Source: Myxococcales bacterium (GTDB taxonomy: Bacteria; Myxococcota; Myxococcia; Myxococcales; JAKAPL01). From it: a DNA stretch of 64,000 nt. How positions within the stretch are numbered: the stretch's first letter is position 1; each line of letters opens with the position of its first letter. The notes under the pieces were generated by a model. That model was not told the origin of the DNA. It did no database searches and worked only from the letters and a program-made list of their open reading frames with translations. Where the stretch lies: positions 35,364 through 99,363 of the forward strand of contig JAJXUD010000005.1 in assembly GCA_021783235.1 (NCBI GenBank), written 5' to 3'. Positions 1-64,000 of this stretch are shown here, piece after piece. Both the position numbers and the translations under genes were made by a program.

Positions 1-11
1 GGCGCCGCCTC

Positions 12-3000
12 GTGCTCGCGAACGGCTGGATCCCGATCGGCCACGCCGTCGAGGAGGCGCAGCCGGCCGCGGGCGACGTTCGCGAACCGCCGCCCACCGG
101 GGACGTATTCTTCGCGCGAGCCGACGTCACGGCCGGGAGCCACGGCCTCTGGCTGCGGGTCGAATCCTCGGCGTCGCTCGCGGTGGACGTGGACGGCCGG
201 CGCGTCCTCACCCGGGATCTCTTCCGGCGCGAGCTCGGCAGGCAGAGCTGGAGCCACGTGGAGCTTCCACCCGGGAGCCACGATCTCTGGGTCGAGGCGA
301 TCGCCGGAGGCTCGGGGACTGGCTTCCGCCTCTGGGCCCTGCCCGACGACGGCGCGCACCCAGCCCCACTCTCCCCGCGGACCCTCTCGAAGCGGCTCTC
401 GGAGAGGCTCGGCGACGCGGCCGCCGCCGCCGTCGCGGCCCTCGACGGCGCGGTCGCCGATCCCCCGGCCGCCCTGGCGCTCGTCGCCGAGGCGTCGGGC
501 CCCCTCGGCCGGACGGTGCGGGCGGACCTCTGGAGCGCCCTCGGGACCCTCGGCGACGAGGCGGCCCGCGGCCGATCCCGCGCCGATCTCGACGAGCTGC
601 TCTCGCGCGACCGCGGAGCCGACTGGGCCCGGCTGCGCCGCGCGGGAATCGAGCTGGACGCGGGCCAGCTCGACGACGCCGCCACCGACCTCGCGGCCAT
701 CGCGAAGCCCTCCCCCAGGCTCCTCGTCGCGCGCGGCCGGCTCTCGCTCGCCGCCGAGGCCGGCGCCCTCGCGCGGGCCCCCGTCGAGGCCGCGCTCGCC
801 CTCGATCCCGGCCACTGCCCCGCCCTAGAGCTCGAGCTCAGCCTTCTCGAGCAGGCCCAGGCGGTCAGGCTGCTCGAGCAGACGGTCGAGCGGCAGGCCC
901 ACTGCCCGGGTGGCCTCGGACGGCTCGCCTCCTTCCGGGCCAGCCGGCAGGGGCCGACGGCGCTCGTCCGGTTCTGGCGCGCTCGCCTCCAGCGCTCGCC
1001 CGCCGATCCGCACGCCGCCGCCGAGCTGGCCGAGGCGCTCCTCGGACTCGGCCGCTTCGGGCCGGCGGCCGAGGCGCTCCAGCTCCGCCTCGCTGCCTGG
1101 CCCGAGGATCTCGACGCCTGGCGCCGGCTCGGCCAGCTCTGGGCCACGGCGGGCGACGCGGAGAAGTCGCGGGAGGCCTTCGGCCACGCGCTCGCGCTCG
1201 ATCCCTCCGATCTCCGGCTCCGGCGAAGCCTCGACCTCTGGAAGGGTTCCGACGTCCTCGACGGGGCACTCCCCGACGCGGCGGGCGCGCTGAAGGGGCC
1301 CCTCTGGTCCGCCGACGCGAGCGCGCCGACGGCCACGCTCCTCGATTCGGGCGTAGCCTGGCTCCACCCGGACGGCAGCGTGACCGAGCGGGTCCGGACC
1401 GTCGAGCGGGTGATGGACCAGACGGCCCTGGGCCAGATCGCCGAGCTGCAGCTCCCACCGGGCGGGCTGCTCGTGGCGCTGCGGACCCACAAGCGCGACG
1501 GGAGCGTGTTCGACGCCGAGGCGACGACGGTCGGCGAGAAGGGGTCGCTCTCCGCCCCGGCGCTCCAGGTCGGCGACGACCTCGAGATCGACTACCTGGT
1601 CTCGAGCCCACCGCCGAGGCGAGGGCTCGGCGGCGCCGCCGAGCCGTTCTACTTCCAGGCCGGGGACAGCTCCCTCGAGCGCTCCCTCTACGTCGTGCGG
1701 TCGGACGCCGCGCCGATCACCGACCTGCACCAGCTGGAGCTGCCCCGGAGCTGGAAGCCGTGGAAGGGCAGCGGTTTTGTGGAGCGGACCCACGTGCCGG
1801 CGCTGGTCGACGAACCGAACGGACCACCGGGCGCCGACGTCTACCCATGGATCCAGGTGGGCCTCGGCGACGGCGGCCTCGAGCAGCTCGCCCGTTCGGT
1901 CGCCGATCAGCTCGCGCCTCGATCGGTCCCCGACGAGGGGATCCGAGCGCTGGCGGCGAAGGCGAAGGAGGCTGGGCCCCCCGGTGCACAGCTGAGGGCC
2001 CTCTGGAAGCTCCTCTCGGCGCGGATCCGCAGCGACAACCCTTCCCTCGCCGAGGCCGCGAGCGTCTCCCTGGCCCGCGGGCAAGGCGACCGGCTCTCGC
2101 CCCTGCGGGCGGCGCTCGCCGTGCTCGGCCTTCCGTCGCGGATCGTGCTCGCCTCGGGCTTGCAGGCGAGCGAGGAGCCGCGCCGCTTCGCCCGGCTCTC
2201 CGACTGGACCGACGCGCTCGTCCGGGTGGATCTGGCTGGGGCAGCGCCGATCTGGCTGGACCCGGCGCTGCGCTTCGCGCCGTTCGACGCGCTCCCGCCG
2301 GGGCTCTGCGGGCGGCCCGCGATCGAGCTGCCCGACGAAGGCGGCGAGCCGAGGCGCCTCGACCTGCCCGCCTGCCCCGAGCGCGCCGACGGCCCGCCCG
2401 GCCCCGAGGACCACCACTTCTCGCTGGCGCTCGAGCTGCATGCCGACGGCTCTGCGGAGGGGAAGGCGAGCGAGCGCTTCGGCGGCTTCGAGGCGGCCCT
2501 CGCCCACACCGCCGTCGACGGGCTCGACGACGCCCAGCGCCGGCAGGCGATCGAATCGGGTCTCGCCTCGGCGTTCCCGGGGGCCGTGCTCGAAGCGGCC
2601 CGCTTCGAGGTCGGGGCAGGACCGGGCGCCCCGCTCTCGCTCGACTACCGCTTCACCGTGCCCGCGCTGGCCCGAGACGAGGGGGGCGGCCGCTTCTCCA
2701 TCGTGCCGCACGGCTTCCCCGTGAAGCTCTCCGACCGCTACCTCCAGCTCGCTGCCCGCGACCTTCCGCTCGTCGTCGCGGAGGGGCAGCGGCCCGACGT
2801 GACCGTCGCCCTGAAGCTGCCCCCCGGCGCCCGGCTCGAGGGGCTCTCGCCCGCGCCCTTGCGGATCGACGGCCCGTTCGGCAGCTACGTCCGGGAGGAG
2901 CGGCGGAGCGGCTCGACGGTCGAGGTCCACGAGCGGCTCGTGCTGCCGCCGCAGCGGATCCCCGCCGGCCGCTACGCCGACTTCGCCGGCTTCGCGAGCG

Positions 3001-3056
3001 CGGTGGATCGCGCCGAGGAGGAGCGGGTCGAGTACGCCCTTCCCGCCGGCAGCTGA
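12..3056 (+). CDS. TPR-repeat protein with DUF3857/transglutaminase-like C-terminal region; 5' end possibly outside the window
   Basis: 1014-aa ORF; TPR-like helices in the middle, then DUF3857-like segment and a transglutaminase-like core (GDRLSPLRAALAVLGLPSRIV). The usual GDCKDK Cys appears to be absent. Confidence 0.7.
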   Translation: MLANGWIPIGHAVEEAQPAAGDVREPPPTGDVFFARADVTAGSHGLWLRVESSASLAVDVDGRRVLTRDLFRRELGRQSWSHVELPPGSHDLWVEAIAGGSGTGFRLWALPDDGAHPAPLSPRTLSKRLSERLGDAAAAAVAALDGAVADPPAALALVAEASGPLGRTVRADLWSALGTLGDEAARGRSRADLDELLSRDRGADWARLRRAGIELDAGQLDDAATDLAAIAKPSPRLLVARGRLSLAAEAGALARAPVEAALALDPGHCPALELELSLLEQAQAVRLLEQTVERQAHCPGGLGRLASFRASRQGPTALVRFWRARLQRSPADPHAAAELAEALLGLGRFGPAAEALQLRLAAWPEDLDAWRRLGQLWATAGDAEKSREAFGHALALDPSDLRLRRSLDLWKGSDVLDGALPDAAGALKGPLWSADASAPTATLLDSGVAWLHPDGSVTERVRTVERVMDQTALGQIAELQLPPGGLLVALRTHKRDGSVFDAEATTVGEKGSLSAPALQVGDDLEIDYLVSSPPPRRGLGGAAEPFYFQAGDSSLERSLYVVRSDAAPITDLHQLELPRSWKPWKGSGFVERTHVPALVDEPNGPPGADVYPWIQVGLGDGGLEQLARSVADQLAPRSVPDEGIRALAAKAKEAGPPGAQLRALWKLLSARIRSDNPSLAEAASVSLARGQGDRLSPLRAALAVLGLPSRIVLASGLQASEEPRRFARLSDWTDALVRVDLAGAAPIWLDPALRFAPFDALPPGLCGRPAIELPDEGGEPRRLDLPACPERADGPPGPEDHHFSLALELHADGSAEGKASERFGGFEAALAHTAVDGLDDAQRRQAIESGLASAFPGAVLEAARFEVGAGPGAPLSLDYRFTVPALARDEGGGRFSIVPHGFPVKLSDRYLQLAARDLPLVVAEGQRPDVTVALKLPPGARLEGLSPAPLRIDGPFGSYVREERRSGSTVEVHERLVLPPQRIPAGRYADFAGFASAVDRAEEERVEYALPAGS

Positions 3057-4220
3057 TCAGACGAGCCGCGCGCAGAGCTCGCCGTGGAGGTCGAGCCCCC
3101 GCTCGGTCAGCGCGAGCCGATCCCGAGAGAGGCTCGCGAGGCCGAGCTCGGCGAGAGGCCGCGCGCGCTCGCGGAGCGCCGCCGCGTCCGCCCCACCGAA
3201 GGCCGCGGCGAAGGCCGCGAGGTCGAGCCCTTCGACCAGCCGGAGGCCGAGGAAGATCCGCTCCGATCGGCGTGCGTCCCGGTCGAGCGGATCGCGCTCG
3301 CCCGGCGGCAGCTCACCGCGCTCGAGCGACTCGAAGTAGGGACCGGTGGGGCGCGCGTTGGTGTAGCGCCCGGTGGCGAGCGCCCCCGCCGCGCCCACCC
3401 CGAGCCCGAGGTACGGCTCGGCGAGCCAGTAGCCGAGGTTGTGGCGCGCGCGGTGCCCCTCGCGCGCGTGGTTCGAGATCTCGTAGCGCGGCAAGCCCCC
3501 CGAGGCGAGCTCTTCGCGAACCGCCCCGCCCATTGCCGCCTGGTCGTCCGCGTCCGGCAGCCGCAGGCGACCGCTCCGCGCGAGGCGCGCCATCGGCACC
3601 TCGACGGCCAGCTCGTCGAGCGTCAGCGCGTAGGCCGAGACATGGGGGACGCCGAGCGACGCCGTCCGGCGCGCGTCGCTCGCCGCGCCCTCGATCGTCT
3701 GCCCGCGGGCGCCATAGATGAGGTCGACCGAGACGCTCGCGAAGCCGGCCTCGAGCGCGGCCCCGACCGCGCGAGACGCCTCCTCGCCCCGGTGGCGCCG
3801 CCCGAGCGCCTTGAGCGTGGCGTCGTCGAACGACTGAACCCCCAAAGAGATCCGCGTGACGCCCGCCGCGCGGATGGCCGCGAAGCGATCCGCGGCGCCG
3901 TCCTCGGGGTTCGCCTCGAGCGAGACCTCCGCCCCTTCGGAGAGGCCGAGCCGCCGGTCGATCGCCTCGAGGATCCGGGCGAAGAAGGCCGGTTCCCAGA
4001 GCGACGGCGTGCCACCCCCGAAGAAGACGCTCCGCGCCGGCCCGAGGGGCGCGAAGCCGTCCGCGCGCCGATCGAGCTCGGCGAGCACGGCGGCGGCGTA
4101 GCGCTCGCCGGGGATGGTTCGCGCCACCTCCACCGCGAAGTCGCAGTAGGGACAGTGCGAGAGGCAGTAGGGAAAATGAATGTAGACGCCGAGGGACGCG
4201 GCTACTTCCCCGCCGGCCAC
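3057..4220 (-). CDS. hemW: Radical SAM coproporphyrinogen III oxidase-like protein HemW
   Basis: GVYIHFPYCLSHCPYCDF (CxxxCxxC), FFGGGTPSLW, SLGVQSFDD, HNLGYWLAEPYLGLGVGA. Start taken as GTG at 4220 inside the longer ORF; overlaps the next gene by about 19 bp. Confidence 0.9.
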   Translation of the reverse strand: MAGGEVAASLGVYIHFPYCLSHCPYCDFAVEVARTIPGERYAAAVLAELDRRADGFAPLGPARSVFFGGGTPSLWEPAFFARILEAIDRRLGLSEGAEVSLEANPEDGAADRFAAIRAAGVTRISLGVQSFDDATLKALGRRHRGEEASRAVGAALEAGFASVSVDLIYGARGQTIEGAASDARRTASLGVPHVSAYALTLDELAVEVPMARLARSGRLRLPDADDQAAMGGAVREELASGGLPRYEISNHAREGHRARHNLGYWLAEPYLGLGVGAAGALATGRYTNARPTGPYFESLERGELPPGERDPLDRDARRSERIFLGLRLVEGLDLAAFAAAFGGADAAALRERARPLAELGLASLSRDRLALTERGLDLHGELCARLV

Positions 4221-5176
4221 TGGCCATCCACGCAATCGATCTCCGGGCCGCCCCCCGGCAGGAAGAAGCCGAGCATCACGCACATCTCCTCTGGGAATGA
4301 AACGACCGAGGGGCCCGAGTTGATCCATTCGCAGTGCGTGTGCAGCGTGTCGCCCGAGTGAAGCTGGAACATCGAGCTCTCGGGGAACGACTCCATCACT
4401 GGGTTGAACTGCTCGTCGGCGGTCCAGGTCGGGTCGGAGATGAGCTGCGCCTTCGTTCCGTCGGGATGGATCACCTCGGTGTAGGCCGAGACGCCGAGGC
4501 CGTGCATGTGCTCGGCGACGAGGAAGAAGTCGAGGTCCTGCTGCACGGGGCAGCTCCGATCGGCCGACTGCGGGCTGCTGTCGTTCGGCTGGAGCTCGAA
4601 CTGCGTGTCCACGTTGGTGAAGAAACCCGCCGCCTGGTAGCGCGGGGACGGATCGGCGTACTCGATGTCGATGACCCCTTCCCCCTGAGCCGCCTGGCTG
4701 CTCGTGTCGATGAAGTGGGTGTTGAACATGAGCGACTCGCCCTGGTGCAGCTCGAAGGCGACTCCCGAGGGCAGCTTCTCGAAGATGTCGGCGGTCCCTT
4801 CGCCCCCGATGGCGCCGAGGAAGCGGACCGAGAGCATGTCGTCGTTCGTACAGGGCCGGCTCGTGCCGACCGGCGCGGTCATGGAGGTGGCGTAGACCGC
4901 GATGTGGTGGCCGAAGGTCGACTGCTCTCCCCGGACGTCCAGCACCAGCTGGTCTGCGGCCGCGGGCCCCGCGACGTACTGGCACCAGATCTGATCCTGC
5001 CCCGGCCCGATGTCGACGACGGGCGTCACGTAGCGCGTGTAGCCCGCCGGAGCGGGCGGGGGATCGAAGCCCGGGATGTACTGGCTGGCCTGCGTGGCGG
5101 ACGCGGGTCCCGCCCCCTTGCCACAGGCGGCGAGAAGCGCCGCACAGCCCACGCACCAGAGGATCGACCGCCCCAT
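4202..5176 (-). CDS. Copper type II ascorbate-dependent monooxygenase (PHM/DBM)-like lipoprotein
   Basis: Lipobox LLAAC; FGHHIAVY, NTHF, AEHMHGLG and FPEEMC match the PHM-type Cu ligand pattern (HH, H, HxH, M). Confidence 0.75.
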   Translation of the reverse strand: MGRSILWCVGCAALLAACGKGAGPASATQASQYIPGFDPPPAPAGYTRYVTPVVDIGPGQDQIWCQYVAGPAAADQLVLDVRGEQSTFGHHIAVYATSMTAPVGTSRPCTNDDMLSVRFLGAIGGEGTADIFEKLPSGVAFELHQGESLMFNTHFIDTSSQAAQGEGVIDIEYADPSPRYQAAGFFTNVDTQFELQPNDSSPQSADRSCPVQQDLDFFLVAEHMHGLGVSAYTEVIHPDGTKAQLISDPTWTADEQFNPVMESFPESSMFQLHSGDTLHTHCEWINSGPSVVSFPEEMCVMLGFFLPGGGPEIDCVDGQWPAGK

Positions 5177-5198
5177 GAGACGCCTCCTCGAGAACTCG

Positions 5199-5633
5199 TC
5201 AGCCCGCGTCGCCGCTGCCGCCGTCGGCGGCGGGGTACGCCGGACAGATCCCCGCGTCGTTCGCCGCGCACTCGAGCGGGATGCAGGCCTGCCCCTGGTA
5301 GCAACAGGCGCCGCTCCCGCAGGCCGCGTTGCTCGGACAGCCGATGGAGATACAGAACTTGGCGTTGGTCTGGGTGGGCTCGAGGTCGACGGCGCAGACC
5401 AGGTTCGCGCCGTTCGGGTAGCCGGCGCACTCGCCACCGCCCTGGGAGCAATAGGCGCCGATGTTCGATGCGTTGCCCGTCGAGCAGGCCGACGGAGAGC
5501 AGCTGCCAACGGGCGACGCGACGCAGCCCGTCCCGGCATCGGCCGCGGGCCCCGCGTCCCGCGGCCGAGAACCAGCCGCGCCGCCGCAGGCAACGAGCGC
5601 AATGACCAGAATCAAGCCGCTGAGTTGGCGCAT
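5199..5633 (-). CDS. Cys-rich lipoprotein
   Basis: MRQLSGLILVIALVACGG lipoprotein signal; numerous Cys. Confidence 0.65.
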   Translation of the reverse strand: MRQLSGLILVIALVACGGAAGSRPRDAGPAADAGTGCVASPVGSCSPSACSTGNASNIGAYCSQGGGECAGYPNGANLVCAVDLEPTQTNAKFCISIGCPSNAACGSGACCYQGQACIPLECAANDAGICPAYPAADGGSGDAG

Positions 5634-5707
5634 GCTCTAGCGAAACAGCACATCAGGGACGGAAGTTCAAGCCCTCGCCGAGGAGCTGATCCCGCTCGGC
5701 GCCGTCG

Positions 5708-7738
5708 CTACTTCGCGAGGTCGATCTCGATGGTCGTGTCATCGCCGAGCTGCGCCCGGAGCCGGTCGAGCTCCCGCCGAAGCAGCTCGTTCTGGCCCCG
5801 TTGCGCCTCGAGATCCGCTTGCAGCTTGCGGACGGCGGGATCGGCCTTGCCGGCCGGCGCGGAGGCAGCCTGCTTGGCCCGCAGCGCCTTGAGCTCCGCG
5901 GAGACGTCCGAGAGCCGCACCCGCAGGGAGGCGAGCTCCTTGTCGCTCGCCGCCGCGGCGGGCTTCGGCGCCGGGGCCTGCTCGAGCTGCTGGGTCAGCG
6001 AGGCGACCCGGGCGTCCCGTTCGTGGAGCTGCTGGGAGAGGGCGGCGATCTGGGAGGCGAGGTCGTCCTGCAGCTCCTCGCGCCCGCTTCGCGCCCGCTC
6101 GAGCTCGGCGCGCAGCCCCGCGGTCTCTTCCTCCCGGGACGACAGATCGGCCTCGAGCTGGACGATTCGACCCTCGAGCTGGGCCGCCCGCGCCTGCCAC
6201 TCGCGGTCGGACTCCTGGAGGGCGTCGAGCTGCCCCTTCGTCTCGAACAGCTCGCTCGAGGCCTCCGCGAGCCGCTGCTCGGCGCCATGCCGCTCGCCCT
6301 CCGACGCCTCGAGATCGACCTTGGCCTTGGCCTCGAGGGCCGCGAGCCTCTCCTCGAGCTCCTTGGCCCGTCCCAGCGCATCGTCCCGCGCCTTCTCGAG
6401 CTCGGGAAGCTTCCCGCGGAGCGACTCGAGCTCGCCAGTCAGCTCGGCCGCGATGGCCCGGGCGCCCTCGAGCGCGCCCTCGAGCTCGACGAGCCGCGCG
6501 GCCTCGGCCTCGGCGCGCGCCCGTTCGGCGTCGAGGTCGGCGGCCACCGATCCCGAGCGGGCGCGCTCCGCGTCGATCTCCTGCCGCGAGGCCTCGAGCT
6601 CGCCCTGCAGCGCGGCGACCTCGATCTTCGCCTCCGAGAGCTTCTCGTTCGTCTCGGCGAAGCGCCCCCGCTCATCGGCGAGCGACGCCTCGAGCTCAGC
6701 CGCCGCCTTGCCCCGCTGCTCCAGCTCGCCCGAGAGCCGCTCGTTCTCCTGCCCGAGATGCTCGGCCTCTTCCTGCAAGAGCCGGAGCCGCTGATCGGCC
6801 TCGGCGAGGCGCGCCGCCCAGTCCTGCTCGGCCCGCTCGCGCTCGCGCAGCGCCTCGTTCGTCAGCTCCGAGAGGCTCTGCGCCCGCTCGACCGACTCTG
6901 CCTTGGCGCCCTGGGCCTCCTCGAGCTCCTTCTCGAGCGCCTGGAGCCGCTGCGACGCCTGGGCGAGCTGCGCCTCGAGCGAGCGCTTCGCCTCGGCGAG
7001 CTGCGCGCTCGAGGTCCGAGCGCCCGCGAGCTCCTGGTCGAGCGACTGGAGCGCCTCCTGGGCCTGCCCGAAGGCCTGTTTCGCCCGGGCGAGCAGCTCG
7101 TCCTTCGCCTTCACCCGGTCGCGGAAGAAGGCGAGCTTCTCTTCGGGCGAGCCGCCGAGGGAGGCCCGCGGCTCCGGGGCCGCGTCGGCGAAAGGGTCGG
7201 CGATGCGCGGCCGCGCCGTCGCCTGCCCAGCGGAGAGCCGGAGCGGCGGTGGACCTGCGGGAGCGGCGAGCGGCGGCGGGGCCCGCGTGGCGTCGTCGAC
7301 GATGTCGAGGAGATCCTCGGTCGAGAGCTCCTCGGGCGAGCCGCTGCCCGAAGGCGCCTCCTCCCACCCGAGGCTCACGAGCGAGGCGGCGCGCCTCACG
7401 AGCTCGGACGGGTCGGCCCCGGGCGCGAGGTAGTCGTTCGCTGGGGTCTTGCTCGCCCGGTGGGCCTCGGTGGCGGCGGCGTCCTGCGCCCCGGGCACGA
7501 GCACGATGGGGACGTCCGCGAGCCCCGGCGCGCGCCGCAGCCGGTTGCAGAACGAGAAGCCGCTCATGTCGGGCAAGGCCGAGGCGACCACGAAGAGATC
7601 GGGGCGCGCGGCGCGCGCCTTGGCGAGCGCCTTCTCGCCGTCGGGAAGCGAGGCCACCGAGGCGCCCGCGGCCTGGAGCGCCCGGCCAAAGGCCTCGGCT
7701 CGCGCGAGATCCGGTTCGACGAGGACGATGGTCTTCAA
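5708..7738 (-). CDS. AglZ/FrzS-like pseudo-receiver domain plus long coiled coil
   Basis: TTG start; N-terminal receiver fold (MKTIVLVEPD...FVVASALPDMSGFSFCNRLR) followed by about 500 aa of Glu/Ala/Leu heptad coiled coil and an acidic C-terminus. Confidence 0.75.
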   Translation of the reverse strand: MKTIVLVEPDLARAEAFGRALQAAGASVASLPDGEKALAKARAARPDLFVVASALPDMSGFSFCNRLRRAPGLADVPIVLVPGAQDAAATEAHRASKTPANDYLAPGADPSELVRRAASLVSLGWEEAPSGSGSPEELSTEDLLDIVDDATRAPPPLAAPAGPPPLRLSAGQATARPRIADPFADAAPEPRASLGGSPEEKLAFFRDRVKAKDELLARAKQAFGQAQEALQSLDQELAGARTSSAQLAEAKRSLEAQLAQASQRLQALEKELEEAQGAKAESVERAQSLSELTNEALRERERAEQDWAARLAEADQRLRLLQEEAEHLGQENERLSGELEQRGKAAAELEASLADERGRFAETNEKLSEAKIEVAALQGELEASRQEIDAERARSGSVAADLDAERARAEAEAARLVELEGALEGARAIAAELTGELESLRGKLPELEKARDDALGRAKELEERLAALEAKAKVDLEASEGERHGAEQRLAEASSELFETKGQLDALQESDREWQARAAQLEGRIVQLEADLSSREEETAGLRAELERARSGREELQDDLASQIAALSQQLHERDARVASLTQQLEQAPAPKPAAAASDKELASLRVRLSDVSAELKALRAKQAASAPAGKADPAVRKLQADLEAQRGQNELLRRELDRLRAQLGDDTTIEIDLAK

Positions 7739-7887
7739 ACCGGCGGCGCCGCTCCCGTGAAGGTCCAGCCCACGAATCTACCAGCCTCCCGCCGGCGCCC
7801 CAAGCCCTCCAGGCCGTCTGGGGCGGCTATTGACCGGGCGGGGGGAGGCCGTTAGAAGCCGAGCCTTCCCGCCGCCGGGGGGAGCAC

Positions 7888-8988
7888 ATGGCCACGGAGC
7901 TGAGCGTCACCTCCACCCGCATCCGCTTCGACAACCCGTTCCTGCTGGGCTCCGGCCCGCCCGGGACCAACGCGAGAGTCATCGCGAAGTCCTACGACCT
8001 CGGCTGGGGCGGGGTCGTCTGCAAGACCATCAGCCTCGACGCGAGCAAGGTGGTGAACACCGCGCCGCGCTACGGCAAGCTCGAGGCGCGCGAGACCGGC
8101 GAGGTGGTCGGCTTCGAGAACATCGAGCTCATCTCCGATCGCGACTTCGACAGCTGGCGGCGCGAGCTGCGCGAGCTCAAGCGCGACTATCCGCACAAGG
8201 TGCTGATCGCCTCCATCATGGAGGAGTACCGCAAGGAGGCCTGGCAGGAGATCGTCCGGGCGATCCAGGAGACGGGCGTCGACGGCCTCGAGCTCAACCT
8301 CTCGTGCCCTCACGGCCTCCCCGAGCGGCGCATGGGGATGGCGATGGGCGAGGACCCGGCGCTGGTGCGCGAGGTGGTCGCCTGGGTCCACGAGGTCGCG
8401 ACGATCCCCGTCTGGGCGAAGCTGACCCCGAACGTCGGCAACGTGGTCGATCCGGCGACGGCGGCGCTCGAGGGCGGCGCCGACGGCCTCTCGCTCATCA
8501 ACACGATCCTCTCGATCGTCGGGGTGAACCTCGCGACGCTGCGCCCGATGCCGACGGTCGAGGGCTACACGGTCCCCGGCGGCTACTCCGGGCAGGCGGT
8601 CCGCCCCATCGCGCTGCGGCACGTGATGGAGGTGGCCCGGGCGCACCCCGGCGTCGCCCTCTCGGGCATGGGCGGGATCGAGACCGGCGGCCACGCGGTG
8701 CAGTTCATGCTGCTCGGCGCCAGCACGGTCCAGGTCTGCACGGGCGCGATGCTGCGGGGCTACGAGATCATCGCCGAGCTGAAAGACGAGCTCTCGCGCT
8801 TCATGACCGACCACGGCTTTGGACGCGTCGCCGACTTCGTGGGCAAGAGCCTCCCCTACTTCACGACCCACGCCGACCTCGTCGGGCGGCAGGCGGCCGC
8901 GAAGGAGGCGCGCGCCGGCAAGCGCCACCGAGACGACGAGTGGCAGGGCGCGATCGCAAAGGAGACCGACGCGCTGACCGCGAAGTAG
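7888..8988 (+). CDS. preA: Dihydropyrimidine dehydrogenase catalytic subunit (PreA-like), lacking the C-terminal ferredoxin domain
   Basis: ELNLSCPHGLPERRMGMAMGEDP, WAKLTPNV, GQAVRPIALR, GASTVQVCTGAML motifs of the DHPD/DHOD family; no CxxCxxCxxxC motif at the C-terminus. Confidence 0.82.
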   Translation: MATELSVTSTRIRFDNPFLLGSGPPGTNARVIAKSYDLGWGGVVCKTISLDASKVVNTAPRYGKLEARETGEVVGFENIELISDRDFDSWRRELRELKRDYPHKVLIASIMEEYRKEAWQEIVRAIQETGVDGLELNLSCPHGLPERRMGMAMGEDPALVREVVAWVHEVATIPVWAKLTPNVGNVVDPATAALEGGADGLSLINTILSIVGVNLATLRPMPTVEGYTVPGGYSGQAVRPIALRHVMEVARAHPGVALSGMGGIETGGHAVQFMLLGASTVQVCTGAMLRGYEIIAELKDELSRFMTDHGFGRVADFVGKSLPYFTTHADLVGRQAAAKEARAGKRHRDDEWQGAIAKETDALTAK

Positions 8989-9055
8989 CCCCTCGACCGC
9001 GCGCGGCCGTGCGGGCCGTGCTCGCGCCGGGGGACCGAGAGGCGGAGGAGATCCC

Positions 9056-10534
9056 ATGGAGACGATCGCGAACCTCATCGACGGGCGCTGGCTGCCGGCA
9101 CGCTCGGGCAAGACGCAGATCACCGTGAACCCGGCCGACGCGCGCCGGCAGGTCGCGGTGGCGCCCGTCTCGGGCGTGGAGGAGATCGAGGCCGCGGTCG
9201 CCGCCGCGAAGCGGGCCCAGCCCGCCTGGGCGCGCACGCCGGTGCCGCAGCGGGGCGCGGTCCTGGCCCGGGCCGCGAGACTCCTCGAGGAGCGCAAGGA
9301 GGCGGTCGCCCGCGCCATGACGATCGAGGAGGGGAAGACCCTCGCCGAGTCGCGCGGCGAGGTCGACAAGGCGATCCGGCTGCTCGAGTTCACCGCGGGC
9401 GACGGCCGCCGCCCGATCGGCGAGGTCATCCCCTCGGAGATCGCCGGCACCTTCGCCTACACGACGCGCACCCCAGTCGGCGTCGTCGCCGCCATCTGCC
9501 CCTGGAACTTCCCGATCTGCATCCCCGTCTGGAAGCTCGCCCCCGCGCTCCTCGCCGGCAACGCGGCGATCTTCAAGCCCGCGACCGCGACCCCCTGGAC
9601 CGGCATGCTCGTCGCGAAGCTGTTCGAGGACGCGGGCGTGCCCGCGGGCGTGCTCGCCTTCGTCACCGGCCCCGGCGGCGCCATCGGCCAGGCGATCGTC
9701 GAGCAGCCCGAGATCCGCGCCCTCTCCTTCACCGGCAGCAACGAGGTGGGGCAGCGGCTCCACGCCGACGGCGCCCGGCTCGGCAAGAAGGTCCAGTGCG
9801 AGATGGGCGGCAAGAACGCCCTCGTCGTCCTGGACGACGCCGACGTCGAGCTGGCCGCGGCGGCCACGGTCCAGGGCGCCTTCGGATCGACCGGACAGCG
9901 CTGCACGGCCACCTCTCGGGCGGTGGTCGACCGGAGGCTCGTCGAGCCGTTCACGCGCCGCGTCGTCGAGCTCGCCCGCGCGCTGCGAGTCGGCGACGGG
10001 CTCGGCGCCGGCGTGCAGATGGGCCCCTCGGTGGACGAGCGGCAGATGAAGGTCGTCCTGTCGGGCATCGAGGCGGGCAAGCGCGAGGGGGCGAGGCTCC
10101 TCTGCGGCGGCGAGCGGCTCCTCGGGCCCGAGCACGAGCACGGCTTCTTCGTCGCCCCGACGGTCTTCGGCGGCGTGCGCGCCGAGATGTCGCTCGCCCA
10201 GGAGGAGCTCTTCGGACCGGTGCTCGCGATCCTCGAGGCCTCGGGCGACGACGAGGCGCTCGAGATCGCGAACGGCACCCGCTACGGGCTCACCGCCTCG
10301 GTCTACACGCGCGACCTCTCGCGGGCCCAGCGCTTCGCGGACGGCCTCGAGGCCGGCATGATCCACGTGAACAACCCCACCGTCGGCGGCGAGGCGCAGC
10401 TCCCCTTCGGCGGCGTCAAGGCCACCGGCGTCGGCGCCCGCGAGATGGGGCGGGCCGCCTGGGACTTCTACAGCGAGGTGAAGACGGTCTACGTCGACAC
10501 CACCGGCGCCGCGCGCCAGGGCAACCTGTACTGA
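9056..10534 (+). CDS. NAD(P)-dependent aldehyde dehydrogenase
   Basis: PWNFPICIPVWKLAPALLAGNA, SFTGSNEVGQ, FGSTGQRCTATSR catalytic Cys, EELFGPVLAI. Confidence 0.9.
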   Translation: METIANLIDGRWLPARSGKTQITVNPADARRQVAVAPVSGVEEIEAAVAAAKRAQPAWARTPVPQRGAVLARAARLLEERKEAVARAMTIEEGKTLAESRGEVDKAIRLLEFTAGDGRRPIGEVIPSEIAGTFAYTTRTPVGVVAAICPWNFPICIPVWKLAPALLAGNAAIFKPATATPWTGMLVAKLFEDAGVPAGVLAFVTGPGGAIGQAIVEQPEIRALSFTGSNEVGQRLHADGARLGKKVQCEMGGKNALVVLDDADVELAAAATVQGAFGSTGQRCTATSRAVVDRRLVEPFTRRVVELARALRVGDGLGAGVQMGPSVDERQMKVVLSGIEAGKREGARLLCGGERLLGPEHEHGFFVAPTVFGGVRAEMSLAQEELFGPVLAILEASGDDEALEIANGTRYGLTASVYTRDLSRAQRFADGLEAGMIHVNNPTVGGEAQLPFGGVKATGVGAREMGRAAWDFYSEVKTVYVDTTGAARQGNLY

Positions 10535-10545
10535 CGGCCGATCCC

Positions 10546-11283
10546 GTGAGCCGCGCGCCGCTCGCCCGGGGGGGCCGGAGCGCGCCCCGCGTGCGCCTGG
10601 TGCTCGTCCGGCCGCGGAACGCCGAGAACGTCGGCGCCGCGGCCCGGGCGATGAAGAACTTCGGCCTCTCCGACTGGGCCTTCGTCGCCCCCGCCTTCGA
10701 GGAGCTCGGGCCGGCGCGCAAGCTCGCGGTCCACGCGGGCGAGCTGCTCGACGCCGCCCGCGCGGTGCCGACCCTCGAGGAGGCGGTGGCCGGCTGCGGC
10801 TTCGTGGTCGCCACCGGTTCGCGCCGGCGCGAAGGGCGGCCGCGCCTCTCGCCGCGCGACTTCGCCCGCGAGGCCGTGCGCCGGGGCCTCGAGGCGCCCG
10901 TGGCCCTCGTCTTCGGCGGCGAGCGGAGCGGCCTCACGAACGCCGAGATGGACCGCTGCCACGCGCTGTCCGCGGCGCCCACCGACGAGGCGCAGCCGTC
11001 CCTGAACCTCTCTCAGGCCGTGCTGCTCTACGCCTACGAGCTGCGCGTCGCCGCGCTCGAGGCCGAGCCGCCTCCCCCCGCGCCGGGCCCCAGGCCCGCG
11101 CTCACCGAGGATCTCGCCGCGCTCGAGGCCGCCCTCGCCGCGGCGCTCCGGGCGAGCGGCTTCCTCGTCCAGCCCGGCCGCCACGCGAGCCGCGACCTCC
11201 TCGCCACCCTCGTCCGCGCCCGCCTCTCGGCCCGCGAGGCGCGGCTCTGGGAGAAGGCGCTGCGCTCGCTGGCGCGCGGCTGA
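10546..11283 (+). CDS. SpoU/TrmJ-family RNA methyltransferase
   Basis: RPRNAENVGAAARAMKNFGL, ALVFGGERSGLTNAEMDRCH, LNLSQAVLLYAYEL: motifs 1-3 of the TrmH/TrmJ SPOUT family. GTG start at 10546 in frame with the track ORF. Confidence 0.87.
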   Translation: MSRAPLARGGRSAPRVRLVLVRPRNAENVGAAARAMKNFGLSDWAFVAPAFEELGPARKLAVHAGELLDAARAVPTLEEAVAGCGFVVATGSRRREGRPRLSPRDFAREAVRRGLEAPVALVFGGERSGLTNAEMDRCHALSAAPTDEAQPSLNLSQAVLLYAYELRVAALEAEPPPPAPGPRPALTEDLAALEAALAAALRASGFLVQPGRHASRDLLATLVRARLSAREARLWEKALRSLARG

Positions 11284-11331
11284 AGAGCAGCGGGGACCCC
11301 GCCCAAAGGAGGGGACCCCGGCTGGGGCGGC

Positions 11332-12363
11332 TCACGGAAAGTCGCCCGCCGCGAAGAAGCTCGAGAGGTCGTTCGTCCCCGAATCCCCCGCGTGGCGGAG
11401 CCAGCCGTAGGGCTTGCCCGTCGTCGCGTCCTTCTGCGCCGGCGTCAGCCCGAAGATCTCCTGCATCGACCGCACCACCGAGCTGTGGCTCAGCACCGTC
11501 GCGTTGGCGTGGCTGCCGGTCAGAAACGAGGGGGCGGTCACGACGAAGGCCGGCTGAGCCGAGCCCGCGCCGACCGCGTTGCCGCAGCTGTCGCACTCGT
11601 CCCAGAGGATGAGGAGGAGCGCCCGGTTCGCGGGGTCGGTCACGTAGCTCACGACCTGCTGCACCGTCGAGTTGCCCGACAGCCAGCCGTCGCCGTCGGC
11701 CACCGTCCCGTCGTGCATGTCGTCGATGACGTTCGGCGTGATGAATGCGTAGTCGGGCAGCGTGCCCGAGGCGAGGTCCTGCGCGAGCTGGCCGAACGGG
11801 TAGACGTGCGCGAGGCAGGGGGCGCTCGTGGCGCTCGGGGGATCGCCCGCGACGTCCTGGAAGAAGACGTACGGTACGTGCCGCACCGCGAACTCGCCCG
11901 AGTCCCCGAGCGGGCAGGCGCCGGGCGGCATGTCCTCGGCGTACTCGCGCCAGCTCTTGCCGGCGTGATCGAGCAGGGTCGAGAGGTGCTCGGTGGTGGC
12001 GGTGCTGTTGCCGCCGCTCGGGTCGTTGTCGGTCGTGAAGGTGACGTCGCCGCAGTCGTTGCTGCCCGCCTCGAGCCAGACGTAGTTCGGCTCGCTCGGG
12101 TGGACCACGCTCTGGTAGGCGGTGGCGTAGCCGTACTGCTTCATGAGCGTGCCCGTGAGGTAGGGATCGGTCGTCCCCTGGTAGATGGCGGCCGCGCTCT
12201 GGTTCTCCATGAGGATCACGAAGACCCGCTGGAAGTTGCCCACCCCGCCGTCGGAGGTCCCGCCGGAGATGGCGCCGGACTGGACGGCCCTCGGGGAGCC
12301 GCAGGCGGCCGCGAGCGCGGCGGCGATCAACGTCGGGGAGATCCATCTCATGGGCGACCTCAT
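11332..12363 (-). CDS. Phosphoesterase-family (acid phosphatase/phospholipase C-like) lipoprotein
   Basis: Lipobox AAACG; VFVILMENQSAAAIY, HPSEPNYVWLEAG, LLILWDECD motifs of the PF04185-type family. Confidence 0.8.
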   Translation of the reverse strand: MRSPMRWISPTLIAAALAAACGSPRAVQSGAISGGTSDGGVGNFQRVFVILMENQSAAAIYQGTTDPYLTGTLMKQYGYATAYQSVVHPSEPNYVWLEAGSNDCGDVTFTTDNDPSGGNSTATTEHLSTLLDHAGKSWREYAEDMPPGACPLGDSGEFAVRHVPYVFFQDVAGDPPSATSAPCLAHVYPFGQLAQDLASGTLPDYAFITPNVIDDMHDGTVADGDGWLSGNSTVQQVVSYVTDPANRALLLILWDECDSCGNAVGAGSAQPAFVVTAPSFLTGSHANATVLSHSSVVRSMQEIFGLTPAQKDATTGKPYGWLRHAGDSGTNDLSSFFAAGDFP

Positions 12364-12460
12364 CGGGGGGCGAGCGGCCGAATGCTAGCACAGGAGGCAG
12401 GGCCCCCTTGACGCCTTCCCCGCTCCGGGCGCAGTCTCCGGCCGGTTTTTCACGAGGAGC

Positions 12461-13336
12461 GTGCGCATGGCGAGGATGGTTCGCGGGGGCCTCATCCAGG
12501 CGAGAAACCCCATCAACGACGAGGGGGCCGGCGTCGAGAAGATCAAGGCGGCGGCGCTGGAGCGCCACCTGCCGTTCATCGAGCAGGCGGCGAAGAAGGG
12601 GGTGCAGATCCTCTGCCTCCAGGAGATCTTCAACGGCCCCTACTTCTGTCCGGCCCAGACGCCGTTCTGGTACGACATGGCCGAGGAGGTCCCCGGGCCG
12701 ACCACCGAGAAGCTCGCCGCCTACGCGAAGAAGCACCAGATGGTCATCGTGGTGCCGGTCTACGAGCGCGAGATGGCCGGCGTCTACTACAACACCGCCG
12801 CCGTCCTCGACGCCGACGGCAAGTACCTCGGCAAGTACCGCAAGAACCACATCCCCCAGACCTCTGGCTTCTGGGAGAAGTACTATTTCAAGCCCGGCAA
12901 TTTGGGCTACCCGGTCTTCCAGACCCGCTACGCGAAGCTCGGCGTCTACATCTGCTACGACCGCCACTTCCCCGAAGGGGCGCGCGCGCTCGGCCTGGGC
13001 GGCGCCGAGATCGTCGTGAACCCCTCCGCCACCGTGGCGGGGCTCAGCCAGTACCTCTGGAAGCTCGAGCAGCCGGCGCACGCGGTGGCGAACGGCTACT
13101 TCATCGGCGCCATCAACCGCGTCGGCACGGAAGGCCCCTGGAACATCGGCAAGTTCTACGGCCACAGCTACTGGTGCGACCCACGCGGCCAGACGCTCGC
13201 CGAGGGCTCGGAGGAAGAGGACGAGCTCGTCGTCGCCGATCTCGACCTCTCGCTCATCGACGAGGTCCGCAAGACCTGGCAGTTCTTCCGCGACCGGCGG
13301 CCCGACAGCTACGGCATCCTCACGGAGAGCCGCTGA
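12461..13336 (+). CDS. Beta-ureidopropionase / N-carbamoyl hydrolase (nitrilase superfamily)
   Basis: Glu (LQEIFNGPYF), Lys (KYRKNHIP) and Cys (YICYDRHFPE) catalytic motifs. Confidence 0.9.
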   Translation: MRMARMVRGGLIQARNPINDEGAGVEKIKAAALERHLPFIEQAAKKGVQILCLQEIFNGPYFCPAQTPFWYDMAEEVPGPTTEKLAAYAKKHQMVIVVPVYEREMAGVYYNTAAVLDADGKYLGKYRKNHIPQTSGFWEKYYFKPGNLGYPVFQTRYAKLGVYICYDRHFPEGARALGLGGAEIVVNPSATVAGLSQYLWKLEQPAHAVANGYFIGAINRVGTEGPWNIGKFYGHSYWCDPRGQTLAEGSEEEDELVVADLDLSLIDEVRKTWQFFRDRRPDSYGILTESR

Positions 13337-14730
13337 TGAGGACCCTCATCGAGCACGGCACCGTCGTTGGCGCCTCCGACGCCTACGAGGCCGACCTCCT
13401 CGTCGAGGGCGAGAAGATCGCCCTCGTCGGCCAGGGTCTCGGCCGCTACCTCGAGAAGGTGGACCGGACGATCGACGCCAAGGGCAAGTACCTCCTGCCC
13501 GGCGGCATCGACGCCCACACCCACCTCGACATGCCGTTCGGCGGAACTAAGTCCGCGGACGACTTCGAGAGCGGCACCGTCGCGGCGGCCTGCGGCGGCA
13601 CCACCACCGTCATCGACTTCGCGATCCAGCCTCAGGGCGGCGCGCTCGCGGAGGGGCTCGAGGCCTGGCACCGGAAGGCCGAGGGGAAGGCGGCGATCGA
13701 CTACGGCTTCCACCTGATCGTCCGCGACGTGAACCCGCAGACGCTCGCGGAGATGGATCGACTGGTGAAGCACGAGGGGGTCACCTCGTTCAAGCTCTTC
13801 ACCGCCTACCCCGGCGTCTTCCTCGTCGACGACGCGCAGATCTTCCGCGCGATGCAGAAGACCGGCGAGAACGGCGGCCTCGTCTGCATGCACGCGGAGA
13901 ACGGGCCGGTCATCGACGTGCTCACGAAGCAGGCGCTCGAGAAGGGGCACGTCACGCCCAAGTGGCACGCGCTGACCCGCCCCGCGCGGCTCGAGGCCGA
14001 GGCGACGAACCGGGTCATCGCGCTCGCCGAGGTGGCCCACGCGCCCGTCTACATCGTGCACCTCTCCGCCGCGGAGGCGCTCGCCGAGGTGCGCGAGGCG
14101 CGCGACCGCGGCGTCGAGGCCTACGCCGAGACCTGCCCGCAGTACCTCTTCCTCTCCGACGACTCCTACGACGAGCCGGGCTTCGACGGCGCCAAGTACG
14201 TGATGAGCCCCCCCTTGCGCCCCAAGGGGAACGAGCGGGCGCTCTGGCAGGGGCTGCGGCAGGACGACCTGCAGCTCGTCTCGACCGACCACTGCCCCTT
14301 CTGCATGAAGGAGCAGAAGGAGCTCGGCAAGAGCGACTTCTCCAAGATCCCGAACGGCGCCCCCGGCCTCGAGACGCGCATGAGCCTCCTCTGGGACGGC
14401 GGCGTGCGGGCGAAGCAGATCGACCTCTGCCGCTACGTGCAGCTCACCTCGGCAGCGCCGGCGAAGCTCTTCGGCCTGTACGGCCGAAAAGGGACCCTCG
14501 CCCCGGGGGCCGACGCCGACATCGTGGTCTTCGACCCCGAGAAGAGGCTGACCCTCTCCGCGAAGACGCTCCACATGAACGTCGACTACAACCCCTACGA
14601 AGGCCGGCAGGTCACCGGCGCGCCCGAGACCGTCCTCTCGCGGGGAGAGGTCGTCGTCGAGGGCGGCCGGTTCGTCGGCAAGAAGGGGCGCGGCAAGTTC
14701 CTCCGGCGCGCCGCGCGGCAGGTGGGCTGA
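13336..14730 (+). CDS. Dihydropyrimidinase / D-hydantoinase
   Basis: GGIDAHTHLDMPFGGT, SFKLFTAYPG (carbamylated Lys), STDHCPF; start overlaps the preceding stop (TGATG). Confidence 0.92.
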   Translation: MRTLIEHGTVVGASDAYEADLLVEGEKIALVGQGLGRYLEKVDRTIDAKGKYLLPGGIDAHTHLDMPFGGTKSADDFESGTVAAACGGTTTVIDFAIQPQGGALAEGLEAWHRKAEGKAAIDYGFHLIVRDVNPQTLAEMDRLVKHEGVTSFKLFTAYPGVFLVDDAQIFRAMQKTGENGGLVCMHAENGPVIDVLTKQALEKGHVTPKWHALTRPARLEAEATNRVIALAEVAHAPVYIVHLSAAEALAEVREARDRGVEAYAETCPQYLFLSDDSYDEPGFDGAKYVMSPPLRPKGNERALWQGLRQDDLQLVSTDHCPFCMKEQKELGKSDFSKIPNGAPGLETRMSLLWDGGVRAKQIDLCRYVQLTSAAPAKLFGLYGRKGTLAPGADADIVVFDPEKRLTLSAKTLHMNVDYNPYEGRQVTGAPETVLSRGEVVVEGGRFVGKKGRGKFLRRAARQVG

Positions 14731-14733
14731 GCC

Positions 14734-16401
14734 GTGTCCACGCGAGCCCTCGCGGCGGTGAGCTGCCTCGTCGCCCTCGCCGCCTGCTGCAAGACCACGG
14801 TTCCCGCGCTGCCCGACGGCGGGCGAGGCGCGAGCGGCGGCACGACCGGGGACGCGAGCGGCGGCACGACCGGGGGAGGCGCCACCAGCGCCGGGGCGAG
14901 CTGCGGCCTCAACTCGGAGATCTGCGGCGGCCAGTGCGTCGTCACGCTCACCGATCCGGCGAACTGCGGCGGCTGCGGCCACGCCTGCGCCGCGGGGCAG
15001 GTCTGCGCGGTCGGCGTCTGCGGCTCGCCCGCCTCGTGCCCGCTGACGACCACCGCCTGCAACGGCAGCTGCGCCGACCTCTCCACCGACGACGCGAACT
15101 GCGGCGCCTGCGGCCACGCCTGCCCCTCGGGACAGGGCTGCGCCATGGGCTCCTGCGTGAAGGCCGTGGGCCTCACCGGCCAGACGCCCGCCTGTCCAAA
15201 CGGCGGTCCGCCCATCGTGGTGCAGGACGGCGACGCCGGCGTCTGCACGGGCAGCGTCGCCCAGGTGACCTTCCGCTGGGCGCTCTGCGCCTGCGACCAG
15301 GTGAACGACAACGGCGCGCTCGCCACCGACGCCTTCGACAGCCAGAAGGGCCCCTACGACGGCGGCCCGGGCGGCGCGGTGGGCGCGAACCAGTCGTTCG
15401 GCGTCAACGGCGCGGTCGGCGTCGGCGGCTCGCTCTGGGTCGCGGGGACGGGCGGCGTCACGCTGAACTCGACCGGCTCCGCGGTCGGTCTCGAGCTCCA
15501 CTCGGGCGGGATCTTGACGTCGAACGGCCAGCTCGGCGTCGGCTCGAACGCCTTCGTGGACGGCGACGTCTCGGGCCAGGTGAGCGTCGGCGGGACGCTC
15601 TACGTGCCCGCGGGCGCGAGCGTGGGACCACAGGTCACCGAGAGGGGCATCGTCCGGGGAGCCGTCGCCGTGCCGCCGCCCTGCGACTGCGCCGCCTCCG
15701 AGCTGCTCGACCTGCCGGCCATCGTCGCCGACGGCGAGGCGCACAACGACGACCAGACCGTCGGGCTCGACCCCACGGTCTTCGACGGAACGAACCAGCC
15801 CCTGCGGCTCGACCTGCCCTGCGGCCGCTACTACCTGTCGGCGGTCACCACCAACGGCGTCGCCGCCATCGGCGTCCACGGCCGCACCGCGGTCTTCGTG
15901 GGCGGCGACGTCGCGCCCAACGGCGGCCTCGTCTTCACGCTCGACCCGGACGCGACGCTCGACGTCTTCGTGGGCGGCTCGATCTCGGTCAACGGCGGCT
16001 CGTCCTTCGGCTCGACGATCGTGCCGGCGCAGACGCGCGTCTACGTGGCGGGCGACGCGAGCTTCAACGGCAGCTCGGTCTTCGCGGGCAACTTCTACCT
16101 GCCGACGGCGAGCGTCGCCCCGAACGGCGACTTCACCCTCTTCGGCTCGATCTTCGCGGGCAGCTACGCGGACAACGGCACGACCACGATCCACTACGAC
16201 AGCGCCATCCTGTCGGCCGGCTCGGAGTGCGGCACGGCCGCGGACGGCGGCAGCGACGCCGGGGCCCCGAGCTGCGCGAGCTGCCGCGACTGCGGCAACC
16301 AGGCCTGCGTGAACGGCGCCTGCGGCGCCTGCCGCGCCAGCGCCGACTGCTGCGCGCCGCTCGTCTGCACGAACGGCGTCTGCACGCAGGGTTTCGAGTG
16401 A
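14734..16401 (+). CDS. Cys-rich lipoprotein with NCGxCGHxC repeats and a Gly/Ser-rich beta-helix-like region
   Basis: GTG start 4 nt after dihydropyrimidinase; lipobox AAC; repeats NCGGCGHACAAGQVC / NCGACGHACPSGQGC; repetitive GGSxSVNGGSSF segments; Cys-rich C-terminus. Confidence 0.7.
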   Translation: MSTRALAAVSCLVALAACCKTTVPALPDGGRGASGGTTGDASGGTTGGGATSAGASCGLNSEICGGQCVVTLTDPANCGGCGHACAAGQVCAVGVCGSPASCPLTTTACNGSCADLSTDDANCGACGHACPSGQGCAMGSCVKAVGLTGQTPACPNGGPPIVVQDGDAGVCTGSVAQVTFRWALCACDQVNDNGALATDAFDSQKGPYDGGPGGAVGANQSFGVNGAVGVGGSLWVAGTGGVTLNSTGSAVGLELHSGGILTSNGQLGVGSNAFVDGDVSGQVSVGGTLYVPAGASVGPQVTERGIVRGAVAVPPPCDCAASELLDLPAIVADGEAHNDDQTVGLDPTVFDGTNQPLRLDLPCGRYYLSAVTTNGVAAIGVHGRTAVFVGGDVAPNGGLVFTLDPDATLDVFVGGSISVNGGSSFGSTIVPAQTRVYVAGDASFNGSSVFAGNFYLPTASVAPNGDFTLFGSIFAGSYADNGTTTIHYDSAILSAGSECGTAADGGSDAGAPSCASCRDCGNQACVNGACGACRASADCCAPLVCTNGVCTQGFE

Positions 16402-16424
16402 CATCCGACACGCACAGGAGACCG

Positions 16425-17888
16425 ATGCCCATGACCGGCGCCGAAGTCGTTGCGAAGCAGCGCGAGTTCGTCTTTCCCGCGGTGACCCACTACTACGCGG
16501 AGCCGCTCGTGCCGGTGCGGGCCGAGGGGCTGTACGTCCACGCCGCCGACGGCCGGCGGTACCTCGACTTCTTCGGCGGCATCCTCACGGTCTCGGTGGG
16601 CCACTGCCACCCGAAGGTGCTCGAGAAGACGATGGAGCAGATGAAGAGGCTCCAGCACCTCTCGACGCTCTACCCGCAGGAGCCGATGGTCGCGCTCGCC
16701 GAGAAGATCGCCGGGTTGGCCCCACAGCCGAAGCTCGAGGGGGCGACCGAGGGCGCGGGGGCGCTGGGGGCATCGGAGGACCACAGGCCGCCGAAGCCCG
16801 AGGGAGGGCGGCTGAGCCCGACCGAGGGCGCGGGGGCACGGGGGGCATCGGAGGACCGCAGGCCGAAGGCCGAGGACCGCACGGGCCCCCCGATCCGATG
16901 GAAGAGCTTCTTCACGAGCTCGGGCACCGAGGCGAACGAGATGGCGGTGATGACCGCGAAGCTCGCCACCGGGACCACCGACATGATCGCGCTCCGCCAC
17001 AGCTACGGCGGCCGAGCCACGCTCGCCATCAACATGATGGGGCACGCCGGCTACCGGGTGATGCCGAGCCAGCTCCCCGGCATCAAGCACGCCCACGCCC
17101 CCTACTGCTACCGCTGCGACTTCGGCCTCAGCTACCCCGACTGCGGGCTGCGCTGCGCCAAGGACGTCGAGACGCTCATCCAGACCGAGACGAACGGCAA
17201 GGTGGCCTGCCTCATCGCCGAGCCGGTCATGGGCGTCGGCGGCTTCATCACGCCGCCCAAGGAGTACTTCCAGGAGGTCGTGCCGATCGTCCGCAAGTAC
17301 GGCGGCCTCTTCATCGCCGACGAGGTGCAGACGGGCTGGGGGCGGACCGGCGGTCGCTGGAACGGCATCGAGCACTTCGGCGTCGTGCCGGACGTCCTCA
17401 CCTACGCGAAGGGGCTCGCGAACGGCGCCCCCATCGGCGTCACGCTGGCGCGCGCCGAGGTGGCCGACCAGTTCAAGGCGCTCACCATCGCGACCTTCGG
17501 CGGCAACCCCGTCAGCATGGCGGCGGGGCTCGCGACGATCGGCGTCATCGAGGAGGAGAAGCTCCTCGCGAACTGCGAGACCGTGGGCGCCCAGCTGCGC
17601 GGACGGCTCGTCGAGCTGGCCGAAAAGTACCCGGCCATCGGCGACGTGCGCGGCCTCGGGCTCATGCAGGCGATCGAGCTCGTGAAGGACCGCCAGTCGA
17701 AGGAGCCCGACGCCGCGGTGACGGGCCGCTTCCTCGAGGCCTGCCGGCGCGAGGGGCTGCTCGTCGGCAAGGGCGGCCTCTACGGCAACGCGGTCCGGAT
17801 CGCGCCGCCGATGACGGCGACGAAGGGCGACGTCGACGAGGCGGCGAAGCTGATGGATCGCGCGCTCTCGTCGGCCGTACGGGCGTGA
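16425..17888 (+). CDS. Class III PLP aminotransferase, AGXT2-like (beta-alanine/3-aminoisobutyrate transaminase candidate) with an internal repetitive insert
   Basis: SFFTSSGTEANEMAV, PYCYRCDFGLSYPDCGLRC, IADEVQTGWGRTG, TYAKGLANGAPIG (PLP Lys). Confidence 0.9.
   Translation: MPMTGAEVVAKQREFVFPAVTHYYAEPLVPVRAEGLYVHAADGRRYLDFFGGILTVSVGHCHPKVLEKTMEQMKRLQHLSTLYPQEPMVALAEKIAGLAPQPKLEGATEGAGALGASEDHRPPKPEGGRLSPTEGAGARGASEDRRPKAEDRTGPPIRWKSFFTSSGTEANEMAVMTAKLATGTTDMIALRHSYGGRATLAINMMGHAGYRVMPSQLPGIKHAHAPYCYRCDFGLSYPDCGLRCAKDVETLIQTETNGKVACLIAEPVMGVGGFITPPKEYFQEVVPIVRKYGGLFIADEVQTGWGRTGGRWNGIEHFGVVPDVLTYAKGLANGAPIGVTLARAEVADQFKALTIATFGGNPVSMAAGLATIGVIEEEKLLANCETVGAQLRGRLVELAEKYPAIGDVRGLGLMQAIELVKDRQSKEPDAAVTGRFLEACRREGLLVGKGGLYGNAVRIAPPMTATKGDVDEAAKLMDRALSSAVRA
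16744..16865 (+). repeat. Two 47-bp direct-repeat cores at 75-bp (25-codon) spacing inside the aminotransferase ORF
   Basis: CGACCGAGGGCGCGGGGGC..GGGGGCATCGGAGGACC.CAGGCCG at 16744-16790 and 16819-16865; translated as TEGAGAxGASEDxRP twice. Confidence 0.9.
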
Positions 17889-17895
17889 GGGGCCG

Positions 17896-18324
17896 GTGAG
17901 AGCCCTCGGCCCGGCCTCGATCTTGCCCTTCCTCCTCGCCGTCGCCTGCTCGGGCGGCAGCCCGGGAGCGACTGGCGGGGGCTGCGTCGACGGCGGGAGC
18001 TGCCCCGCGATCTCCTGCGCCTGCGGCTCCGAGACGATCGACTCGTTCTGCCTCTGCGAGGGCGGCACCGGCCCGAACGGCTGCCTGCCCGGCGGCGTCT
18101 GCGCGACCCAGGCCGACTGCAGCTCGGTCTGCGCCCAGGCGGGCGGCGGCCCCTCGACGGACGGAGGGAGTTCGGGCGGCCAGGGCGGCAGCGGCGGCCA
18201 GCCCTGCTCGTCCAACGCGAGCTGCCCGAGCTACCCCTGCGGCTGCGACGGCGGCACGCAGAGCTTCCCGGGCGCCTGCCTCGCGGGAAGCTGCGCCACC
18301 ACCGCCAACTGCGGCCCCTGCTGA
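17896..18324 (+). CDS. Cys-rich lipoprotein
   Basis: GTG start; ILPFLLAVACSGG lipobox; Cys/Gly-rich mature region. Confidence 0.65.
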   Translation: MRALGPASILPFLLAVACSGGSPGATGGGCVDGGSCPAISCACGSETIDSFCLCEGGTGPNGCLPGGVCATQADCSSVCAQAGGGPSTDGGSSGGQGGSGGQPCSSNASCPSYPCGCDGGTQSFPGACLAGSCATTANCGPC

Positions 18325-18347
18325 CGGTTCCGGCGGGCGCTCGGCCT

Positions 18348-19556
18348 CTACGGCCGCGCCGCCCGCCTCCGCCGCGCCGCCACCAGCGCGACGGCGAGCA
18401 ACAGAATGGTCGGATCGGCGCCGCCAGTCGTGCAGCCACAGCCGCCGGCCGTCGACCGGACGCTCCCACCGTCCCCGCCGCCGGGCGAGAGGCCGCTGTC
18501 GGCGCGCGAGCCACCGGCATCGGCCGCGGCGCCCGCGTCCAGCGCCCGGCCGGCGTCGGCGACCGCGCCGGCGTCGCCAACCGCGCCCCCGTCGGCGGCT
18601 TCACCGGCGTCGCCGGCCGCCCCCGCGTCCGGGACCGCGCCCCCGTCGAGCGGCGCACCGGCGTCGAGCGTGGGGCCGGCGTCCGGCGGCCCCGCGTCGG
18701 GCGGCGGCGGGACCTCGCAGGCCGCTCCGCTCCAGCCCGGCGAGCAGGCGCAGGCGCCGCTCGAGTCGCAGCTCCCGTGGCCGCCGCAGCTCGTCGCGGC
18801 GTTGCAGTAGCTGCACGTCGGGTAGGCGTAGTAGTTCGGCGCGCACTGGTCGCAGGCGGCGCCCGCGAAGCCCTGGGAGCAGACGCAGCCAGCGCCGCCG
18901 CAGCTCCCGTGGCCGTTGCAGGTCGTGGCGGCGACGCACTGGGTGCAGTTCGGGTAGCCCGTGTATCCCGGCGCGCAGGTCGAGCAGTCGGTTCCGGCGT
19001 AGCCGGTGAAGCAGAGGCATCCGAACTGATTGCACGAGCCGTTGCCGTTGCAGCTCGTCGAGGCCTGGCAGTAGACGTTGCAGGAGGGGTAGCCGTAGTA
19101 GTTCGTCGCGCACTGGTCGCAGCTACCGCCACCGAGGCCGGGGTTGCAGTCGCAGCCGCCGTCGGGCGAGCAGACGCCCGCGTCGCTGCAGCTCGCGGGA
19201 CCGGTGCAGGGCCGGCAGTTGGGGTAGCCCGCGTAGCCCGGGGCGCAGGCATCGCACGTGCTCCCGGTGTAGCCGGGCTCGCAAGTGCAGGCGCCGGAGG
19301 CGTCGCAGCTCCCGTTGGGCGCGCAGGGGCACGGAACGCAGTTCGGGGCCGTGCCGTAGTAGTAGGGCGTCCAGCACTGGTCGCAGTAGGCCCCGCAGAT
19401 GCTCTGGGACACGCAGTAGCAGAGGCCGTTGCTGCAGTTGCCGTAGTTGCACTCGGCGCCGGTCGAGCAGGAGCCGCCGCCGCACTGCTGGGCGCGGGCC
19501 GGGGGCGACGCGAGGGTGAGCGAGAGGGCGAGGGCGGCGAGCGCGAGGGGCTTCAC
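18348..19556 (-). CDS. Secreted EGF/laminin-EGF-like repeat protein with MYXO-CTERM-type sorting tail
   Basis: Signal peptide VKPLALAALALSLTLASPPARA; repeated CxCxxGxxGxxCDxCAPxYxGYPxC units; DAG-rich linker; C-terminus GGCGCTTGGADPTILLLAVALVAARRRRAARP. Confidence 0.85.
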   Translation of the reverse strand: MKPLALAALALSLTLASPPARAQQCGGGSCSTGAECNYGNCSNGLCYCVSQSICGAYCDQCWTPYYYGTAPNCVPCPCAPNGSCDASGACTCEPGYTGSTCDACAPGYAGYPNCRPCTGPASCSDAGVCSPDGGCDCNPGLGGGSCDQCATNYYGYPSCNVYCQASTSCNGNGSCNQFGCLCFTGYAGTDCSTCAPGYTGYPNCTQCVAATTCNGHGSCGGAGCVCSQGFAGAACDQCAPNYYAYPTCSYCNAATSCGGHGSCDSSGACACSPGWSGAACEVPPPPDAGPPDAGPTLDAGAPLDGGAVPDAGAAGDAGEAADGGAVGDAGAVADAGRALDAGAAADAGGSRADSGLSPGGGDGGSVRSTAGGCGCTTGGADPTILLLAVALVAARRRRAARP

Positions 19557-19582
19557 GGGGCCTCCGAGGGGAAGCCCGGATT

Positions 19583-19777
19583 CTACCCCTCCCAGGGGAG
19601 GAGGGTCGACGGCGTGCCCACCGAGCAGAACCAGAGCTGGTGCATCGCCCGCGTCGCGGCGACGTGGAGCGCGCGGCGCGCCTCGTCGTCGCCGGGGTAG
19701 CTCGCCGCGTCGGCGTCGGGCACGATCACGTAGTCGAACTCGAGCCCCTTGGCCTCGGAGACCTCGCAGACGTCCAC
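19583..19777 (-). pseudogene. 3'-terminal fragment (about 64 codons) of a HelD-like helicase, duplicate of the 21561-23720 gene end
   Basis: MDVCEVSEAKGLEFDYVIVPDADAASYPGDDEARRALHVAATRAMHQLWFCSVGTPSTLLPWEG is identical to the full helicase C-terminus; the DNA differs at one position over about 220 bp. Confidence 0.9.
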
Positions 19778-19877
19778 GCCCGCGAGCCGAATCCTGTTCG
19801 CCCACGGAAAGTAGCCCCGTCGGATGCGAGCCCGCTACCGCGACAGTCTTTCGCTCGATCCGGTTGCCCGACGAGCT

Positions 19878-21194
19878 CTACCTACATTCCAGGCAGCCCG
19901 GCCCCCAGCCGTTCGGGCCGTAGTCGAAGCTGCAGCCGGGCTCGCAGTCACCACTGCAGCAGTCCGAGCCCTGCGCGCACGCGGCGCGGCGAGGCAGGCA
20001 GGCGACGCAGGCGCCGAAGCTCGGCATCCCGTCGAACACGACCCCGCAGCGAGTCCCGGCGGGGCAGGAGGAGGTCGCCGCCGAGGGATCGCAGACCGGC
20101 GCGCACGTCCCCCCGTCGAGCGCGCCCGGCACGCAGACCTGCCCCACCGGGCAGGCGCGCGAGAGGCTCGAGCGGGTCAGGTAGGGATCGGGGTCGCAGC
20201 GCCCCGAGGCGGTGCCACCCTGGAAGCAGTAGAGGGACGGCCCGAGGTACGTCCACATCGGCAGGCAGGTCCCCGCCCCGGCGTCGCCGACCTGGCAGGG
20301 CGCTCCGGCGTCGGCGCAGTTGGCGGGCTGGCAGTGACCCTGGAGGACAGAGGATGCCGCGCATGTCGCGTTGAGAGGACAATCGGCGTTACTGCCGCAA
20401 GGAAAGAGGCAGTGGGCGTCCCGTGGGCCCCCGACGCATTCGGCGGGACAACCACAGACAGCGGTAAGTGACGAGTATGAAGTCTGGCCCAGCGTGCAGT
20501 AGGAGAACTCAAAGGACGGGTGTTCCTGTACGCAGGCGCACTGACCGGCCTGATTGGCTGATGCCTCGACGCCGACGACCCCCCAAGAATTGCTGGGGGC
20601 TTGGGCGCCGGATGGGAGGTTCCCTGCGTAGGCCGCAAAGAGGCAGGCGGTCCACCCCCCGTCGAACTGAATCCCGCAACTCCCGCCGAATCCAGCGCAA
20701 GCGCCCCCTGGAGAGGGACAGATCACCTCGCAAGCTCCAATGGGAAAGTCGACGGGATCGGGTACGCAACTATCCCCAGGGGCGCAGGAGGACCCGCCGT
20801 CTGGCAGGAACAGGCATGCCTCCCCGGCCCCGGCGGTCTCGCAACAGACTGCGTCGCTCGCATACCTGCAGCAGCCAGGACCCTGGCCTGGTGTACAACA
20901 GTCACTGCCCGTCGGATCGCAGCCCGCCGTTCCACCGCCGGTCGAGGTGCCTCCGGTCGTCCCCCCGGAGGCACCGCCAACGCTACCTCCAGTGGTTCCG
21001 GCGGTCGAACTACCGTCCAGGCCACCCGCGGTGCTCGACGCTCCTTCAGTCGACCCCGTCGTCGAGCCACCGGAGTTGCTCGCGCCCGAGGATCCGGCCC
21101 GAGCACTCCCGGAGTCTGGCGCCTCGGAGACGGCCCGCAGGCAACCGATCGCTCCCCAGGCGAGGACCCACTCCACGAGCAGGGCGCGTCGCAT
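19878..21194 (-). CDS. Cys-rich lipoprotein, paralogue of 23862-25202
   Basis: Lipoprotein-like N-terminus (WGAIGCLRAVSE), STGG-rich linker, Cys-rich body ending CSFDYGPNGWGPGCLECR. Confidence 0.75.
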   Translation of the reverse strand: MRRALLVEWVLAWGAIGCLRAVSEAPDSGSARAGSSGASNSGGSTTGSTEGASSTAGGLDGSSTAGTTGGSVGGASGGTTGGTSTGGGTAGCDPTGSDCCTPGQGPGCCRYASDAVCCETAGAGEACLFLPDGGSSCAPGDSCVPDPVDFPIGACEVICPSPGGACAGFGGSCGIQFDGGWTACLFAAYAGNLPSGAQAPSNSWGVVGVEASANQAGQCACVQEHPSFEFSYCTLGQTSYSSLTAVCGCPAECVGGPRDAHCLFPCGSNADCPLNATCAASSVLQGHCQPANCADAGAPCQVGDAGAGTCLPMWTYLGPSLYCFQGGTASGRCDPDPYLTRSSLSRACPVGQVCVPGALDGGTCAPVCDPSAATSSCPAGTRCGVVFDGMPSFGACVACLPRRAACAQGSDCCSGDCEPGCSFDYGPNGWGPGCLECR

Positions 21195-21466
21195 CTCAGC
21201 GGCCCATCAGCCCGTAGACGTGAACGACGGGGTTTGCCCCCGTGCTCGAGATCGCAGGGTTCGAGCGGAAGCTGATGCCCGAAGGAAGCGCGGGTAGCCC
21301 TTCCCACCCTCCCCGCGCTCGCCCCCCTCGCGCTTTCACCGCCCTCACCCTTGCGCCGCGAACGCTCGTCATCGGTCTCTTCGACCCGCAACTCCTGGGC
21401 CCCGAAGAGCTACCTTCCCGATCCCCACGAGGGGCGATGACCGTCGATTCGATCCACTCCCCGCGC

Positions 21467-21539
21467 CGCCGCACTGCTGGGCGCGGGTCGGCGGCGACGG
21501 AGAGGGCGAGGACGGCGAGCGCGAGCGGCTTCACGGGAC
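21467..21539 (-). pseudogene. 5' remnant of the EGF-like gene (signal peptide only) with an 11-bp deletion
   Basis: Matches 19478-19556; reads VKPLALAVLALSVAADPRP... then frameshifted, missing CGAGGGTGAGC relative to the intact copy. Confidence 0.8.
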
Positions 21540-21560
21540 CTCCGAGGGGAAGCCCGGATT

Positions 21561-23720
21561 CTACCCCTCCCAGGGGAGGAGGGTCGACGGCGTGCCCACC
21601 GAGCAGAACCAGAGCTGGTGCATCGCCCGCGTCGCGGCGACGTGGAGCGCGCGGCGCGCCTCGTCGTCGCCGGGGTAGCTCGCCGCGTCGGCGTCGGGCA
21701 CGATCACGTAGTCGAACTCGAGCCCTTTGGCCTCGGAGACCTCGCAGACGTCCACGCCCGGGGCGAAGCTGAACTCGCCCTGCCGCACGAGCCGCGCCCG
21801 GGGCAGGTGCGCGAGGGCCTTCGCCCAGCGCGCCGCGCCGGACGCGCCGCGGGTCAGCACGGCCACCGAGGCCTCGGGCTCGCGCAGCACGAGATCGCCC
21901 ACGGCGTCCTGGAGGAAGAGGGTCGCGCTCCCCTCGTTCGGGAAGCGGTGCCAGCCGACCGGCCCCCCCGGCCGCCCCGCGGTGGCGGGCTGCGCCGGGG
22001 CGAGCGGCCCCAGGACCGCGTTCGCGACCCTCGCGATGGGCGCGGGGCAGCGGTAGCTCGTCGCGAGCGTCCGCCGCGGCGCCTCTGGGACGCCGAGGTC
22101 GGCGAGCGCGGCGTCCCAGCCGGCGAAGCCGCCGGCCGAGGTGCGCTGCACGTCGTCGCCGGCCACCGTGACGGCGCCGCCTCCCCGCAGCGCCTGCCGC
22201 AGCGCCGAGAGCTCGAACGGCCCGAGCTCCTGCGCCTCGTCGATCACGAGGTGGGCGCAGCTCCGCACCCCGGCGCCTCGCGTGCGCCGCCAGAGCTCGA
22301 GCAGGAGCGCGTCGTCCTCCTCGTCGAGCGTCTGGCCGAGCTCCTCGGGGCTCCCGTCGTCCAGCGACTTGCCGTCCAGGGTCGCGAGCCGGTCGTCGTC
22401 GACGAGGCCCCGCAGCCTCGCCTCGGTGGGGACGTCGAGCTGCCGCATCGTCCGCTGAACGGTCTCGTCCACGGCGTAGGCCGGCACCTCGCCACCCGAG
22501 CGCACGACCACCTCGGTGAGAAAGCGACGGTCGGTGAGCAGCTCGCCGCGCAGCCGCGCGAGCGAGGGCAGCGGCTGGAAGGGGCGGTGGCGCAGCCACT
22601 CGGGCAAGAGCTCGAAGAGCGCGCGGCTCCGCTTGAGCCGGGCGACCCCGCTGGGGGCGTCGTCGAGGCTCCGGCGGGGCAGGTCGGGAAGGAGCCGCAG
22701 GACCTCTCGGCGGGCCCAGCCGCGGAAGGTCAGCACCTCGGCCGCGCCGAGGCCGAGCGGCGCGAGGAGCCGCCGCGAGAGCTTCGCGAGCCCGGGCTCG
22801 GGCACCACGACGAGCAGCCGCTTCGGCGAGAGCCGCTCCGGGTGGGCGTACGAGAGCGCCGCGAGCCGGTGGAGCGCCACCGTCGTCTTGCCGCTCCCCG
22901 CGCTGCCGAGGACGAGCAGGGGGCCGTCGCCGTGGGCGTGGACGATGTCGAACTGGACCTTGTCGAGGAGCGCGGCGATGTCGGGGCCGCGCCCCCGCTC
23001 CGCCCGCCCGACGCCGAGGCCGAGCTTGCCGCGCTCGGCGCTCCCCGCGCCGCCCGAGAGCGCGCCCGCGCCGTGGCGCCGCCAGCCATCGGGCCCGAGC
23101 TCGAGCAGCCCCGTGGCCGCGTGGATCGCGCGCAGCTTCCCGTCCGCGATGACGAGGATCCGCCGCAGCTCGACGACGCCCTCGGCCCGGCGGGCGGGCA
23201 GCTCCTCGTCGTAGGCGTCGCCCTCGCGGTAGCGGTAGAAGATCTGCGAGAGCGGCGCGTTGCGCCAGTCGATGACGCGCAGCCCCTCGCGCGAATCGAG
23301 CAGCGCGACGTGGCCGAGCAGGTAGTCCTTCGCGACGCCGTCCTCCCGCAGCCGCAGGTGGGCGAAGTAGGGGCAGGCGCGATCGGGCAGGGGGCCGCTG
23401 CGCCGCCGCTCCTCCAGCGCGCGGACCACGTGGAGCTGGTCGAGCAGGGCGGGCAGGTCGTCGGGCCGCGCGCTCGTCGCCTCGTCGCGCAGATCGACGA
23501 GCCGCGCGCGCGAGTCGCCCTGCGTCCGGCCCGAGGAGAGCTCCTCCAGCCGGCGGCGCAGCCGCGCGAGCAGCGCCTCCTCCTCGGCGACCACGGCCAG
23601 CCCCTCGGCATCCAGCCCGAAAGTGGCGGGGGGCTCGCTCCCCCGAGAACCCAGGGGGGGCTCCGGCGGCTCCGCGGTCTGCGTCGCGTCGTCTGGGCTC
23701 ACCATCGGGGCCGGCATCAT
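21561..23720 (-). CDS. HelD-like UvrD/Rep superfamily 1 helicase
   Basis: Walker A GSAGSGKTTVALHRLA, IDWRNAPLSQIFYRY (HelD family), Walker B region HLVIDEAQELGPFEL, TSYRCPAPIARVAN, KGLEFDYVIV. Confidence 0.88.
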   Translation of the reverse strand: MMPAPMVSPDDATQTAEPPEPPLGSRGSEPPATFGLDAEGLAVVAEEEALLARLRRRLEELSSGRTQGDSRARLVDLRDEATSARPDDLPALLDQLHVVRALEERRRSGPLPDRACPYFAHLRLREDGVAKDYLLGHVALLDSREGLRVIDWRNAPLSQIFYRYREGDAYDEELPARRAEGVVELRRILVIADGKLRAIHAATGLLELGPDGWRRHGAGALSGGAGSAERGKLGLGVGRAERGRGPDIAALLDKVQFDIVHAHGDGPLLVLGSAGSGKTTVALHRLAALSYAHPERLSPKRLLVVVPEPGLAKLSRRLLAPLGLGAAEVLTFRGWARREVLRLLPDLPRRSLDDAPSGVARLKRSRALFELLPEWLRHRPFQPLPSLARLRGELLTDRRFLTEVVVRSGGEVPAYAVDETVQRTMRQLDVPTEARLRGLVDDDRLATLDGKSLDDGSPEELGQTLDEEDDALLLELWRRTRGAGVRSCAHLVIDEAQELGPFELSALRQALRGGGAVTVAGDDVQRTSAGGFAGWDAALADLGVPEAPRRTLATSYRCPAPIARVANAVLGPLAPAQPATAGRPGGPVGWHRFPNEGSATLFLQDAVGDLVLREPEASVAVLTRGASGAARWAKALAHLPRARLVRQGEFSFAPGVDVCEVSEAKGLEFDYVIVPDADAASYPGDDEARRALHVAATRAMHQLWFCSVGTPSTLLPWEG

Positions 23721-23861
23721 ACCGAAGGAAACCGCCGGCGCGAGGGCAGGGTTCCCGACCGACGCACCGCGGGAGCCCGGGTGGGGGGCCCACGAGTTCG
23801 GGACCTCGTCGCGCCAGGCCCGCTGGATGGAGCCGAATCCCGCCGAGACGCGAACGGCCGC

Positions 23862-25202
23862 CTACCGGCACTCCATGCAGCCCTGCCCCCAGCCGTTCTG
23901 CGTGTAGTCGAAGCTGCATCCCGGCTCGCAGTCGCCGCCGCAGCAGTCGGAATTCTGGCTGCACTGGGCCCGGCGGGGAAGGCACGCGACGCAGGCGCCG
24001 AAGGAGGGCAGGCCGTCCATCACGACGCCGCAGCGGGTCCCCGGCGGGCAGCCGGGATTCGACGACGTCGGGTCGCAGACCGGCGCGCAGCTGCCGCCGT
24101 CCATCCCGTCGTTCGGCACGCAGAACTGCCCCACCGGGCAAGCCTCGTCGAGGTGGGCGCGGGTCAGCAGGGGATCGGTGCTGCAGCTTCCACTGGCCGT
24201 CCCTCCGAACGAACAGAAGAGCGACGGGCCAGTGTACATCCACATCGGCAGGCAGGTCCCCGGGCCGGCGTCCGGGACGTCACAGGACGCGCCCGCGTCC
24301 TGGCAAAACACGGGGGCGCAGCCGGCACTCGGGCAGCAGGACCCGGGGCTTGGGGTGCAGGCAGCGTTCAGCGGGCAGTCGACGTTGGAGCCGCAAGGGA
24401 GTTCGCAATACGCGTGACGCCAGGTTCCCAGGCACCAGGCGGGGCACCCGCACTGGGCGATCCCCTTGCTGAGGTCGGCGTCGTCGTGCCCTTCGCAGGG
24501 CGCGAACTCGAAAGTCGGGTGATTGGCCACGCAGCTACCCCAATCCCCCGATGCGCTCCCCACGACCCCCCAACCATAGCCGGGGTCGTTCGTCGCGGTC
24601 AGACCGTAGGTTGCCTCCACGCAAAACTCCAGACCGCCGTCGTACGAAAAGCCACACGAAGCGCTGCTCGTGCTTGTATCTGGGTATGAACATGGCCTCT
24701 CGCAGAGCCCAGAAGGGAAGCCGAACGGGTCGGCGACGCATTCTTCCCCGGCGGCGCAGGTCGATCCACAGGTCGTGACCGTGCAGGGGGACCCCGCCGC
24801 CATCCCCGTCCGGCAACAGACGGCTTGACCAGGCAAGCAGCAGCCAGGCATGCAGCAAGCTCCGTCGATCGCGCAGCCGCCGTCGGCGACTCCGTTCCCG
24901 GCGGCGGGTCCCGCGTCCGCCGCGGGGGGACAGCCGTTCGAGCCCACCCCCGAGGAAGGCGTCCCGCCATCGGAGCCGCTCCCTCCTCCAGTGGCTCCAC
25001 CGGTTGCTCCCGCCCCGGTCGATGACCCAGCGAGAGTGCCGCCGCTCCCTGAACCTCCCTCTGTCGACGCCGAGATTCCGCCGCTCGAGCTGGCAGCTCC
25101 CTCCGAGACGGCGCGGAGGCAGCCGCTCGCGATGAAGACTGCCAGCATGGCTGGCAGCCGAGGACGAGAGAGCACGATCAACGCCCCTTCCGGCCGTGAC
25201 AT
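23862..25202 (-). CDS. Cys-rich lipoprotein, paralogue of 19878-21194
   Basis: ATG at 25202 (or 25148); LAVFIASGCLRAVSE lipobox; C-terminus CSFDYTQNGWGQGCMECR. Confidence 0.75.
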   Translation of the reverse strand: MSRPEGALIVLSRPRLPAMLAVFIASGCLRAVSEGAASSSGGISASTEGGSGSGGTLAGSSTGAGATGGATGGGSGSDGGTPSSGVGSNGCPPAADAGPAAGNGVADGGCAIDGACCMPGCCLPGQAVCCRTGMAAGSPCTVTTCGSTCAAGEECVADPFGFPSGLCERPCSYPDTSTSSASCGFSYDGGLEFCVEATYGLTATNDPGYGWGVVGSASGDWGSCVANHPTFEFAPCEGHDDADLSKGIAQCGCPAWCLGTWRHAYCELPCGSNVDCPLNAACTPSPGSCCPSAGCAPVFCQDAGASCDVPDAGPGTCLPMWMYTGPSLFCSFGGTASGSCSTDPLLTRAHLDEACPVGQFCVPNDGMDGGSCAPVCDPTSSNPGCPPGTRCGVVMDGLPSFGACVACLPRRAQCSQNSDCCGGDCEPGCSFDYTQNGWGQGCMECR

Positions 25203-25204
25203 GT

Positions 25205-25490
25205 ACCAGCGGCCCGTAGACGCCGCCTCCTGTCGTCGGGAACGAAGGGCTCGCGCAGGTCCCGCTGCCACCCCCTCCCCCGGTCGGATTCTCCACGGCC
25301 CGTGCAGAACATCCCGAACTTAGAGAGGCTCGACGCGCCGTAGGCGAAGAGCCAGCCGTGGTAGGGGTTGCTGTCCGCGTAGCTGCCGAAGGCCAGGTAG
25401 AGGATTCCGTGGTCGAGCAGGAGCGCCGGCCGCTGCATCTGGTGGGTCGGCGAGGAGGTGACGCTGGTCGAGCCGTAGCCCACCTCCCGG
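25205..25490 (-). pseudogene. Degraded, frameshifted beta-propeller (PQQ-like) protein remnant
   Basis: MQRPALLLDHGILYLAFGSYADSNPYHGWLFAYGASSLSKFGMF in one frame, continuing as NPTGGGGGSGTCASPSFPTTGGGVYG in another; no start and no intact frame. Confidence 0.5.
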
Positions 25491-25511
25491 AGCGTACGTG
25501 TGGAGGTCGCG

Positions 25512-26015
25512 GTCGTCAAAGCGCTCATCACGACCTCGAAAAGCCTTTTCAGGGTCGTCATCACGCTCATCACGACCTCGAGAGGCCTTTTCGGGGTCGT
25601 CATCTCGCTCATCGCGACCTCGAGAAGCCTTCTCGGGGTCGTCATCTCGCTCATCACGACCTCGAGAAGCCTTCTCGCGGTCGTCATCTCGCTCATCACG
25701 ACCTCGATGAGCCTTCTCGCGGTCGTCATCTCGCTCATCACGACCTCGAGAAGCCTTCTCGGGGTCGTCATCTCGCTCATCACGACCTCGAAAAGCCTTC
25801 TCGCGGTCGTCATCTCGCTCATCACGACCTCGATGAGCCTTCTCGCGGTCGTCATCTCGCTCATCAAGACCTCGATGAGCCTTCTCGAGGTCTTCATCAC
25901 GCTCATCACGACCTCGAGAAGCCTCTTCGCGGTCGTCCTCGCGCTCATCACGACCTCGAGAAGCCTCTTCGCGGTCGTCCTCGCGCTCGTCACGGGCCCG
26001 CTGAGCCCTCTCGCG
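25512..26015. repeat. About 12 tandem 42-bp repeats (partial 13th to about 26040)
   Basis: Consensus GTCGTCATCTCGCTCATCACGACCTCGAGAAGCCTTCTCGCG; unit starts at 25512, 25554, 25596, 25638, 25680, 25722, 25764, 25806, 25848, 25890, 25932, 25974 (and 26016) with no indels. Confidence 0.97.
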
Positions 26016-26168
26016 GTCGTCCTCGCGCCTCTCCGGCCGCCGAAGGCCCCGAACACGCCCGGGAAAGTCGCGATCGAGCCCCCGACGTCACTTTTCTCGC
26101 CGCACTTTCGCGGCCTCCTGGCCCCCATGGAGGTGAAGGGCGCGGACAGGCCCGGAAAGGAGGTGACG

Positions 26169-26681
26169 ATGACCATGACGAAGTTCAAGCAGAAGGTGAA
26201 GCAGGCCCGCGACGGGATCGCGGCGGTCGTTCCGGCGACCACGTCGATCCCCGTGAACGGCAAGACGTACTCCGTCCAGGAGGTCCTGAAGACCCTGGGC
26301 GACCTGTACGCCGTGCTCGACGCGGTCGACCAGCTCCGGCAGCAGCTCCAGCCGGCGCGCTCGGCCGAGCGGGCCGCCCTGCCCAAGGGCCACGTGTTCT
26401 ACGTGGAGCTGGGGCAGGCCCTCAAGGGGCTGCTCGGCAAGGCGAACCCACTCCTCACGGAGATCGGCTACGCCCCCGCCAAGCAGCGGCAGCCGTTGAC
26501 CGCCGAGCAGAAGGCGGCCGCGGCGGCCAAGCGCGAGCTCACCCGCAAGGCCCGCGGCACGATGGGGAAGAAGCAGAAGCTCTCCATCGTGGGCGGCCCC
26601 GTGACGGTGCAGCTGCTCGGTCCCGACGGGAAGCCGGTCGGCGGGGAGACCCCGCCGGCTGGCGGCGCGACGGGGAAGTAG
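26169..26681 (+). CDS. Conserved hypothetical protein (TRKARGTMGKKQKLSI motif)
   Basis: Strong SD AAAGGAGGTGACG just before ATG at 26169; 170 aa, basic C-terminal half. Confidence 0.75.
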   Translation: MTMTKFKQKVKQARDGIAAVVPATTSIPVNGKTYSVQEVLKTLGDLYAVLDAVDQLRQQLQPARSAERAALPKGHVFYVELGQALKGLLGKANPLLTEIGYAPAKQRQPLTAEQKAAAAAKRELTRKARGTMGKKQKLSIVGGPVTVQLLGPDGKPVGGETPPAGGATGK

Positions 26682-26703
26682 CCCCGGAGCGTCAGTAGGG
26701 AGA

Positions 26704-26735
26704 GGGCCCCCGGGTGAAGCAATGCCCGGGGGCCC
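26704..26735 (+). terminator. Perfect 11-bp stem hairpin after 26169-26681, possible terminator
   Basis: GGGCCCCCGGG TGAAGCAATG CCCGGGGGCCC; no obvious U-tract. Confidence 0.55.
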
Positions 26736-26937
26736 GAACCCGACGAAGCGTGCGGGGCCGGAAAGCGATCGCAGGCCACTCCCCCTCTCGGCGCATGGGC
26801 ACGCCCGAGACACCGACAGCCTGGAAACTCCTCCGTCGAAAATGCTGCCACGGGGCGCATCGCCGCGGTTGCCCGTCCAGCGAGAGAGTGCTAGTCGTCT
26901 GGCCGGTTTCGAACCACCTCGCCGGGAGGAAACGCCC

Positions 26938-27618
26938 GTGTCCGCCGACGCAGCCACCGCCACCGCCCTCAGCCCCGCCGCCGCCGGGCGGCAGTACACG
27001 CTCGCCAAGATCGGATCGTTCGTCGGGCTCGTCCCCGCCGGCATCTGGACGGCGTTCCACCTCTGGCACCAGCTCGCGGCCTTCAACGGGCCCGACGCCT
27101 GGGCGCGCTCGGTCACCGAGTTTCCGAACCGCGACGGCGAGCTCGTGGGCCTCGGCCTCCTGCTCCTCTTCATCGTCTGGCACATCGTCTGGGGCTTCCG
27201 GCGGATGCGCCTCGGGAAGCCGAACGGCTACCAGTACCTGGGCAACGCCCGCTGGTGGCTGCAGCGGATCACCGCCCTCGGCCTCTTCTTCTTCATCGGC
27301 GCCCACGTCTGGCTCGCGAAGCTCGAGCCGCTCGTCGAGACCGGCCGCCCCGAGACGTTCCAGGATCTCGCGGCCCACATGGCCCACCACGCCCCGACGC
27401 TGTTCGTCTACATCCTGGGCGTCGCCGCGGTGGCCTATCACCTCGGCAACGGGCTCTGGAACTTCTGCTTCAGCTTCGGCATCGTGACGAGCCAGCGCGG
27501 CCTCGCCTGGACGACCCGCGTCGCGCTGCTCGTCGTGGCGGTGCTGCTGGTCATCGGCTGGCTCGCGGTCTACGCGCTCTGGCACGCCGGCCAGCCGTTC
27601 CCCGCGCCGCTGGACTGA
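26938..27618 (+). CDS. Succinate dehydrogenase/fumarate reductase cytochrome b558-type subunit
   Basis: GTG start with GGGAGGA upstream; five hydrophobic helices with conserved His (AFHLWHQL, IVWHIVWG, IGAHVWLA, VAYHLGNGLWN). Confidence 0.78.
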   Translation: MSADAATATALSPAAAGRQYTLAKIGSFVGLVPAGIWTAFHLWHQLAAFNGPDAWARSVTEFPNRDGELVGLGLLLLFIVWHIVWGFRRMRLGKPNGYQYLGNARWWLQRITALGLFFFIGAHVWLAKLEPLVETGRPETFQDLAAHMAHHAPTLFVYILGVAAVAYHLGNGLWNFCFSFGIVTSQRGLAWTTRVALLVVAVLLVIGWLAVYALWHAGQPFPAPLD

Positions 27619-29072
27619 TGCAGACCACGGGGGTGGCGATCGAGGGCGCGGATCCGCGCCTCTACAACGCCGACCTCGCGCCGGTGGCGCCCGCCCAGCG
27701 GGTCTGGACCAGCTACAACTACGCCGCGCTCTGGATCGCGATGGCGCACTGCATCCCCACCTACATGCTCGCCTCGAGCCTCATCCAGGCGGGCATGAGC
27801 GCGGGGCAGGCCATCGTCACCATCGCGCTCGGCAACTGCATCGTGCTCGTGCCGATCCTCCTGAACGCCCACCCCGGCACCCGCTACGGCATCCCCTTCC
27901 CCGCCTTCGCGCGCGCCTCGTTCGGCGTCTTCGGCGCCAACGTGCCGGCGATCCTGCGCGCGCTCGTCGCCTGCGGCTGGTTCGGCATCCAGACCTTCAT
28001 CGGCGGCCACGCGGTCCACAAGCTGCTCACCGTGCTCTGGCCCGGCTGGGCGCGCCTCGGCGGCGGCGCCGCGCCGCTCGGGCTGCCCGTGCCCGAGTGG
28101 ATCACCTTCCTCGCCTTCTGGGCGCTCAACATGCTGATCGTCTGGAAGGGGATGGACGCGGTCCGCGTCTTCGAGAACTGGGCCGCGCCGCTCGTGCTCG
28201 TGCTCACGGCCGGCCTGCTCGGCTGGGCGCTCCGCGCGGCCCACGGCCTCGGCCCCATCAGCTCGCAGCCCTCGCGCTTCCACGACCTCCGGAGCCTCTG
28301 GCCGGTCTTCGTCCCGTCGCTCAACGCGATGATCGCCTTCTGGGCGACCCTCTCGCTCAACGTCCCCGACTTCACGCGCTTCGCGAAGGACCAGAAGGCC
28401 CAGGTCATCGGCCAGGCGATCGGGCTCCCGCCGACGATGACGATCTTCGCCGGAATGGGCGTGCTCATCACCTCGGCCACCGTGGTGGTCTTCGGCACGC
28501 CGATCTGGGATCCGGTCGATCTGCTCGCCCGGCTCGGCAACCCCTGGATCGTCGCGGTGGGCGTCGTCGGCGTCGTCATCGCCACCATCTCGGTGAACGT
28601 GGCCGCGAACGTCGTCTCGCCGGCGAACGACTTCGCGAACCTCTGGCCGAGCCGGATCGACTTTCGGCGCGGCGGCCTCCTGACCGGCGTCATCGGCGTC
28701 CTCATCCTGCCGTGGAAGCTCCTCGACCCGCACGTCTACGTCTTCGCCTGGCTCGGCGGCTACAGCACGCTGCTCGGCCCCATCGCCGGCATCCTCATCG
28801 CCGACTACTGGGTCGTGCGCCGCCGCACGCTCGTGCCCGAGGATCTCTACCGGGCCCACGGGCGCTACTCGTACCGGCGCGGCGTCAACCCGAAGGCGCT
28901 CGTCGCGCTGGCGGCCGGCACCCTCACCGCGCTCTCCGGCCTCGCCGTGCCGGCGCTGCGGCCGCTCTTCGACTACGGCTGGTTCGTCGGCTTCGGCGTC
29001 GCCTTCGCCCTCACCCTCCTCCTCGCCTCCCCCGTCCATGATCCCTCCCCCGTCCTCGCCCCAGCAGAGTGA
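27618..29072 (+). CDS. NCS1-family nucleobase:cation symporter
   Basis: YNYAALWIAMAHCIPTYMLAS, GIPFPAFARASFGVFGANVPA, FTRFAKDQKAQVIGQAIGLP; start overlaps preceding stop (TGATG). Confidence 0.87.
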   Translation: MQTTGVAIEGADPRLYNADLAPVAPAQRVWTSYNYAALWIAMAHCIPTYMLASSLIQAGMSAGQAIVTIALGNCIVLVPILLNAHPGTRYGIPFPAFARASFGVFGANVPAILRALVACGWFGIQTFIGGHAVHKLLTVLWPGWARLGGGAAPLGLPVPEWITFLAFWALNMLIVWKGMDAVRVFENWAAPLVLVLTAGLLGWALRAAHGLGPISSQPSRFHDLRSLWPVFVPSLNAMIAFWATLSLNVPDFTRFAKDQKAQVIGQAIGLPPTMTIFAGMGVLITSATVVVFGTPIWDPVDLLARLGNPWIVAVGVVGVVIATISVNVAANVVSPANDFANLWPSRIDFRRGGLLTGVIGVLILPWKLLDPHVYVFAWLGGYSTLLGPIAGILIADYWVVRRRTLVPEDLYRAHGRYSYRRGVNPKALVALAAGTLTALSGLAVPALRPLFDYGWFVGFGVAFALTLLLASPVHDPSPVLAPAE

Positions 29073-29604
29073 GCAGCGGCGCCACCCGCGCGCCCCCTTC
29101 GAGACCAAGGTCCGCCTCACGGCCGGCCCCGGCGGCCGGAGCTTCCAGGCGGTCCTGCCGTCGATCGACGTGAGCCTCGGCGGCATCTTCTTTCAGAGCG
29201 AGTTCTCGCTCCGAATCGGCAGCGAGCTGCGCGTCTCCTTCGAGCTGCCGGGCGACGGCCGGCCCGTCGAGGCCGAGGGCGTCGTCGTCCGGATCGAGCA
29301 GTACGACGCGCGCCGGCCGGGCGGCCGCAACGGCTTCGCCGTCCGGTTCACCCGCTTCGAGGGCGACGGCGCGCTGATCCTCGCCTCGCTCTTCCTCGCC
29401 CCGCGCGCCCGCGAATTCGCCTCGCGCTGGCTCCGCTCGCGCTCCCGGGGCGAGAAGGCCCGCGCCAGCGCCCGGTCTCGGTCCCAGTCTCGATCCCAGT
29501 CTCGATCCCGGCCTCGATCCGACGTCGAGAGGCTCGTCGACGCCCTGATCGCCTGGGAGCTCGAGCGGGGCGAGACCGCCGAGCCGGTCTCCGCGCGCCG
29601 CTAG
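29038..29604 (+). CDS. PilZ-domain protein with SR-rich linker
   Basis: EQRRHPRAPFETKVRL ... DVSLGGIFFQSE PilZ motif (RxxxR, DxSxxG); tail SRSQSRSQSRSRPRS encoded by short tandem repeats. Confidence 0.78.
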   Translation: MIPPPSSPQQSEQRRHPRAPFETKVRLTAGPGGRSFQAVLPSIDVSLGGIFFQSEFSLRIGSELRVSFELPGDGRPVEAEGVVVRIEQYDARRPGGRNGFAVRFTRFEGDGALILASLFLAPRAREFASRWLRSRSRGEKARASARSRSQSRSQSRSRPRSDVERLVDALIAWELERGETAEPVSARR

Positions 29605-30815
29605 CCGCTCGAGACGGGCCTTCCGCCTCGACCGCTCGCCGCCCAGAGGCCGCCGAGCAGGAGCGCCGAGGCGAAGGCCAGCGCCGCGTCGACCTCGAGC
29701 GCGACGCCCGATCCGAAGCGGTGCCAGAGGGCGCCCGTCAAGAGGCCGGCGGGCAGCGCGAAGAGCCCCGTCACCCCGTTGTAGACGCCGAAGCCGCTGC
29801 CGCGCCGCTCCTTCGCGACGAGGTCCGAGACGAGCGCCTTCCCGACCCCCTCGGTGAGGCCGTAGAAGACGCCGTAGGCCGCGAAGAGGAGCCAGACCTC
29901 GGCGGCCCTGTGGGCCGAGGCGAAGCCGAGGTAGGAGGCGGCGTACCAGACGAGGCCGGCGAGGAGCGCCGGGAAGCGGCCGATCCGGTCCGAGAGGCTC
30001 CCCAGGGGATAGGAGCTGACGGTCTTCGAGAGGTGGAGCAGCGCCCAGACGATCGGCAGGGCGGTGGCGGCCACGCCGAGCTCGCCCGCGCGCAGGAGGA
30101 GGAAGGCGTCGGAGGAGCTCGCGAGGGCGAAGAGGCCCGAGATGGCGACGTACAGCCAGAACCGAGCCGGCAGCGGCGCCAAGCCCCCCCTTCCGCGAAG
30201 CGAGGGAGGGTTCGGCTCTGGGGGGGCCGAGATCGGACTCCCGCCCCGATTCGGCACCCCGAACGCGAGGCAGCTCACCGCGACCAGCCCCGGCACGAGC
30301 GCGACGCCGAAGACCAGCCGCAGCTTCTGCCCGGTCATGGCGAGAAGTCCCGACGCGAGGAGCGGTCCGGTCAAGGCCCCGAGGTGATCCATCGACCGAT
30401 CGAAGCCGAAGGCGCGCCCCGCCTCGCCCGGCGGCGCCCCGCCCGCGAGCAAGGCGTCTCGCGCGCTGCCGCGGACGCCCTTGCCCACCCGGTCGGCGAT
30501 CCGGATCGCGAACACGTGGCCCGGAAGCGTCGCGAGCGCCACCAGCGGCCGCGCCACGGTCGAGAGCGAGTAGCCGAAGATCGCGAGCTCCTTCGCCCGG
30601 GGCCAGCGATCGACGAGCCAGCCCGAGCAGAGCTTGAGCAGCGCCGCCACCGCGTCGGCGGTCCCCTCGATGAGTCCGAGCGCCGTGGCGCCAGCCCCGA
30701 GCTGGGTGAGAAAGAGCGGCAGCAAGGGGAAGATCATCTCGGTGCCGACGTCGGTGAAGAGCGACGTCAGCCCGAGCGCCCAGACGGTGCGACCGAGCGG
30801 CGCGCGGCGAGCCAT
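29601..30815 (-). CDS. Major facilitator superfamily transporter
   Basis: 404 aa, multiple TM helices, WLVDRWPRAKELAIFGYSLS, GSLSDRIGRFPALLAG. Confidence 0.82.
   Translation of the reverse strand: MARRAPLGRTVWALGLTSLFTDVGTEMIFPLLPLFLTQLGAGATALGLIEGTADAVAALLKLCSGWLVDRWPRAKELAIFGYSLSTVARPLVALATLPGHVFAIRIADRVGKGVRGSARDALLAGGAPPGEAGRAFGFDRSMDHLGALTGPLLASGLLAMTGQKLRLVFGVALVPGLVAVSCLAFGVPNRGGSPISAPPEPNPPSLRGRGGLAPLPARFWLYVAISGLFALASSSDAFLLLRAGELGVAATALPIVWALLHLSKTVSSYPLGSLSDRIGRFPALLAGLVWYAASYLGFASAHRAAEVWLLFAAYGVFYGLTEGVGKALVSDLVAKERRGSGFGVYNGVTGLFALPAGLLTGALWHRFGSGVALEVDAALAFASALLLGGLWAASGRGGRPVSSG
30184..30210 (-). repeat. REP-like palindrome inside the MFS ORF
   Basis: Reverse complement CCCTCCCTCGCTTCGCGGAAGGGGGGG; shares CTCGCTTCGCGGAAG with 46078-46105. 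Confidence 0.6.
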
Positions 30816-30890
30816 GGCCTTGGGAGCCTATCGTGACCGGAGCCGCGGCCTCGAAATAAATCGGAGCGCGCCGCTGTCTGCCCCTCCGCG

Positions 30891-31418
30891 ATGGCCCGCG
30901 ACCGAGAAGCGAACGAGACGACCCTCGACCGGATCCTCGAACCGGATCGGGTCGAGCTGCGTGAGGCGACCCACCGCTTCTCGGGGCTTCTCTTTCGAGC
31001 GGTCCGCTCCAAGGCCGACCTCGCCCAGGCCGTCGAGGCGGCCGATCGACTCGGCCGGCTGGCGGAGCGACAGGCCCGCGTCGAAGAGGAGGTCCTCTTC
31101 CCCGAGCTCTCCGGGCTGCTCGGCGGCCCCGGTGGTCCCGTGGAGCGGGCCAGGGCCGAGCGGCGGCGGCTCGCCCGCAGCGCGCGACTCTTCCGCGAGG
31201 CCGCGCAGCGCTTCGAGGCCGAGTTCCCCTCCCCGGAGGACGCACGGCTCATGGGCCAGCGCGGCCACGAGCTGCTGCGCGTCCTCGCGGAGAAGCTCGG
31301 CGCGGTCGACGGCTACCTCCTGCGCGTCGCCGACGGCGCGCTGCGCGGTCCGGCGCGGCTCGCCCTGCTGGACCGGCTGCAGGCCGCGCTGTCGAAGAGA
31401 GACGACGGACGACACTAG
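30891..31418 (+). CDS. Hypothetical alpha-helical protein, possibly degenerate hemerythrin-like
   Basis: 175-aa ORF with high-GC codon usage, helical Arg/Leu/Glu pattern, EEEVLFPELSGLL segment. Confidence 0.5.
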   Translation: MARDREANETTLDRILEPDRVELREATHRFSGLLFRAVRSKADLAQAVEAADRLGRLAERQARVEEEVLFPELSGLLGGPGGPVERARAERRRLARSARLFREAAQRFEAEFPSPEDARLMGQRGHELLRVLAEKLGAVDGYLLRVADGALRGPARLALLDRLQAALSKRDDGRH

Positions 31419-33298
31419 AGGAACGTCGCGATGCAGCTGCAGAGCTGCCCCGCCGCGCAGCTCGCGCCCGTCGAGTTGTCGCAGGCGAGGCCGACGCAGC
31501 ATTGCGAGGTCGCGGTGCAGACCTGCCCTGCGCTCGCGCAGCTCGTGGTCGCCTGCTGGCAGCTGCCGCCCGTCAGCTCGCCCACCAGGGAGACGCAGTC
31601 GAGGCCCAGGCAGCAGTCGCCGTTCGACGTGCAGGGGCCGCCGGTGGGCTCGCAGGTCGGCTGGGGCGCGCAGCTACTGCTCAGGCAGTAGCCCGAGCAG
31701 CAGTCGGAGGCCAAGGCGCAGCCGTTGCCGTTCGCGAAGCAGGCCGGGCCCGCGTCCGGGACTCCACCGTCCCCGGCGATGCCGCCGTCGGCGAGCAGGC
31801 CGCCGTCCGGCGGTGGGGGCGGCGGGGGCGGCGGGAACTGGCAGGCGTCGCCGAGCACCCCCGCCGGCAGGCAGACGAGCCCCGTGCAGCAGCCGCCGTC
31901 ACCGCTGCAAGCGCTCCCGGCGGCGAGGCAGGTCGGCACCGCGTCGCAGGCGAAGCCGCCGTCCGAGACCTGGACGCACGGGTTGCCGTTGCAGCACTGG
32001 TCCTTGAACTGGCAGGCGGCTCCCACCGCGATGCAGCAGCTCGGGTCGCTGGATGAGTAGCCCGTCGGCGAGCAGCTGCCGCCGCCGTAGCAGCGATCGA
32101 TCCCCTCGCTGTCCACCTTGCAGACGGCCTGATGCCCGTCGCAGCAGTCCTGCCGCGCGCCGTTGCCGAAGGCGCCGCAGACGTCGCCCACGGGCTGACA
32201 GCCGGTGTTGCCGCCCGAGCCGTTCGGGTTCGTGCAGTAGCCGATCGGGGGATTGGTGCTGACGAGGCTGCAGGTCACCTGGCTGTCGGTGGGCGGCCCC
32301 CCGCAGCAGTCGGCGTTCGAGGTGCAGAGGTCGCCCGTGAGCCGGCAGCCCGAGGCCGAGGCGCAGACCGTGGCGCCGCTGCCGGGGTCGAGGCAGAGCT
32401 TGCTGCAGCAGCCGCTGCCGGCCGCGCAGGGAAGGCCGTCGACGGTGCAGCCGCCCGTCCCCGGCGCCGTCACGAGCTGGCAGGTGCCAGGGCCACCGCC
32501 CGTCGCCGAGCAGATCCCCGAGCAGCAGTCGGCGCCGCTCAGGCAGATGTCGCCGGTGGCGTTGCAGCTGGATGCGCGCGCGCAGATCCCACCCTGGCAG
32601 TTGGTCGAGCAGCAGGGGCCGCCCGAGCCGCAGGCGTTGCCGAGGGTGATGCAGCCGCCGTCGACCGGGTTCAGCGGCTGGCAGAGACCGGCGGCGCAGC
32701 TGAGGCTGCAGCAGTCGGAGGCCTGCGCGCAGGTCGCGCCCGTCGTGACGCAGGCCGCTGCGCACTGGCCCGAGACGCAGGAGTTCGAGCAGCAGTCGGT
32801 CGCCTTCTGACAGGCGACGCCCTGGGGGAGACAGAAGCTCGGCGCGGCGCACTCGCTGCCGCCGCCGTCCAGCGCGATGCAGGCCCCCGAGCAGCAGGGC
32901 GGCGGCGCGGCGGCGCTGCACGAGGCGCCGGTGGCGAGGCAGACGGGCCCGGCGTCGGCCGGGCCGCCGTCGACGGGCCCCGCGTCGACGGACCCCGCGT
33001 CGACGGGCCCGCCATCGGCTGGGCCGCCGTCGCCGAGGCCGCCGCTGCTCGAGCCCGTGGTGCCGCCGGTCGAGCCGCCGCTGGTCGTTCCGCTCGTGCC
33101 CCCGCCGGTCGTCGTGCCGCTCGTGCCGCCGGTCGAGCCGGCGTCCGGGCTCACGCAGAGCTTCTCGCCGTTGCAGACGAGGCCGCTCGCGCAGCCGCCG
33201 TCCGGAAGGCACGGCGCCTCGATGGCCGGCTTCTGGCAGCTACAGCCGGCCCAGCCAAGGGCCGCGCAAAAGGCGAGGAAGGCAGAGGTCCGTCGCAT
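31415..33298 (-). CDS. Large Cys-rich lipoprotein with repeated DCCSGxC-type units
   Basis: Lipobox GWAGC; TGG/DAG-rich linker; many CCSxxC units. Confidence 0.75.
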   Translation of the reverse strand: MRRTSAFLAFCAALGWAGCSCQKPAIEAPCLPDGGCASGLVCNGEKLCVSPDAGSTGGTSGTTTGGGTSGTTSGGSTGGTTGSSSGGLGDGGPADGGPVDAGSVDAGPVDGGPADAGPVCLATGASCSAAAPPPCCSGACIALDGGGSECAAPSFCLPQGVACQKATDCCSNSCVSGQCAAACVTTGATCAQASDCCSLSCAAGLCQPLNPVDGGCITLGNACGSGGPCCSTNCQGGICARASSCNATGDICLSGADCCSGICSATGGGPGTCQLVTAPGTGGCTVDGLPCAAGSGCCSKLCLDPGSGATVCASASGCRLTGDLCTSNADCCGGPPTDSQVTCSLVSTNPPIGYCTNPNGSGGNTGCQPVGDVCGAFGNGARQDCCDGHQAVCKVDSEGIDRCYGGGSCSPTGYSSSDPSCCIAVGAACQFKDQCCNGNPCVQVSDGGFACDAVPTCLAAGSACSGDGGCCTGLVCLPAGVLGDACQFPPPPPPPPPDGGLLADGGIAGDGGVPDAGPACFANGNGCALASDCCSGYCLSSSCAPQPTCEPTGGPCTSNGDCCLGLDCVSLVGELTGGSCQQATTSCASAGQVCTATSQCCVGLACDNSTGASCAAGQLCSCIATFL

Positions 33299-33339
33299 GG
33301 GGCGCTCCTCCTGGGGTTCCCCCATTGTACCCCCGATCG

Positions 33340-34679
33340 CTAGCGGGAGCTAAACAGCCGCGGGTCGATCTTGCTCGGATCGCCCAAGACGACCGTCTGC
33401 AGCGCCTTCGCGTGGCCCGCGAGGAACGCCGAAACCTGTGCCGGCGTCACCGCGCGCGCCTCGTCGAGGATCTTTCCCGCGAGCCGCCAGTCGCCGCCGA
33501 GGATCTGCGCTCGGGCGAGCAGCTCGGCCTGGCCGTCGGTCGACTGGTCGCGCATCAGAAACTGCGTGAGGAAGATCCGCTTGTCGCCCTCGAGGACCGC
33601 AGGGTCGATCCGGCCCGCCTGGAAATCGGCGAGCACGTCGAGCATGACGCGGAAGGTCCGGTTGGGATCGACGGCCGTGACGTAGAGGTAGCCCTCGCCG
33701 AGGCCGCGGAGCGCGAGGCCGGCGCTCGGGGCGTAGGAGAGCTCGCGCTTGGTTCGCACCTCCTCGAAGAGCCGCTCGCGCAGGGCGCTCATGGCCACCG
33801 CCGCCACCGCGACGTCGGGATCGCGCCAGCTCGGCGCGGGGAAGGTCGAGAGGACGTAGTTCGTCGGCAGCAGCCTCGGCTCGACCTCGACGCGCGAGTC
33901 GCGGAAGACGGGGCTCGCGAGCGGGCTCTCGCGGAAGTCGCCTCGGGGCAGCTTGCCGAAGGCCCCCTTCGCCCAGGCGGCGACCTCGGCGACGTCGACG
34001 TCGCCGACGACGACGAGCACGAGCCGCGAGCTCTCGCGGAGCTTCGCGAGGTGGCGAGCGAGATCGGCCTTCGTGAGCTTCGAGACCGTCTCGGGCGTGC
34101 CGATGGGCCGGTTTGCGTACGGGAGGCCGTGGTAGACGAGCCTGTTCGAGAGCAGCTCGAGCTCGGCGTCGGGCTCCTCCTCCTCCTGCCGCAGGGCCGA
34201 GAGCTGGAGCTGCCGCTGCACCTCGATCTCCCCCGCGGGCAGGGCGGGTTCGAGGAAGAGCTGCGCGAGCAGGTCGAGCGTCGGCCGCCAGCGCGAGACG
34301 AGCGACTTCGCCCCGAGGACCGAGTAGTCGGCGGTCGACTGCGAGCCGATCTGGCTGCCGAGGTCCGCGACCTTCCGGTCGAAGGCGGCCTTCGGCAGCT
34401 TCTCGGTGCCTCCGGCCACCGCCGAGGCGAGGGCGAGCCGCTCGATCCCCGCGTCCGAGGCCGTCCAGTTGCGGACCCCGCCGAGAAGGTAGAGCTGGGC
34501 CGAGACCATCTGCACGTGCGGCACGCGCTTGACGAGGACCGTGAGGCCGCCGACGTCGCGCGTCTCCACCCCCTGCTCGATGGGCTTCGAGAGGTCACGG
34601 CGGTTGACCTCGTGCGAGGCCGCCGCGCAGCCCGCCCCGGAGATCCCCGTCGCCGCGAGGAGCAAGAGAAGGGCGCGCT

Positions 34680-34683
<4 letters not shown>
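33340..34683 (-). CDS. M16-family peptidase-like lipoprotein, probably the non-catalytic partner
   Basis: M16 fold sequence with no HxxEH; lipoprotein signal GISGAGC. Confidence 0.82.
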
Positions 34684-36044
<1,361 letters not shown>

Positions 36045-36289
36045 CGACGAGGGACCTCCTTCCGGGGGGCGGGGGCGATGAGGAGGATGCCTACGGAGCG
36101 GTCGTCCCGCAAGGGAGAAGAGGCGTCTTTGGGCCCCGGGGGCAAATGGGTCCACAACCTCACACGGCCGCTCGGCTCGTCGAATCCGCGACCGCGCACA
36201 CCACTCCCGCGCGCGGGCGTGCTAGAGGACGGCAGTGGAATCGGAGGAGCGAACGTGGGCTCACCCACGCGGCGGGCGAAGGGACGGCC

Positions 36290-36817
36290 GTGGAGACGAG
36301 CCTGAGCGGCGAAGAGGAGATCCTCTACGAGTGGACCCCCTCGTGGTTCGCGAAGCTCACGGGCTGGGCGCTCGTCGTTCCGTTCGGCTTCGGCGCTCGC
36401 GAGGTGGCGATCGCGCTCCTCGGCGAGCCCCGGGTGACCGGGGGGGAGATCTTCCTGCTCGCCGTCCTGATCCTCTTCACGGCCGGCGCGGCGTTCCTCT
36501 ACGCGCAGCTCTGGGCGTGGCGGAAGCGGCTCACCCTCGGCGACGGCGGCCGCGAGGTCGTCTTCGCGACCCGGTCGCTGCTCGGCGAGAGGCGCCTCGC
36601 GCGGCCGCGCGATGGCGTCACGGCCGTGAGCCTCTGGTACCTCTCCTCGGCGCGCAACCACTACTGGGAGGCGTCGATCGTCGCCCGGAGCCCCGAGCGG
36701 CGACGGCCCGAGCGGATCGCCTTCGCCCTCCTCCCCGGGTCGCGCCACGAGCCGCCGAAGGACGCGATGGCGCGGATCGCCGAGAGGCTCGGCTGCCCCC
36801 TCCAGATCCAGGACTGA
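36290..36817 (+). CDS. Membrane protein, function unknown
   Basis: GTG start in frame; two hydrophobic segments. Confidence 0.5.
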   Translation: METSLSGEEEILYEWTPSWFAKLTGWALVVPFGFGAREVAIALLGEPRVTGGEIFLLAVLILFTAGAAFLYAQLWAWRKRLTLGDGGREVVFATRSLLGERRLARPRDGVTAVSLWYLSSARNHYWEASIVARSPERRRPERIAFALLPGSRHEPPKDAMARIAERLGCPLQIQD

Positions 36818-36848
36818 ACGGTCGGCGCCCTCTCGCGGCCGCCTCGGC

Positions 36849-38174
36849 TCACCAGGTCGCGGTGACGTAGCCGATGCACATCTCCTGATCGTTGCCCCAG
36901 TTGAGAGCCGTCTTGCCGGCCGAGTTGTCGAAGTGGCACTCGATGTGGAGCTTGTCGCCCGGCGAGAGCTGCATCGGGGTCGCGAGGAAGTAGTCCTCGC
37001 CGACCTGCTCGTAGCTCCAGGCGGGCGCCTCGGCGATGCAGTCGAGGCTGCCGTCCTTGCGCCGCACGCCGACGATCATCTTCTTGCCGTGCTCGTGCAT
37101 GTGCAGGTTCGCGGCCCAGACGCTGATGGGCTTGCCACCCGACTGGCCGGTGGGGTCGGTCTCCCAGGCGAAGGCGGCGTCGGGATCGCCGGCGGGGATG
37201 GGCATGCCGCCGCGCAGCCAGTTCGGGTCCGCGAGGAAGACGAGCTGCGCCTCGCGCGCGACGGAGGGTTCGAGGGTGAAGCGCATCTCGGTCTGGTCGG
37301 GCACGAGGACGCCGGTCGCCGAGCGGTAGTGCATGCTGAGGACGATCTGGGAGCCGGGATCGACCCGGTAGCCGAGGCCGCCCGGCAGCGTCTCGGGGAG
37401 CGCGCCGGGGCGCCAGCCGCCGACGGCGCCGACGTTTCCCGGCACGCCGTTCGGACAGTTCCAGCCGGGCCGACCGTCGGCACCCGAGCTGCCCGGCGGC
37501 GCCGCGCCCGGCGGCATGAGGAACGCGCGCGCGTGGTGGACCTCGGAGGGGGCGCTCGGCCGGACGTCGAAGGCGGTCACGTAGGTCGTGGTCTTCACCG
37601 GCCAGTCGACGAGGAAGCAGCGCAGCTCGTCGGTCGAGCCGGGCTGCGGCTGCGGCAGGTACGGCTCCGGCATCGAGAGGGTGAGGTCGACGCGCGCGAG
37701 CCCGGGAATCGGGGGAGGGGTGGCCTCGGCCACGCTGCCCACGCCAGCGGGCAGCCCCTGGTCGATCCAGGAGGCGATCTCGCCGATCTGGGCGTCGCTC
37801 AGCGACGGATCGCCCAGGTAGCTCTCGCAGCAGTGGGCGAGCGGCCAGGGCGGCATGAGGCGCGTCACCACCGCGGCGCGGACGGCGAGCGCCTCGGCGG
37901 CGACGTCGGAGGGGCTCTCGAGCGGGAAGGGGGCGATGCCGCCGGCGGTGTGGCAGCCGGCGCAGTGGGTGAGGAAGATCGGCCCCACGTCCGCCCAGCC
38001 GAGCGGCGGGCCGCCGTCCGGCACGACCAGCGGCGGATCGGAGCAGAACGGGAAGAGCGGCGCCGGGCTGTCGAAGAGCTGGCAGGCGGCGAGGGGGAGG
38101 AGCGAGACGAAGGCCAGGCGCACGAGGCCCGCGGGCGGGGCGCGGTGCCCGCGCTGGACGTTGGGGGCAGCCAC
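36849..38174 (-). CDS. Copper type II ascorbate-dependent monooxygenase-like lipoprotein with N-terminal CxxCH heme motif
   Basis: FLTHCAGCHTAGG; EVHHARAFLMPPG, SMHYRS, NLHMHEHG, DQEMCIGYV Cu-ligand-like motifs; start GTG 38174. Confidence 0.8.
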   Translation of the reverse strand: MAAPNVQRGHRAPPAGLVRLAFVSLLPLAACQLFDSPAPLFPFCSDPPLVVPDGGPPLGWADVGPIFLTHCAGCHTAGGIAPFPLESPSDVAAEALAVRAAVVTRLMPPWPLAHCCESYLGDPSLSDAQIGEIASWIDQGLPAGVGSVAEATPPPIPGLARVDLTLSMPEPYLPQPQPGSTDELRCFLVDWPVKTTTYVTAFDVRPSAPSEVHHARAFLMPPGAAPPGSSGADGRPGWNCPNGVPGNVGAVGGWRPGALPETLPGGLGYRVDPGSQIVLSMHYRSATGVLVPDQTEMRFTLEPSVAREAQLVFLADPNWLRGGMPIPAGDPDAAFAWETDPTGQSGGKPISVWAANLHMHEHGKKMIVGVRRKDGSLDCIAEAPAWSYEQVGEDYFLATPMQLSPGDKLHIECHFDNSAGKTALNWGNDQEMCIGYVTATW

Positions 38175-38179
38175 GCCGC

Positions 38180-39499
38180 TCAGCCCACCGCCAAGAGGTC
38201 CTCTTCGCCCGCGTGACCGTCGAGCCGCCAGACCACGACCGGCTCCTCGCGCCCCTTGACGCGGAGCTCGGCCAGGCGCTCGCCCCGGAAACGGCCGCCC
38301 GCAAGCCGCCAGGTCGCCTCGGTGACGAGGATGTCGACGCGCTGCTCCTTCGTGAGCCCCTCGACCCGGGAGGCCAGGTTCACGGCGTCGCCGATGACGG
38401 TGTACTCGTGCTGCTCGGCGCCGCCGAGCATCCCGGCCGCCACGGCCCCCGAGTGGACGCCGATGCCCATCCGCAGCCGCTCGCCGCCGGCCCGGGCCCG
38501 CTCGGCGTTTCGCTCGGCGAGCTTGCGCCGCATGTCGAGGGCGGCCGCGAGGGCGGCCGCGGCGTGGTCCTCCTGCCGGTCGGGCGCCCCCCAGACGGCC
38601 ATCAGGCCGTCGCCGATCAGCTTCGCCACCATGCCGCCGCGACCCTGCACGATCTGCGTGAGATCGGCGAAGTGAGCGTCGAGCAGCTCGAGGACGGCGC
38701 GCGGGGCGAGCTGCTCGCTGAGGGCCGTGAAGTCGCGCAGGTCGCAGAAGAGGATCGTCACCTCGCGCTGCGTCGGCTCGAGCGCCTCCTCGCCGAAGCG
38801 GACGAGCCGGTCCGCGACCGCGTGGGGCACGAAGCGGGAGAGGTTCTCGCGGCGGCGCAGCCCGAGGAACATGCGGCGGGTGCGGGTGCCGGTTCGTCCG
38901 ACGAGCAGGGCGAGCGCGGCGAAGGAGCCATGCACGATGCAGATCTGCGGGAGGGCGGCGGCCCCCGGCTCCTCGATGCGCGCCGCGACGGCGAAGCAGA
39001 AGCAGGCGCACGCGCAGGACACCGCGACGTGCCAGGCCCGCCTTCGCCCGACCGAGAAGCAGAGGATCACGGCGTAGACCGCGGCGAGGCTCCCGAGCGC
39101 GGGCGCCTGGGTCGCCGAAAAGACCCTGAGCTGGAAGAGCGTGAGGCAACCGTAGTCGACGAGGAGGTAGGCGAGCGGCGCGAGCTCCGCGCCCCGCACG
39201 CTCGCGGCGACGCCCCGAAGGAACACGGCGTTGCCGGCGGCGAGGGTGAGGTAGACGAGCACGGCGGCGACGAGCCAGGGGTCGAGCGGCAGCCGGTGGT
39301 GCGTCAAAAGCGACTGGACGGCGGTGCCGAGGGCCATGAAGCCGATGAGGCCGAGCCGGACGCGCGCGACCACCCGCTCGGCCTCCAGCGCCCCCTCGGC
39401 GAGGACGAGGTCCTCGTTGTGGCGAGCGGTCCGAATCCGGGCGATGGTCGACTGAGCGTCCAAGCGCCGCCATGGTATCAGCTTTCCCGCACGCCCCAA
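38180..39499 (-). CDS. Class III adenylate/guanylate cyclase with N-terminal TM domain
   Basis: VTILFCDLRDFTALSE, IGDGLMAVWGAP, HEYTVIGDAVNLASRVEG. Confidence 0.9.
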   Translation of the reverse strand: MGRAGKLIPWRRLDAQSTIARIRTARHNEDLVLAEGALEAERVVARVRLGLIGFMALGTAVQSLLTHHRLPLDPWLVAAVLVYLTLAAGNAVFLRGVAASVRGAELAPLAYLLVDYGCLTLFQLRVFSATQAPALGSLAAVYAVILCFSVGRRRAWHVAVSCACACFCFAVAARIEEPGAAALPQICIVHGSFAALALLVGRTGTRTRRMFLGLRRRENLSRFVPHAVADRLVRFGEEALEPTQREVTILFCDLRDFTALSEQLAPRAVLELLDAHFADLTQIVQGRGGMVAKLIGDGLMAVWGAPDRQEDHAAAALAAALDMRRKLAERNAERARAGGERLRMGIGVHSGAVAAGMLGGAEQHEYTVIGDAVNLASRVEGLTKEQRVDILVTEATWRLAGGRFRGERLAELRVKGREEPVVVWRLDGHAGEEDLLAVG

Positions 39500-39517
39500 T
39501 CGGTGGAAGATGGGAGG

Positions 39518-40834
39518 ATGCGCGCCCCCGATGCGCCAGCCTCCGCGCCCGGTGCGCGGCCCGAGAACGCAGGGCGAGGGCGGACGGCCGTCGCCTTGGC
39601 GCTCGCGCTCCTCGCCGGCTGCGGCGGGCGGCCCAGCGAGCCGCCCGACGGCGGCGTGCCCCCCGCCGAGGACGCGGGGACGGCCGACGCGGGGACGGCC
39701 CAGCCCGACGCGGGAGCCGACGCCGGCGGGGTGGACGCCGGCTCGACCGACGCCGGAATCTCCGACGCGGGCACGGGTGACGGCGGCTTCTCACCCGCGC
39801 CGCACGCGCCCTTCCCCCAGATTCCGTACCAGGGCGGGCCGACGCTCTCCGCGCCGAGGCTCGTCCCGATCACCTTCGCGGGCTACCCCTACGCCGCCGA
39901 GATCGCCCAGTGGAGCGGCTGGATCGCGAGCTCGAGCTGGCTCGCCACCGTCGGGGCGGATTACGGCGTCACGGGCGCGACGGCCGCCCCGCTCGTCGTG
40001 CTCGATGGCGGCGCGCCGACCATCCAGCGCCCCGAGGATCTCGCCGCGCTGCTCGCCGAGGCCTTCGACGGCGGCGCGATCCCCGCCCCGGCCTCGCTCG
40101 CGCAGCCGCTCTACGTCGTCTTCTTCCCGCCCGACGCGGGGATCGCCGGGGTCTGCCAGCAGGTCTTCTCGTACCACGCGGCCGGCCGGTACGAAGGCGC
40201 CCCCTTCGCCTTCGTCCTCGACGCCGACTGCCCCGAGCAGGTGACGGGCTACCCCGAGACCGAGCAGATCGAGCTGACGGCCGGCCACGAGATCGTCGAG
40301 TCGGCCGCGAACCCCTACTCGACGGTCGACGGCGGCATCGGCTGGCAGCTCACCGATCCCGCGAGCCCCTGGTGGGCCCCCGGGGCCGGGGAGATCGCGG
40401 ACCTCTGCGAGGGGCCGGTCTACTTCGACGCGGACGCGGGGGTCTACGCGCCGCTCGTCTGGTCGAACCGCGCGGCGGCGCGGGGCGACGGCTCGCCCTG
40501 CCTCCCCTCGCCCGGGGCCTACTTCAACGCGAGCCCGACGCCCGACGCGGTGGTGACGCTCGACGGCGGCGCCTCGTTCACGGTCGCCCTGGCCGGCTGG
40601 TCGGCCGCGCCCTCGCCGCCCTGGGGGATCGCCGTGATGGCGGACTTCGGCGACTTCGATCCCCAGCCGCAGCTTCCGGCGAGCTCCCTCGAGAACGGCG
40701 GCGACGCCGGCGTGACGGTGGCGGTGCCGCCCGGCACCCCTTCGGGGGCGCGGGCCGTCGTCTGGATCGGCTCGTACGCCCAGGGCTCCCCGGACTGGAC
40801 GAGCTTCTGGCCGATCGCGGTGGAGGCGCGATGA
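39518..40834 (+). CDS. DAG-rich lipoprotein with HExxE-containing domain
   Basis: Lipobox LLAGC; DAGTADAG linker; ELTAGHEIVESAANPY. Confidence 0.65.
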   Translation: MRAPDAPASAPGARPENAGRGRTAVALALALLAGCGGRPSEPPDGGVPPAEDAGTADAGTAQPDAGADAGGVDAGSTDAGISDAGTGDGGFSPAPHAPFPQIPYQGGPTLSAPRLVPITFAGYPYAAEIAQWSGWIASSSWLATVGADYGVTGATAAPLVVLDGGAPTIQRPEDLAALLAEAFDGGAIPAPASLAQPLYVVFFPPDAGIAGVCQQVFSYHAAGRYEGAPFAFVLDADCPEQVTGYPETEQIELTAGHEIVESAANPYSTVDGGIGWQLTDPASPWWAPGAGEIADLCEGPVYFDADAGVYAPLVWSNRAAARGDGSPCLPSPGAYFNASPTPDAVVTLDGGASFTVALAGWSAAPSPPWGIAVMADFGDFDPQPQLPASSLENGGDAGVTVAVPPGTPSGARAVVWIGSYAQGSPDWTSFWPIAVEAR

Positions 40835-42060
40835 GCGGCGCGCCGCGCTCCATCGTCCACCTCGACCTCGACGCCTTCTACGCCTCGGTCGAGCAGCGCG
40901 ACGACCCCCGCCTGCGGGGCAGACCCGTGGTGGTGGGAGGGCACCCGAAGCGCGGGGTCGTGCTCGCCGCCTCCTACGAGGCGCGTCGCTACGGCGTCCA
41001 CTCGGCGATGCCGATGGCCCGCGCGGTCGGCCTCGGGCCGATCGTCGTCGTCCCGCCCCGCTTCGCCGCTTACGAGGAGGCGAGCGAGAGGGTCTTCGAG
41101 ATCCTCGAGAGCGCGAGCCCGCTCGTCGAGCCGCTCTCGCTCGACGAGGCTTTCCTCGACGTCGGCGCCTCTCGGGCGCTCCTCGGCGAGCCGGCGGCCA
41201 TCGCGCGGCGGCTGCGCGAGCGGATCCTCGTCGAGGTGGGGCTCTTGGCCTCGGCGGGGATCGCCCCCGTGAAGTTCGTCGCCAAGATCGCCTCGGACAT
41301 CGCGAAGCCGAACGGGCAGAAGGAGGTCCGCCCCGAGGAGGTCGTCTCCTTCCTCGCACCGCTCAAGGTCTCGCGCCTCTGGGGCGTCGGGCCCAGGACT
41401 GAGGCGGAGCTCTCGCGCGCGGGGCTGCGAACGGTGGGAGATCTCGCCGCCCGCGACCCCGCCTCGCTCGAGGCCCGACTCGGACCGCTCGGCGCGCAGC
41501 TCTCTCGGCTCTCCCGCGGCGAGGACGACCGGCCGGTCGTGGCCGACCGAGAGCGCAAGTCGATCGGCGCGGAGGAGACGTTCGCCGAGGATCTGAGCGA
41601 CCCCGCCGATCTCCGCCCTTACCTGCACGGGCAAGCCCTCCGGGTGGGCCGCCGGCTGCGGCGCGCCGGACTGAAGGCCCGCGCCGTCGCGCTCAAGCTC
41701 AAGCTGCACGACTTCCGGCTCGTGACGAGGCAGCGCACGCTCTCGGCCCCGAGCGACGACGGGCAGGAGCTCTACCGGCTGCTGCTCGAGCTCCTGCGCG
41801 AATCGCCGCCCAGCGCCCCGGTCCGCCTCTGCGGGATCTCGGCGCACGACCTCTCGAGCGCGGCGCGCCCGCAGCTCGACCTCTTCGCAGGGCCCTCCCG
41901 CGACCGGAGCGCCCTCAACGAGGCGCTCGACCGGATCACGGCTCGGTTCGGGGAAGAGGCCGTGACGACGGCCGATCTCGTGGGGCCCCCTCTCGGCCCC
42001 TCGCCGCTTCGCGGGGGAGGCGCTCGCAGAGGCTCGCTTCGCGGGGGAGACGGACGATGA
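40831..42060 (+). CDS. dinB: DNA polymerase IV (Y-family)
   Basis: IVHLDLDAFYASVEQ, SLDEAFLDV, GIAPVKFVAKIASDIAKPNG. Confidence 0.93.
   Translation: MSGAPRSIVHLDLDAFYASVEQRDDPRLRGRPVVVGGHPKRGVVLAASYEARRYGVHSAMPMARAVGLGPIVVVPPRFAAYEEASERVFEILESASPLVEPLSLDEAFLDVGASRALLGEPAAIARRLRERILVEVGLLASAGIAPVKFVAKIASDIAKPNGQKEVRPEEVVSFLAPLKVSRLWGVGPRTEAELSRAGLRTVGDLAARDPASLEARLGPLGAQLSRLSRGEDDRPVVADRERKSIGAEETFAEDLSDPADLRPYLHGQALRVGRRLRRAGLKARAVALKLKLHDFRLVTRQRTLSAPSDDGQELYRLLLELLRESPPSAPVRLCGISAHDLSSAARPQLDLFAGPSRDRSALNEALDRITARFGEEAVTTADLVGPPLGPSPLRGGGARRGSLRGGDGR
41997..42050 (+). repeat. Two REP-like palindromes at the 3' end of dinB
   Basis: CCCCTCGCCGCTTCGCGGGGGAGG and GGCTCGCTTCGCGGGGGAGA. Confidence 0.6.
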
Positions 42061-42425
42061 CGACGCCCGCGCTGCGCGCGGCCGCGAAGCGGGCGCTCGG
42101 ACTGCCGGACGAGCTGCTGCTCTCCGAGTGCCGGCAGGACGTCTTCGTCGGCGGCGGCCCCGGGGGGCAGCACCGCAACAAGACGGCGAGCGCCGTGCGG
42201 CTCCACCACGAGCCGACGGGGATCATCGTGAGCGCCACCGAACGACGAAGCCAGGGACAGAATCGCGACGCGGCGATCCGCAGGCTCCGCCGCGCGCTCG
42301 AGGATCTCTCTTATGTGCCGCGGCCGCGCCGGCCGACGCGGCCGACCCGAGCCTCGAAGGAGCGGCGCCTCGCGGCGAAGCGGCTGAACGGCGAGCGGAA
42401 GGCGACCCGTCGCGGGGAGGAGTAG
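42057..42425 (+). CDS. RF-1 domain (GGQ) peptide chain release factor-like protein
   Basis: GGGPGGQHRNKTASAVRLHH; Arg/Lys-rich tail; ATGA overlap with dinB. Confidence 0.88.
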   Translation: MTTPALRAAAKRALGLPDELLLSECRQDVFVGGGPGGQHRNKTASAVRLHHEPTGIIVSATERRSQGQNRDAAIRRLRRALEDLSYVPRPRRPTRPTRASKERRLAAKRLNGERKATRRGEE

Positions 42426-42454
42426 CGCGCGCGGCGGCCTACGGTCGAAGCGTC

Positions 42455-44635
42455 TCAGCCCTCGTAGAACTTCCGCCCGGCCTTCGCCCGATCCAGCAGC
42501 AGCGGCGCGGGCGCGAAGCGGGGGCCGTGCTTCTGCTGCAGCTCCTCGAGCCGGCGGACGGCCTGTGGAAGGCCGAGACTCTCGAGCCAGCGGAAGGGGC
42601 CGCCGCGGAACGGCGGGAAGCCGAGGCCGAAGATGGCGCCGACGTCGCCGTCGCGCGGGCTGCGGAGGATCTCCTCCCCGAGGCAGTGGACCGCCTCGTT
42701 CGCCATCTGCAGGGCGAGCCGCTCGGCCGTCTCGCGTGGGTCGATGGGCTTGCGCTTGCGGCCGCCCACCGCGTCGTAGACCGTCTCGTCGACCTTCTTC
42801 TTCCCCTCGCCGTAGGTGTAGAAGCCCTTCTTGTTCTTTCGCCCCATCCGGCCGTCCTTCGCGAGGAGGCCGAAGCCGTCGGGGGGCGCCATGCGCGCGC
42901 CAAAGGCCTCGGCCATGATCTTCGCGACGTGGCTCGCGATGTCGATGCCGACCTCGTCGAGGAGCTGGAGGGGGCCCACCGGGAAGCCGAAGTCGACGAG
43001 CGCCCGGTCGACGTCGTCGATGGCGGCGCCCTCGGAGAGCATGAAGCCCGCCTCGCCGATGTAGGGGGCGAGGATGCGGCTCGTATAGAAGCCCACTCCG
43101 TCGCGCACCACGATGACGGTCTTGCCCTGCTTCTTGCCGACCGCCACCGCGGTGGCGACGGTCTCGTCCGAGGTCTTGACGTGCCGGATCACCTCGAGCA
43201 GCGGCATCTTGTGGACCGGCGAGAAGTAGTGCATCCCGACGACGTTCTCGGGCCGCTTGCTCGCCGCGGCGATCTTGCCGATGGGCAGCGAGCTCGTGTT
43301 CGAGGCGAAGATCGCCTCGGGCTTGCAGAAGGCCTCGACCTCGCGCAGCACCTTCTGCTTCACCGAGAGCTCCTCGAAGACCGCCTCGATGAAGAGGTCG
43401 ACGTTCGCGAGGCCCGAGTAGTCCGAGGTGCCGGTGAGCCGCGCGAAGGTCTGGTCGACCTCGAGCCGGCTCGACCGCTTGCGTGAGACGCGCTCGTCGA
43501 GGATGCCCTTCACGTAGGCGAAGCCGCGACCGACGCCGGCGGCGTCCTTGTCCTTGAGCCGCACCGGGTAGCCGGCCTGGATGGAGACGTAGGCGATGCC
43601 ACCACCCATCAGGCCCCCACCGAGCATGCCGAGCTTCTTCACCTCGCGCGGCTTCACGGACTTGTCGTCGACGCCGTTCTCCTTCTTGAGCGCGTTGCTC
43701 GCGAAGAAGATCTCGATGAGCCGCGCCGACTGCGGGCTCACGCACAGCTCGCCGAAGCCCACCGACTCCGCCTCATGGCCCTGGGCGAGCCCTTTCTCGT
43801 AGCCGACGCGCACCGCCTCGAGCGCCCGCTCGGGCGCCGGGTAGTGGCCGTGGGTCTTCGCGACGAGCTTCTTCTTCGCCTCGCGGAAGAGCAACGCCCG
43901 GCCGACCGGGTTCTCCTCGAGCGCGAGCCGGGCGAGCTTCTCGGGCGAGAGCTTCTCCTTCTTCTTCTTCGCCGTCCGATCGGGGCGCAGCTTGCCGTCG
44001 GCGAGCTCGCGGGCCCGCCCGAGCGCCACCTCCCGCAGGATCGCCCTCGGCACGAGCTCGTCCACCATGCCGAGCTTGTAGGCCTTCTTGCCGGACACCT
44101 GCTTGCCGGCGAGGATGATGTCGAGCGCGGCCTGGATGCCGATGAGCCGCGGCAGCCGCTGCGTGCCGCCGGCGCCCGGAAGGAGGCCGAGCTGCACCTC
44201 GGGGAGGCCGATCTGGGTCGGCTTCTCGTCGGTGGCGATCCGGTACTGGCAGGCGAGCGCGACCTCGAGGCCGCCGCCGAGGCAGGCGCCGTGAATCGCC
44301 GCCACCCAGGGCTTCGGCGAGCGCTCGAGGCGGGCGAGCAGCTCCTTGCCCGCACGCGACATGGCCGCGCCCTCGGCCGCCGTCTTGACCTTCTGCAGCA
44401 TCTCGATGTCGGCGCCGGCGATGAAGCTGTCCTTCTTCCCGGAGATGAGGACGACGGACCGGATCTTCGCGTCGCCGTCCACCTGCGCCGTCAGCCTCTC
44501 GATGTCGGCGTTGAGGCCGTCGGAGAGGGTGTTCACCGGCCCGGGGCCGTCCAAGGTCACGACGGCGACGCCGTCGATGATGTCCCAGCTCAGGTAGCTC
44601 GCCTTGGAGCCCGCTTCGTTCTTCGCCATCGCCAT
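42455..44635 (-). CDS. fadJ: Fatty-acid oxidation alpha subunit (enoyl-CoA hydratase/3-hydroxyacyl-CoA dehydrogenase)
   Basis: SFIAGADIEML, HGACLGGGLEVALACQYRIA, LGGGLMGGGIAYV, MHYFSPVHKMPLLEVI. Confidence 0.92.
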   Translation of the reverse strand: MAMAKNEAGSKASYLSWDIIDGVAVVTLDGPGPVNTLSDGLNADIERLTAQVDGDAKIRSVVLISGKKDSFIAGADIEMLQKVKTAAEGAAMSRAGKELLARLERSPKPWVAAIHGACLGGGLEVALACQYRIATDEKPTQIGLPEVQLGLLPGAGGTQRLPRLIGIQAALDIILAGKQVSGKKAYKLGMVDELVPRAILREVALGRARELADGKLRPDRTAKKKKEKLSPEKLARLALEENPVGRALLFREAKKKLVAKTHGHYPAPERALEAVRVGYEKGLAQGHEAESVGFGELCVSPQSARLIEIFFASNALKKENGVDDKSVKPREVKKLGMLGGGLMGGGIAYVSIQAGYPVRLKDKDAAGVGRGFAYVKGILDERVSRKRSSRLEVDQTFARLTGTSDYSGLANVDLFIEAVFEELSVKQKVLREVEAFCKPEAIFASNTSSLPIGKIAAASKRPENVVGMHYFSPVHKMPLLEVIRHVKTSDETVATAVAVGKKQGKTVIVVRDGVGFYTSRILAPYIGEAGFMLSEGAAIDDVDRALVDFGFPVGPLQLLDEVGIDIASHVAKIMAEAFGARMAPPDGFGLLAKDGRMGRKNKKGFYTYGEGKKKVDETVYDAVGGRKRKPIDPRETAERLALQMANEAVHCLGEEILRSPRDGDVGAIFGLGFPPFRGGPFRWLESLGLPQAVRRLEELQQKHGPRFAPAPLLLDRAKAGRKFYEG

Positions 44636-44660
44636 GGGATTGTCCTCCGGGGGAGACGGT

Positions 44661-45989
44661 TCAGCGTTCGAGCACGACGGCGGCGCCGAGGCCACCCGCC
44701 GCGCAGACGGTCAGAAGCGCATGGTGGCCGCCGCGGCGCGCGAGCTCGCGCAGCGTCTGGGTCACCATTCGGGCGCCGGTGGCTCCGAAGGGATGGCCGA
44801 GGGCGATGCTGCCGCCGTTGACGTTGAGCTTCTCGTCCGGGATCTCGCCCAGAGGCTCGGGCCGGCCGAGCCGCTCCTCGGCGAACTTCTTGCTGGAGAA
44901 GCCCTGGAGGTTCGAGAGGACCTGCGCCGCGAACGCCTCGTGCATGTCGACGAGATCCATGTCGGCGAGCCCGAGCCCCGCCCGGTCGAGCGCCGTCGGA
45001 GCCGCCCAGGCCGGCCCCTGCAGGAGCTGTTCGCCCGGGTCGACGCCGGCGAAGGCGTAGCTCTTCAGGTAGCCGAGCGGATCGTAACCGAGCGCCTTGG
45101 CCTTCTCCTCGCTCATGACGAGCAGCGCGGCCGCCCCGTCGGTGAGCGGAGAGGAGTTACCCGCGGTGATGGTGCCGTAGCGCCGGTCGAACACCGGCTT
45201 GAGCGCCCGGTAGGATTCGAGCTGGCCGTCCTTGCGGACGATGTTGTCCTCTTGGACCGTCTGGTCGAAGCGGGGCGGGACGTGGACCGGGATGACCTCG
45301 TCCGAAAACTTCCCCTCGGCCCACGCCTTGGCGGCGAGACCGTGGCTCCGGTGGGCGAAGGCGTCCTGCGCCTCGCGCGAGATGCCGTTCTCCTTCGCCA
45401 TCTTCTCGGCGCTCTCGCCCATGGTGAGGCCGGTGGTCGGCTCCTTGAGGGCCGGCGGCACGGGGAGAAGGTCGCGCCCCTTCAATCGCCGGAAGGACTT
45501 GATCTTGTCGCCGAGCGTCTTCGCCTTGGACGCCTCGACCAGCGCCTGCGCGAGCGCGCGGCTCACGGTGATGGGGACGTCGGAGAGCGACTCGGTGCCG
45601 CCCGCGATGATGACGTCGGCGCCGCTGCTCGAGATGGCGTTGGCAGCCGAAACGAGCGATTGGATGGAGGTCGCGCAGGCGCGCGAGACCGAGTAGGCCT
45701 CGATCTGCTTCGGCAGGTTCGTGCCGAGCACCAGCTCCCGAGCGACGTTCGGGCCGCTGATCGAGGGGACCACCTGGCCGAAGACGACCTGGTCGATCTC
45801 GCGCGGGTCGATCTCGCTGCGCGCAACGAGCTCCGAGACGACCGCCTTGGCGAGGTCGAGGGCGGTCATGTCGCGAAAAGCGGTGCCCGACCTGCAGAAC
45901 GGGGTTCGCAGCCCCGCGACGATGGCGGCCCGACGCCCAGACGCGGGGGCGTAGGGGACGACCGACGCGGATTTCTTGGAGCCCGCCAT
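44661..45989 (-). CDS. fadI: Acetyl-CoA acyltransferase (thiolase)
   Basis: VSRACATSIQSLVSAA, NVNGGSIALGHPFGATGARM, VCAAGGLGAA. Confidence 0.92.
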   Translation of the reverse strand: MAGSKKSASVVPYAPASGRRAAIVAGLRTPFCRSGTAFRDMTALDLAKAVVSELVARSEIDPREIDQVVFGQVVPSISGPNVARELVLGTNLPKQIEAYSVSRACATSIQSLVSAANAISSSGADVIIAGGTESLSDVPITVSRALAQALVEASKAKTLGDKIKSFRRLKGRDLLPVPPALKEPTTGLTMGESAEKMAKENGISREAQDAFAHRSHGLAAKAWAEGKFSDEVIPVHVPPRFDQTVQEDNIVRKDGQLESYRALKPVFDRRYGTITAGNSSPLTDGAAALLVMSEEKAKALGYDPLGYLKSYAFAGVDPGEQLLQGPAWAAPTALDRAGLGLADMDLVDMHEAFAAQVLSNLQGFSSKKFAEERLGRPEPLGEIPDEKLNVNGGSIALGHPFGATGARMVTQTLRELARRGGHHALLTVCAAGGLGAAVVLER

Positions 45990-46077
45990 GAGAGACCTCC
46001 GTGAAAGGGCGTGATGGCGCACCGCGCCAATAGCAGCAGTGACGTGGCGCGTCAAGAAGGAATCCGTTCGGTCGGAA

Positions 46078-46105
46078 CCCCCTCTCTCGCTTCGCGGAAG
46101 AGGGG
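46078..46105 (+). repeat. REP-like palindrome upstream of fadI
   Basis: CCCCCTCTCTCGCTTCGCGGAAGAGGGG, imperfect stem around a TTC loop. Confidence 0.6.
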
Positions 46106-46153
46106 CGCAGGCGCCGCTCGTCGACGAGCTGCGCTCGTTCCCCGCTTGTCGGT

Positions 46154-46489
46154 CTACCGCTCCCCTTCGTTCGACGCGAGTTCGCCCGCAGTGGGGAGGA
46201 AGAGGTCGCCGGGGTCGGCCTGCCGCGCGTCGTCCTCGTCTCCCCCGAGGTCGTCGTTCGAGCTCGGCCCCTCGAGCAGGGAGACCTCCTCCGAGAGCGC
46301 GAGCAGGTCGGGGGCCGGCGCCGCGGCCGCGAGCCGCGGCGGCCAGACCCGAACGGCGAGCAGCGCCGCCGCCGCGCAGGCCGCGAGCGCGAGACCTGCC
46401 CGGCGCCGGGCCCGGCGCCGGCGCTCGAGGCCGGCGGCGAGGAGCACCCGCCGCGCGAAGTCTTCGGGGAGCCCGTCACTCATCGTCAT
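46154..46489 (-). CDS. Small single-TM protein, candidate anti-sigma/sensor partner
   Basis: 111 aa with one TM segment; start overlaps the end of the sigma factor gene. Confidence 0.5.
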   Translation of the reverse strand: MTMSDGLPEDFARRVLLAAGLERRRRARRRAGLALAACAAAALLAVRVWPPRLAAAAPAPDLLALSEEVSLLEGPSSNDDLGGDEDDARQADPGDLFLPTAGELASNEGER

Positions 46490-46994
46490 TCTCCTTCTTC
46501 GCGAGCCGTCGAAGCCGCTCGCGCGCCCGGAACAACCTGGACTTGAGCGCGCCGATGCCGATCCCGAGCTGGTCCGCCAGCTCGGCCTGCGGACGCTCGA
46601 GGCTCTCGCGCAAGAGCCCGAGATCCTCGTTCGGCAGCTCGGCGAGCCTGAGCTCGAGCCCCCCGTCGATGGGAGGCAGCGGCGCGGGAGCCGCCTCGTG
46701 CGAGAGCTCGAGCGGCACGAAGAGCCGGCGCCGGAAGCGGCGGCGCAGGTGATCGTTCACGACGTTGCGCGCGAGCTGCCAGAGCCACCCCTCGAACCGC
46801 TCGGGCTCGCGCAGCCCGGGAAGCCCGAGCACCGCCTTCACGAAGATCGCCTGGCAGAGGTCCGGCACCTCCGCGGGCTCGCCGATCCGGGAGCCCACGA
46901 AGCGGGCGACCGCTCCCTGGTGCTCCCGGATCAGCGCCTCGAGCGCCCGCTCGTCGCCACGGCGGGCGAGCTCGATGGTGTCGGGCCCGGCCAC
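46476..46994 (-). CDS. ECF-type RNA polymerase sigma factor
   Basis: DLCQAIFVKAVLGLPGLREPERFEGWLWQLARNVVNDHLRRR (sigma-2), LADQLGIGIGALKSRLFRARERLRRL (sigma-4). Confidence 0.88.
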   Translation of the reverse strand: MAGPDTIELARRGDERALEALIREHQGAVARFVGSRIGEPAEVPDLCQAIFVKAVLGLPGLREPERFEGWLWQLARNVVNDHLRRRFRRRLFVPLELSHEAAPAPLPPIDGGLELRLAELPNEDLGLLRESLERPQAELADQLGIGIGALKSRLFRARERLRRLAKKENDDE

Positions 46995-46998
46995 CGGC

Positions 46999-47544
46999 CT
47001 ACCGGGGCTCGCCGCCCATGCCGCACGGCGGAGGAGGCCCGTCCGGTCCCTCGGGTCCCATCGGTCCCATCGGCCCCTCGGGGACGAGCGCCCGCATCTG
47101 ATCGTGAAGCGCCTTCATCTTCTGATGGACCTCGGCGACTCGCGCGAGCTGCTCGGGCGTCAGCAGCGCCCGGACTCGCAGCGCCGTGTCGAGCTGCCGC
47201 TCCGCCAGCTGATCATCGAGCTGCGCGAGCTGATGCGCGAGCCCATCGAGTGCGCTTCGATCGACGCTGCCCGTCGCTGCGATTCGATCGGCCATCTGCT
47301 CGCGCAGCTGCCGCTGCTGCTTGAAGATCGGCTCGACCTCGCGTCGGTCCGCGCTCAGGATCTCGTGGATCTGCCGCCGCTGGTCGGGCGTCGGCTGGGC
47401 CACCCGCAGCAGCACGTGGAGGGCGCCCATTCCGTCGAACCCGAACGGCCCGCCCATTCGGCCCTCGGCGCGCGCACTGGCGGGGGCGAAAAACAGCCCG
47501 GCGGCGAGGAGCCCGCCCAGGATCGACGTCGGTCTCTTCTTCAT
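46999..47544 (-). CDS. Spy/CpxP-like (LTxxQ) periplasmic protein with collagen-like C-terminal GPx run
   Basis: Signal peptide; QPTPDQRRQIHEI, LLTPEQLARV; EGPMGPMGPEGPDGPP tail. Confidence 0.72.
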   Translation of the reverse strand: MKKRPTSILGGLLAAGLFFAPASARAEGRMGGPFGFDGMGALHVLLRVAQPTPDQRRQIHEILSADRREVEPIFKQQRQLREQMADRIAATGSVDRSALDGLAHQLAQLDDQLAERQLDTALRVRALLTPEQLARVAEVHQKMKALHDQMRALVPEGPMGPMGPEGPDGPPPPCGMGGEPR

Positions 47545-47618
47545 GGTCCGCTCCTTGGCTCTGGGGCGCATCGTACGCCCTCTGCCGGAACAGACGCAGC
47601 AACTCGCGAGAAGTTTCC

Positions 47619-48872
47619 CTATTCCTCGAGGAGGGTCACGCCCCGCTCGCCGTGCCGCATCGCGAGCATCGCGAGCAGCCACTGCTTCAGGTAGATGGGC
47701 AGGAGGAAGTTGTGGCGGACGTACTGCCGCGCGTTCTCGCCGAGACGGTGGGCCATGCCCGGGTTCGTGAGCAGCTCGCGGATGCGGAAGGCCGTCCCCT
47801 CGACCGTGTGGACGAGGAAGCCGGTGGTCCCCTGGACGATCTGCCGGCGGATGCCCCCGACGGCGCCGCCGATGACGGGCTTGCCCTTCCACATGGCCTC
47901 GGTGACCACGAGGCCGAAGCCCTCGCGGACCGACTTCTGCACGATGACGGTCGCGCCGCGCTGCAAGGCGTTGATCTCGCGGTGCGCGTCGGGAGGCAGG
48001 TTCAGGATGTGGACGTCGGGGTCGCTGCCCGCGGCCTCGCGGACCTCGGCGAGCACGCGCTCACCCTCGGGGTCGTCGTCCGCCCCGCCGCCCGCGAGCA
48101 CGAGCTGGCAGTCGTGCCAGCCGCGGGCGAGCTGGAAGGCCCGGATCACCCCCACCGGATCCTTGAGCCGGTCGAAGCGCGAGACCTGGAGCACGATGGG
48201 GCGCTTCTGGTCGATGCCGTGCCGCTCGAGCACCCGCGCGATCTCCTCGGGCGGCAGCTCGAGGTTCTTCTCCGAGAACGGATCGATCGCCGGCATGATG
48301 AGGAGCTGCGGGATCGAGAGCTGCTGGGCGTAGTCGGGGAGGTGGAAGACCGCGGCGTCGTAGCGCTCGACCTGGGGCCGCAGGAAGCTCCAGACGCGCG
48401 GATCGGCGTCGGAGAGGTCGATGTGGCAGCGCCAGATCCACTTGCCCTTCGACGGGTTGCGCGCCCGGGCGAGGCCGACGGGCTGCGGGTCGTGGATGAT
48501 CGCGAAGTCGAGGTCGGGATCGACGATGCCGAGGTTCTGCCGGGTGTTCTCATCGAAGATGCGGAAGGATTCGGCGTCCAGCTCCACCTCGGCGCCGTGG
48601 AGCGCGTTGTGAAAGGCCTTCGTGACCGCGTAGTAGCGCGGGCTGCCCGAGATCACGTCCCAGCGCGCGTCCAGGCCGACCTGCTGCATGAGCGGCACGA
48701 GCCGCGCCAGGATCTCGGCGACTCCGCCGCCCACCGCCGTCGAGTTGACGTGCTGGACCCGAGCGCCCGTGAGCGAACGGGCCAGGCGGCGGATCTCGGC
48801 GATCTCCTCCTCGCCAACCACGTCGGCGTAAGCGTCGAGGTCGATCGACCGGATGAGCTCAGGAGTCGGCAT
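47619..48872 (-). CDS. treT: Trehalose synthase (glycosyltransferase, TreT-type)
   Basis: VNSTAVGGGVAEILARLVPL, IIHDPQP, WRCHIDLS, VQKSVREGFGLVVTEAMWKGKPVIGG. Confidence 0.87.
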   Translation of the reverse strand: MPTPELIRSIDLDAYADVVGEEEIAEIRRLARSLTGARVQHVNSTAVGGGVAEILARLVPLMQQVGLDARWDVISGSPRYYAVTKAFHNALHGAEVELDAESFRIFDENTRQNLGIVDPDLDFAIIHDPQPVGLARARNPSKGKWIWRCHIDLSDADPRVWSFLRPQVERYDAAVFHLPDYAQQLSIPQLLIMPAIDPFSEKNLELPPEEIARVLERHGIDQKRPIVLQVSRFDRLKDPVGVIRAFQLARGWHDCQLVLAGGGADDDPEGERVLAEVREAAGSDPDVHILNLPPDAHREINALQRGATVIVQKSVREGFGLVVTEAMWKGKPVIGGAVGGIRRQIVQGTTGFLVHTVEGTAFRIRELLTNPGMAHRLGENARQYVRHNFLLPIYLKQWLLAMLAMRHGERGVTLLEE

Positions 48873-48884
48873 GGCTTTGTCCCC

Positions 48885-49529
48885 CTAGTGCAGCCGGCGT
48901 TCGACCAGATCGCCGATGCGCTCGCGCAGCCGGTAGAGATCGTAGCTGTAAGGCGACAGCTCGGCGACCTGGTGGGCGAGATCGGGCTCGCCGAGCTCGT
49001 CACGCAGCCACGCCGAGAAGTCGTTGTCCTTGCGGCCGAGCCGCAGGGGGGCGGTCACGAAGTGGTGGAAGATGGTGTCGACGCCGACGCGCTGGACCTC
49101 CTGCCCGAACTCGCGCAGGCCCGCGGCCGAGCGGCCCGTCGGGAAGACGAAGGTCTGCGCCTGCGAGAAGAAGAAGCGCTTCCCCGACGGAACGTGGGCC
49201 ACGTACTCCGAGGCGCCGAGCTGCTCCGAGATGACCCGGACGAGCTCGTTGCGAGCCTCGCGGACGCTCTGGCAGTGGAGCGGGTCGACGGCGGAGAGCC
49301 GCTCGGCGAGCGCCTCCTCGCCGAGCGCGGTCAGCGCCCAGCGGGCGAAGTCGTTCATGAACTCGCCGATGGTGAAGTGGCGCCGGAAGAGCGCGTGGTG
49401 GACGTGGTAGAAGATCGAGCTGCCCGGGACCCGCTGCAGCCCACGCAGGAGGGCGCGGACGTTGTCGGCGGAGTAGCCCGTGTGCTTGACGAGGCTCGCG
49501 GCGCTCTGGAAGGCGAAGGGACGGTTCAC
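48885..49529 (-). CDS. DUF5752-family protein
   Basis: SSIFYHVHHALFR...FMNDFARWA; upstream of treT. Confidence 0.65.
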   Translation of the reverse strand: MNRPFAFQSAASLVKHTGYSADNVRALLRGLQRVPGSSIFYHVHHALFRRHFTIGEFMNDFARWALTALGEEALAERLSAVDPLHCQSVREARNELVRVISEQLGASEYVAHVPSGKRFFFSQAQTFVFPTGRSAAGLREFGQEVQRVGVDTIFHHFVTAPLRLGRKDNDFSAWLRDELGEPDLAHQVAELSPYSYDLYRLRERIGDLVERRLH

Positions 49530-49606
49530 ACGAGAAAGCTAGTGTCCCCGCCCCGTCGAGGCATCGACTCCGGCGGGACGCCGGGGCCTTCGGAGGCCCG
49601 AGCGGG

Positions 49607-51388
49607 CTAGCGGATCGGAAACGGGTAGCCGCCCTGCGAGGCGATCGCCTGGACGATCAGCTCGCGGTCGGCCACCGGATCCGGCGGCGCGAAGCGTCCC
49701 CAGCCCTCGAGCCGCTCGACCGCCGCGCCGGCCGCCTCGACTGGGAGCGTGCAATAGAGCGCGTGCCTGGCCCGCGCGAGGGCGGTGGTGCGCGCCTCGT
49801 AGGCGAGCAGGCGGCAGAGCGCCTCGCGCACCGGGTCGCCCTCGCCGTAGAGCCGCGTGCGGGCGACCGCCGACTCGATCGCGAAGGCCTGCATCACCAC
49901 GTCGGCGATGGCCCCGAGCACCTCCTGCCGCTCCTCGATCGCGGTCCCGAACGTCTCGACGGCGTGCTTCACCGCGAAGAGCGCCATCCGCTTGCAGGCC
50001 TCGGCCGCCTCCGCCTGCGCCGCCAGCGAACCGGCCGCCGCGGGAGCGGACGAGGCGCCGTCCAGCGCCGCGACGGCCTCCATCAGCGGGAGCTGCCCCT
50101 TGAGGGCGCGCTTGAGCAGCATGCCCGGGACGAGCATCCGGTTGATCTCGTTCGTCCCCTCGAAGATCCGGTTGATCCGCTGGTCGCGGTAGGCCCGCTC
50201 GATGGGGTACTCCTCCACATAGCCGTAGCCGCCGTGGATCTGCACCGCCTCGTCGACGACGAAGGTGAGCGCTTCCGAGCCGTAGACCTTGAGGATCGAG
50301 GACTCGATGGCGTACTCCTCGAGCGCGCCGATGACTCGCTCGTGGGAATCTCCGCCGCTGCCCTCGGCCGCCGCGAGCTTCGCGTCGATGAGCCCGGTCG
50401 TCCGGTAGGCCATCGACTCGAGGGCGTAGGTGACGGCGGCCATGCGGGCGAGCTTCTCGCGCACGAGCCCGAACTCGAGGATTGGCTTGCCGAACTGCCT
50501 CCGGTCCCGCGCGTAGGCCGCAGCCTCGTCGATGGCGTGCTTGCAGCCGCCGGCGGCGCCGACGCCGAGCTTGAGCCGGCCCATGTTGAGGATGTTGAAG
50601 GCGATCTTGTGCCCCTTGCCGATCTCGCCGAGCACGTTCTCGACGGGTACCCGGCAGTCCTCGAGCAGAACCTGGCAGGTCGAGGAGCCGCGGATGCCCA
50701 GCTTGTGCTCCTCCTTGCCGACGGTGAGGCCAGGCATCGTCCGCTCGACGATGAAGCCGGTGAACTTCTCGCCGTCGATCTTGGCGAAGACGATGAAGAC
50801 GTCGGCGAAGCCCGCGTTCGTGATGAACTGCTTGACGCCGTTCAAGACGTACTGCTTGCCGTCCGGCGAGAGCAGCGCCTTCGTCTTGGCTCCGAGCGCG
50901 TCGGAGCCCGAGCCCGCCTCGGTGAGGCAGTAGCAGGCGATCTTCTCGGCGGTGGCGAGCTGCGGCAGGTACTTCGCCTTCTGCGCCTCGCTGCCGAAGA
51001 AGACGATCGGCAGGGTGCCGATCCCCGTGTGGCCGCCGACGGTCACCGACCAGGCGCCGTAGGTGGTCATGGCCTCGGAGACCAGCATCGAGGTGGTCCG
51101 GTCGAGGTCGAGGCCGCCATGGGCCTCGGGGATCTCGATCATGAGCAGGCCGAGCTCGCCCGCCTTGCGCAGGAGCTCGACGAGCAGCGGGTAGTCCTTC
51201 TTCTCGAGCCGATCGACGTGCGGCATCACCTCGCGCTCGAGGAACTGCCGCGCCGTCCGGTAGTAGGCCCGCTGCTCCTCGGTGAAGCTCTCGGGGGCGT
51301 GGATCGTCGTCGCGCCGAGCGGCTGGAGGAGAAAGGCACCACCGGCTGGGATGTCGGCGAGGGAGATCGGTTCGAGCTTCGCGGCCAT
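49607..51388 (-). CDS. Acyl-CoA dehydrogenase
   Basis: YCLTEAGSGSDALGAKT, KLGIRGSSTCQV, QIHGGYGYVEEYPIERAYRDQRINRIFEGTNEINR. Confidence 0.92.
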   Translation of the reverse strand: MAAKLEPISLADIPAGGAFLLQPLGATTIHAPESFTEEQRAYYRTARQFLEREVMPHVDRLEKKDYPLLVELLRKAGELGLLMIEIPEAHGGLDLDRTTSMLVSEAMTTYGAWSVTVGGHTGIGTLPIVFFGSEAQKAKYLPQLATAEKIACYCLTEAGSGSDALGAKTKALLSPDGKQYVLNGVKQFITNAGFADVFIVFAKIDGEKFTGFIVERTMPGLTVGKEEHKLGIRGSSTCQVLLEDCRVPVENVLGEIGKGHKIAFNILNMGRLKLGVGAAGGCKHAIDEAAAYARDRRQFGKPILEFGLVREKLARMAAVTYALESMAYRTTGLIDAKLAAAEGSGGDSHERVIGALEEYAIESSILKVYGSEALTFVVDEAVQIHGGYGYVEEYPIERAYRDQRINRIFEGTNEINRMLVPGMLLKRALKGQLPLMEAVAALDGASSAPAAAGSLAAQAEAAEACKRMALFAVKHAVETFGTAIEERQEVLGAIADVVMQAFAIESAVARTRLYGEGDPVREALCRLLAYEARTTALARARHALYCTLPVEAAGAAVERLEGWGRFAPPDPVADRELIVQAIASQGGYPFPIR

Positions 51389-51566
51389 GTCGTGCTCCGG
51401 GTTCCGCCCCGCCGGGGGAAGGCTATGGCGGAATGCGTCAAGAATCAACGCCAGCGGTCGGGGAGTGGACGCTTCGACGAGCGGGCGGAAAATTGACGAT
51501 CCCTCGAACCGTGCGACCGTGAGGACCCTGGGGACGCCAGCGCGCCCCGAATCGAGGAGATCGCCC

Positions 51567-51800
51567 ATGAAGCTCGCACTTGCCGCCGTCCTCGCCGTGA
51601 TCGCCGTCGGTGCCGCCCATGCCGCCTCACCCGCCGATCGGCTGCTCGATCGCTCGGTCGAGGCGCAGGTGAACGCCCGGCTCGACGCGCGGCTCCACGA
51701 GGTCCTCCAGGATCTCCTGCGGAAGGCCTCACCGCCACCCTCCTGCGAGGGGGCGGCGATCGAACTCACGGGCCTCGGGCCGACCACCGCTTCGCGCTGA
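51567..51800 (+). CDS. Small secreted protein
   Basis: 77 aa with clear Sec signal peptide MKLALAAVLAVIAVGAAHAA. Confidence 0.5.
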   Translation: MKLALAAVLAVIAVGAAHAASPADRLLDRSVEAQVNARLDARLHEVLQDLLRKASPPPSCEGAAIELTGLGPTTASR

Positions 51801-51867
51801 CGCCCTTTCGAGCGCACCGGTCACGCGCAGCGCGCCCACCGCCGTCCCCGGCGGTGCGATCTCCGGA

Positions 51868-53814
51868 CTAGACCGTGGCGTTCGCGGATTCGGACGGGGT
51901 CGCCCGCGGGGGCTCGTTCCACTCGGCCGCCGCGGCGGAGCACTGCCAGGCCGAAAGCTCCTCCTCGAGTTCCCGGACGATCTCGGCGACCGATTTCAGC
52001 TCCTCGATCGAGTGCTCCCGGATCCCGGTGACGCTCTGCCCCGTGTAGAAGAGGCCGCGATCGAGATCCCCATCGACGGCCGCTCGCAGGAGCGCGTCGC
52101 TGATGCAGAAGCTCTGGCGGTGGCCGCTCTCGCGAGAGGTGCAGATCGACTCGGCGAGGCAATCGTCGCAGGCCTTGCGGCGCCCGCGGAGCCCGCCCGG
52201 CCCGTAGTACGGCGCCTTGTCCTTGGGCGGAAAGGCCTCGCCCGCCGCGAGCCGCTCGGTGAAGGCGTTGCGGATGGCCCTCGCCCGCATCCCCTTGACC
52301 GTGCTCGTGATCGTCACCACGTCGGCGTCGGTCTTCCCCATGTGCATCCGCTTGAAGTTCGGGTGGACCTCGCAGTCGGACGAGACGATGAAGCGGGTGG
52401 CGAGCTGGACCCCGGCCGCCCCGGCGGCGAGCGCCCGGCCGATGGCGGCGCCGTCGGCCAGCCCACCCGCAGCGACCACCGGCAGCGAGCTGGCTTCGCG
52501 GACCTCCCGCAGCAGCCGATCGAGCGAGGCGTCGGGATCGCCCAGGTGCCCTCCGGCCTCTCGCCCCTCGGCCACGAGAAAGTCGGCACCCCAGCGCTCG
52601 TACATGGCTGCGAGCCGGCCGGAGCTGACGATCCCCACGAACGGCGTCTTCCGCTCGCGGCACCAGCGGATGATCTCGCGCGAGATGCCGGCGCCCTGCA
52701 CCACGAAGCTGACACCCACGTCCAGGGAGGCGCGCGCCACGGCCTCGAAGTCGCTCCGGTTGACCGCCGCCATGAGGTTCAGCCCGACGTAGCCGTTCGG
52801 CGCTTCGCGGCGCGACCGCTCGATCTGCTGGACCACCATCGAGACGGGCTTCGCCACGCCCGAGATCGTGCCGACGGGGACGAACTTCTCGCTCTTCACC
52901 CGCGCGATCTTTCCGGGAAGGCCGTCCGAGGCCATGATCCCCATCGCTCCCTGCACGAGCAGCCGCCTCCCGGAGGCGACGGCGGCCTCGATCGCGGCGC
53001 GATCCAGCTTCGGCAGCGGCCGCTCGCCGGCCTGGACGCACGGGCGATGGAGCGCGGTCGCGAGCCGGTCGGCCACCTCGGTGGCGAGTAGCCCGGCGTC
53101 CTCGCGCCCGGCCGTCTCGATCTCGGGCAAGATGGTGACCTCCACGTCGGCTCGGCGCGGCCACCAGCCTCGGGCCCGATCGAGGCAGGCTTCGGTGCCC
53201 CGCAGGGCGATCGGCAGCACCGGCGCGGCGTCCCCGATCGCAAGCCGGAAACCGCCCGACTCGAACGACCGGAGCTGTCCGTTGCGGCTGCGGGTCCCCT
53301 CCGGGAAGACGACGAGGGAGAGCCCGGCGCCGAGCGCCGCCTCCGCCCGCACGGCCGCCCGGCTACGGCTCGACCGGTCGGCGCGCCGCACCGGGATGTC
53401 GCGCGAGAGCCGCAGCATCCAGCCGACCCAGGGAATCTTGAAGAGCTCGGCCTTCGCGAGCCAGCGGGTCTTCCAATCGGCGTCCGCGAACAGGACCGAG
53501 AGGACGAGCACGTCCATCATCGATCGGTGATTTGCGACGACCACCCGACGGCGGCCGTCCCGCGGCAGTTCGCCCTCGACGCGCAGACGCCAGAGCGGGG
53601 ATCCCCGCATCATGAGCGCGGCGCCCCGGCGGATCCAGCGTCCGGCGGCGTGACGGCGATCGCCTTGACCGTCGCTGAGGCGCGCCACGGCGACGATCGG
53701 CAGGGTCGCACCGATGACGAGCGCGCACCAGAGGAGGGTCCAGACGGCGAGGATCGCGTCCCAGGCGGCCCGGAGACGCAGCGGACCCGTCGCTTTCCCG
53801 AGGGGGATATTCAT
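51868..53814 (-). CDS. Fusion protein: PlsC-type acyltransferase plus nitronate monooxygenase/FabK-like flavoenzyme with C-terminal Cys cluster
   Basis: N-terminal half NHRSMMD (HX4D) and FPEGTRSRNG; C-terminal half EAGGHLG, VAAGGLADGAAIGRALAAGAAGVQLATRF; CDDCLAESICTSRESGHRQSFC. One uninterrupted frame from ATG 53814. Confidence 0.85.
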   Translation of the reverse strand: MNIPLGKATGPLRLRAAWDAILAVWTLLWCALVIGATLPIVAVARLSDGQGDRRHAAGRWIRRGAALMMRGSPLWRLRVEGELPRDGRRRVVVANHRSMMDVLVLSVLFADADWKTRWLAKAELFKIPWVGWMLRLSRDIPVRRADRSSRSRAAVRAEAALGAGLSLVVFPEGTRSRNGQLRSFESGGFRLAIGDAAPVLPIALRGTEACLDRARGWWPRRADVEVTILPEIETAGREDAGLLATEVADRLATALHRPCVQAGERPLPKLDRAAIEAAVASGRRLLVQGAMGIMASDGLPGKIARVKSEKFVPVGTISGVAKPVSMVVQQIERSRREAPNGYVGLNLMAAVNRSDFEAVARASLDVGVSFVVQGAGISREIIRWCRERKTPFVGIVSSGRLAAMYERWGADFLVAEGREAGGHLGDPDASLDRLLREVREASSLPVVAAGGLADGAAIGRALAAGAAGVQLATRFIVSSDCEVHPNFKRMHMGKTDADVVTITSTVKGMRARAIRNAFTERLAAGEAFPPKDKAPYYGPGGLRGRRKACDDCLAESICTSRESGHRQSFCISDALLRAAVDGDLDRGLFYTGQSVTGIREHSIEELKSVAEIVRELEEELSAWQCSAAAAEWNEPPRATPSESANATV

Positions 53815-53845
53815 CGGGTGATTTTGCGACCTGGGGCCGAGCGAC

Positions 53846-53865
53846 GCCTTGATCTGGATCAAGGC
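53846..53865. promoter_or_regulatory. FNR/CRP-type box: perfect 20-bp palindrome
   Basis: GCCTTGATCTGGATCAAGGC containing TTGAT-N4-ATCAA, in the 106-bp divergent intergenic region. Confidence 0.85.
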
Positions 53866-53920
53866 GCTTGTCTTGGACATTAGCTTAGGGTATTGCGAGC
53901 TTCTGCCCGAAGGGTCGTCC

Positions 53921-55534
53921 ATGGCCACGAGCGTCGAGTCGATCAGCGCCGTCTCCTCTGCCGGCGCGGCGGCCGCTGGCCCCAGGGCGGCCGCGCTCTC
54001 CTGCGTCCAGTCGCCCGCCACCGGCTTCGCCGGCGCGGCCACGATGATCGGGCTCTACGTCTCCTACACGCTCTTCGAGGCCCGGCTCGCCGGCGGCGGA
54101 CCCGACTGGAACGGGCTCTGGGGCTTTCAACGCATCGCCCGGGACTACCTCGACATCCTCCTCTGCCTCCTCGTCACGTTCACCGTGATGATCGTCTTCG
54201 AGAAGGGGCTGCGCAGCGCCCGCTGGGCCGCCGGGCTGATCGTGGCGGTCGCCGCCTGGGTGGTCGCGAACTCCGGAGTCCAGCTCTGGCAGCTCTGGGG
54301 CGAATCGTTGACTTTGCCCGAGGCCGCGCTCCTCTCCGCGCTCGGCGCGCTCATCGTCCTGCTCGCGGTCGACCTCTCGAACCGAAAACGGCTCGGGGTC
54401 GCGAGCCCGCTCGCGGTGGCGCGGCCGGTCAGCTGGGGCCACGCGCTCCGCTCGGGCTTCTGGCGCTGGCTCTCGCTCTGGTCCGTGCTCTCGCTCGCGG
54501 TGACCGTCTACCTCGGCACGAAGCTCTATGCCGGGATTCCGGCCGGAACCGAGAGCTACTACCTGAACTGGCGGGTGACCTCGGTCGCGATCTGGTGGGG
54601 CTTCACCGTGATCGGGCTTCCCTACTGCGCGATCACCGTCAAGCGGCGAAGCTGCGTGAAGGAGGACCGATCCGATCCGGGGCTCGTGCTCGTGCTGCTC
54701 GCGCGGCGGCTCTGGAAGAAGGGGCCGAGGGAGGTCTACCGGCTCGTGAAGCGGCGGCGGATCCGGGTGGTCCTGCTCGACCTCGTGGTCAAGGGCTTCT
54801 GGGCGCCGCTCATGGTGACCTTCCTGTTCGGCGAGTGCGGGAGCATGCACTCTGGAATCGGCGGATCGTTCCCGGTTTTCGGCAGAGAGGGGCTCTTCGG
54901 AGGGCTCGGCCGGCTCTTCCGCGCCTTCTTCGGCTTCGCCGACGGCGCCTTCCTCGAGAGCAACTACCAGCTGCTCTACCACGGCCTCTTCGTCGTGGAT
55001 TGCAGCATCGGCCTGCTCGGCTACCTCACCTCCTCGCGCTGGCTCGGCACGAAGAGCAAATCGGTCGAGACCACGGCCCTCGGCTGGTGGGTGGCGCTCA
55101 CCTGCTACCCGCCCTTCAACGGGGTCACCGGCCAGATCGTCCCCTACGATCAGAGCCCGAACGGCGTCTACTGGCTCTTCTCCACGGTCGCCTTCCACCA
55201 CGCCATGATGCTCTGCACCCTTGCCCTCTTCTCCATCTACGTCTGGGCGACCATCGTCTTCGGCCTTCGCTTCTCGAACCTGACCCACCGCGGCCTCATC
55301 GCCACCGGCCCCTACCGCTACATCCGCCACCCGGCGTACGCGACGAAGAACCTGGCCTGGTGGACCGAGAGCCTCGTCCGGTTCGGCAGCCCCTGGCAGT
55401 TCGTCTACCTGGCGGGGTTGAACTTCGTCTACTTCATGCGGGCCATGACCGAGGAGCGGCACCTGCGGCAGAGCGAGGACTACCGCCGCTACGCCGAGCA
55501 GGTCCGCTGGCGCTTCCTGCCAGGCGTCTTCTGA
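53921..55534 (+). CDS. Polytopic membrane protein with C-terminal isoprenylcysteine methyltransferase/PEMT-like domain
   Basis: GPYRYIRHPAYATKN ... MTEERHLRQSEDYRRYAEQVRWRFLPGVF, typical ICMT-like C-terminus; about 10 TM segments. Confidence 0.78.
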   Translation: MATSVESISAVSSAGAAAAGPRAAALSCVQSPATGFAGAATMIGLYVSYTLFEARLAGGGPDWNGLWGFQRIARDYLDILLCLLVTFTVMIVFEKGLRSARWAAGLIVAVAAWVVANSGVQLWQLWGESLTLPEAALLSALGALIVLLAVDLSNRKRLGVASPLAVARPVSWGHALRSGFWRWLSLWSVLSLAVTVYLGTKLYAGIPAGTESYYLNWRVTSVAIWWGFTVIGLPYCAITVKRRSCVKEDRSDPGLVLVLLARRLWKKGPREVYRLVKRRRIRVVLLDLVVKGFWAPLMVTFLFGECGSMHSGIGGSFPVFGREGLFGGLGRLFRAFFGFADGAFLESNYQLLYHGLFVVDCSIGLLGYLTSSRWLGTKSKSVETTALGWWVALTCYPPFNGVTGQIVPYDQSPNGVYWLFSTVAFHHAMMLCTLALFSIYVWATIVFGLRFSNLTHRGLIATGPYRYIRHPAYATKNLAWWTESLVRFGSPWQFVYLAGLNFVYFMRAMTEERHLRQSEDYRRYAEQVRWRFLPGVF

Positions 55535-55553
55535 TGGACCCGCAGCCGCGCCG

Positions 55554-56210
55554 TCAGAGCTCGGCCTCGTCGGCCTCGTCGGCGAGCGCGGACAGCTTCG
55601 CGCGGTCCAGGACCCGGAGCTGGCGCCCCGTCGAGATCACCCGGGCGTCCCGAAGCCTGGTGAGCACCCGCGAGAGCGTCTCGGGGCGAAGGGAGAGCAG
55701 CCCGGCGACGAGCTGGTGCTGGAGCTCGAGCGGGGCCTCGCCGTCGCCCGCGTGCGTCAGCAGGAAGGCGGCCACGCGAGCGGTCGCGGAGGTGCGCGTC
55801 CTCGCCTCCTCGGAGCTCGCGCGCGCGGCCTCCTGCAGGCAGAGTTCGAGGAGCGCCCGCGCCGGCGAGGCCGCGGGCCCGAGCCAGGCGCTCAGCGACG
55901 CGACCGGGAGCGAGCAGACGTCGACCTCCGAGACGGCGGCCGCGGTGAAGCGATGCGCGGTCCCACGGACCACCTGCGGCTCGAGCAAGGAGCCCGCCGG
56001 GCGCAGCGCCTGCCGCGAGACGCGCCCCTCGGAGTCGACCTCGGTGAGCAGCACGAGGCCGCGCCTCAAGAAGTGGGCCGCCTCGGGGATGGCTCCCTGG
56101 TGGAAGAGAACGTGGCCGGGCGGATGCGTGACCCGCGTGAAGACGCAACGGTGATCGGGACACGCGACCCCGAGGGTGCACTGGCTGCACTGAATGGCCT
56201 GCCGAGTCAT
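55554..56210 (-). CDS. FNR-like Crp/Fnr-family regulator with [4Fe-4S]-type Cys ligands
   Basis: CSQCTLGVAC (CX2CX5C), later VDVCSLP; cNMP-binding-like core; HTH GLLSLRPETLSRVLTRLRD. Occupies the start of the false 1925-aa ORF. Confidence 0.87.
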   Translation of the reverse strand: MTRQAIQCSQCTLGVACPDHRCVFTRVTHPPGHVLFHQGAIPEAAHFLRRGLVLLTEVDSEGRVSRQALRPAGSLLEPQVVRGTAHRFTAAAVSEVDVCSLPVASLSAWLGPAASPARALLELCLQEAARASSEEARTRTSATARVAAFLLTHAGDGEAPLELQHQLVAGLLSLRPETLSRVLTRLRDARVISTGRQLRVLDRAKLSALADEADEAEL

Positions 56211-59200
56211 TCTCACCGGCATACCCGAGCCAAGGCTCGGGTTCAATCGGCCGTTCACGCCGCCGCCCTCCTGGCCGCGCTGGCGGCGTGCGGCCGGGCG
56301 CCTCCCGATCCGCTCGACGACGCGGCCGAGCGCATGGTGCCTCGGGCGCCAGCCCGCCCCTGGTCGTCCTGGCGGCCGGCCTCGCGGCCGCCCCCGGTCG
56401 ACCCGCGGGCGACGCGGCCCGCGTTCGAGCGCCATTGCGCGCCTTGCCACGGCGAGCGGGGCGATGGCCATGGCGATCTCGCCCGCTTCTTGCGCGCCCC
56501 TCCCGCCGATCTGACCACGGGCGATTTCGCGCTCCGGTCGACCTCGCCCGACTCGCCGCCCGCCGACGCCGATCTCTTCCGCACGATCAGCGCCGGCATC
56601 CCGCCCGCGGGAATGCCCTCGTTCGCCCAGCTGCCGGAGGCCGACCGCTGGGCGCTCGTGGACTACGTCAAGTCGCTCTCTCCCGCCTTCCTGGGGGAAC
56701 CCGCGGCCGCGCCCCTCGACCTCGGCGCGGAACCCCCCGTCCGCCCGGAGGAGGGAGCGTCGATCTACCGGGCCGCCGGCTGCGCGAGCTGCCACGGCGA
56801 CGGGGGACGGGGCGACGGCAGCGCCGTCTCGGATCTCGCAGAGAAGCCTCCAGACCTCACCCTCGGCCCGGGCGTGTTCGAGGGGGGAGCGACCCGCCGG
56901 GACGTCCTGCGCACCCTTCTCACCGGGATGCCCGGGACGCCGATGCCCTCGTACGCGGAGGCCGGCTTCTCGCGGCGACAGCTCTGGGCGCTCGCCGCCT
57001 ACGTCTCGGACCTCGCGAACCGGGGACGGGGCGACTGGGTGACCCGCTGGCGGCGATTCTTCGGCGGCCTCGGACTCGCCGGGGCGCCCAAGGGCGACGA
57101 CCCGCCGCGGTCGCGCCCCCCGCCCTTCCCAGCCGCGGACGGCTGCCTGCGCTGTCACGAAGGCATCGAGAGCATCAACGCCAAGATGCAGCCGGTCCTC
57201 GACACCATGGCGGGCGGTCGACGCGGCGCCTCTTGCGCCCTCTGCCACGACGGCGATCCGGACGGCCCGGACGAGCGCGCGGCGCACCGGAACCTCGTCG
57301 CGAACCCGGGCAGCCTCTGGGTCGTGGGACTCGGCGAGGGCTGCGCCCGCTGCCACGCGACGGCCGGGTCGCTCTCGACCTTCCAGGGGCACCCGCTCCC
57401 GACCGCGGTCGGCGGCCGGCTCATGAGCGTGGTCTCCCGGACCGACGACCCCACGGGCGCGACCGGAGGGGCGCACGCGTACCGCGTGCCCCGCGGACTG
57501 ATGGCCGCCGAGCTCGGAAAGGCGACGAACAGCCTGGCCGCCAACGGGCTCATCCCCAAGGGCGGACCCGCGGTCGCGGACGTCCCCGTGGACGATCCGG
57601 ACGGAGCCTCGCCCGCCGCCGGCTCGGAGGCCTACAAGTCCTGGGTGAGCCTCGCGCTCGACCGGGGCTTCTTGCGGCGGGTCGCCTGGGCCGACGTCAT
57701 CCCCGCGGCGCCCGCGGGGAGCCGCCAGTTCGAGGGGCTCGCGCGCGGCGCCGTCGGCGACATGTTCCGGAAGGACTGCGCCCGCTGCCACCTCTGGGAT
57801 CGCGGCTGGCCCGGGGCGGGCGGCCGCTACCGCTCCGAGGGCTGCTCGGCCTGCCACGTGCTCTACGGGGACGACGGCCGCAGCCGGAGCCACGATCCCA
57901 CCCTCGCCGGCGAGGGTCCTGGTCACCCGCTCCAGCACCGGATCACCGCCACGATCCCGTCGTCCCAGTGCGCCCACTGCCACTGGCGGGGCGGAGGCTA
58001 CTACTCGGACCTCCACTACAAGCGCGGCCTCGAGTGCCAGGACTGCCACGACTCGGTCGACGTCCACGGCGACGGGAACGTCTACCCGACGATGCACCTC
58101 CAGGTGTCGATCGCCTGCCAGGACTGCCACGGCACGGCGCGGGCCTACCCGTGGGAGCTGCCGGTCGGCTACGGCAGCCCCGTGCAGCTTCCGGGTCAGC
58201 GCGGCGTCGTCCGGGTCGACGGGATCGATCACCTGCTCAGCTCCCGCGGCAACGCGGAGGCGCGCTGGGTCCGGCGGGGCGAAACGGCGCTCCTCATCTC
58301 GCTCGACGGCCGCGAGCGACCGATCCCGCTGCTCAAGGATCTCCATCTGCGCAACGCCTGGTCCAGCGATGCGGCCCGGGTGGCGATGGACGCCATTCCC
58401 CGCCACGAGGAGAAGCTCGAGTGCCTCGCGTGCCACGTCCCACGGGCGGTCCAGTGCCAGGGCTGCCACGTCGAGAGCGACTTCGGCAAGAAGGCGATCG
58501 ACTGGGTCGCGAGCGCGAGCGCCCGCAGGAGCCCCTTCGAGCCCGCGGGCCGCGTCGAGACGCCCGGCGTCGAGACCTTCGCGTCGAGCCCCCACGCGCT
58601 CGTCGAACCGGCGCTCGGGGTCGACCTCAACGGCCGCGTCACCGGCCTCGTGCCCGGCTGCCTGCTGAGCCTCCGCGCCCGCGACGCGGACGGCGGCGTC
58701 GACCGGCTCGGCGCGACGTTCACCTCCGAGGGGCTGCCGAGCGCCACGCTCGCGCCCCTGATCCCGCACCAGGTGAACCGCGAGGCGCGAAGCTGCGAGA
58801 GCTGCCACACGAGCTCGATGGCGCTCGGCTACGGGGTGGGCCGCCACCGCGACGAGCCACCCGAGCCCGCGCCGGTTCCCGAGCGCCAGCCGATCCCCGG
58901 CGAGGAGGGACGCTTCATCGGCGCCCACGGCGTCACGATGTTCCCCGGCCCATCGAGCAGCGCGGGCGGAGGCATCGAGGCGTCGGATCGCTTCGACGTC
59001 AACCGGCTCGTGACCCGCGCCGGCCGGCAGATCAAGAGCCTCGCCGATCCCGGCGAGCGCCCGCTCTCGTCGCAGGAGCGCAACGTCACCGAACGCGAGG
59101 GCATCTGCCTCGCATGCCACCGGCTCTCGGGTACGCCCGCCTGGGCCTCCGCCGTCCGGCGCTTCGGCCGGACCGACACGCCCGAGGCCCACGATCGCGC

Positions 59201-59243
59201 CGTCGGCGCCCTCCTCGAGCAGCTCCTGCGCCCCGGGCGCTGA
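56151..59243 (+). CDS. 14-heme c-type cytochrome: two N-terminal mono-heme domains plus 12-heme region; start codon uncertain
   Basis: 14 CXXCH counted by eye: CAPCH, CASCH, CLRCH, CALCH, CARCH, CARCH, CSACH, CAHCH, CQDCH, CQDCH, CLACH, CQGCH, CESCH, CLACH. Lipoprotein-like AALLAALAACG. Confidence 0.87.
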   Translation: MIGTRDPEGALAALNGLPSHSHRHTRAKARVQSAVHAAALLAALAACGRAPPDPLDDAAERMVPRAPARPWSSWRPASRPPPVDPRATRPAFERHCAPCHGERGDGHGDLARFLRAPPADLTTGDFALRSTSPDSPPADADLFRTISAGIPPAGMPSFAQLPEADRWALVDYVKSLSPAFLGEPAAAPLDLGAEPPVRPEEGASIYRAAGCASCHGDGGRGDGSAVSDLAEKPPDLTLGPGVFEGGATRRDVLRTLLTGMPGTPMPSYAEAGFSRRQLWALAAYVSDLANRGRGDWVTRWRRFFGGLGLAGAPKGDDPPRSRPPPFPAADGCLRCHEGIESINAKMQPVLDTMAGGRRGASCALCHDGDPDGPDERAAHRNLVANPGSLWVVGLGEGCARCHATAGSLSTFQGHPLPTAVGGRLMSVVSRTDDPTGATGGAHAYRVPRGLMAAELGKATNSLAANGLIPKGGPAVADVPVDDPDGASPAAGSEAYKSWVSLALDRGFLRRVAWADVIPAAPAGSRQFEGLARGAVGDMFRKDCARCHLWDRGWPGAGGRYRSEGCSACHVLYGDDGRSRSHDPTLAGEGPGHPLQHRITATIPSSQCAHCHWRGGGYYSDLHYKRGLECQDCHDSVDVHGDGNVYPTMHLQVSIACQDCHGTARAYPWELPVGYGSPVQLPGQRGVVRVDGIDHLLSSRGNAEARWVRRGETALLISLDGRERPIPLLKDLHLRNAWSSDAARVAMDAIPRHEEKLECLACHVPRAVQCQGCHVESDFGKKAIDWVASASARRSPFEPAGRVETPGVETFASSPHALVEPALGVDLNGRVTGLVPGCLLSLRARDADGGVDRLGATFTSEGLPSATLAPLIPHQVNREARSCESCHTSSMALGYGVGRHRDEPPEPAPVPERQPIPGEEGRFIGAHGVTMFPGPSSSAGGGIEASDRFDVNRLVTRAGRQIKSLADPGERPLSSQERNVTEREGICLACHRLSGTPAWASAVRRFGRTDTPEAHDRAVGALLEQLLRPGR

Positions 59244-59291
59244 CCCACCTCGGCGCCAGAGGTTGACCGGGGCGGGGCCTCGCGGGGATGA

Positions 59292-60779
59292 TTGCCCATC
59301 CCCTTCACGGAGGCGCCCAGTTTGCGCGAGGTCATCCTCACCAAGGATCTGTTGCAGGAAGAGGCGCTCTCCATCCTGCGAAGCGTTCGCGACAACGCCG
59401 CCCAGGGCCGCTCGAACCGGCTCGGCGACGTGAAGGAGTCGCTCGAGGCCAAGGTCACGCTCGAGTTCGACGACTACTTCCTCTTCCTGCGGAAGTTCAA
59501 CTTCATGCTGCTCGACCGCGAGCTCGGCGCGCTGACGCTGACGCCCGAGGGCGAACGGCTGCTCGGGGGCGGCAGCGCAGAGGGCATCGAGGGCTCCATC
59601 GAGCAGTTCTTCGCGAGCCGCCTGGGAGACGAGATCGTCCGCGAGGAGACCGAGGCGGCCGCCGATCTGCCCCGGCGACCGCCGCCACCTCCCCCGCCCT
59701 CGGAGCTCGTCGCAGAGCCCTCGCGGCGGCCGCCGCCACCACCGCTCGTGGCCCCCGCGCTCTCTCGCCCAGAGCCTCCGCGGCCGCCGGTCACCGGATC
59801 GCCCGCCAGCGAGCGGGCCGTCGGCGCCGAGCTCGACCTGCGCTACGTCAAGTACGAGAGCCTCGGCGGCGGCGCGCTGGCCGTCGTCTACCGCGGCAAG
59901 CAGACCGGCCTCGGCATCGACGTCGCCATCAAGGAGATGCGGGACATCTTCGCCTACTTCTCCTTCCTGCAGCGCGGCGAGGTGGTCAAGAAGCTGAAGA
60001 AGGAGATCTGCGCCCAGGCGCAGCTCCGCCACCCCGGCGTCGTCGGGATCCTCGACCAGAACGCCGAGGTCTCGCGCCCCTACTACGTTCAGGAGCTCAT
60101 GTCGGGGAGCCTGCGGCAGAAGATCGAGGCCGCGGGCGGCAAGGGGCTCCCGGTGCCCGAGGCGCTGCGAGCCTTCCTGCAGATCGCCTACGCGCTGCGG
60201 GCCGCGCACGCGGTGGGGCTCCTCCACCAGAACATCAAGCCCGAGAACGTCCTCTTCGATTCGCTCGGCAACGCGCGCCTCTCCGACTTCGGCCTCTCCC
60301 GGGTCATCGACAACGACGTGACGCAGCGGCAGCTCCCGCAGGTCTTCGTCGGCCTCGGCGGAATGGCCTACCTGCCCCCGGAGCTGCTCTCGCCGAAGAA
60401 GGAGTTCGGCCCCGAGGGAGACATCTACATGCTCGGGCTCCTGCTCTACGAGATGCTGACCGGGCAGCTCCCGGGGCGCCGCTCCCCCCTGCCCTCCTCG
60501 GCCAACGCCGAGGTGCCAGCCAAGATCGATCCGATCTTCGACCGGATGGCGCAGGACCGGCGCGACGCGCGCTATCCCGACGTCGACGCGCTCCTCGACG
60601 ACTTCTACTCGGCCTTCTCGGACGGCCGCTTCCTGCACAAGGGCGACCTCGTGCTCCATGCCGGCGCGCCGGCGGCCTCGCCCTCGGCCCCGGTCGCGGT
60701 CGAGGCGGCGAAGCCCGAGGACAAGGCCGAGAAGCGAGACGAGAAGAAGGAGAAGACGCGGGCCGGCAAGGCCCCCTGA
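59292..60779 (+). CDS. Ser/Thr protein kinase-like protein, probable pseudokinase, with N-terminal extension
   Basis: VAIKEM, HQNIKPENVLF (HRD Asp replaced by Asn), LSDFGLS; Pro-rich linker; TTG start. Confidence 0.85.
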   Translation: MPIPFTEAPSLREVILTKDLLQEEALSILRSVRDNAAQGRSNRLGDVKESLEAKVTLEFDDYFLFLRKFNFMLLDRELGALTLTPEGERLLGGGSAEGIEGSIEQFFASRLGDEIVREETEAAADLPRRPPPPPPPSELVAEPSRRPPPPPLVAPALSRPEPPRPPVTGSPASERAVGAELDLRYVKYESLGGGALAVVYRGKQTGLGIDVAIKEMRDIFAYFSFLQRGEVVKKLKKEICAQAQLRHPGVVGILDQNAEVSRPYYVQELMSGSLRQKIEAAGGKGLPVPEALRAFLQIAYALRAAHAVGLLHQNIKPENVLFDSLGNARLSDFGLSRVIDNDVTQRQLPQVFVGLGGMAYLPPELLSPKKEFGPEGDIYMLGLLLYEMLTGQLPGRRSPLPSSANAEVPAKIDPIFDRMAQDRRDARYPDVDALLDDFYSAFSDGRFLHKGDLVLHAGAPAASPSAPVAVEAAKPEDKAEKRDEKKEKTRAGKAP

Positions 60780-60785
60780 CCGCCC

Positions 60786-61550
60786 ATGAGCCCGGACCGG
60801 AATCCGGAAGAGAGGCTCGTGGACCGGCGCGTCTCCGTCCGGCTCCCGATCGACTTCGAGGTCGCGCTCACCGATCACCTGACCCACTGGTCGGCGCGGG
60901 GACGCGACTTCTCGCCCGAGGGCTGCTCCGTGCAAGCAGACGCGGAGCTGAAGCCGGGGGACGAGCTTCGCGTCGAGCTCGCGCCCGCCTGGGGGGCCGG
61001 CACGCTGGAGGTCGACGGGCGCGTCGTCCACGCCACCCGAGGCGCGCTCGGCATCGCGTTCGACGTCGCGAGGCCCGCGATGCTCGAGGCGACGCTCGAC
61101 CGCTACGACCGGCTGCAGCTCGCCGATCCCAGCCTCGGCCTGCTCGCGACCCGCTCGCCCCGATCGATCGCCTGGCATGCCATCCTCCGCTCTGGCGGAG
61201 GGACCCCGATGAGCCGGGAGGAGCGACGCTTCCTCTCGTTCGTCGACGGCCACCGCTCGCTCGCGGAGATCCGCCGCTCGCTCGGCGCGGACTGGGAGAG
61301 CCACGGCCACCTCGCCATCGCGCTCCTCCACCGAGGGCTCGTGCGCGTCGGAGAGGCCAGCGCGGCTCGCCCGGTCCCGGTGGCGCGCGCCAACGTCCGG
61401 CCGGCCCAGGCGGAGCGCTACCTCCAGCAGGCGATCTCGATGCGGGACTCCGGCGACCGGAGGCAGGCGCGGCTGAACGCCCAGCTCGCCGCCTCGCTCG
61501 CCCCAGACGACCTCGAGATCGCGAAGCTGCTCGAAGCGCTCGCGGACTGA
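60786..61550 (+). CDS. PilZ-domain protein with C-terminal helical domain
   Basis: DRRVSVRLPIDFEVAL ... GRDFSPEGCSVQAD. Confidence 0.75.
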   Translation: MSPDRNPEERLVDRRVSVRLPIDFEVALTDHLTHWSARGRDFSPEGCSVQADAELKPGDELRVELAPAWGAGTLEVDGRVVHATRGALGIAFDVARPAMLEATLDRYDRLQLADPSLGLLATRSPRSIAWHAILRSGGGTPMSREERRFLSFVDGHRSLAEIRRSLGADWESHGHLAIALLHRGLVRVGEASAARPVPVARANVRPAQAERYLQQAISMRDSGDRRQARLNAQLAASLAPDDLEIAKLLEALAD

Positions 61551-61562
61551 GCCGGGCGCCGG

Positions 61563-62330
61563 CTAACGCTTGAGCCGCTCGGTGAGCTCCGCCCGCGAGA
61601 GCAGCCCCCGCTCCTCGCAGAGGCTGAGCACGGCCTGAAGCGCCTGGGCGCTCTTCGTGACCCCCTCTTGCAGCATCCGCAAGAGCTTCAGCTCTTCGGG
61701 GCCGAAGGCCGCGGCGGGCGAGGGAGCGCCGGGCGAGACGGCGAAGGGATCGAGCGGATCCGGCTCTGGATCGGTGACCGGCGGAGTGGGCTTGGGCGGC
61801 GCGGTCGGGGCAAAGGTGATCATCGTCTTGCCCGACATGTCCGTGATCTTGACCGGGCCCTCGGTCCCCTCGTCCGCGAGGCCGAGCTCGTCGACCTCCT
61901 CCCAGGCGTAGTGGCGCTCGATGGCCGCCTCGATCTCCCGGTAGCCGGCGACCGTCACCTTGACGCCGCACTTCGCGGCCCGCTCGACCGCGGATTTCGC
62001 GTTGTCGTCGAGCGGGTTCGCCATGGCGAGCCAGAGGGTCCTGCCGCCGTCGCGCATGACGCAGGGGAAGACCGCGAGGTTCTGGGCGAGCCGGCGCGGC
62101 ACCTTGGACATGGCGTCCGCGTCACCCTGGAGCTTGCCGAGGTCGACCTTCGGTATCCCGAGGGCCTGCGAGAGCGCCGTCGCGAGCCGCCGCTCGTCGA
62201 CGAGCCCCATGTCGACCATCAGCCTTCCGAGCTCGCCGCCCTTCTGGATCTGCACGTCGCGGACCTGGCGAAGCTGCCCCTCGTTCAGAAGGTTCTGCTG
62301 GACCATCCAGCTGCCGATCTCGATGGGCAC
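61563..62330 (-). CDS. GspE N-terminal (MshEN-like) domain protein
   Basis: GELGRLMVDMGLVDERRLATALSQALGIPKVDL; KVPRRLAQNLAVFPCV; LWLAMANPLDDNA. Confidence 0.82.
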   Translation of the reverse strand: MPIEIGSWMVQQNLLNEGQLRQVRDVQIQKGGELGRLMVDMGLVDERRLATALSQALGIPKVDLGKLQGDADAMSKVPRRLAQNLAVFPCVMRDGGRTLWLAMANPLDDNAKSAVERAAKCGVKVTVAGYREIEAAIERHYAWEEVDELGLADEGTEGPVKITDMSGKTMITFAPTAPPKPTPPVTDPEPDPLDPFAVSPGAPSPAAAFGPEELKLLRMLQEGVTKSAQALQAVLSLCEERGLLSRAELTERLKR

Positions 62331-62346
62331 GCGCCGAAGTCCTCCT

Positions 62347-63768
62347 CTAGCTTCCGATCACCCGCAGCGGCACGGCCCCCGACTCGCGCGGGACGGCCGA
62401 GATCGGGTAGTCGCCGCTGAAGCAGGCGTCGCAGTGGTCGTTGCGCGGGCGACCGATCGCCCGGTAGACGCCGTCGAGCGTGAGGTAGCCCAGGCTGTCG
62501 GCCGTGACGTAGCGGGCGATCTCCTCCTCGGAGTGGCTCGAGGCGATGAGCTCCTGCTTCGTCGGGGTGTCGATGCCGTAGTAGCAGGGGAAGAGCGTGG
62601 GCGGCGCGCTGATGCGCAGGTGGACCTCGACGGCCCCGGCCGCCCGCAGCATGCCGACGATCTTGCGGGAGGTCGTGCCGCGCACGAGGGAGTCGTCGAC
62701 CACCGCGACGCGCTTGCCGCGCAAGGCGTCGCGCACCGCGCTCAGCTTCAGCTTGACCCCGAAATGGCGGATCGACTGCTGCGGCTCGATGAAGGTCCGA
62801 CCGACGTAGTGGCTGCGGACGAGGCCGAGATCGAAACGGGCCCCGATCTCCTCGGCGTAGCCGATCGCCGCGGGGACGCCGCTGTCGGGCACCGGCACGA
62901 CCACGTCGACCGGGGCGGGTCGCTCGCGGCCGAGCTCGCGGCCGAGCCTCTTTCGGACCTCGTGGACGCTCTGGCCGAAGAGCTCGGTGTCGGGGCGGGC
63001 GAAGTAGATGTGCTCGAAGACGCAGCGGCCGCCCCGCTCGGCCTCGGCGAAGCGGCGCCGGGTGAGGCCGTTCTGGTCGAGGATCACCATCTCGCCCGGC
63101 TCGACCTCGCGGAGGTACTCGGCCTCGATGAGGTCGAGCGCGCAGGTCTCGCTCGCGAGCACGTAGGCGTTTCGGAGCCGGCCGACGACGAGCGGGCGAA
63201 AGCCGAGCGGATCGCGCACCCCGATGAGCTGGTCGCGCGAGAGAAAGAGGAGGCTGTAGGCGCCCGCGACGCGGCCGAGCGCGGAGACGATCCGGTCGGG
63301 AAGATCGCCGCCCCGGTCCCGAGCGATGAGGTGGCCGATGACCTCGCTGTCGCTCGTCGACTGGAAGATCGCCCCCTGCGCCTCGAGCTCGGCCTGCAGC
63401 TCCAAGGCGTTGACGAGGTTGCCGTTGTGGGCGAGGGCGAGCGGGCCCCGGACGATGCCGTTGAAGACCAGCGGCTGCGCGTTGGCGATGGCGGAGGGAC
63501 CGGCCGTGGAGTAGCGAACGTGGCCGATGGCGCGATCGCCGGCGAGGCGGACGAGGGTCGGACCGTCGAAGGCGTCGGCGACGAGCCCCATGGCCCGGTG
63601 GGCGAAGAGCTCCCGGCCGTCGCCCGAGACGATGCCGGCCGCCTCCTGGCCCCGATGCTGCAGGGCATGGAGCCCGAGGTAGGTGAGGTTCGAGGCCTCG
63701 GCGTGGCCGAACACCCCGAAGACGCCGCAGTGCTCCTTGAGCTCTCCCGTATCGCCGAATCCGCGCAT
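62347..63768 (-). CDS. purF: Amidophosphoribosyltransferase
   Basis: CGVFGVFGH (Ntn Cys), [37 protein letters not shown]. Confidence 0.95.
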
Positions 63769-63811
63769 GTCTCCCAGGTCTTCTCCCACAGAACCGCTCC
63801 GACTTTCTATA

Positions 63812-64000
63812 ATGACCCACTTGCGGCTGCCAGGGAACAAGCGGGCGCTCGCCGTCCTCTCGGGCGCGATCGCCCTCGCGCTCGTGCCGCCTCCGGCCGG
63901 GCGGAGGGCCGCCCCGCGGCTCCTGACGCGGCACGCCCTCGCAGCCCAGGGGCCGCTCCTCGCCGGCGCGGCGAGCGCGCCGCTGCCCGCGCCGCCAGGC
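63812..64000 (+). CDS. N-terminal fragment of a putative exported protein, truncated by the window end
   Basis: Open frame with hydrophobic segment; no stop before 64000. Confidence 0.35.

Follow-up and report, generated by a model that had tools for sequence, protein, structure and literature searches.

The window analysed here, a stretch of 64,000 nucleotides from a Myxococcales bacterium, carries in one of its divergent intergenic gaps an element that we read, with a probability of about 0.8, as the class II FNR-dependent promoter of a gene for an ICMT-like membrane protein within a small anaerobic regulon. The sequence of the element, the enrichment of its box, the promoter geometry and the recurrence of the same targets in a second genus are direct observations. 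A low-oxygen switch of this well-known type is very probably real, and the likely mechanism is that of known class II FNR-type promoters, with the site conserved in part and placed before the gene of an uncharacterised membrane protein. The window's genome (G000) was compared with two relatives, G001 and G002, the latter from another genus; the contigs come from metagenome-type assemblies. The regulon was scanned by pattern searches, the control being the box pattern read backwards. The features concerned are the following:

53845..53866, no strand: inverted repeat CGCCTTGATC-TG-GATCAAGGCG, enclosing the FNR-type box
53886..53891, plus strand: putative −10 hexamer TAGGGT, at a 23-bp gap from the box in class II geometry; predicted start at about 53898
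53921..55534, plus strand: proposed target, a 537-aa multi-pass membrane protein with a C-terminal PEMT/ICMT-type domain (residues 441-517; GPYRYIRHPAY, TEER)
51868..53814, minus strand: divergent acyltransferase-NMO fusion, the only possible co-target, with CAAAAT at class II distance and its ATG at the predicted start site
55554..56210, minus strand: Crp/Fnr protein, proposed regulator, with conserved C8, C11, C22 and C99 and recognition helix ETLSR
56220..59243, plus strand: 14-heme cytochrome, distantly ExtM-like, adjoining the regulator gene

The box and its promoter geometry

The FNR-type box TTGATCTGGATCAA (53849-53862) is an exact match to TTGATN4ATCAA and lies inside a 106-bp gap (53815-53920) bounded by the ATG of the acyltransferase-NMO gene at 53814 (minus strand) and that of the ICMT-like gene at 53921 (plus strand). 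The first-pass annotation had placed TTGAT-N4-ATCAA in this gap, and the coordinates agree with the sequence. It had also called the full 20-bp stretch GCCTTGATCTGGATCAAGGC (53846-53865) an exact palindrome, which is right for the arms (9 bp, or 10 bp when taken at 53845-53866) and wrong for the symmetry, the TG centre being asymmetric.

This element is the sole match in the window at one mismatch or fewer, shuffled sequences averaging 0.09. At 72.5 % GC, chance should produce 0.001 exact boxes per window and 0.08 per genome (4.58 Mb). The genome contains five, compared with none for the reversed control, and 29 boxes with at most one mismatch versus four. Using TTGAYN4RTCAA, the counts for sites and control are 13 and 1 in G000, 14 and 0 in G002, and 5 and 1 in G001. 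In G001 (L035, L057, L185) the FNR-like gene has kept its cysteines and the ETLSR motif, yet box enrichment is scant, which would fit a decayed regulon or a shift in site preference.

The centre of TAGGGT lies 33 bp from the box centre (31-32 bp at sister sites), close to the 32 bp that put a box centre about 41.5 bp before the predicted start. The class II placement proposed earlier, with a start ahead of the ATG at 53921, is thus consistent with the geometry. Boxes with plausible targets are followed by TANNNT at 31-33 bp from their centre: TAGGGT (G000) and TAGGAT (G002) at the ICMT-like gene, TACCCT and TATGGT at a B12-radical-SAM gene, TAGGCT and TATCCT at a benzoyl-CoA operon, TAGGCT and TAGCGT at the gene of a small Cys-containing protein, and TAGCGT at an HlyIII gene. 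Gaps of 21-23 bp between box and TANNNT occur in 5 of 26 site-directions in G000 and 4 of 28 in G002, where the remaining gaps lead one to expect about 0.1 or fewer.

These sites define a composite motif, TTGAYNNNNRTCAA followed by N21-23 and TANNNT, with 32 matches across 60 related genomes against 2 for the reversed control. The five sites in G000 precede the ICMT-like gene, the benzoyl-CoA reductase operon, a B12-radical-SAM/radical-SAM pair, the small Cys-containing protein and HlyIII. All four sites in G002 lie before orthologues of the first four of these targets, with identities of 55–61 % for the ICMT-like protein, 76–85 % for the benzoyl-CoA operon, 79 % for the B12-radical SAM protein and 45 % for the small Cys protein. 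The sites on which the composite was built are those later counted in G000 and G002, so independent support comes from the gap histogram and the reversed control, as well as from the B12-radical-SAM promoter of G001 (a 3-mismatch box, then TAGCAT at a gap of 22) and the matches in other families. These last stand before cytochrome-like proteins (f6 family) and an Hcp-like protein (G004); a few of the other matches fall within genes and are probably due to chance.

Within the f6 family, the proteins encoded behind the composite on L156, L157, L159, L160, L161, L162 and L163 are similar to one another, secreted and about 175–245 aa long, and a cytochrome-type CxxCH is visible in at least one. 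The small Cys-containing protein (L062:12029-12475, 148 aa; L143:3648-4064, 138 aa) has conserved cysteines (GCxxCP), in both genera its gene stands behind a class II FNR-type promoter, and the L062 copy has no Pfam match; it is possibly a small Fe-S protein.

Conservation of the box at the ICMT-like gene itself is partial. It is present upstream of the orthologue in G002 and is missing at up to 3 mismatches in G001, so that one of two relatives retains it; G002 also keeps the site at three other shared targets.

According to the proposed mechanism, the FNR-type regulator encoded in the window would dimerise when oxygen is lacking and bind TTGATCTGGATCAA at about −42. There it would stand in for a good −35 element and touch RNA polymerase over TAGGGT, and transcription of the ICMT/PEMT-like gene (53921) would start near 53898. 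The benzoyl-CoA reductase operon, the radical-SAM pair, the small Cys-containing protein and the HlyIII-family protein would respond as further members of the same small anaerobic regulon. Binding, cluster, oxygen response, direction of regulation and enzyme activity are all predicted here from sequence.

Direction of control, proposed target and neighbours

A box placed between two divergent genes might also be bidirectional or act mainly leftward, controlling the acyltransferase-NMO fusion instead of or besides the ICMT-like gene, and CAAAAT indeed stands 32 bp from the box centre on that side. We consider this unlikely. CAAAAT lacks the TANNNT signature common to the conserved sites, and the start expected from class II geometry would coincide with the ATG itself. 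At E≤1e-30 neither G001 nor G002 yields a match to the fusion, yet G002 has the box at its ICMT-like gene. Because of the missing fusion counterpart and the deviating hexamer, the rightward reading, towards the ICMT-like gene, is preferred. In f6-family genomes the NMO part is a separate gene (57–63 % identity to the NMO of the fusion), in several cases with an acyltransferase match on the same contig no more than about 3 kb away.

The ICMT-like protein has about 7–8 predicted membrane segments. Its C-terminal domain exceeds the Pfam cut-offs for PF04191 (32.9 bits, cut-off 25) and PF04140 (25.3, cut-off 24), and the RHPxY and EE motifs of the ICMT/PEMT superfamily are invariant in its orthologues. 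Methyl transfer to a lipid or a prenyl-cysteine is a putative activity. Full-length relatives were found in its own family only; partial relatives in other families of the phylum are 34–43 % identical over 190–426 residues. A search of solved structures with the ICMT-like profile returned nothing meaningful, the structure predicted from a 4-sequence alignment (pLDDT 39) was too poor for a fold search, and our literature search turned up no report of a link between FNR and this family. In both relatives a radical-SAM gene (L057:7435-8505 and L058:1478-2548, 75 % identical) lies directly 3' of the ICMT-like gene; this gene was not found in G000.

The first-pass annotation had gone further and proposed an oxygen-responsive module of four neighbouring genes. 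Of this proposal, class II control of the ICMT-like gene by an FNR-type protein is well backed by evidence from the whole genome and from across genera, and the module is rejected, the neighbourhood being broken up in both relatives. The regulator gene adjoins a HemN-like gene and an oxidase-like gene in G001 and lies on another contig, with a 1-mismatch box of its own, in G002, and the G002 orthologue of the cytochrome (64 % identical) is on a separate contig. Since the regulon targets are conserved and the neighbourhood is not, the element is better described as one member of an FNR regulon than as part of a local module.

Control of the 14-heme cytochrome by an FNR-type box was likewise rejected for G000, where none occurs upstream of the gene at 2 mismatches or fewer. 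In G002 a TTGACCCCGGTCAA box stands about 130 bp ahead of the orthologous gene; it falls inside the predicted gene that lies upstream and lacks the −10 geometry. Between the regulator start and the lipobox-like LLAALAACG of the cytochrome (56210-56334) there is no in-frame ATG, GTG or TTG, and the nearest in-frame start codon appears to sit within the regulator gene on the opposite strand, which may reflect an error in the sequence or an unconventional start. Between regulator and cytochrome there is also a further inverted repeat, ACCCGAGCC-AA-GGCTCGGGT (56223-56242), which is not an FNR box.

The proposed regulator and its signal

The Crp/Fnr gene at 55554-56210 (minus strand) was correctly recognised in the first annotation as the neighbour of a cytochrome with 14 CXXCH motifs. 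Its product scores over the cut-offs for PF00027 and PF13545, in keeping with a cNMP-binding-like domain and a Crp-type HTH, and its recognition helix carries ETLSR at residues 177-181, of the E-x-x-S-R form associated with TTGAT half-sites, a motif that the homologues and E. coli FNR share as ETxSR. The alignment comprised five homologues from the genomes of four relatives plus E. coli FNR.

The CX2CX5C pattern previously held to match the E. coli FNR ligands is literally present (C8, C11, C17) and was rejected as a ligand set on conservation, C17 being absent from all five aligned homologues. The cysteines that are conserved, C8, C11, C22 and C99, follow the spacing CX2CX9-10C plus one later Cys. 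Three N-terminal residues and one central residue could hold a [4Fe-4S] cluster, and the regulator probably does so on these four. This suggests that the FNR family here may work with the CX2CX9-10C spacing. The score with the NCBIfam Fnr model is 21.9 bits, far under the cut-off of 228, and the nearest solved-structure match by sequence is DNR; the protein is therefore classified as an FNR-like relative outside the NCBIfam Fnr subfamily.

One other full-length Crp-like protein was found in G000, with neither the cysteine cluster nor the ETLSR motif, along with one partial HTH match. Among the Crp-like proteins found in this genome, which is about 97 % complete so that a paralogue could be missing from the assembly, the window's regulator alone combines both traits. 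Since the other full-length protein lacks them, the window's regulator is the only good candidate reader of the boxes.

The match to DNR raises the question of the signal. DNR/NnrR regulators also read TTGATN4ATCAA, and a protein of this kind would sense nitric oxide, or some other signal, and drive an NO or denitrification response from the same box. We regard this as improbable, since four cysteines are conserved in the family, as expected of an Fe-S sensor, and the shared targets include benzoyl-CoA reductase, part of an anaerobic, oxygen-sensitive pathway. A transcription terminator or a chance palindrome devoid of regulatory role is more improbable still: a simple scan labels the repeat terminator-like and the window has no shortage of GC-rich inverted repeats of similar size (22 listed), but a site between two divergent starts has no transcript to end and the fold is unexceptional (z −0.81), on which grounds the terminator was rejected, while recurrence of the TTGAT/ATCAA half-sites and the −10 spacing at orthologous genes argues against chance.

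Proposed regulon-mates and comparison with known systems

The regulon-mates point to anaerobic metabolism. The benzoyl-CoA operon encodes 6-hydroxycyclohex-1-ene-1-carbonyl-CoA dehydrogenase, ring hydratases and benzoyl-CoA reductase subunits, and is of the bcr type by profile match. Because the radical-SAM pair matches lipid-related models weakly (hopanoid, ladderane and tetraether lipid enzymes), a lipid role is a plausible lead and not a result. The more specific idea, FNR-controlled anaerobic membrane remodelling in uncultured Myxococcota with the ICMT/PEMT-like protein and the radical-SAM pair modifying membrane lipids once oxygen is gone, alongside benzoyl-CoA degradation, appears doubtful. 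The analysis outlines, for a Myxococcota family that is uncultured, a compact FNR-type regulon whose promoters follow a clear grammar. From it one would expect an orphan membrane-methyltransferase-like protein and a radical-SAM pair to serve anaerobic functions and to be expressed together with the enzymes of benzoyl-CoA reduction, and several uncharacterised genes thereby gain a physiological context.

Among known regulators, DNR, the NO-sensing Crp/Fnr protein of Pseudomonas, uses the same DNA half-sites as the box; by comparison, the conserved Fe-S-type cysteines of the window's regulator suggest FNR-like sensing. The target shares its C-terminal domain and motifs with the ICMT/PEMT superfamily, unlike which it adds an N-terminal membrane region of 430 residues, and it scores far under the NCBIfam isopcys_mtase cut-off (29.9 versus 160).

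The closest parallel for the benzoyl-CoA operon is the PN promoter of the Azoarcus bzd operon, which the FNR relative AcpR activates from −41.5 (PMC6678401), the position predicted for the operon here, which differs in being of the bcr type. E. coli FNR likewise activates mostly from −41.5, and its class II promoters (among them narGHJI, dmsABC and nirBDC) have the same TTGATN4ATCAA about 41.5 bp before the start, upstream of the −10 element (PMC3688515). In contrast to these, the promoter described here belongs to a GC-rich Myxococcota host, is built on a TANNNT −10, pairs with a regulator of different cysteine spacing and has an uncharacterised membrane protein as its proposed target.
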